This document shows, in pieces, positions 1 to 27,536 of a stretch of DNA of 27,536 nucleotides. This DNA is from a virus, in IMG/VR virus record IMGVR_UViG_3300025097_002260, positions 1 through 27,536 of that record, one strand, 5' to 3'. Every line of letters starts with the position of its first letter. Within the stretch, counting starts at the first letter, position 1. A program made the translations under genes and the position numbers. The notes under the pieces are model-generated. The model was given only the letters and a program-made list of their open reading frames with translations, was not told the origin of the DNA and searched no databases.

Positions 1-552
1 CGGTAAGAAAGTATATTCTCTATAACCAACTATTGTCTCATGAACTGGTCTTTCCCATAAGATGTTTGGTCGTTTTCTGTATAACCTACTTTGATAATCA
101 GGAAAATTTATCCAACCTTTTTCGTTTACCTGCCATCTCCATTTATTGATATGTTCTTGTGTTAATCCCTTTATGGTGTTCACTCGTGGTAAATAAAATA
201 AATCAATTGATGGGTTTGATTCCAAAACAATTTTGATATTTTTCATAAAAAACTTTGTTAACATCTCGTCTGCATCTATGTTCATGATATACGAAGAATT
301 ACACATACGATTCAAGTAATTTTTTTGATTAGCGAAATCTTTTAGTAATTGTCGTTGTTCAAATTTTATCTCATGTATTGAAGTGTATGTGTCAAGTATC
401 TTCTTTGTCTTTTCATCATCTGAAAAATCATCAAGTATAACTATCTCATCATTGTCATCTTTATATTTTATTAGAAAATCAAGTAACCGTTGTAATGAAT
501 CTATTTCATTATGTGTTAGAATAGAATATGAAATATTAAAATCATTGTTCAT
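1..552 (-). CDS. Family 2 glycosyltransferase, C-terminus cut by window edge
   Basis: The frame is open from an ATG at 552 to the left edge (184 codons, no stop), so the C-terminus is missing. The N-terminus (MNNDFNISYSILTHNE) has the GT-A nucleotide-binding pattern of family 2 transferases, with an acidic cluster (VILDDFSDD, about residues 38-46) followed near residue 93 by a DAD (DxD-type) metal-binding motif in MNIDADEML. Downstream YRKRPNILWERPVHE resembles the acceptor region of WaaE/KdtX-like lipopolysaccharide glucosyltransferases. The start overlaps the stop of the upstream gene by 11 bases, so translation is probably coupled. It is the third glycosyltransferase in this cluster. The sugar and acceptor cannot be read from the sequence; phage structural proteins, phage DNA or host envelope glycans are all possible. 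Confidence 0.85.
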   Translation of the reverse strand, partial: MNNDFNISYSILTHNEIDSLQRLLDFLIKYKDDNDEIVILDDFSDDEKTKKILDTYTSIHEIKFEQRQLLKDFANQKNYLNRMCNSSYIMNIDADEMLTKFFMKNIKIVLESNPSIDLFYLPRVNTIKGLTQEHINKWRWQVNEKGWINFPDYQSRLYRKRPNILWERPVHETIVGYREYTFLP

Positions 553-919
553 TACTTTCCCTTCGTTGTTTCCGTTCTTCAGATAACATCTTATTTGTTT
601 TATATGTAACAGATTTTATCATTGTCATTTTGTTAATTGAATATGTTCTGTAAGCTTTCTCGTAAAAATTCCAATATCTCATTTTTTTATAATTTTTTTC
701 TTCTAACAATATACTAACTTTATATTCTGAAAGATAATTTATATTTAAACCAAGAATCGTTTTATCCATGTCATTTCGTTTCAACACAAAAACTGTTGGT
801 ATTCTATCATAAATGTCATCACCTTTATAATTAAATTGAATAATGTCACCAGGAATATATTTTTTCCCAACCACATCTTCTGTAAAAATATTTCTACTAT
901 GACTAACTTTTCTTGGCAT
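542..919 (-). CDS. Conserved phage protein of unknown function (125 aa)
   Basis: Not recognised with certainty. The protein is basic, predicted soluble, with a beta-rich N-terminal half (IPGDIIQFNYKG, IPTVFVLKR, ILGLNINYLSEYKV) and a lysine/tyrosine-rich second half. The pattern 'PG.I..F.Y...P..FVL...GLN..YL' recalls small uncharacterised proteins of T4-like marine phages, a recollection rather than a search result. There is no clear Shine-Dalgarno; the ATG lies just downstream of the preceding gene's TAA, suggesting reinitiation. Its position between a zinc-ribbon protein and glycosyltransferases suggests a role tied to that late or virion-associated module, but no function should be assumed. 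Confidence 0.8.
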   Translation of the reverse strand: MPRKVSHSRNIFTEDVVGKKYIPGDIIQFNYKGDDIYDRIPTVFVLKRNDMDKTILGLNINYLSEYKVSILLEEKNYKKMRYWNFYEKAYRTYSINKMTMIKSVTYKTNKMLSEERKQRRESNEQ

Positions 920-921
920 TT

Positions 922-1422
922 TTAATCAACTTTTTTTAATTTTGGAAGTTTTAATTCAATCGGTTTGTCTTGTTTTTCCGCTTCTTCTTTCATCTTATTA
1001 TTCACCATTAACATACCTTCAAAAAATTCATCAAACATAACTACATTGTGAGTATCATACATCGTCTCATAAAATTTACCACTATCTCCAGGTATTGAAT
1101 AATTCTGTTGTTGTTCTTTAGGTATGTTAACCATTCTAGCAAAATACCACTTCATTTCACCATTTTCATCATCCTGTGGATATAACATTCCCACCGGTAA
1201 AGTCATTATTGTTGGTATCCATATCCTATTATTAATTTGTTTTGACCATCTCTGCATGTCTTCCGTGAGATTTTTGTATTCTTCATTGTCTTCTACCGTT
1301 CCAATAAATTTTGATGTGCTTACATATCCACAATTCAGGCACTGCATCATCTGTGCATCTTTTTCTCCCATAACATGAAGTGAATGTTCTTCGCAAAGTG
1401 AGCAATTTGATATTATATCCAT
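922..1422 (-). CDS. Zinc-ribbon phage protein with C-terminal KLPKLKKVD tail
   Basis: A 166-residue protein beginning with a zinc ribbon: C7-x2-C10 (SNCSLCEEH) and C28-x2-C31 (QCLNCGY). A middle domain contains IWIPTIMTLPVGMLYP and WYFARMVNIP. The protein ends in a lysine/leucine/proline tail, ELKLPKLKKVD. The same tail occurs twice at the end of the adjacent upstream glycosyltransferase, which is striking for otherwise unrelated proteins. AGGAAATAAC precedes the ATG, a reasonable ribosome-binding site, and the gene starts 8 bases after the upstream stop. Zinc-ribbon phage proteins of this size are often annotated hypothetical. Function unknown; the ribbon implies nucleic acid or protein binding. 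Confidence 0.82.
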   Translation of the reverse strand: MDIISNCSLCEEHSLHVMGEKDAQMMQCLNCGYVSTSKFIGTVEDNEEYKNLTEDMQRWSKQINNRIWIPTIMTLPVGMLYPQDDENGEMKWYFARMVNIPKEQQQNYSIPGDSGKFYETMYDTHNVVMFDEFFEGMLMVNNKMKEEAEKQDKPIELKLPKLKKVD

Positions 1423-1430
1423 GTTATTTC

Positions 1431-2786
1431 CTATACCTTTTTTAATTTAGGTAATTTTATCTTCGGTAGTTCTTGTTTGTTACCATCAACCTTTTTTAAT
1501 TTAGGTAACTTCAGTCCAACCTGTGATGGTAAATCTTTCGTGTATTTATCCATAATTTCACCAAGTTTTTTTGCCATATTGTTTAATGTAAATTTATCTC
1601 TATTTATACCCATCAATGATTTTGCTCTATTCTTTATGGTATAAACATTATCAAAAGAATAATTTAACGCTCTATACGCTATTTGCTCATCAACTGTAAA
1701 CCACTGACTTTCTGGTATCACTATATCTTTCCATACAGCTGAACCTGGAACTTTTTGCATTTCACCAGTAAGTAATATTGACTTTTCAGAATCAAGAAAA
1801 TCAATTTGGCCACTCCAACCAGATGCTACAACCGGAAGTCCTGTCATTGTCGCTTCTAACATCGGTCTTCCAAATCCTTCACCGTGAGTAAATGACACCA
1901 GAATTTTTACTTTTGGATGATTATATAGATAATTCATTTCTTTATCTGATAAATCACCATGTAATAAATATATTTCAGGTAGTTTCCAATCAGATGGAAA
2001 TTGAGATTTAACACTTTGTATTTTCTGTAATGTGTCTTCTCTATCAATTATAGAAAATGTAGCTCCACTCGTCTTTAATATCAAAACTGGTTGTTTCTTT
2101 TTATTGGCAAATGCTTCATAAAAAACCTTTATAGTTCTACCTATGTCTTTTCTATCTTCACCATAACCACCTTTTGTCCATTGACCAACTAACAAATATG
2201 CAAAAGTATTTGATATTTTATCATTTATCATATTTAAGAAATCCTTATCAATTTCTTTGACATCTAATGGTTTGTAAATATCTTCATCTGCACCTTCAAA
2301 TAAAACTTCTATCGGTTTTTCAAGTCTCATCTCACCAATTTTTTCTTGCTTCCCATCTGGTATGTTTTGAACTTTATCATATACTGTGTTAGTGAAACCA
2401 TATTTTGAATGTTCTGATGGAACAATGACTAAATCCATTTTATTACAACCCTCTAACCATTTACCAGATACTGCATTGGTTTCTATTCCAGCTGTAATTC
2501 CAACATTGAATTTTCCATATGTTTCAAATTCATTCGGTATTCTGATATCAACATAAATATCTGGTTGTCTATCCATTTCAGGTTTAAGTAAAATACAATC
2601 TAATATCTGTTTATCTTTTGGATTATCTTTATCTAATGCATTCTTTGGTGTATCACCCCAACGAACATCAAGTATCTTTACATCATATTTGTCATGTTGT
2701 ATAAATGACCATACTAAATCACGAGCATGACTACCATATCCTGAACGAGAAGTTACTGGTGCGGTTATTAACATAATCTTTTTCAT
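1431..2786 (-). CDS. GT-B glycosyltransferase (GT1/GT4 type) with doubled C-terminal KLPKLKKV tail
   Basis: A 451-residue glycosyltransferase. The N-terminal domain starts KKIMLITAPVTSRSGYGSHARD, with the glycine-rich acceptor-side loop of GT-B enzymes. The C-terminal domain carries HGEGFGRPMLEATMTGLPVV (about residues 300-320), the E-x7-E nucleotide-sugar motif of GT4 family enzymes. After the catalytic fold the last 30 or so residues hold two copies of a KLPKLKKV motif separated by DGNKQELPKI. This tail lies outside the usual GT-B fold and also ends the next gene's product. The start codon overlaps the upstream glycosyltransferase stop by one base (TAATG). The pair probably acts in the same modification pathway; substrate unknown. 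Confidence 0.9.
   Translation of the reverse strand: MKKIMLITAPVTSRSGYGSHARDLVWSFIQHDKYDVKILDVRWGDTPKNALDKDNPKDKQILDCILLKPEMDRQPDIYVDIRIPNEFETYGKFNVGITAGIETNAVSGKWLEGCNKMDLVIVPSEHSKYGFTNTVYDKVQNIPDGKQEKIGEMRLEKPIEVLFEGADEDIYKPLDVKEIDKDFLNMINDKISNTFAYLLVGQWTKGGYGEDRKDIGRTIKVFYEAFANKKKQPVLILKTSGATFSIIDREDTLQKIQSVKSQFPSDWKLPEIYLLHGDLSDKEMNYLYNHPKVKILVSFTHGEGFGRPMLEATMTGLPVVASGWSGQIDFLDSEKSILLTGEMQKVPGSAVWKDIVIPESQWFTVDEQIAYRALNYSFDNVYTIKNRAKSLMGINRDKFTLNNMAKKLGEIMDKYTKDLPSQVGLKLPKLKKVDGNKQELPKIKLPKLKKV
1435..1508 (-). repeat. Duplicated coding repeat for the KLPKLKKV tail
   Basis: An identical 20-base stretch occurs at 1435-1454 and 1489-1508, both in the same frame of the glycosyltransferase 3' end and encoding L-P-K-L-K-K. 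A diverged third version encodes the tail of the next gene at about 925-950. The identity at DNA level suggests recent duplication of the tail segment. Confidence 0.85.
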
Positions 2787-4162
2787 TATACAGCCTCCAA
2801 TGTGTATTTCTCTCTAGACTTCCAATTCTTAAATGCACCATTTATTGATGTAATAAATCTTTGACCCATTAATTCACCGTCCATTCCAATATTTTTATCT
2901 TTCACAAACTGTATTCCCAATTCACCACACCTCTCTCGTTCTTCCGGTCCTTTATCATACCAATAACGAAGTGCATTTCCAGCATCTTCATATTGAACTC
3001 TATCATCAAAAATATATGGTGTAAGTGGTGAACCTTGAAGTGATACGTTACTCGGAAATACAGGTTTGACCCATTCACCATGTTCTTTATATTCACCTCT
3101 ATGGTTAGAACTAAATTCAATATAATCATCTTCTGTAAGATATGAACCATCTTCTTTCTTAAATCCACATTGATCTTGTAAACCACCAGTCACGTTCACT
3201 ACAATCGGATTTCCTGTTGTAAGTGCTTCGCAACTACCTAAACCAAATCCCTCATTTGATGCTATATTCACATAAACATCTATTGAATTATATAAATTAT
3301 TCATTTTCATATCATCCATCGGACCACCATTATCATATGTAAATACAACATCATAATCTGGTATCAAAGTTCTACACACCGCCCGTAAATCAGTTCCATT
3401 ATCATCAGATGGTTGTGTGTGAAATACTAATACACATTCTTTTCTTTGTTCTTCCTCGAGACTATCCATAAAATGTTTATAAGCTAACACAACATCACCC
3501 GGTTGTTTTCGTCTTATATTTCTATTCAAATATAACACCTTAAATTTATATTTATCTAAACCATATTGTTCTTCAAACTTTTTAAATTGTGTATCACCTT
3601 TATCTTTGATTTTAAAAAATCTTTTTGAACTTATACCGTGTGGAACATAAGTTACCTGCCAATCTTCATATCCATATTTTGACAATATCCGTTTATTTAT
3701 CCCATATGTCTGTCTTGATATCGCCATCAATAAATCACAACTTCTATAATAATTTGTATTATATAATGGATCTGGTAAATTATCCCATATGTTATAATAA
3801 AATATAGGAATATGTTGTCTTATTTCGTGTTCCATATTATAAAACCAAATCCAAAATCGTGGATCCGTATAATGTAATATAGCATCTGGTTTTTCAATTT
3901 CCATTATCTGACGCAATATATCAGGATTCCCATATCCACTTACAGGATATATTTTTAAGTAAGAGCCGGTAATTCCTTTTTCTTTATCAAGTGCTTCAGA
4001 CATATCAACAATCTTACCTTCTTCTGGATGTTTGACAGCACCAGCAATCTGAACCCAATCATATTCTTCTATAGTTTCAATAACAATATCTTTTGATACA
4101 CATGCCACCCCACTATGCATTCGTAAATCATCAGACATCAACAATATCTTCTTCTTTGACAT
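2786..4162 (-). CDS. GT-B glycosyltransferase (GT4-like)
   Basis: A 458-residue GT-B fold transferase. The N-terminus (KKKILLMSDDLRMHSGVA) is a Rossmann strand and acceptor loop. A central region has YYNIWDNLPDP and WQVTYVPHGIS, typical of GT4-like phage enzymes. The C-terminal donor-binding domain contains ASNEGFGLGSCEALTTGNP (about residues 301-319), the conserved E-x7-E signature. It begins 17 bases downstream of a ribbon-helix-helix gene and overlaps the next glycosyltransferase by one base, so the two are translationally coupled. T4-like phages use glycosyltransferases on DNA or virion proteins; nothing here resembles T4 alpha- or beta-glucosyltransferase closely enough to choose between them. 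Confidence 0.9.
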   Translation of the reverse strand: MSKKKILLMSDDLRMHSGVACVSKDIVIETIEEYDWVQIAGAVKHPEEGKIVDMSEALDKEKGITGSYLKIYPVSGYGNPDILRQIMEIEKPDAILHYTDPRFWIWFYNMEHEIRQHIPIFYYNIWDNLPDPLYNTNYYRSCDLLMAISRQTYGINKRILSKYGYEDWQVTYVPHGISSKRFFKIKDKGDTQFKKFEEQYGLDKYKFKVLYLNRNIRRKQPGDVVLAYKHFMDSLEEEQRKECVLVFHTQPSDDNGTDLRAVCRTLIPDYDVVFTYDNGGPMDDMKMNNLYNSIDVYVNIASNEGFGLGSCEALTTGNPIVVNVTGGLQDQCGFKKEDGSYLTEDDYIEFSSNHRGEYKEHGEWVKPVFPSNVSLQGSPLTPYIFDDRVQYEDAGNALRYWYDKGPEERERCGELGIQFVKDKNIGMDGELMGQRFITSINGAFKNWKSREKYTLEAV

Positions 4163-4178
4163 AGATTAACCCTCTATT

Positions 4179-4376
4179 TTATAAACTGTTACTACCACTA
4201 GCACTTAAATTATTATAAGTTTCTATCCTATCTTTGAAATTATCATCCGTGAGATATAAATCAATTGATCTATTTGTAAGTTTCTGTAGTGTCATCTTTG
4301 TGTTGATTGTTGTCAATTTAAATCTGTCATATAATTCTTTTAACAACTTTACTGATGTCAATTTAGTTTCATTCAT
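4179..4376 (-). CDS. Small ribbon-helix-helix (Arc/MetJ-like) protein
   Basis: A 65-residue protein from the chosen start. The strand TKLTSVKLLKELYDRFK followed by two helices (INTKMTLQKLTNRSIDLYL) matches the ribbon-helix-helix pattern of small DNA-binding proteins that recur in T4-like marine phages. An ATG two codons upstream (4382) sits only a base or two from AGGAG, whereas the ATG at 4376 has 7 bases of spacing, so the inner start is preferred. It is the first gene after an AT-rich promoter-like element and heads the glycosyltransferase run, consistent with a local transcriptional regulator. The operator is unknown. Confidence 0.75.
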   Translation of the reverse strand: MNETKLTSVKLLKELYDRFKLTTINTKMTLQKLTNRSIDLYLTDDNFKDRIETYNNLSASGSNSL

Positions 4377-4397
4377 AACCATTCTCCTATCTTAATG

Positions 4398-4416
4398 TTA
4401 TATATATAAATATATA
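4398..4416 (-). promoter_or_regulatory. AT-only promoter-like element, copy 1
   Basis: A 19-base A/T-only stretch, 21 bases upstream of the ribbon-helix-helix start, is identical to one at 26589-26607, also just upstream of a gene start with AGGAG. Read on the coding strand it contains TATTTATATATATAA and could supply a -10 region. The T4 late consensus TATAAATA appears only on the opposite strand. Function inferred from position and recurrence. Confidence 0.4.
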
Positions 4417-4429
4417 TAAAATAAGAAAA

Positions 4430-4831
4430 CTAATGAATTATTATTGTTTTTTTATTAAATTGTTCAGCATACTTTAAAGTTGAATCTGTTCCATTTGACA
4501 TAATACCTTTAGGAACAAAAGCAACTACAATGTCACTTGTTTGAGCTATTATCTTATTTCGAACAAAATAGTTTTTTACATTATATGGTTTTCTATATCT
4601 TGATTCTGGTAAAGTACAATATAAATTATGAACTTCATGAAATGGTGGATATTCTTCATATTGCAATCCAAGTTCCAATGCATATTTCTTAGCATATTTG
4701 TCAGCCCCATTTTTACAACCACCACTTACTATAATTGTATCTTCACCATGTTGTTCTTTAAGTTTGAAAATAAAATCTTTAATTTTCTTTTTATCTTCAT
4801 ATCTACGACTACCTACTATGCCTACTTTCAT
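4430..4831 (-). CDS. SLOG/DprA-fold nucleotide-binding protein (DUF2493/YspA-like)
   Basis: A 133-residue single-domain protein. The N-terminus MKVGIVGSRRYEDK and the loop IVSGGCKNGADKYAKKYA are the two phosphate/nucleotide-binding signatures of the SLOG superfamily (YspA/DUF2493 branch). A later NGTDSTLKYAEQFNKKTIII matches the third conserved block, where the fold recognises that objects are related by ligand. Length is normal for a stand-alone SLOG domain. Related proteins are thought to bind or process nucleotides or ADP-ribose derivatives; the ligand is unknown. The start overlaps the upstream gene by 23 bases. Confidence 0.8.
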   Translation of the reverse strand: MKVGIVGSRRYEDKKKIKDFIFKLKEQHGEDTIIVSGGCKNGADKYAKKYALELGLQYEEYPPFHEVHNLYCTLPESRYRKPYNVKNYFVRNKIIAQTSDIVVAFVPKGIMSNGTDSTLKYAEQFNKKTIIIH

Positions 4832-5216
4832 TTTCAGTTTTATCCCTATTCTTAATATGTTTTACTAATTTGATGAATGACGCTATACCATCTAATATAT
4901 CATCACTCGTATAACTCTCACTTTTATAACGCCAATCACTTTTGTCACCAAGACCTCTAATTAAATACCAAACTGGTGCGAACTTTTTTGTAATTTTAGT
5001 GTTTACCTCAAATAATAAATGTTCATTCCGTTTAACAAACTCCTTCGTATCATACGCGTTAGCCTTATCAGACCAAAAAACTACTCTAAATTGACCACCC
5101 ACTAAATTACGACAATATCTTATATTTTCCAAGATCTTTTTTTCAAAAGCTTCATTTATTATTATATCATCTAATTTTAATCTCAAACTATGACGATAAT
5201 GTCTTAAATTACTCAT
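4809..5216 (-). CDS. Hypothetical protein (135 aa)
   Basis: No family recognised. The protein is basic with mixed alpha/beta character: an N-terminal arginine-rich stretch (SNLRHYRHSLRLKLDD), a predicted strand pair (GQFRVVFWSDKANAYDTKEF) and a C-terminal helix (SDDILDGIASFIKLVKHIKNR). There are no transmembrane segments or metal-binding clusters. It overlaps the upstream nuclease gene's stop by 4 bases and the SLOG gene by 23, so it belongs to the same translational chain as the nuclease and modification genes. Confidence 0.72.
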   Translation of the reverse strand: MSNLRHYRHSLRLKLDDIIINEAFEKKILENIRYCRNLVGGQFRVVFWSDKANAYDTKEFVKRNEHLLFEVNTKITKKFAPVWYLIRGLGDKSDWRYKSESYTSDDILDGIASFIKLVKHIKNRDKTENESRHSR

Positions 5217-6076
5217 GACCTTACTCCAACTTTACAATGTTCTGTTTGATTAAACTCACAAAATCTACAAGATTTCTTACTAGGTGTTGGTAGTAAATTA
5301 TCTGTTGTATGACTACCATCATCATTAAAACCCTCATCAATAAATTTTGAAAGTTTTCTCGCTACCTTATTCATTGACACAGTTCCACTCGCAGGTGAAA
5401 ATTTCTGAACTCTTTTCTGTGGCCAATCTACATTTTCATATAATTTTCTCTTCACTATGAAATATTCTACTTCAATTTGTTCAATAGGATAATTATGTTG
5501 TTTTGAATAAAATTGTTTATACAACAGTAACTGTTGTGTTTTATTCTCATCAGCTTTCATCCATTTGTTCCAACCCTTTGTCGATGTTTTTATATCATAT
5601 ATTTTAATCACATCTCCAATTGTATCCTTAATAACAATATCAATATAACCAACCCATCTTAAATTTTTCTGTAAATCTAGTTCGACTGGAACTTCACAGC
5701 CAATTAATTCATAACCTTTTTTGCTGAAATACTCACCTCGTCTTTTCTTAAAGAAATCAAGAATGTCACAACCATCTTGGAAGAACTCTTGTAATTGTTC
5801 TTTTGTACATGGATCTTTTCCATATGTTTCTTTATCTTTATTGAATACCTCAATCATTTTCTCTTGTAATGTTCGTTCTAAATTAAGTTGATTAGCTCTC
5901 TTAACTGTAAACTCATACATAACATTAAGATACTTTTGTAATGTTTCATGCATTGCTGTTCCAAACAACAAATGAATACTTGGTTCTGATATTCTGTAAC
6001 CATCTATATAATTTAACTTCCATCTATGTGGACAATCAGAAAACATAGACAACTGTGAATATGATATTCTATTCAT
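5213..6076 (-). CDS. PD-(D/E)XK nuclease, RecB/Cas4-like with Fe-S-type cysteines
   Basis: A 287-residue nuclease. It opens with ISYSQLSMFSDCPHRWKLNYIDG, the 'S.SQL..F..CP..WK' entry motif of the PDDEXK_1 (RecB/AddB/Cas4) family. GYIDIVI, then IYDIKTS, supply the catalytic D...DxK residues, and QLLLYKQF is the Q-x3-Y motif. A C-terminal SCRFCEFNQTEHC cluster together with the N-terminal cysteine suggests the 4Fe-4S cluster seen in Cas4/AddB. An ATG 21 bases upstream (6097) is possible, but ATG 6076 follows AAGGA at good spacing and is preferred. Likely acts on DNA ends in recombination or host DNA degradation. No cas genes are nearby. Confidence 0.88.
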   Translation of the reverse strand: MNRISYSQLSMFSDCPHRWKLNYIDGYRISEPSIHLLFGTAMHETLQKYLNVMYEFTVKRANQLNLERTLQEKMIEVFNKDKETYGKDPCTKEQLQEFFQDGCDILDFFKKRRGEYFSKKGYELIGCEVPVELDLQKNLRWVGYIDIVIKDTIGDVIKIYDIKTSTKGWNKWMKADENKTQQLLLYKQFYSKQHNYPIEQIEVEYFIVKRKLYENVDWPQKRVQKFSPASGTVSMNKVARKLSKFIDEGFNDDGSHTTDNLLPTPSKKSCRFCEFNQTEHCKVGVRS

Positions 6077-6827
6077 AAAAATCCTTTTTCTCTTCAACTA
6101 TAATTTCTTCTATCTCTGGAACATATTCTTTTGGATTCTTTGGGTATGGTTTCTGTAGATGTTTAAGATTTGACATAATCTTTTTCTTCTCCCCTTTAGT
6201 TCCTAATAAATAAAAGAAACGATGTTTTCTTGGTTCTTTTCTTCTCCAAAATGTGTGTCCTATTCTGCTCTTCAGATGTTCTAAATTACCAGAACCAAAC
6301 ATAACAAATACAGTTCTTGAATGTATCCACTTACCACCAGGTTCTAATTTGATTCCATAATTATCCATAATTCCTAAATTAGTTCCCTGATAAACCCAAT
6401 TGGTAGCTTGATATATACCACCAATGTGTTCTTGACCAGGATCTGCATATGATATTAGAACTTTTATATCTGGAGCATTTTGTTTCAGCCACTTAAATGT
6501 TTTAGATATAGAAATACTTTCCATATTTTTACCATATTCTTCATATATGAATAATCTTGTTAACTCCAACGCTTCCTTCGCCTGTAACATTGGTGAAATA
6601 GAAGAAGCTGCTTTAGCTCCAACTGGATATCCATAAACAGCAACACCAGCTAACTTTTCATCTTTTTCATCAAAAAAACTATGTTCGTTATCCATCTCAT
6701 AAAAAATACCCAACGCATAACGACAACTAGTCCAAGCATGACTATAATGATTCTTAACAATCATATCTTTAGCTATCTTCTTCGATATCTCACGAATGGT
6801 TATTTTGGTTTTGTCTACTTTCCCCAT
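6069..6827 (-). CDS. Mom-like DNA modification protein (GNAT fold), copy 1
   Basis: A 252-residue protein resembling the Mom family of phage Mu, which converts adenine to N6-(methylcarbamoyl)adenine using a GNAT-type fold. Recognisable blocks are KNHYSH (25-30), LAGVAVYGYP (59-68), ALELTRLFI (86-94), KTFKWLKQ (109-116) and SYADPGQEHIGGIYQATNW (126-144). These blocks recur in the second copy at 19267-19896. The roughly 90-residue C-terminal extension is lysine-rich and lacks a counterpart in the second copy. It sits directly after an Nmad1-like gene, a nucleotide-modification family, which supports a DNA-modification role. The exact adduct is not predictable from sequence. Confidence 0.75.
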   Translation of the reverse strand: MGKVDKTKITIREISKKIAKDMIVKNHYSHAWTSCRYALGIFYEMDNEHSFFDEKDEKLAGVAVYGYPVGAKAASSISPMLQAKEALELTRLFIYEEYGKNMESISISKTFKWLKQNAPDIKVLISYADPGQEHIGGIYQATNWVYQGTNLGIMDNYGIKLEPGGKWIHSRTVFVMFGSGNLEHLKSRIGHTFWRRKEPRKHRFFYLLGTKGEKKKIMSNLKHLQKPYPKNPKEYVPEIEEIIVEEKKDFYE

Positions 6828-7300
6828 TTTCCATTCTTCACGATTGTAGCCATAATACCATAATTTGACATATCAAGAAAAGCATCTTCAATTGGTTCAT
6901 TGTTTATAGCTGCTTCTTTATTTCCCATCAATAAAGTTTTAACTCTTTGTATCTTGTCATTAATTCTAAACCATAATCCTGTAAGAGATAACTTAACATC
7001 TTCTTGTGTCTGTAATGGTGTTCCAACTGATATATTTCCTGGACCATAATCATGTTGCTTACGACAAAATAATACATATTGTTCTCGTTGTAATCTTTTA
7101 AACTCTTTTGTCATCTCTGGCCATTCTTGTTCCATTAAAGCAACCGCATCAACTGTTAAATGAGAATTACTTTCTTTCTTCTCAACATTTTTATATGCTA
7201 TAAATGGTTTCCCATTTTTGTCTGTCGCAATGACTTCACCAAAATCCTCAACTTTATATGTCTTCCGTTGTGGTGCATCTTTTAATATCTTTTTACTCAT
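6815..7300 (-). CDS. Nucleotide modification associated domain 1 (DUF1599-like) protein
   Basis: A 161-residue all-alpha protein. The second half shows the Nmad1/DUF1599 pattern: FCRKQHDYGPGNISVGT (about 78-94), then LTGLWFRINDKIQRVKTLL and NEPIEDAFLDMSNYGIMATI, with conserved aspartate/glutamate positions as in MazG-like phosphohydrolase folds. The family is linked by gene neighbourhood to modified-base synthesis in phages, and here the gene overlaps a Mom-like gene by 13 bases. That context supports a role in making or sanitising modified nucleotides. The enzymatic activity is not established from sequence. The gene also overlaps the clamp-loader small-subunit stop. Confidence 0.75.
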   Translation of the reverse strand: MSKKILKDAPQRKTYKVEDFGEVIATDKNGKPFIAYKNVEKKESNSHLTVDAVALMEQEWPEMTKEFKRLQREQYVLFCRKQHDYGPGNISVGTPLQTQEDVKLSLTGLWFRINDKIQRVKTLLMGNKEAAINNEPIEDAFLDMSNYGIMATIVKNGKWGK

Positions 7301-7716
7301 TTTAATACCTTCTTAATTTGTTTTTTGTCTGTTCCATAAAGTTCAAGTATACTTCTTAATTCTTCTTTACTCATCAATTTAATATATTCTGTAGCATGTA
7401 ATTTACTACATTCAAAATATCTAGTCATTGTAGAAATCAACATTTTATCATATTTCTTACCTTTGTTACCTTTAACATATTTATTATACCTTTTACCCTT
7501 TGGTAAAATATCACAATACCACTTGTATACTTCTCTTGATTCTAATAATCCTATTGAATATTTTTGAAAATAATTTACTATCTCTATAAAATCATTATCC
7601 ATTGATAACCAACGATTTATTATGAATATGCTAAATGATTTTTTATCTATATCAGAAAATGTATCCCACGATTTTTTGTGAACTAAAATTTGGTCTAACC
7701 AATTAAATATCGTCAT
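7297..7716 (-). CDS. 62: Clamp loader small subunit (gp62-like)
   Basis: A 139-residue protein matching the phage clamp loader A subunit pattern: FIINRWLSMDNDFIEIVNYFQKY (about 31-53), VYKWYCDILPKGKRYNKYVKG, then a C-terminal helical domain with ATEYIKLMSKEELRSIL. In T4, gp62 joins gp44 to load the gp45 clamp. It is shorter than T4 gp62 (187 aa), as in many distant relatives. Unlike T4, where 44 and 62 are adjacent, here three tiny genes separate them, but all lie on one transcript. Assignment is by recalled family pattern plus context. Confidence 0.75.
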   Translation of the reverse strand: MTIFNWLDQILVHKKSWDTFSDIDKKSFSIFIINRWLSMDNDFIEIVNYFQKYSIGLLESREVYKWYCDILPKGKRYNKYVKGNKGKKYDKMLISTMTRYFECSKLHATEYIKLMSKEELRSILELYGTDKKQIKKVLK

Positions 7717-7751
7717 CTAAACTCCTAACACGAGGATTTATCTTTAACACT

Positions 7752-7970
7752 TCAACTAGGTTTAGGTGGTTTTGAATAATTATCCTTAGCCCAACCACCA
7801 CCTTTAAATTGTGGTTCACTATTCATCTTCCAAACCCTTTCCATTATCGGTGTATGTATTCCACTACTAACATCTTTACATCTTTCACAGATGGGTGCTG
7901 ATGCATTCATACTCTGTTTTACATCTATAGACACAGAACAAATTGGACATTTAAAAGTATAGTCTGGCAC
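7752..7970 (-). CDS. FmdB-like small zinc-ribbon protein, GTG start
   Basis: A 72-residue protein: MPDYTFKCPICSVSIDVKQSM, then CERCKDV and a conserved tail with MERVWKMN. This is the 'Y.F.C..C......' FmdB-type zinc ribbon with paired C-x2-C sites. The start codon is GTG, three bases after the TAG of the upstream gene, in the same frame (TAG-ACA-GTG); no other in-frame start exists after that stop. The stop is followed by a 35-base gap before gp62. Probably a small zinc-binding regulator or scaffold; common in phages, function unknown. Confidence 0.75.
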   Translation of the reverse strand: MPDYTFKCPICSVSIDVKQSMNASAPICERCKDVSSGIHTPIMERVWKMNSEPQFKGGGWAKDNYSKPPKPS

Positions 7971-7973
7971 TGT

Positions 7974-8198
7974 CTACACCGTTGATATCCCAGAAGAATC
8001 TTTAAATTCATCATTGATATGACCACACAACTCACAAGCAAATACAGCAACAGGAATCATAGCTTCTTTACCTGTTGGTGATACAAGTGCTGATAATTTC
8101 TTCAACATTAATGTCTGTTTAAAACCCACACCACCACATTTCTCACATTCCAATGTTGTGGCATGAGTTAAATCTACATTATTTAAATCATTCATCAT
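7974..8198 (-). CDS. Small zinc-ribbon protein (74 aa)
   Basis: A single zinc ribbon with C18-x2-C21 (LECEKCGG) and a second C-x2-C (ACELCGH) near residues 54-57. The intervening segment (LSALVSPTGKEAMIPVAVFA) is typical of small phage zinc-ribbon proteins. Two consecutive ATG codons (8198 and 8195) follow GGAGAG; either could be used. The start overlaps the preceding 52-residue gene. Function unknown; possibly nucleic acid binding. Confidence 0.78.
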   Translation of the reverse strand: MMNDLNNVDLTHATTLECEKCGGVGFKQTLMLKKLSALVSPTGKEAMIPVAVFACELCGHINDEFKDSSGISTV

Positions 8199-8346
8199 CT
8201 CTCTCCATTGTTATTTCTGTTATTGTTACATCTTTCAATTTCCAATCAGTATATTTTAAAATATCATCATCTTCATATGGCGGTTTATACAATGTCACTA
8301 TTATAGTTGTATCCATAACCACATTTTCTACTCTAAATTCTTTCAT
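8188..8346 (-). CDS. Small acidic protein (52 aa) coupled to gp44
   Basis: A short frame from ATG 8346 to TGA at 8188-8190, reading MKEFRVENVVMDTTIIVTLY then an acidic region (PPYEDDDILKYTDWK) and ending ITMERDDE. The start shares an ATGA with the gp44 stop, and the stop overlaps the start of the zinc-ribbon gene, so it fills the gap between two genes exactly. The composition looks like a folded beta-rich peptide. No family recognised. Confidence 0.65.
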   Translation of the reverse strand: MKEFRVENVVMDTTIIVTLYKPPYEDDDILKYTDWKLKDVTITEITMERDDE

Positions 8347-9257
8347 TTAATTACCCTCAATAATTTTATTATAGTAGACATAAAATTAATTTCCTTATCT
8401 ACAACCTGAACATCTTGATACTGACCTTCTGAAATTACTAAAATACACTCTGCATTTTTTCCATTAGAATAATCTTCAAGATTGTCATAAAGAAATCTAT
8501 ATAACTCTGAATAATCACTAACAGAATTATCTGCTAAATATTTTCTTATGACTTTTAAGTTCTCACTACTCATTAACATATTCAACAACTGTATCTTATA
8601 ATCATTCTGAATTACTGAACCAACATCTATCTTTAATTCACCACTTACAACTTGTCTTTGTGCTGAATTAATTACTCTACGAATATCTGGATATCCAGCA
8701 TTTACAACCATAGCTAAATCATCAAGTTCAAAAGTAACATTTTCAGTTTCAAGAATATTCTTCAAATGAATCGCTACCTCTTTTCTTGACGGTGGAACAA
8801 TCTTATAAGATTGACATCTTGATTGTATTGGATCTATGATTCGTTCAACATAATTACAAGTCAATATGAACCGACAATGTTTTGAGAATGTTTCCATAAG
8901 ATTTCTCAAAGCTGCTTGTGCATTCGGTGTTAAGAAATCAGCCTCATCTAAAATGATAATCTTTAAATCTTTAAATCCAATCGTAGAAGCAAAATTCTTT
9001 ATCTTATTTCTAACATTGTCAACATTGTTCTCATCTGATGCATTGATATATAAATAATCACAATCAATATTATTTACAACTATCTTTGCTAATGTCGTTT
9101 TCCCAGTTCCTGCAGCACCATACAACAATAAATGTGGAACATCTTCTGATTCAAGATAGATACCTACCTTACTTTTCAAATGTTCATTACCTATATATGT
9201 GTTTAAATCTTTTGGTCTATATTTCTCCACCCAAAGAGAATGACTTATTGATTCCAT
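8343..9257 (-). CDS. 44: Clamp loader large subunit, AAA+ ATPase (gp44-like)
   Basis: A 304-residue RFC-type AAA+ ATPase, close to T4 gp44 (319 aa). It has the N-terminal WVEKYRPKDL motif of RFC proteins, Walker A GAAGTGKT (47-54), Walker B ILDEAD (102-107), sensor 1 TCNY (133-136) and the SRC arginine-finger box (146-148). It loads the gp45 sliding clamp using ATP, with gp62. It lies between the clamp gene and two tiny genes, and overlaps small frames on both sides, by 13 bases at its start and 4 at its stop. The assignment is secure. Confidence 0.96.
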   Translation of the reverse strand: MESISHSLWVEKYRPKDLNTYIGNEHLKSKVGIYLESEDVPHLLLYGAAGTGKTTLAKIVVNNIDCDYLYINASDENNVDNVRNKIKNFASTIGFKDLKIIILDEADFLTPNAQAALRNLMETFSKHCRFILTCNYVERIIDPIQSRCQSYKIVPPSRKEVAIHLKNILETENVTFELDDLAMVVNAGYPDIRRVINSAQRQVVSGELKIDVGSVIQNDYKIQLLNMLMSSENLKVIRKYLADNSVSDYSELYRFLYDNLEDYSNGKNAECILVISEGQYQDVQVVDKEINFMSTIIKLLRVIK

Positions 9258-9403
9258 TGTTTACCTCTCTTTCGCCAACACCAAAACATTTCTGAAAATA
9301 TCTTCCACAAAGAATCACCAAAAAATGCCCCACCATTGTCTAACAATAAAATATATTTCCAATGCCTGTTTTTTTTATCTGCTAATGATTTTGCTCTTGC
9401 CAC
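9245..9403 (-). CDS. Possible 52-aa basic, Trp-rich protein between gp45 and gp44, GTG start
   Basis: The 147 bases between clamp and gp44 are open in one frame from a GTG at 9403 to a TAA at 9245-9247, encoding VARAKSLADKKNRHWKYILL and ending FWCWRKRGKQWNQ. The GTG lies immediately after the clamp's TAA (TAATGTG) and the stop overlaps the gp44 start by 13 bases, the tight packing seen elsewhere. There is no strong Shine-Dalgarno; translational coupling is assumed. No family recognised. The alternative is an untranslated spacer. Confidence 0.5.
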   Translation of the reverse strand: MARAKSLADKKNRHWKYILLLDNGGAFFGDSLWKIFSEMFWCWRKRGKQWNQ

Positions 9404-9404
9404 A

Positions 9405-10130
9405 TTAATCTACATCTTGCATAGCAACAATATAATATGTGCTATCATAATCATCAACTTTGAAATTTACCCTAGCTAATCCCTCATTAGAAACTTCAAA
9501 TGTCGCTGATGTGCATTCACGATTTGCAATTAACACTTCTTTGAACAAATTAGCATTAAATGAAATATCAGTATTCAAATCTGATTCTATAGTTTCAACA
9601 GGAATAATTACACGATTTGTATTTGTTGAAGCATAACCAATTACAATTTCTACTTTACCAGATTTCTTATTATTTATGATTGTAAAAGTATCAATATCAC
9701 CTAACGCACCTTTACCTTTGATAAAAGTGTTGATGAACTTTGTATCAACTTTAATCTGTGTTCCAAATTTAGGTAAACGTTTCAAAGCTGGTGGATCTGC
9801 AATAACCGACAAATCACTTAATACATAATCAATTGATGCATAATTATCATTTACTTTTAAGGTGACAGCCTTATCACCAAACTTCAACAATGTTAATGAT
9901 ATGTCATCACTAAGAACACCAATCAATGATTTTAATTGATCTGTTTTATATATACCAACATCAGATTCTTCAAATTTAAAATTATCAATTTTAACTGTTC
10001 CCAATAATGATTTATCAGGTGTTACAAAAGATGTTGATAAAGAATCACCATCTGATATCCATTTTACACTATTTACATTTCCACCCAAATTATACTTTTG
10101 AATGAACTTATCTAACTTACTTTTTTGCAT
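9405..10130 (-). CDS. 45: Sliding clamp (gp45-like)
   Basis: A 241-residue protein similar in length to T4 gp45 (228 aa) and placed between polymerase and clamp loader as in T4-like genomes. It has the two-domain DNA-clamp layout: an N-terminal half with SKLDKFIQKYNLGGNVNSV and strands LSTSFVTPDKSLLGTVKID, and a C-terminal half with ITFNANLF-like SFNANLFKEVLIAN and YYIVAMQDVD at the end. It tethers gp43 to DNA and in T4 also activates late transcription. It has its own upstream promoter-like element (10164-10195). AGGAGAAAG precedes the ATG by about 12 bases. Sequence conservation of clamps is low, but order and shape make this confident. Confidence 0.9.
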   Translation of the reverse strand: MQKSKLDKFIQKYNLGGNVNSVKWISDGDSLSTSFVTPDKSLLGTVKIDNFKFEESDVGIYKTDQLKSLIGVLSDDISLTLLKFGDKAVTLKVNDNYASIDYVLSDLSVIADPPALKRLPKFGTQIKVDTKFINTFIKGKGALGDIDTFTIINNKKSGKVEIVIGYASTNTNRVIIPVETIESDLNTDISFNANLFKEVLIANRECTSATFEVSNEGLARVNFKVDDYDSTYYIVAMQDVD

Positions 10131-10163
10131 TGTCTTATCTTTCTCCTATATGATTTATTATTT

Positions 10164-10195
10164 TAATATACAACATTTTTGTCATATAATACAAG
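10164..10195 (-). promoter_or_regulatory. Replication-gene promoter-like element, copy at clamp gene
   Basis: One of three 32-base elements with the same length and layout: CTTGT at the upstream end, a central A5 tract, and TATATTA at the downstream end. A TTG-type -35 and TATATT -10 lie 18 bases apart. It ends 33 bases before the gp45 ATG, leaving a short leader with AGGAGA. Confidence 0.7.
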
Positions 10196-10201
10196 CTTTT
10201 T

Positions 10202-12730
10202 CTAAAAAAATCTCTCTAATGTATTCTGTTTGTCAATCAATACCCAATTCATACTTTCATAAAACATATCAATCTTCTTCTGAAGAGCCTTATTGAATAA
10301 CTTATCTCTGTCAATATATTTCTTAATATATTCCATAATTTCCTGTGGGTCATTATAACCCTTAAAAGCTAATTGTTTTATGTTCAATGGGTTTTCCTTT
10401 AAATATACCCATTTAATCTTATCTGAATTTCTGATAGGTTCTGTCTCTTTCAAATTATGATATTTCAGCAAATCATTATATATAATTGTCGCCTTAACAT
10501 GAACTGGTGTTCCCTTTTTTACCTTTGTAAATATAGTGGCATCTTTAAACTTTCCACGAGATCTATCTGCAAACTTTTGAATACCCTTTACACCAGTCGG
10601 AAGAGAGATGTCATCCAGTGATTGATTTTTCAAACTCTTCTTGAATGTAAAAATCATATCATCAATATCATCTTTCGGTGTGTGATCTAATATACCTTTC
10701 AAAACATCAGACATAAGTTTTCTAAACGCGACTGGAAAATTACTTCTAACTATATCAAAACCCTTTACATCCAACTTATCACATTGAAAACCACCATCAT
10801 TGATAATCCACTGACCATATCTCTTCTTCGTAACCCAAAATGCTGACTTTGAAATAACCTCTTGTTTAATATCAAATCTATGAGTATCACAATTTAAAAA
10901 CCGTTTAGCAAATACATCATAACTTTTATTTAAAAAATCTTGAACCTCTGATGTTACTAACAGTATCTCTTTGGTCATATATTCATCATCATTTAAATCA
11001 GCATCCGAATTTCTATGTTTTATCAATGGAACAGCACTACAAAAAATAGAATCCGTATCAACATATATCACATGATTATCATCAGTTTTCAATTCTTTGT
11101 TATAATAATAATCAGCCATTTTTTCAGTAAACTTGATTAATTCTTGACCAGTTACAGTTGTTGCTTCAGCATTGTCAATATCATAAAATCTAAATACTGG
11201 TAATCCCAATACACCATAAAGTGAATTAAGAACAATCTTTTGAATATGTTGCCTTCTCTTAAAATAACCACTCTTTTCCATATCACCCTCATCACCATGT
11301 TTCTTCATCAACCTTTTATATTCAACCCTCTCATCAAACCATTTTAACAATAAGGTTGGCATAAGTCCCTTTTTATCATTTCTATATAATACACCATTGG
11401 ATGATACTGATATTTTCTTTCTACCAAATAATTCTTTCAATTCAACTTCATTAAGTCTCCCCTGAATCTTGCCATCATTTTCAAGTGAATATGTCTTTTT
11501 TGTTCCCTTAATAAATTCTTCCGAATCCCAACCTACCAATTTTCCAATCTTCATCTCAGGTGATATGTTTAATGACATTATTATACTTGGATACATTGAT
11601 GTCAAATCTAAATCAAATACCCAATCATATCTACCAGGTTTGGGATCTTTAACATAAGCCCCAGAAAACTTTCTACCATCTTTATCCATTCTGTCACTAG
11701 CATCTAATTTTTTATTTGGTGCAACAATATCATTACCCTTTAAGTAAGTAAGAATAGCACCTTCAAGATAACGACTACTAAAATATACATCTTCATATGG
11801 AACATGACCAACATGAGCAATACCCCTAGCCAAATCAATAAACTTTAACTTATCATCAAGTGCCTTAACAATCTTAACATCGTTTAAGTTATATTCAATA
11901 AACTTATTTATATCAGTTTCATACAAATCGTTAAGTGTTCCTTCATATTCAACTTTACCAATACCAACTTCAAGCTGTCCAATAAAATCTAATCTATATG
12001 ATGATTGTTGAGTATATGTAAATAACCTATATAGTTTCAAATAATCCAAACACGACACACCAGCAATCTTATATCTGTTCTTATGTTCTAAATAAAATAT
12101 ATCCCCAATAGGTGATAATGAATTTGCAAATGAATCACCTAAAACTCTACGAGTCCTGTTATATAAATAAGGAATGTCAAATCCATCTATATTCCAACCA
12201 CTTAATATGGTTGGTTGTATCTCAATATACTTCTGATAAAACCTTTGTAATAACTCTTCCTCACTCTCAAATGTTTCAACAACTGTCTTGTCATGTGATG
12301 AATTATGTTTTTTGTCCGAAATCACAAATACAAAATAATTATCTACAACTTTATCATATAACGCTATCGATGTAATCTTGTTGTGAGCTTTCGATGGTTC
12401 AGGAAAACCACCAGTTACTTCTACCTCAATATCAAAATAAACCTCACGATGGCCACCTGACATCTCTTCAGAATCCGTATACATATCTACAAGTACACGA
12501 GTTTCAATTGGAACATCACTTTCAAAAACATTACCTTTCTGTAAATCTTCCCCTGTCCAAAACCTTACTTTCTTTAACTTATCACCATATAGTGACCGAT
12601 AAGTTCCTGTCTGTGATTTTAGATAAGCATATGGTTTATATTGAAACTTTGAATATCCAGTTCGTTCATCCCATAAATGAACTTCATTACCTGACTTTGT
12701 TCTCTTTACATATATGTTTTGATATGACAT
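10202..12730 (-). CDS. 43: Family B DNA polymerase (gp43-like)
   Basis: An 842-residue replicative polymerase with 3'-5' exonuclease. Exo I is FDIEVE (D100, E102), Exo II GWNIDGFDIPYLYN, Exo III YNLNDV. Polymerase motif A is DLDLTSMYPSII, motif B KIVLNSLYGVLGL, and motif C YVDTDS. The C-terminus ends NTLERFF, a plausible clamp-binding peptide comparable to that of T4 gp43. Slightly shorter than T4 gp43 (898 aa). The start is the ATG at 12730, as YQNIYVKR matches the family's N-terminal strand. There is no Shine-Dalgarno: a promoter-like -10 box ends only a few bases before the ATG, raising the possibility of a leaderless mRNA. Confidence 0.97.
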   Translation of the reverse strand: MSYQNIYVKRTKSGNEVHLWDERTGYSKFQYKPYAYLKSQTGTYRSLYGDKLKKVRFWTGEDLQKGNVFESDVPIETRVLVDMYTDSEEMSGGHREVYFDIEVEVTGGFPEPSKAHNKITSIALYDKVVDNYFVFVISDKKHNSSHDKTVVETFESEEELLQRFYQKYIEIQPTILSGWNIDGFDIPYLYNRTRRVLGDSFANSLSPIGDIFYLEHKNRYKIAGVSCLDYLKLYRLFTYTQQSSYRLDFIGQLEVGIGKVEYEGTLNDLYETDINKFIEYNLNDVKIVKALDDKLKFIDLARGIAHVGHVPYEDVYFSSRYLEGAILTYLKGNDIVAPNKKLDASDRMDKDGRKFSGAYVKDPKPGRYDWVFDLDLTSMYPSIIMSLNISPEMKIGKLVGWDSEEFIKGTKKTYSLENDGKIQGRLNEVELKELFGRKKISVSSNGVLYRNDKKGLMPTLLLKWFDERVEYKRLMKKHGDEGDMEKSGYFKRRQHIQKIVLNSLYGVLGLPVFRFYDIDNAEATTVTGQELIKFTEKMADYYYNKELKTDDNHVIYVDTDSIFCSAVPLIKHRNSDADLNDDEYMTKEILLVTSEVQDFLNKSYDVFAKRFLNCDTHRFDIKQEVISKSAFWVTKKRYGQWIINDGGFQCDKLDVKGFDIVRSNFPVAFRKLMSDVLKGILDHTPKDDIDDMIFTFKKSLKNQSLDDISLPTGVKGIQKFADRSRGKFKDATIFTKVKKGTPVHVKATIIYNDLLKYHNLKETEPIRNSDKIKWVYLKENPLNIKQLAFKGYNDPQEIMEYIKKYIDRDKLFNKALQKKIDMFYESMNWVLIDKQNTLERFF

Positions 12731-12734
12731 ACTC

Positions 12735-12766
12735 TAATATACAACCTTTTTAATGTGCAAAACAAG
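12735..12766 (-). promoter_or_regulatory. Replication-gene promoter-like element, copy at polymerase gene
   Basis: This copy shares CTTGT, the A5 tract and TATATTA with the elements before gp45 and gp32, in the same spacing. Its TATATTA ends four bases before the polymerase ATG, so a transcript starting 6-7 bases past the -10 box would begin at or near the start codon. Confidence 0.68.
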
Positions 12767-12790
12767 TTTTATTTTTCTATTTTAAAAATT

Positions 12791-13651
12791 TCATAATACG
12801 CTAAAATATCTTTCACCCCTATCACATAAAATCGTTACTACAATTCCAGATGGATCATTCTTTTCTATCCATCTTTCAGATGCTAATACATTTGCTCCAG
12901 AAGATATACCAACAAACAAACCATTCTCTTTTGCTAATCTTAAACTTCTTTCTTTCGCTTCTTCTGTTGATATAGTTATAACTTTATCAACAAATTTCAT
13001 ATTAACTAAAAACTTTGAACCATCACCAATCCCTTGTATCCCATGTAATCCTTTTTCACCACCAGACATTACAGGTGATTCTGTAGGTTCAACAGCTATA
13101 ATTCGTGTCATAGCCATATTCCATTCTTGAACTCCATGTACTATTCCCATTAAAGTTCCACCAGTTCCAGTTCCTAATATAAAAGCTGATATATGTCCTG
13201 TATATTGAGAAGTTACTATTTCTTCAAATGTCGTATTTTTATGACATTCAATATTTAATGGATTATTGAATTGATTTAATTCTACATAACCATACCAGTC
13301 AGCTAATTCTTCTTTAACTCTAATAGCTTCGTCAAAATCACCAGCATCAACTTCTTCTAACTCTGCACCAAAGAACTCCATCATCTTCTTTCGTTCTTCT
13401 GACATATCTGATGGCATAACAATTATACATTTGTATCCTCGTTCTGCACACATCATAGCTAATGATATACCTGTGTTACCACTTGTTGCTTCTATAATGG
13501 TATCACCTTTTTTTAGTAATCCATCTTTTTCATAAGAATCAAGAATGTATTTAACAGGTCTATCTTTTATAGAACCACCAGGATTTACTGATTCAAGTTT
13601 ACCATATAATTTATCTGATAACTTTATTAATGGTGTATTACCAACTTTCAT
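12791..13651 (-). CDS. cysK: Cysteine synthase (CysK/CysM-type PLP enzyme)
   Basis: A 286-residue fold type II PLP enzyme that makes cysteine from O-acetylserine and sulfide. The N-terminus VGNTPLIKL, the PLP lysine in GGSIKDRPV (K29), the substrate loop ATSGNTG (55-61), the phosphate-binding GTGTGGT and the C-terminal GIQGIGDG, SSGAN and DRGERY blocks are all present. It is a little shorter than bacterial enzymes (about 310) because the extreme N-terminus is trimmed. It overlaps the upstream nuclease gene by one base. It is the last gene of the metabolic island before the polymerase promoter. CysM-like sulfur donors cannot be excluded. Confidence 0.93.
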   Translation of the reverse strand: MKVGNTPLIKLSDKLYGKLESVNPGGSIKDRPVKYILDSYEKDGLLKKGDTIIEATSGNTGISLAMMCAERGYKCIIVMPSDMSEERKKMMEFFGAELEEVDAGDFDEAIRVKEELADWYGYVELNQFNNPLNIECHKNTTFEEIVTSQYTGHISAFILGTGTGGTLMGIVHGVQEWNMAMTRIIAVEPTESPVMSGGEKGLHGIQGIGDGSKFLVNMKFVDKVITISTEEAKERSLRLAKENGLFVGISSGANVLASERWIEKNDPSGIVVTILCDRGERYFSVL

Positions 13652-14037
13652 TAATTACCAAAAACTTTCTTTTTACCACCCATATACTCATAGGCATGAC
13701 CATGTTCCTTCAATAACTCATTTACACTTTTATCGTTTCCCTTAACATACAGTTCACCAAGAACTCTACCATACTTACCTCTTCCATATGATATAATTGA
13801 AAATTTACCATCATCAGAATTTTCTAATAAATCTTTAACATATGCTTTTGCAGCTAATCCTTTTTTCTTTTCTTCAAGATTACGAGTTCTTGATTCCCAA
13901 GTATCAACTCCATAAAATCTAATTCTATTTTTTACCCACACATCAAATCCTAAATCAATCATTGCGTCACAAGTATCCCCGTCAACAACTCTGACTAACT
14001 TACAACTATAACCATGTTTCTTAACTTGCTTTCCCAT
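13651..14037 (-). CDS. Staphylococcal nuclease-like (SNase/thermonuclease) protein
   Basis: A 128-residue single SNase domain. VDGDT (D19, D21), RFYGVDTWES (R40, D45, T46, E48) and RGKYGRVLG (R91) correspond to the catalytic and calcium-binding positions D21, R35, D40, T41, E43 and R87 of staphylococcal nuclease, so the active site appears intact. There is no signal peptide, so it should act in the host cytoplasm, perhaps on host nucleic acid. It overlaps the SelW-like gene by 17 bases and cysteine synthase by one. Phage SNase domains are known but their targets are usually undefined. Confidence 0.9.
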   Translation of the reverse strand: MGKQVKKHGYSCKLVRVVDGDTCDAMIDLGFDVWVKNRIRFYGVDTWESRTRNLEEKKKGLAAKAYVKDLLENSDDGKFSIISYGRGKYGRVLGELYVKGNDKSVNELLKEHGHAYEYMGGKKKVFGN

Positions 14038-14269
14038 TATACTTCTCCATTATTTCTATTATTTCACCAGGTTCTGGAAACCTGTCAGTTACATCTTTTG
14101 AAAATAATAATCCGGGTGGATCTATTTCATATATAATGTCAAACTGACCACCATGTCCGACTTCTAAAAAAACTTTCAAATCATTATACTTATCCAAAAT
14201 TTCATCGGCTACATCCTGCGCCTTTGATTTATATCCCCACATACCACAATATTTAATCAATATATTCAT
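14021..14269 (-). CDS. SelW/Rdx-family thioredoxin-like protein with Trp in the Sec/Cys position
   Basis: An 82-residue Rdx (SelT/W/H) family protein. The start IKYCGMWGYKSKA aligns with the selenoprotein W redox loop YCGxUGYKSK, and the rest (LEVGHGGQFDIIYEID, LLFSKDVTDRFPEPGEI) has the family's strand and 'FSK..RFPE..EI' end. The key difference is the second redox position: here codon 14237-14239 is TGG (Trp11), one base from the TGA used for selenocysteine. Only C8 of the pair remains, so a classical two-cysteine/selenol exchange is unlikely unless this base is variable. Small, soluble; probably redox or protein-binding. It is coupled to neighbours by 4-base (with the ligase) and 17-base (with the nuclease) overlaps. 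Confidence 0.75.
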   Translation of the reverse strand: MNILIKYCGMWGYKSKAQDVADEILDKYNDLKVFLEVGHGGQFDIIYEIDPPGLLFSKDVTDRFPEPGEIIEIMEKYNGKAS

Positions 14270-15087
14270 TGTAATAAACCATGTGATTTCATCGCATGAA
14301 CCATTCTTGTTACACCAATCCCACCACCAAATCTTTCAAACATATCAAGTGATAAATATTCTTCTAATTCATCTTCAACTCTTTTCTTACCAAAGTGATT
14401 AAATAAGAGATTAGCATATTCACCATCTGAAATTGTATGGAATTGTTCTCTCATTTCATGAGTGTCACTAGACCTTTCAGCGCTACCAATTGTTTCCATT
14501 CCGTGCATTATAATATCAACCTTATTATATATTCCACCACCAGCGTGTCTCATATTCCAGAATGGATGTGTTCGTAATGGAAAATGTGTTAAGAATGTAC
14601 AAGGTGTAAAATCCTTACATAGAGCTTCTTCTTCAGCATAATCTAATTCACTTACACCATATTTATCTGACGCTTCATCATATTTTATTTCTTTAAATGT
14701 ATCACCAAATCCTAAATGTTCTAACAATTCCTTTTCTAACTTAATCATATCATCAATATCACCATGTGACTCAAACTCAAACATTGGAAATATCTTGTCG
14801 TGTCTACCTTCAACAGGATTAGGTTCATTACGATAACTTGTTGTGATACAAAACACACCATCAACTGTTGGATTATCTAATAAATCCCTTTCCAACCACA
14901 TCTGCCCAGTCTGTGGTAAAGGCCAGTTAATACCACTAAAAATATATTGTGATATAGTAGCTGGATCTTCACAAGCTGCTAATATTGATTGCCTTGACTG
15001 TGCTGGAACTTCAGTAAATCCCTTTTTATCTTGAAAAAATTGTCTCATCTTTTTTACTGCTTTATTGTAATCATACATATTTTTCAT
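14266..15087 (-). CDS. Class II AspRS/AsnRS-related ligase, probable ammonia-dependent asparagine synthetase
   Basis: A 273-residue catalytic core of the class II D/K/N tRNA synthetase family without the anticodon-binding domain. Motif 2 is in SYRNEPNPVEGRHDKIFPMF (R86, E88, R95, H96), followed by the strand with E104. Motif 3 is RFGGGIGVTRM near the C-terminus (R261). Stand-alone cores of this kind include archaeal-type asparagine synthetase, which amidates aspartate with ammonia and ATP; E. coli AsnA is a more distant cousin. Its neighbour is glutamine synthetase, another ammonia-using amidating ligase, which favours this reading. A truncated tRNA synthetase or amino-acid-modifying paralogue remains possible. 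Confidence 0.7.
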   Translation of the reverse strand: MKNMYDYNKAVKKMRQFFQDKKGFTEVPAQSRQSILAACEDPATISQYIFSGINWPLPQTGQMWLERDLLDNPTVDGVFCITTSYRNEPNPVEGRHDKIFPMFEFESHGDIDDMIKLEKELLEHLGFGDTFKEIKYDEASDKYGVSELDYAEEEALCKDFTPCTFLTHFPLRTHPFWNMRHAGGGIYNKVDIIMHGMETIGSAERSSDTHEMREQFHTISDGEYANLLFNHFGKKRVEDELEEYLSLDMFERFGGGIGVTRMVHAMKSHGLLQ

Positions 15088-15090
15088 ATT

Positions 15091-16092
15091 TTATTCTCCA
15101 CATATTGTTTCTATTAATTTATGACAAACCCTATAAGGGTCACAATTAGCTGATGGTCTTCGGTCTTCTAAATAACCATTACCATCTTTACTTACTTGCC
15201 AAGGTACTCTAATTGAAGCACCTCTATCTGACACGCCCCATCTAAACTCTGTAATAGGACAAGTTTCGTGTAAACCTGTTAATCTCTTTTCATTACCATA
15301 ACCATAAACTTTTATATGTTCATCATGTTTATATTCTAAATTTTTAATGGCTTCATGGATAACCATATCACCACCATCTTCTCTCATTGCTTTTGTAGAA
15401 AAGTTTGTATGAGCACCAGCTCCATTCCAATCTCCAGCAACAGGTTTTGGATTTAATGAAACTGTTAACCCATATCTTGCAGTAATCTTTTCTAATAACC
15501 AACGAGCAACCCACAAGTCATCTGACATTATAAGAGTATCTCCAGCACCAATTTGATATTCCCATTGACCAAGCATCACTTCAGAATTGATTCCTACAAT
15601 ATGAATATCAGCTTTAATACAAGCATCCATATGTTCACGAGCTATATTTTCACCAATATTTCTACCACAATAATAATCGCCTTGTGGTGCAGGTTCACCA
15701 TCTTCCCAACCTAAAGGATTGCCATTTTTATACAAAGTATATTCTTGTTCAAATCCTACCCAAGCATCATCATCCCTATGTTCTGATGATAACTCTTCTA
15801 ATACAAAACGATGATTTGTTTCATGTGGTGTGTCATCTGTATTCCAAACTTCACATAAAACTAAATAAGAATATAGATTTTCTAATGGACTTTCATATAG
15901 TTTAACGGGTTTTAAAACACAATCAGAATTATCACCAGGTGCTTGATTAGTTGATGAACCATCAAAACCCCAAATTGGACAACCAGATGGACCTGATACA
16001 CTCCTATCAAATTCTTTTACAATTTTTGTTTTACTACGCAACTGAGCCGTTGGTTCAGTACCATCTATCCATATGTATTCTAATTTAATCAT
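15091..16092 (-). CDS. Type II glutamine synthetase (GSII)
   Basis: A 333-residue enzyme of the GSII (eukaryote-like, GlnII) class, which makes glutamine from glutamate, ammonia and ATP. The beta-grasp N-terminus has EYIWIDG and LRSKT, followed by PIWGFDGSSTNQAPGDNSDC. The catalytic domain has WVGFEQEYTLYK, EVMLGQWEYQIG, KPVAGDWNGAGAHTNFSTKA, LTGLHETCPITEFRWGVSDR and YLEDRRPSANCDPY, covering metal-binding glutamates, ATP-site and C-terminal signature. It is full-length for the class and unlike the longer GSI of most bacteria. It overlaps the protease stop (ATGA) and has AGGAGAAAT before the ATG. As a phage gene it would boost nitrogen assimilation. Confidence 0.95.
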   Translation of the reverse strand: MIKLEYIWIDGTEPTAQLRSKTKIVKEFDRSVSGPSGCPIWGFDGSSTNQAPGDNSDCVLKPVKLYESPLENLYSYLVLCEVWNTDDTPHETNHRFVLEELSSEHRDDDAWVGFEQEYTLYKNGNPLGWEDGEPAPQGDYYCGRNIGENIAREHMDACIKADIHIVGINSEVMLGQWEYQIGAGDTLIMSDDLWVARWLLEKITARYGLTVSLNPKPVAGDWNGAGAHTNFSTKAMREDGGDMVIHEAIKNLEYKHDEHIKVYGYGNEKRLTGLHETCPITEFRWGVSDRGASIRVPWQVSKDGNGYLEDRRPSANCDPYRVCHKLIETICGE

Positions 16093-17216
16093 TTTATTTC
16101 TCCTATGTTCAACTCTTGAAGTCTTCTCTCAACTTCTAATTGTGGAAAATTATCTTTCAACCAGATGACTGCTGAATTAAAGTCAAGTCCTAATATCCAA
16201 TTTATAAAAACAATTACATCTAATACATTCAACATTCCATCTTCATTACAATTTGATGCTATATATTCTTCTTCTGTTGGATTTGATAAATTGAGAATAA
16301 AGTTAATCATAACAACAACATCCATTATATTTAACTCTCCATCAAAATTGGTATCACCTAAAACTACATCAATAGGTGGTTCAGGTTCTCCAATATAACC
16401 AAAAAACCAAGGTAACTGTGTATAAATTCTTGAATATACACCAGGATAATTAGCTTCGGCACATCCGTATCCCCAACTGACAATGCCTATCAATTCATAT
16501 TCACCATCAGAATTAGTCATGATAAGTGGACCACCTGAATCACCTTGGCAACTGTCTTCACCACCATTACCATCACCAGCACAAACCATATTATCAGTAA
16601 TATCACTATTAGAATAATTTCCACAACCATCATCAATTGGTACATCTACTTCAAGTAACACATTAGACGAAGGGCCTCCGCTATATATTGCTCCCCAACC
16701 CATAGTTGTTGACATTACAGGTTCTTCGTCGTGTGAATCATCTGTAACTAATTGTATTGATTCAAACTCTGCAACTGGTTGTGATAAATGAACAAGAGCA
16801 TAATCATTGTTCAATGACCCACCATTGTAATTTGGATGAACAATTATCTGATCTGGATATCTTATTACTGCCCCTGTTGTTCCATTTACATTATGTAATC
16901 CAACTCTAACTCTAAACGAATTAGTATTCTCTCCTGACATACAATGAGCTGCTGTCACAACCCAATCTTCTCTAACTAATGAACCACCACAAAAATGCCA
17001 TCCACTGTTAGTTTGAACTGATACCATAAATGGATACTTACAATCAGGACACGCTGGGTCTACTTCTGTTCCACCTACAATCCTTGGCCATGGTAAGTCA
17101 CCTGGAATTGTTGTTTGTTGTTCCATAGACCTTGTAAACAACTCATCTTGTGGTTGAGTTATATCTTGATTACAACCAAATAATACTAATAACATCATTA
17201 AAAATAATTTTTTCAT
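16089..17216 (-). CDS. Trypsin-like serine protease, predicted lipoprotein with C-terminal dockerin-like repeats
   Basis: A 375-residue secreted S1 protease. The signal peptide KKLFLMMLLVLFGC has a lipobox ending at Cys15. The mature domain begins RIVGG (R45-I46), consistent with zymogen cleavage. The catalytic triad is H91 (VTAAHC), D138 (NDYALVHL) and S227 (GDSGGP). D221 six residues before the serine and glycines in SWGYG and YPGVY predict cleavage after Arg/Lys. Residues about 287-345 hold two dockerin-like calcium repeats, DTNFDGELNIMDVVVMINFI and CNEDGMLNVLDVIVFINWIL. Such architecture is typical of free-living bacteria, rare in phages. It is tightly coupled to the synthetase and RNR genes, so it is a resident gene rather than a loose insertion. 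Confidence 0.9.
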   Translation of the reverse strand: MKKLFLMMLLVLFGCNQDITQPQDELFTRSMEQQTTIPGDLPWPRIVGGTEVDPACPDCKYPFMVSVQTNSGWHFCGGSLVREDWVVTAAHCMSGENTNSFRVRVGLHNVNGTTGAVIRYPDQIIVHPNYNGGSLNNDYALVHLSQPVAEFESIQLVTDDSHDEEPVMSTTMGWGAIYSGGPSSNVLLEVDVPIDDGCGNYSNSDITDNMVCAGDGNGGEDSCQGDSGGPLIMTNSDGEYELIGIVSWGYGCAEANYPGVYSRIYTQLPWFFGYIGEPEPPIDVVLGDTNFDGELNIMDVVVMINFILNLSNPTEEEYIASNCNEDGMLNVLDVIVFINWILGLDFNSAVIWLKDNFPQLEVERRLQELNIGEIK

Positions 17217-17217
17217 T

Positions 17218-19230
17218 TTAGTTCTCCACTAATTCTTCATTTGTTTCTATGAAATCAATTTCACAAGTGTCATTGTTACAAAACTTGTCTACAATTGCTT
17301 CATTACCTTTTACTTGTCTAAATGATAAAAATTTTAATTTACTAACCATCTTATCATATTCTTCTTTTGTTATTTCTTCATAAGGCATTTGTCTGTATGC
17401 CCCCTGTTCAAATTTAGGTAATAACGATATACCCTTTAATTGGTATTGAAAATAATTGAGAGCATATGAAATTTGATTACCTTCAGTCTTTGGATCAAAT
17501 GTAACTGTACAACTGACTTGATTATCTGCCCAATACTTTTGCATAAAGGCAGCTAATGACATCTGTTCCCACATTGGAACTTCATTAATTGTTCTGACAC
17601 CTTCACCAACATCAACAGGAACTTCTACAACCACAGTAGTATTTTTACTACCAAATGCGGGTTCTATATGATAACCAGCCTTTTCCAATGGTTTAATCAA
17701 TGTTGAATTAATTGATAATCTGATTCTTCTAATATAAAATCGTGATTCAGGATAATGTAATCCTGGTGTAGCTCCTGCTAACAAACTTACAGTTCCTGAT
17801 GGTTTTACACTTGTGGTTTTAATACTACGAGGAACAGCTAACCAATCCGAATATAACTTATCATAATCTTGTATAGAATCATATCCACGCTTTAACCAAC
17901 ATTTTAATTTATGTAATCCTCTATCTGTAATGAATTGAGCTATTCCACTCACAGAACAACCTATCCGTCTATTTCTTAACATAACTCTATTAGTTTCAGA
18001 CCAATGTGTTTTTCCTAATGTAACTGTTTTAGCATATAAATAAGCATATTTTAATGTCTTAATATAATCTTCTAAATCTTCATGGTTATTTGGAAATGTT
18101 TCTACAAGACAACATAATTCATATGATTCCAATGATTGTTCAAGACAAGGATTTCCACCAGCAACTCTATGATCTTTCTTATCTCTACCATTTCTCATAC
18201 GAGAATAATCTTGCATATTTTCTAACCAAGCAAATCCTGGTTCACCATTATCATTGATTCGTTCTGCTGCTTGTGTATAATCCATACCAAGTTCGGCAAA
18301 GATTGAATTATTTGATGTCCAACCATATGATTCTCTATGTGGATTCTTTTTATAATTCTTTAAATTAATATACTCATCAGATGTTGAATCACCAAATACA
18401 ATTTCTGCTGTTCTTCTGACATTACCAGCAACTACACACTTTCCAATCAAATTCATAATATCTACAATTGTCGTTATCGATATTGGTTCACCTATATTTT
18501 TATCCAAAACATCTCTAATCAATTTCAAAACTTCTTTAAGTGGTTCATGTCCACTTGACACTCCACCAAAACCTTTGATTGGTTCACCGGCTGCTCGTAT
18601 CTTTGAATAATCAAAATCAACTGGTGATACTCCAAGAAAATAACTATCCAATAATCTCCTTAATGCTTCAACCCAACCTTCACGAGTATCTGGTATAACA
18701 TACAATTCAGTATCTCTATCTGATTTTGGCCCTCTTATTATAAATGAATCAGCACCTTTTGTATCAAACCCAACACCAACCCCAACCATGCTCGCATCCA
18801 TTAAAAATGTAAATGGTTTAGCCAAATCTTCTTTGAGATTTACTGTTGATACAAACGCACAATTGTTGAGGGCGGCATATAATCCTTTTTCTTCTGTGAT
18901 TGATGTTCCCATCGCCCACAGACCGCGTCCAGGAGGCAAGAATTTCATATTAAAAATTCGGTCATACATCTCCTGTGCTGACCTCTGTGATTGCCACGCA
19001 TTCCACCCTAAATCATATCTCTCAATGTGGTGTTTCTGCATATTGTAAGTTCCTTCTACAACACGACGAACTGTCTCCCACCACATCTCATTCTTCCCAT
19101 CCTCTTTAATACGAGAATAAGTTCTCATATAAACAAGTTCACCCAATCCATTAAATCCAAATGGTGATCTCTTTCTCTTATATTGATCTATGAAATTGTC
19201 TGATAAACTAAATTTTTTAAACTCTAACAT
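17218..19230 (-). CDS. nrdJ: Class II (adenosylcobalamin-dependent) ribonucleotide reductase
   Basis: A 670-residue monomeric RNR of the Lactobacillus leichmannii RTPR type, reducing ribonucleoside triphosphates with adenosylcobalamin. Marks are FLPPGRGLWAMGT, NNCAFVST (first redox Cys), VAGNVRRTAEI, NPCLEQSLESYELCCL (thiyl-radical Cys and second redox Cys), KPSGTVSLLAGATPGLHY and the C-terminal pair FCNNDTC for external reduction. No separate radical-generating subunit is needed. A frame start nine codons upstream (19257) lacks a ribosome site; ATG 19230 follows TAGGAG and is chosen. Supplies dNTPs for replication. It depends on host cobalamin. Confidence 0.95.
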   Translation of the reverse strand: MLEFKKFSLSDNFIDQYKRKRSPFGFNGLGELVYMRTYSRIKEDGKNEMWWETVRRVVEGTYNMQKHHIERYDLGWNAWQSQRSAQEMYDRIFNMKFLPPGRGLWAMGTSITEEKGLYAALNNCAFVSTVNLKEDLAKPFTFLMDASMVGVGVGFDTKGADSFIIRGPKSDRDTELYVIPDTREGWVEALRRLLDSYFLGVSPVDFDYSKIRAAGEPIKGFGGVSSGHEPLKEVLKLIRDVLDKNIGEPISITTIVDIMNLIGKCVVAGNVRRTAEIVFGDSTSDEYINLKNYKKNPHRESYGWTSNNSIFAELGMDYTQAAERINDNGEPGFAWLENMQDYSRMRNGRDKKDHRVAGGNPCLEQSLESYELCCLVETFPNNHEDLEDYIKTLKYAYLYAKTVTLGKTHWSETNRVMLRNRRIGCSVSGIAQFITDRGLHKLKCWLKRGYDSIQDYDKLYSDWLAVPRSIKTTSVKPSGTVSLLAGATPGLHYPESRFYIRRIRLSINSTLIKPLEKAGYHIEPAFGSKNTTVVVEVPVDVGEGVRTINEVPMWEQMSLAAFMQKYWADNQVSCTVTFDPKTEGNQISYALNYFQYQLKGISLLPKFEQGAYRQMPYEEITKEEYDKMVSKLKFLSFRQVKGNEAIVDKFCNNDTCEIDFIETNEELVEN

Positions 19231-19266
19231 TTTTATAACTCCTACTATTACGAACATCTATAAATA

Positions 19267-19896
19267 TCATTTCATCAACTTCTTCTTTATTTTTTTATTT
19301 AAATAATAAACATAAATGTTCTTTGGTTTTGTATCAACATAATACATATCATCTTCAGATGAATCCCACCAACCATGACCTTCTTTGTTTTCCCATCTTC
19401 TTTTTAATTCTCTACCATATGGTTTTATTTTTTGATTCATGGAACGAGCATGATATTTTTTACCATCAACCATTAAAATTCTACCACCACCACTTTGTCC
19501 TAAATGATGAAAATTAGAAGCTTTGTATATAACACCTTCGTGTCCTTGTTCTAAATCAGCATAAGATAAAATAACTTCTATATCCGTATTTTTCTTTATC
19601 CACCTCAATGTCTTTCCAATAAAATAACTTTCCGTATTTGTAGGTGTATCATCTATACAACATAATCTTCGTAATTCCCAACATCTTAAAGGATTATCAG
19701 GATTATATTTTGCAGCTGTAGATTTCATGGATGGTAACGCATATATCATAGCACCAATCATTCTCATATCATCAAACAAAGCAAAACATTGTGTTTGTTG
19801 AATACCGTTTGTATCATGTGAATAGTGCCATTTATGTATGAAAGATTGTATTACCTTTCTTTCAACTGGTTCTACTATGAAATCAGTTACTTTCAA
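19267..19896 (-). CDS. Mom-like DNA modification protein, copy 2, TTG start
   Basis: A 209-residue Mom-family protein with the same blocks as the copy at 6069-6827: KWHYSH (22-27), MIGAMIYALP (46-55), CWELRRLC (72-79), KTLRWIKKN (95-103) and SYADLEQGHEGVIYKASNF (111-129). It lacks the long C-terminal tail of copy 1. The only start between an in-frame TAG upstream and the first ATG far inside the domain is TTG at 19896, with AGAG five bases before; it overlaps a 34-codon frame by 14 bases. Probable GNAT-fold base-modifying enzyme; the two copies may differ in sequence context or the group added. Confidence 0.75.
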   Translation of the reverse strand: MKVTDFIVEPVERKVIQSFIHKWHYSHDTNGIQQTQCFALFDDMRMIGAMIYALPSMKSTAAKYNPDNPLRCWELRRLCCIDDTPTNTESYFIGKTLRWIKKNTDIEVILSYADLEQGHEGVIYKASNFHHLGQSGGGRILMVDGKKYHARSMNQKIKPYGRELKRRWENKEGHGWWDSSEDDMYYVDTKPKNIYVYYLNKKIKKKLMK

Positions 19897-19987
19897 TATA
19901 CTCTACATCATGTGAAGATACCCAATAATTTTCTGATACTTCTATAATTATAGGATATTCTAATTTATCAATATCTACACTAATCAT
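19883..19987 (-). CDS. Small acidic peptide (34 aa), possibly translated
   Basis: A short frame from ATG 19987 (sharing ATGA with the upstream stop, with AAGGAAG just before) to TGA at 19883, reading MISVDIDKLEYPIIIEVSEN then YWVSSHDVEYIESN. It fills the gap between two genes and overlaps the TTG start of the second Mom-like gene, so it could couple that start. No family recognised; too short to be sure. Confidence 0.5.
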   Translation of the reverse strand: MISVDIDKLEYPIIIEVSENYWVSSHDVEYIESN

Positions 19988-20217
19988 TTTTTCTTCCTTG
20001 TTTTCTTTGGAGCTTTACCACCAACCCAAGCTTCATTAACATCTTTAGTAAATTTATCATCTGCTAAATATCTACCTTTTTTGCCTCTTGCTCGTTTTGG
20101 TTTTTCTTCTACCTTAGTTTCACTTAAAGAAAATATAGTGTTAAGAATAGCATCTGCAGATTCTTTTATTAATTGCCTACAAGTTTCACCTAAAGTCATT
20201 TCTTTTTTTTCTTTCAT
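19984..20217 (-). CDS. Lysine-rich hypothetical protein (77 aa)
   Basis: A 77-residue basic protein: an N-terminal helix (TLGETCRQLIKESADAILNT) followed by a lysine/arginine-rich region (KPKRARGKKGRYLADDKFTK) and a KKTRKKK end. The composition suggests nucleic acid binding, but no family is recognised. AGAGG precedes the ATG. It is the first gene after the C-terminal helicase fragment, and ends with ATGA shared with the next small frame. Confidence 0.7.
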   Translation of the reverse strand: MKEKKEMTLGETCRQLIKESADAILNTIFSLSETKVEEKPKRARGKKGRYLADDKFTKDVNEAWVGGKAPKKTRKKK

Positions 20218-20242
20218 AATTTACCTCTATTATTTTTTCTAT

Positions 20243-20722
20243 TTAAGATGTAATATCTTCATCACTCTTCATTAAATCATCATATTTACTTGCTAACATC
20301 TTTTTCATTAAATTATCTCTATTATCAATCTTATTCTGTGTCTCTTTACCACCTACACTTGTAGATTCATATATCTCAACAGCACCTGTGTTTGTGTTTA
20401 TCTTCGCTGGAAATGTTATACCATCAGGTCCAAATCTGTTTTTAATAATATGAAATCTACCAGTATTACCAATCTTATCTTCTACTTTCCTACTTAATGA
20501 AACTACAAAATCTGCTGTCATAATCTTTTGATATGACTCCGCTATCTTTTGTGCTTCGATTATATCTTCATCAAGTGCTGAATTGTGTGAATATACACCA
20601 TTAGCAAAAAACATATGCGTATCCTCAACTGTAATATCAACAGTATCTTCTTCACCAACTAATTCAATTGAAACAATTTCATCCATTACAAAATCTTCTG
20701 GATTTAAGTTATGCATTTTCAT
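20243..20722 (-). CDS. 41: gp41 replicative helicase, C-terminal half: C-intein plus C-extein
   Basis: A 159-residue protein. Residues 1-47 are a C-intein: DEIVSIELVGEEDTVDITVE, then HMFFANGVYSHN, the block F/G with the terminal His-Asn. Serine 48 (codon 20579-20581) is the +1 extein nucleophile, followed by SALDEDIIEAQKIAESYQKI and ADFVVSLSRKVEDKIG, the C-terminal end of DnaB/gp41 helicases, 112 residues. The C-intein resembles the known gp41 split inteins of marine phage sequences. The start at 20722 follows AAGGAA at 7-base spacing and overlaps the nuclease gene by 14 bases; ATG 20716 is an alternative. Splicing with the product at 20909-22213 would give a helicase of about 457 residues. 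Confidence 0.92.
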   Translation of the reverse strand: MKMHNLNPEDFVMDEIVSIELVGEEDTVDITVEDTHMFFANGVYSHNSALDEDIIEAQKIAESYQKIMTADFVVSLSRKVEDKIGNTGRFHIIKNRFGPDGITFPAKINTNTGAVEIYESTSVGGKETQNKIDNRDNLMKKMLASKYDDLMKSDEDITS

Positions 20723-21178
20723 TTATAAATTCCTTACATTTTTTGATTACATTATTCGTATCAGTTTTATATTCAATATCATTTATTCGTAAAATTTTAT
20801 ATCCCTTACTTTCCAAAATAATATCTCTCTGACCATCAAGATTTTCATCGTGCCAATATTCACAATCAAATTCAATTATAGAATTTCCACACTTAAAATC
20901 TGGCATTATTATTTCTTTGTAAATAATTTATCACCAACTTTTAATCCCGTAGATACTGATTTTAATTTCCCATACATAATCGGTAAATCGTGGTCGGCTG
21001 AAATGGTTATCTCTTTTCCTGATTTTAATTTAACTTTATATACTGGTTGTTTCTCAACTGGAAAAACTTTAGTTACTTTTTTATATCCAAGATGAGTTAA
21101 AATTTCATCACCTTCTTTTATTTTACCAATTTCTATTTTACCATTTTCAGTTTCTACTTTATCAGTTAAAATGTGGCA
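20582..21178 (-). mobile_element. Split intein with embedded free-standing endonuclease (fractured gene insert)
   Basis: From the N-intein's first Cys codon (21176-21178) to the C-intein's final Asn codon (20582-20584), about 600 bases hold an 89-residue N-intein, a 65-codon nuclease gene and a 47-residue C-intein. This is the organisation called a fractured gene, previously described for gp41 in marine environmental sequences. Splice junctions are R345/C346 upstream and N/S48 downstream. The element presumably derives from an intein with homing endonuclease that broke at the nuclease. Confidence 0.88.
20709..20906 (-). CDS. Minimal Vsr-like endonuclease between the split intein halves
   Basis: A 65-residue protein starting MPDFKCGNSIIEFDCEYWHD, then DGQRDIILESKGYKILRIND. 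This is the Vsr/DUF559-type PD-(D/E)XK core: P-D, then I-E-F-D and Y-W-H, then the 'RD..L...GY.ILRI' block. It corresponds to the new homing endonuclease family reported in fractured intein genes, but only the catalytic part is present and no DNA-recognition domain is visible, so it may be a remnant or a partner-dependent nuclease. The start follows the helicase half's TAA by 2 bases, and the stop overlaps the C-half start by 14. Confidence 0.75.
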   Translation of the reverse strand: MPDFKCGNSIIEFDCEYWHDENLDGQRDIILESKGYKILRINDIEYKTDTNNVIKKCKEFINENA

Positions 21179-22213
21179 TCGATTTGCTTGTGAAGCTGTC
21201 CAAATTGGAATATCAAACTCACCAGCTAATCCCCTCAAATCTTCATATATGTTACCAAGAGCATGTCTGACTTCCTTTGCATTACTAGTATCTTTAAGAA
21301 TATCAGCATAATCAACTACAACCATATCGAAATCTTTTCCCATCATTCGTAGTTTCTGTAAATGAGCTGATATCGTATTTACTGATGCGGTCTTTGTTGG
21401 AAAATATTTAACAATAAGTTCACCTTCTATATTTTCAATCTTTTGTTTTACTTCATCTTTGTGATATTTTAAATTCTGATTCGCTATCCCTGTAAATACA
21501 CTATCGTATCTTAAACCAACATACGCTTCATTTAATTCTAATGTATAATGAACAATATTTGAACCCCGTTTCATTGAACCAGCCGCAAGTGCACAAAGAA
21601 TCCAAGTTTTACCAATACCAGCTGGTGCTACAATAACACCCAACTCTCCACCCGCCAATCCACCCTGTATCAATTCATTCATAACATCCCAAGGTGTTTC
21701 AACTGTGCTACGAGCCATCTCTGAATATCTAACCTCTATATCATCAATATATTCATGTCCAATATTTCTTTCAGTTCCAGCTCTTAAAGCATTGTCAACT
21801 AATTGTTTGATGGTATCAAAATCACCTTTGTTTTCAAGTATCTCAACTGATTCGATAATAGCATTTTTTAATGTCTGATTCTTAAAGAAATTAAGTGCTT
21901 GGTCTTTGATAAATTCTAAATCCGGAGCTTCTGAATATCTAACTACTTCTTTAAGTGTTTCAATGATTGTTATTTTCAGAATATCGTTATGAACTTCACT
22001 TACCTTTACTTTAAATACATCTAATGTTATTGGTTGTTTATATTCGTTATAATATAATTTACATTCTTTAGCTATCCATTTCAAACTATCATTATCAAAA
22101 TGACTCTCATCAAATATATCATAGATTTGTGCTATGAAATTAGTATCAGCCATTAAAGATGATAATATCTTAATCTGAAATGTGTATCCGAAAGTGCTTA
22201 AATTATCTGTCAA
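20909..22213 (-). CDS. 41: gp41 replicative helicase, N-terminal half: N-extein plus N-intein, TTG start
   Basis: A 434-residue protein. The N-extein (1-345) is a DnaB-family helicase: an N-terminal domain (FGYTFQIKILSSLMAD), Walker A APAGIGKT (196-203), Walker B DMVVVDYAD (296-304) and the arginine-containing IPIWTASQANR. Right after R345 an N-intein begins at C346 (CHILTDKVETENG), with block B-like LKSGKEITISADHDLP and the end GLKVGDKLFTKK, 89 residues. The polypeptide stops there; the rest of the helicase is encoded separately. The start is TTG at 22213: an in-frame TAA lies just upstream, the first ATG would remove the conserved FGYTFQ block, and TTGA overlaps the RNase H stop. Unwinds DNA at the fork once spliced. 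Confidence 0.93.
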   Translation of the reverse strand: MTDNLSTFGYTFQIKILSSLMADTNFIAQIYDIFDESHFDNDSLKWIAKECKLYYNEYKQPITLDVFKVKVSEVHNDILKITIIETLKEVVRYSEAPDLEFIKDQALNFFKNQTLKNAIIESVEILENKGDFDTIKQLVDNALRAGTERNIGHEYIDDIEVRYSEMARSTVETPWDVMNELIQGGLAGGELGVIVAPAGIGKTWILCALAAGSMKRGSNIVHYTLELNEAYVGLRYDSVFTGIANQNLKYHKDEVKQKIENIEGELIVKYFPTKTASVNTISAHLQKLRMMGKDFDMVVVDYADILKDTSNAKEVRHALGNIYEDLRGLAGEFDIPIWTASQANRCHILTDKVETENGKIEIGKIKEGDEILTHLGYKKVTKVFPVEKQPVYKVKLKSGKEITISADHDLPIMYGKLKSVSTGLKVGDKLFTKK

Positions 22214-23274
22214 ACCCTTTTAATCCCCCGAAATCTATCAATTCTTGTAAATTCTTGAATCCAACTATCAAAATCCTTTATCTGATTGCTTAATTTATCT
22301 TGTAAAAATAAAACCTGAAATCGATGTTTTATTAATTGTGGAACTTCTCTATTTATGGCTCCTTGTATTTTCAACTTTATATGTCTAGGAATATCTACTT
22401 TATTTAATTGCATCAATAGATAATTTCTCTTTAATAAGTTATTATTATTTTTTATATTTTCCAATAGTTTTACTTTTTTATCTGAACTATTTGCATAATC
22501 AATTAAATCCATAACATTAAAATCTTTGTCTTCTATAATTGGTTCTATGTATTTAATTATACTTTTCAATCCAGCTCCTTGAACTCCTGCAATATTATCT
22601 GACTTATCACCATCTAATATTCTATATGTTAAAATGTTTCTTGATGGTATCCCATATTCTTCTTCAACTTCTCTTTTATTGTATAGTTTCTTTTTGGTTG
22701 GTGACCAAACTTTAACTCTGTCATCTACAAGTTGTAAGAAATCCTTGTCAGTTGACATTAAAAATATATCACTCTCTACAAGTATCTGTTGAGAAATATA
22801 AGCCATCACATCATCTGCTTCAACATTATCAACTGATATAAGAGTAATAGGTAATTGTTCTAAATATTCAATTAACCTACCCATCTGTTGTATCATCGAC
22901 TGTTCTTCATCTTGAGGAGCAGTTCCCCAATCAACATTTCTGTTTAATCTTTTCTTGACCTTACGAGTAGCTTTATATTCTGGATATAGTTTTCTTCGTC
23001 TTGTCGAACCACCCTTACCATCAAACACAACAATTATCCTTGAAGGTTTTAATATGTCTGATGTATATCGTAATGACCGAAGAAAACCCATCATCCCACC
23101 AATGTGCATTCCATCATCATTAATTGATGGATTAACTGAAAACGCTCGAATGAAGGTGTTGAGTCCATCAACTATCAACACCCTATCATTCAATCTTGTA
23201 ACTGTTTTATGTTCTTCGTTTTTTGTTTGGTCAAGAAAGGATATAAACTTTTCGTTTAAATCTTTCTTTTCCAT
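22210..23274 (-). CDS. rnh: 5'-3' exonuclease / RNase H (T4 Rnh-like, FEN family)
   Basis: A 354-residue flap/5' nuclease. LIVDGLNTF (D36), VVFDGKGGSTRRRKLYPEYK (D85 and the basic helical-arch start), VEADD (151-155), STDKDF (174-179) and GDKSDNIAGVQGAGLK are the metal-binding acidic residues and helix-hairpin-helix region. T4 RNase H is 305 aa; the extra length is at both ends. Removes RNA primers and flaps on the lagging strand. AGGTG precedes the ATG. It lies between uvsX and the helicase, an order that supports replication function. Confidence 0.93.
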   Translation of the reverse strand: MEKKDLNEKFISFLDQTKNEEHKTVTRLNDRVLIVDGLNTFIRAFSVNPSINDDGMHIGGMMGFLRSLRYTSDILKPSRIIVVFDGKGGSTRRRKLYPEYKATRKVKKRLNRNVDWGTAPQDEEQSMIQQMGRLIEYLEQLPITLISVDNVEADDVMAYISQQILVESDIFLMSTDKDFLQLVDDRVKVWSPTKKKLYNKREVEEEYGIPSRNILTYRILDGDKSDNIAGVQGAGLKSIIKYIEPIIEDKDFNVMDLIDYANSSDKKVKLLENIKNNNNLLKRNYLLMQLNKVDIPRHIKLKIQGAINREVPQLIKHRFQVLFLQDKLSNQIKDFDSWIQEFTRIDRFRGIKRV

Positions 23275-23294
23275 TTACGCTTCACCTGATTTTT

Positions 23295-24422
23295 TTAGAG
23301 TTCATCTACAACCTCATCAACTTCATTTACATCATCTATACCAAGTTCTTTTGAATCATATTTTAAAATACAAGCATCACATATCTTCTGATAACAAAAC
23401 TCTTTCAAATCTGGATTCTCTAACAATAAGTTTTCAAAATCCTTTGATTGAAATTTGTATTCTTTGATAAGTTCACCTGTTTCTGTATTAGCATGATTGA
23501 TTGTATACCAAGCACCTGCTTGTTTAAGTAACTTATGTTCTTTCATTACTGTAAGCCAAGAACCATAATCATCAATACCAGTATCAAAATACAATGGAAA
23601 TTCAGCAGTTCTCATCGGTGGACCTAATCGGTTCTTGATGACTTGTGCTTTAATTTTAATTCCAATAGTATTCTTTTTACTACTATCTTTGATTTGTCCT
23701 GTATTCTTGAATCGAACACGAGTTGATGAATGAAATGGTAAAGCTTTACCACCACTCGTTGTCCAAGGGTCTCCAAACATCACACCAAGTTTTTGTCGTA
23801 ATTGATTTGTAAAAACAAGAGCTATCTTTTGACGTGCAATCATTTGAGTAATCTTTCTCATAGCTTTTGATATGATAATAGCTTTAGCAGTTGCCCAACC
23901 ATCTTTGTCAAACTCAGCATCCATCTCTACTTTTGTAGATGCAGCTGCTAAACTATCAACAAGAATTGTAACTAACTTATCTTTATCTGATTCTCTTATT
24001 TTTGTAACAATTGTTTCAATTGTTTCAAACACTTCTTCAGCTGTCTCCAAATGAACATATAACATATTCTTTGTGTCTATACCTATCGCTTCAAGAAATT
24101 CAGGTGATACTGCTGATTCTGTATCTATGTAAACAGCAATTCCACCTTTTCTCTGTGTTGAAGCTAATAAGTGAGAACCAATTAAAGATTTACCACTACC
24201 CTCTAAGCCATTTAACTCTGTGATTTTACCTACAGCAACACCACCATTCGGTTTATTGGCAATTGCCAAATCTAACATCGTTGAACCAGTTGAAATCCAA
24301 TCCGTTACTTTAGTTGGATTAGAACCACCATCTTGTAAGAAATAAGCAACTTGTTGATGTTTGAAAGTTTTATTTAGTTCATCGGCTATGACACTAGCCA
24401 ATTCATCTCTGTTATTTGACAT
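23295..24422 (-). CDS. uvsX: UvsX/RecA-like recombinase
   Basis: A 375-residue strand-exchange ATPase, near T4 UvsX (391 aa). Walker A GLEGSGKS (72-79), the catalytic glutamate region YIDTESAVS (98-106), Walker B TILVDS (152-157), and the L1/L2 region with FTNQLRQKLGVMFGDPWTTSGG define it. It promotes homologous pairing, feeding recombination-dependent replication with gp32. AGGAGAAAGTT precedes the ATG. The upstream 145-base gap contains a structured element that may influence its expression. Confidence 0.95.
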   Translation of the reverse strand: MSNNRDELASVIADELNKTFKHQQVAYFLQDGGSNPTKVTDWISTGSTMLDLAIANKPNGGVAVGKITELNGLEGSGKSLIGSHLLASTQRKGGIAVYIDTESAVSPEFLEAIGIDTKNMLYVHLETAEEVFETIETIVTKIRESDKDKLVTILVDSLAAASTKVEMDAEFDKDGWATAKAIIISKAMRKITQMIARQKIALVFTNQLRQKLGVMFGDPWTTSGGKALPFHSSTRVRFKNTGQIKDSSKKNTIGIKIKAQVIKNRLGPPMRTAEFPLYFDTGIDDYGSWLTVMKEHKLLKQAGAWYTINHANTETGELIKEYKFQSKDFENLLLENPDLKEFCYQKICDACILKYDSKELGIDDVNEVDEVVDEL

Positions 24423-24443
24423 AACTTTCTCCTATTATGAATG

Positions 24444-24553
24444 ATGTGGTTGTATCCGGTGACACTTTAAGTTCTCCAGAGAAGTCCTTTCTCCCATCGT
24501 TTCAGATGTTTACAAACTGCGGGCGGTTTTATTCCCGTCTTCAACAACCACAT
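24444..24553 (-). ncRNA. Candidate structured RNA element between gp32 and uvsX
   Basis: Perfect 10-base inverted arms (24444-24453 and 24544-24553) enclose 90 bases visibly richer in G and C than the neighbouring genes. In the transcript sense the interior can form at least three hairpins: CGGG with CCCG, CATC with GATG, and GAGAA with TTCTC. That suggests a multi-branched RNA closed by a long stem. It lies in the only sizeable gap of the recombination operon. No known riboswitch or ribozyme recognised. A 28-codon frame inside it is probably incidental. Confidence 0.5.
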
Positions 24554-24567
24554 ATTTCGTTTATTTC

Positions 24568-25311
24568 TTAACTATTGAATAACTCGTCAAACGCATCTTC
24601 AACTTTATTAACTGTTGAAGTGGTAGTAGTGGTTGATGGTGTATCAGGTGTCTTCACCTCATCCACCTCTGGATTCAAATAACCAGAAAGTGCTTCTTTC
24701 AACTCATCATATGTCGGTTCAGTATACAATTCAGTTAAGTCAGGTTGATTTTCAAATATGCTTTCCAAAAGTTCAGCATCTTCTGTAATCGGTGTTTGGT
24801 TTGGTTTAACTCGAACAGTTGTTTTACCATACTGATTACCTGCTTCAGCTGGTGTCTGCCGTTCAATACCAATATCACGACCTGTGATTGGATCTGTGAT
24901 ATCACCATAATCAGGGTCAGCAATAACACTTAAAAGTTCTTGATATACAGTTTTGCCGAATCCCCAAAACTTTACACCTTCACTTTCACGACCACGAACT
25001 ATGATTGGAACATAAGTTCTCATTTTCGGTTCAAGTCTCTTACCTTGAATCCATTCATCTTTGTTACCCGTTGATTTTAACTTTGCTGCGAACTCATCAA
25101 CTGGATCTGGTCTTCCAAATGAAACTGGTGAGAGGTACGTTTTATTATCACCCAAATTATAATGAAAATATAATTCAATAAATGGATTATCTTTATTATG
25201 TTTGTAAGGTATAACACGAACAACTTGTTTTCCAGGTTCTGGTTTCCAAAAGTTGTCACTTGTTGTTGATTGTAACTTAGTTAGTTTTGCTTTGATTGCA
25301 TTAATATCCAT
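24568..25311 (-). CDS. 32: Single-stranded DNA-binding protein (gp32-like)
   Basis: A 247-residue protein. The basic N-terminus (INAIKAKLTKLQ) corresponds to the cooperativity arm. The OB-fold core includes FWKPEPGKQVVRVIPYKHNK, IELYFHYNLGDNKTYLSPVSFG and VKFWGFGKTVYQELLSVI. The acidic tail (DELKEALSGYLNPEVDEVK, then a Ser/Thr linker and VEDAFDELFNS) is the protein-interaction end. T4 gp32 is 301 aa and binds zinc; this protein has no cysteines, so it lacks that site. Coats ssDNA and organises UvsX and polymerase. Leader structure suggests autogenous control. AGGAGA sits 6 bases before the ATG. Confidence 0.92.
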   Translation of the reverse strand: MDINAIKAKLTKLQSTTSDNFWKPEPGKQVVRVIPYKHNKDNPFIELYFHYNLGDNKTYLSPVSFGRPDPVDEFAAKLKSTGNKDEWIQGKRLEPKMRTYVPIIVRGRESEGVKFWGFGKTVYQELLSVIADPDYGDITDPITGRDIGIERQTPAEAGNQYGKTTVRVKPNQTPITEDAELLESIFENQPDLTELYTEPTYDELKEALSGYLNPEVDEVKTPDTPSTTTTTSTVNKVEDAFDELFNS

Positions 25312-25323
25312 GATATTTCTCCT

Positions 25324-25372
25324 ATGTTTTATTGTTTATCGTTTATCGTTTATGGTTAAATCATATAACCAT
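25324..25372 (-). promoter_or_regulatory. gp32 leader: hairpin plus tandem heptads, putative autogenous translational operator
   Basis: In the mRNA a hairpin with a 7-bp stem and 7-base loop (25352-25372) is followed directly by four A-rich heptads, AAACGAT, AAACGAT, AAACAAT and AAAACAT (25351-25324), which abut the AGGAGA. T4 gene 32 mRNA has a folded nucleation site followed by an unstructured repeat tract reaching the ribosome site, to which excess gp32 binds. Layout, not sequence, is shared. Confidence 0.6.
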
Positions 25373-25383
25373 TTCTATCTATG

Positions 25384-25415
25384 TAATATATATCATTTTT
25401 GACATACAAAACAAG
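25384..25415 (-). promoter_or_regulatory. Replication-gene promoter-like element, copy at gp32
   Basis: Same 32-base layout as the elements at 10164-10195 and 12735-12766: CTTGT, A5 tract and TATATTA in identical spacing. The TATATT box lies 73 bases before the gp32 ATG, leaving a leader of about 65 bases containing the putative operator. Confidence 0.7.
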
Positions 25416-25426
25416 TCTTTTTTTAA

Positions 25427-25843
25427 TTAATTTTCACACTCTTCCTCACATCCACAATCACATCCATGTCCACATTCTTTCTTCCATTTTCCAAGTGGAC
25501 ATTCTGCAATAGCGTAATGAACTTTAACATTCATAAAACATCCACATAAAGGACATCTACCATCCCTCTTTCCTGTATCTGGATTCGTTTCATCATAAAG
25601 AAGTTCAGGACATTGTTTACATATTTCCCATCTTCGTCCCGCTTCATCTTGAGAAGCTATCACCTGACCACCTTTAATCCAAGATTTTAAAGAACGCCAG
25701 TGGTCAACTGCAATGTTCCGTATCATTTGAGATGTTGATGGGAGTTCTCTCTCATTATTTAACATCTCTTCTGTTTTATCAATACATTTTAACTCTTTTT
25801 CTGTAGCCTCTCTATCTGTTGTAGGTTTTGGCTTAAATTTCAT
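25427..25843 (-). CDS. Cysteine-rich phage protein (138 aa), probable metal binder
   Basis: A conserved-looking phage protein. The centre has SQMIRNIAVDHWRSLKSWIK and RRWEICKQCPELLYDE, followed by RCPLCGCFMNVKVHYAIAEC and PLGKW, a pattern with two C-x2-C pairs that I recall from uncharacterised phage proteins. The end, CGHGCDCGCEEECEN, adds six more cysteines and a histidine in 15 residues, a strong metal-binding candidate. It overlaps the thioredoxin-fusion stop (ATGA). Function unknown; zinc structural sites or a metal cluster are possible. Confidence 0.82.
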   Translation of the reverse strand: MKFKPKPTTDREATEKELKCIDKTEEMLNNERELPSTSQMIRNIAVDHWRSLKSWIKGGQVIASQDEAGRRWEICKQCPELLYDETNPDTGKRDGRCPLCGCFMNVKVHYAIAECPLGKWKKECGHGCDCGCEEECEN

Positions 25844-26553
25844 TTAACTCCCAAATGTTTTATCAACCTATTAAGTTTATCTTCAATAGCATCAACCTTC
25901 TTTTCTAAATCTTTTGATACCTGAGGTGGTTGAGGTCGTTGTTGCATCTGTTGTTGTTTAATTCGTTGAATAATTACATCAGATGGTTGTAAATTTGGTA
26001 GATGTGAGTTTTCATCTTTCCATTTATTATATTCTCTAGCCCAAACATCAAATTGTGCATCTGTAGCATTCTGCATAGGTGGTCTTGGTGGATCTGATTT
26101 TGGTCTTGGCCTTTTAAGTATATCTTCAACTGTTTGTAATTTCGGTACATGAGAATTTTCTTTCAACCACTTCTCATATTCAATTTTCCACTTATTCTCA
26201 TCTTTTTCTGATGCTCCGTAAAATGGTGGTTTAGGTGGTGGTGATTTAGGTCTAGGTGGTATCGGAATATCTTCACCATTTATCCATTTCATAAGAATAT
26301 CTTTTTCTTTAAAACCACAAACCTGATGTCCTGTTTCTGGATCTATAAACCAAGGTGTTCCACATTGTTTATTATATTTTTTCTGTAATTCATTCTTCAA
26401 ACCTTGATTGTCTGGTTCAGCTAAATCAAGTTTTAAAATATTATGACCTTCTTTAATAAATTCATCTACAATTGGATCTACTCGTTTACAAAATCCACAT
26501 CCTACTGAATAAAAATAATATAATTCTTGTGTTTTTGTTTTTTTATCAGCCAT
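25840..26553 (-). CDS. Thioredoxin-domain protein with Pro-rich tandem repeats and C-terminal coiled coil
   Basis: About 237 residues. The N-terminal domain is thioredoxin/glutaredoxin-like with the CGFC active site (YYFYSVGCGFCKRVDP) and cis-proline in CGTPWF. It is followed by two copies of a module of about 48 residues (25966-26253): a PPxPP start, a W-x3-Y-x-KW helix and an ENSH-x-P-x-LQ end. The C-terminus (LEKKVDAIEDKLNRLIKHLG) has a heptad pattern for a short coiled coil. ATG 26553 is preferred over ATG 26559 because AGGAG is then 9 bases away rather than 3. Probably a redox protein or a virion/assembly protein carrying a redox domain. Confidence 0.85.
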   Translation of the reverse strand: MADKKTKTQELYYFYSVGCGFCKRVDPIVDEFIKEGHNILKLDLAEPDNQGLKNELQKKYNKQCGTPWFIDPETGHQVCGFKEKDILMKWINGEDIPIPPRPKSPPPKPPFYGASEKDENKWKIEYEKWLKENSHVPKLQTVEDILKRPRPKSDPPRPPMQNATDAQFDVWAREYNKWKDENSHLPNLQPSDVIIQRIKQQQMQQRPQPPQVSKDLEKKVDAIEDKLNRLIKHLGVK

Positions 26554-26588
26554 AACCATTTTCTCCTATACTTGTTATTGTTTATGTT

Positions 26589-26607
26589 TTATATATATAA
26601 ATATATA
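26589..26607 (-). promoter_or_regulatory. AT-only promoter-like element, copy 2
   Basis: Identical over 19 bases to the element at 4398-4416 and in the same orientation, 35 bases upstream of the thioredoxin-fusion start. The gap between genes is only about 65 bases, so this is the likely promoter region for the 26.5-25.4 kb genes. Function inferred. Confidence 0.4.
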
Positions 26608-26624
26608 CTAAATTCCTAAAACAA

Positions 26625-27023
26625 CTAATCTATTTTTATTATTTTAAAAATTCTTGTGTTAATTTTATTTAATCCATCTGCATTCGTAACCATCAATGTG
26701 TTCTTAAAATTCTCCCAAGGTACAATGAATTTACTATCCACAACACCATTATTTAAATTTGATATAACTTCATTTAATGCGTTAATTGTGTAAAGTGTGT
26801 TTGAATGTTTCTTTCTATGTAATGATATTGTTCCCTTTACATCATTAAAATCTACTTTTGAATCTAAATCTACATTATATGTACATATTAACTCATTCAC
26901 TTTATCTTCATTCTGTAATACATATATCTTTTTAAATGCTATTGTGTATGAATCTGTAATGTTCTCAATCGTGTCATCAAGTTTATCTTTTGTTGCGAAT
27001 GTGCAGAGTAATTGGGTTTTCAT
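26625..27023 (-). CDS. Conserved phage protein of unknown function (132 aa)
   Basis: MKTQLLCTFATKDKLDDTIE, FKKIYVLQNEDKVNELICTYNV, GTISLHRKKHSNTLYTINALN and FIVPWENFKNTLMVTNADGL form a pattern I recall from small proteins conserved in T4-like marine phages. It appears to be a compact alpha/beta domain without catalytic motifs or membrane segments. It overlaps the upstream gene by 4 bases (ATGA-type) and is followed by the AT-rich promoter-like gap. Function unknown. Confidence 0.8.
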   Translation of the reverse strand: MKTQLLCTFATKDKLDDTIENITDSYTIAFKKIYVLQNEDKVNELICTYNVDLDSKVDFNDVKGTISLHRKKHSNTLYTINALNEVISNLNNGVVDSKFIVPWENFKNTLMVTNADGLNKINTRIFKIIKID

Positions 27024-27536
27024 CTAAACAATTTTCCATATTTTTTATCATTTAAAATTTCGTCTGATATTAACCCATTGTCTCTAAGATGTTTAATAAA
27101 TACTCTCTGTTGATAACCTTTTTCTGTTTTTGCTCTTTCACGAACTTCATCACTTGAAGCTAATTTTATAGCTCCAGCCCACCCATCTTTAAATTTTTGT
27201 CTATCTTCAAATGGAACACTTGCCATAGATTTAAGAAATCCACGATAAAAATTATCTGAACCTGATACTGCAATACTTCTACGACCACTTGGATCTGGAT
27301 ATCCTCTAGGTAATCCCATAGCCATTACAGTTCTTTTTCCAATTTTAGATTTCATATTTTTAATTTTTTTAACATCTTTTGGATCTGTAACTGCTTTCAA
27401 TAATTCAGTTTGAACTGTCTTAAATTTTTGGTCATCTAATCCGAATTCAGCTTCTATGGATTCACTTGTTACATTTTCTCCAAGCGTAGCATCAGCAGCT
27501 TTGGGAGTTCCCACATCAGTTTTTTTAACATTAGGA
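27020..27536 (-). CDS. Phage protein of unknown function, 5' end cut by window edge
   Basis: The frame is open to the right edge with no stop. A GTG at 27514 could be a start, but codons upstream of it (PNVKKTD) continue the frame, so the true start probably lies outside. Visible content: a charged helical N-part (VTSESIEAEFGLDDQKFKTV, DPKDVKKIKNMKSKIGKRTV), a glycine/serine stretch (GLPRGYPDPSGRRSIAVSGS) and a helical C-part (FYRGFLKSMASVPFEDRQKF). No family recognised; the mix of helices and loops would suit a structural or scaffold-like protein. Confidence 0.75.
   Translation of the reverse strand, partial: PNVKKTDVGTPKAADATLGENVTSESIEAEFGLDDQKFKTVQTELLKAVTDPKDVKKIKNMKSKIGKRTVMAMGLPRGYPDPSGRRSIAVSGSDNFYRGFLKSMASVPFEDRQKFKDGWAGAIKLASSDEVRERAKTEKGYQQRVFIKHLRDNGLISDEILNDKKYGKLFR

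What the first reader, a model, noticed from the sequence alone, without database searches (positions are those of the whole stretch)
20243..22213. Replicative helicase encoded in two pieces by a split intein
Sequence: the gp41 helicase stops after an 89-residue N-intein beginning at C346; a separate gene begins with a 47-residue C-intein ending HN, then Ser+1 and the last 112 helicase residues. The intervening 186 bases carry a nuclease gene. Established: fractured gp41 genes with naturally split inteins are known from marine metagenomes (gp41-1, gp41-8 type). Inference: an essential enzyme is made only by trans-splicing, so fork assembly depends on two polypeptides finding each other, and this intein may be a new, fast-splicing variant.
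Basis: partly seen in the sequence, partly recalled or inferred. Interest (0 to 1): 0.9.

Follow-up and report, generated by a model that had tools for sequence, protein, structure and literature searches.

The report
Split-intein helicase with decayed homing nuclease
This marine phage makes its replicative helicase as two proteins that a split intein almost certainly welds together; the arrangement is a known kind, but here the selfish nuclease that goes with it has mostly been deleted and the gene has stayed broken.

Summary
A DnaB/gp41-type helicase ends after an 89-residue N-intein (C346 onward). A second gene starts with a 47-residue C-intein ending HN, then the last 112 helicase residues, beginning with Ser+1. 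Relatives without the intein read straight through the site (TASQANR|SALDED), and identical copies occur in other metagenome assemblies.

This is a new member of the known 'fractured gene' class (Dassa 2009; gp41-1/gp41-8 type), not a new kind of system.

Two corrections or additions:
(1) The 'nuclease gene' in the gap is a remnant. A relative (L035) has a full 326-aa EDxHD/Vsr-type nuclease. The window keeps only the last 65 codons; the repeat region and the first conserved Glu are gone.
(2) The intein has moved between phages: it is 87-100% identical where helicases are only 50-73% identical and synonymous sites are near or at saturation.

Among 65 viral loci (about 30 distinct), wherever both ends could be checked in close relatives the intein is at this site and split. 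The nuclease state changed at least six times, and no nuclease-less lineage is re-fused. Best explanation: an obligate trans-splicing helicase stranded after loss of its homing nuclease. Splicing and its speed were not tested.

The parts
21179..22213 (-). Helicase N-extein, 345 aa (TTG start; Walker A and B; ends TASQANR)
20912..21178 (-). N-intein, 89 aa, starts Cys1; stop codon 20909-20911
20709..20906 (-). 65-codon C-terminal remnant of an EDxHD/Vsr-type homing endonuclease (DUF559 match); lacks the repeat region and the first conserved Glu; overlaps the C-half gene by 14 bp
20731..20735 (-). Probable ribosome-binding site (AAGGA) of the C-half gene, inside the nuclease remnant
   Evidence: read from sequence; function inferred
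20582..20722 (-). C-intein, 47 aa, ends His-Asn
20246..20581 (-). Helicase C-extein, 112 aa, starts with Ser+1; stop codon 20243-20245

Best explanation
The phage's gp41/DnaB-type replicative helicase is encoded in two genes. Each half carries half of a class 1 (Cys1/Ser+1) intein split at the usual endonuclease site. The halves associate, the intein removes itself in trans, and a 457-residue helicase results. The element originally came with a free-standing EDxHD/Vsr-type homing endonuclease gene between the halves, which would have cut intein-less helicase genes and spread the whole unit. In this lineage a deletion running from the end of the N-intein into the nuclease gene removed about 80% of that gene and left the last 65 codons, which contain the probable ribosome-binding site of the C-half gene. 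The element is therefore probably homing-dead here, but the helicase cannot work without splicing because the intein interrupts a conserved ATPase motif, so it is retained as an obligate splicing device. Shown by sequence: the split, the precise insertion site, the intein's catalytic residues, horizontal spread, the nuclease truncation. Inferred: splicing, homing activity of full-length relatives, loss of homing here.
For: Anatomy to the residue. Homology to gp41-1; Cys1, block-B His63, Asp29, His46 and Asn47 invariant in 13 relatives, Ser at +1. Empty sites at ..NR|S in relatives of 41-93% N-extein identity. Mobility: window versus L008, helicase dS 1.55 but N-intein dS 0 over 120 nt; versus L026, L035, L045, L046, N-extein dS 1.3 to saturated but intein dS 0.34-0.65. 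Intein and extein trees place the window differently. Full-length nuclease in L035 and 20 of 30 distinct loci; conserved E-D-x-H-D residues, of which the window keeps D, H, D but not the first E; nuclease profile matches I-Bth0305I 3r3p at E=9e-8. Repeated losses of the nuclease with the split kept. Near-clonal pair L099/L102 (99.9% over 3.7 kb) differs by a 1.26-kb deletion at a 10-bp repeat.
Against: No splicing was observed. The 65-codon remnant shows pairwise dN/dS of 0.18-0.30 rather than 1, so it might still do something, although selection before the deletion explains this equally well; only 5 changes fall on the window branch (3 silent, 2 not). The L008 evidence sits at a contig end.
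Confidence: 0.92

Rival explanations
1. The 65-aa ORF is a functional miniature nuclease, or half of a split one, that still promotes homing or has taken another role, rather than a remnant.
For: Open frame with ATG; D, H, D of the core kept; pairwise dN/dS 0.18-0.30, significantly below neutral between window and L026 (Fisher p=0.005); a similar-sized remnant in L026.
Against: The repeat region (probable DNA binding) and the first conserved Glu are gone; the L026 remnant has a different junction; several relatives have lost the gene completely with no visible cost; its 3' end may be kept only for the C-half ribosome-binding site.
Confidence: 0.1
2. The two halves assemble non-covalently into a working helicase without splicing, as reported for split NrdA of phage Aeh1 and split gp43 of phage 25.
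For: Split phage enzymes without inteins do assemble (PMC2988022).
Against: Intein catalytic residues are invariant and the intein is under strong purifying selection (dN/dS 0.05-0.13 against four close relatives), also in lineages without a nuclease; unspliced, about 136 intein residues would remain at a conserved ATPase motif.
Confidence: 0.04
3. Assembly or sequencing error broke a continuous gene.
For: Metagenomic contig; the intein is a shared repeat at which some contigs end (L008, L052).
Against: The same structure in other assemblies and a stop codon after the N-part in the relatives that could be read.
Confidence: 0.01

Closest known systems
Fractured genes with split inteins and free-standing EDxHD/Vsr-type endonucleases (Dassa et al. 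2009, NAR 37:2560; paper not held, known from memory and from citations in PMC11766414 and PMC12350094)
   Same: Phage DNA-replication gene broken by a split intein with an endonuclease gene between the halves; same nuclease family
   Different: The nuclease here is reduced to its last 65 codons
gp41-1 split intein (PDB 6qaz, 6riz)
   Same: gp41 helicase host, Cys1/Ser+1, near-equal N-part (88 versus 89 residues; table in PMC11766414)
   Different: 48 of 121 aligned residues identical; C-part 37 versus 47 residues; inserted elsewhere in gp41 (memory)
gp41-8 split intein (metagenomic, fast; PMC11766414 table: IntN 94, IntC 50, Cys1, Ser+1)
   Same: Similar part lengths and splice residues; from memory also inserted after ..NR with Ser at +1, hence probably the same site
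Aes123/Aes508 PolB1 split intein of Aeromonas T4-like phages (PMC11923092)
   Same: The L035 nuclease matches the annotated VSR endonuclease of these phages (26.6% identity)
   Different: Other host gene; cysteine-less intein; whether that endonuclease sits between the PolB halves was not inspected

Membership tests
Naturally split class 1 intein (gp41 type) | N-part beginning with Cys/Ser and C-part ending His-Asn followed by Ser/Thr/Cys, on separate ORFs | tested here: met
Naturally split class 1 intein (gp41 type) | Sequence homology to known HINT-fold inteins | tested here: met
   6qaz E=3.6e-19; TIGR01443 intein_Cterm above cut-off
Naturally split class 1 intein (gp41 type) | Precise insertion: removal restores an intact host protein | tested here: met
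   Empty-site relatives
Naturally split class 1 intein (gp41 type) | Trans-splicing activity | not testable with these tools
   Needs co-expression of the halves
Fractured gene locus (Dassa 2009) | Conserved enzyme gene of DNA synthesis or repair broken by a split intein | tested here: met
Fractured gene locus (Dassa 2009) | Intact free-standing endonuclease gene between the halves | tested here: not met
   Only the C-terminal 65 codons remain in the window; met in relatives such as L035 and L047. Filed as a degenerate member by descent.
EDxHD/Vsr-type homing endonuclease | Conserved E..D..H..D nuclease core | tested here: not met
   Full relatives have all four (alignment columns E291, D310, H326, D351) and match 3r3p; the window remnant lacks the first E
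EDxHD/Vsr-type homing endonuclease | Cuts the intein-less allele | not testable with these tools
   Only indirect: contrast of intein and extein divergence

The most novel reading that the evidence does not exclude
The fracture is a one-way ratchet. After the homing nuclease is lost, which seems to have happened several times independently here, the helicase stays in two pieces for good, even when the halves are 11 bp apart or their genes overlap by a few bases. An essential viral enzyme thus becomes permanently dependent on trans-splicing with no benefit to the phage and no remaining mobility.
Probability: 0.5. Interest if true: 0.55.

Novelty: new member of a known kind. Interest (0 to 1): 0.42.

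Why it matters
It gives a natural series at one exact site: no intein, split intein with full nuclease, truncated nuclease, no nuclease. This lets the life cycle of split inteins be followed and makes it testable whether being split is a passive relic or useful to the phage. It also adds a set of related split inteins (89/47 residues, Ser+1) to the pool from which fast protein-ligation tools have come.

Tried and rejected
Artefact: rejected by identical contigs. Intact nuclease gene: rejected by comparison with L035. Continuous intein at this site: none found in the viral census; one locus was flagged by the script (L124), but it is a stop/start overlap with the C-intein in another frame. Cellular hosts: a genome-contig scan found no relative. 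Isolated phages: no N-intein match. Selection on the remnant: inconclusive. Another related nuclease or intein in the window that could act in trans: none found. Dassa 2009 is not in the paper library, so statements about it rest on memory and on citing papers; one search for published work on split inteins persisting after nuclease loss gave nothing relevant, which is weak evidence of novelty. No structure prediction was run; sequence matches to solved inteins and to I-Bth0305I were judged enough.

Full report
What is there. The minus strand at 20243-22213 holds, in order, a 434-aa ORF (20909-22213), a 65-aa ORF (20709-20906) and a 159-aa ORF (20243-20722). The first 345 residues of the 434-aa ORF are a DnaB/gp41-like helicase up to ..PIWTASQANR; the remaining 89 are an N-intein. 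The 159-aa ORF is a 47-residue C-intein ending HN, then SALDEDII.. to the helicase end. Family searches agree, and the spliced 457-aa product matches phage DnaB-like helicase structures. The joined intein matches the gp41-1 intein structures at E=3.6e-19, with 48 of 121 aligned residues identical.

The insertion is precise. Relatives without the intein read straight through the same codon boundary (L005 and L014 at 93% N-extein identity, down to L030 at 41%). The boundary sits next to a conserved SQxNR motif. Walker A and B are in the N-half and the KNRFGPDG region in the C-half, so neither half should be a helicase on its own (inference from family knowledge).

The nuclease is a remnant. In L035 the same intein (N-part 92%, C-part 89% identical) surrounds a 326-aa gene: N-terminal KYGxExG-type repeats followed by a PD-(D/E)XK/Vsr-like domain. 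The profile of such genes matches the I-Bth0305I catalytic domain 3r3p at E=9e-8, and the L035 protein matches annotated VSR endonucleases of Aeromonas T4-like phages. Across the seven longer genes aligned, the conserved acidic and His residues in the nuclease part are E, D, E, H, D, as the name EDxHD implies; the window keeps D, E, H, D and lacks the first E and everything before it. The last codons of the remnant contain AAGGA eight bases before the C-half ATG, which may be why they remain.

The element moved between phages. Window against L008: N-extein 73% identical with dS 1.55, but the first 120 nt of the N-intein are identical. Against L026, L035, L045 and L046: N-extein identity 50-57% with dS 1.3 to saturated, but intein amino-acid identity 87-96% with dS 0.34-0.65. 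Purifying selection on protein cannot explain low dS. Intein and extein trees also disagree on the window's nearest relative: the intein groups with L082 (95/87), whereas the L082 helicase groups with L087 and L089 (99/96). Caveat: the L008 contig ends inside the intein.

Census. A search with 13 N-inteins found 65 viral loci. In the relatives where both ends of the intein could be read, the host gene is a helicase, the site is ..NR|S and the N-part ends in a stop; none is continuous. A few distant or weak hits (L139-L142) were not resolved, and some loci are cut by contig ends or are copies of one another; 30 distinct loci, the window included, went into the trees. Twenty of these have a full nuclease. 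The nuclease is truncated in the window and in the L026/L082 group, a pseudogene fragment in L049/L110, and absent in L045/L088 (11-bp gap), L046/L089 (92), L102 (21), L108 (63), L126 (46), and in L114 and L124, where stop and start codons overlap. Parsimony needs at least six changes of nuclease state on the extein tree. L099 and L102 are 99.9% identical over 3.7 kb but L102 lacks 1.26 kb of nuclease, with the junction at the repeat TTACAAAAAA: a recent deletion. The window's own deletion looks similar, but its parent allele is not in hand.

Interpretation. This is a fractured gene of the type described by Dassa et al. (2009), at what is, from memory, the gp41-8 site, but at a late stage: the homing nuclease has decayed and the split intein stays because the helicase cannot work without splicing. 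The general homing cycle (invasion, endonuclease decay, precise loss) is described in PMC7765530, and the difficulty of precise removal from an essential motif in PMC2988022. Whether the absence of re-fused forms reflects a ratchet, a benefit, or limited sampling is open: fewer than a dozen nuclease-less lineages cannot exclude chance.

Is the remnant under selection? Pairwise dN/dS is 0.18-0.30, but only five changes fall on the window branch, two of them amino-acid changing, so this cannot be settled.

What is not shown. Splicing, its speed and homing were not measured. What is less ordinary is the series of nuclease losses, not the existence of the split helicase.

Noticed in passing
L026:7612-9719 and L035:7935-10048: The ribonucleotide reductase genes next door are fractured too, at VVAGNVRR|C, by another split intein with its own 316-aa DUF7487 endonuclease gene; the window's reductase (17218-19257) is intact at that site.
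   Followed up: partly
L026:4983-6857: This helicase carries a second, continuous intein of about 190 residues in its Walker A motif (GIGK|C..HN|S) in addition to the split one; L049 and L064-L067 also have an interruption at that site, with nuclease-like sequence inside in L049 and L064.
   Followed up: partly
L030:5001-6362 (also L031, L032): A related intein-free helicase has three in-frame TGA codons, at least two at positions where the window has Trp; code 4 gives an uninterrupted helicase, suggesting a UGA-recoded phage.
   Followed up: partly
L099:1-4961 versus L102:2731-6421: Two near-identical phages (99.9%) differ by deletion of the whole nuclease gene at a 10-bp direct repeat.
   Followed up: yes
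19267-19896 (-): Mom-family protein (PF25680, E=2.5e-37), probably DNA modification; a second similar gene seems to lie at 6069-6827 (the L005 contig aligns to both places).
   Followed up: no
16089-17216 (-): An ORF that reads like a secreted trypsin-like serine protease (lipoprotein-like start, GDSGGP motif, dockerin-like repeats) lies between the reductase and a glutamine synthetase-like gene; unusual for a phage replication region.
   Followed up: no
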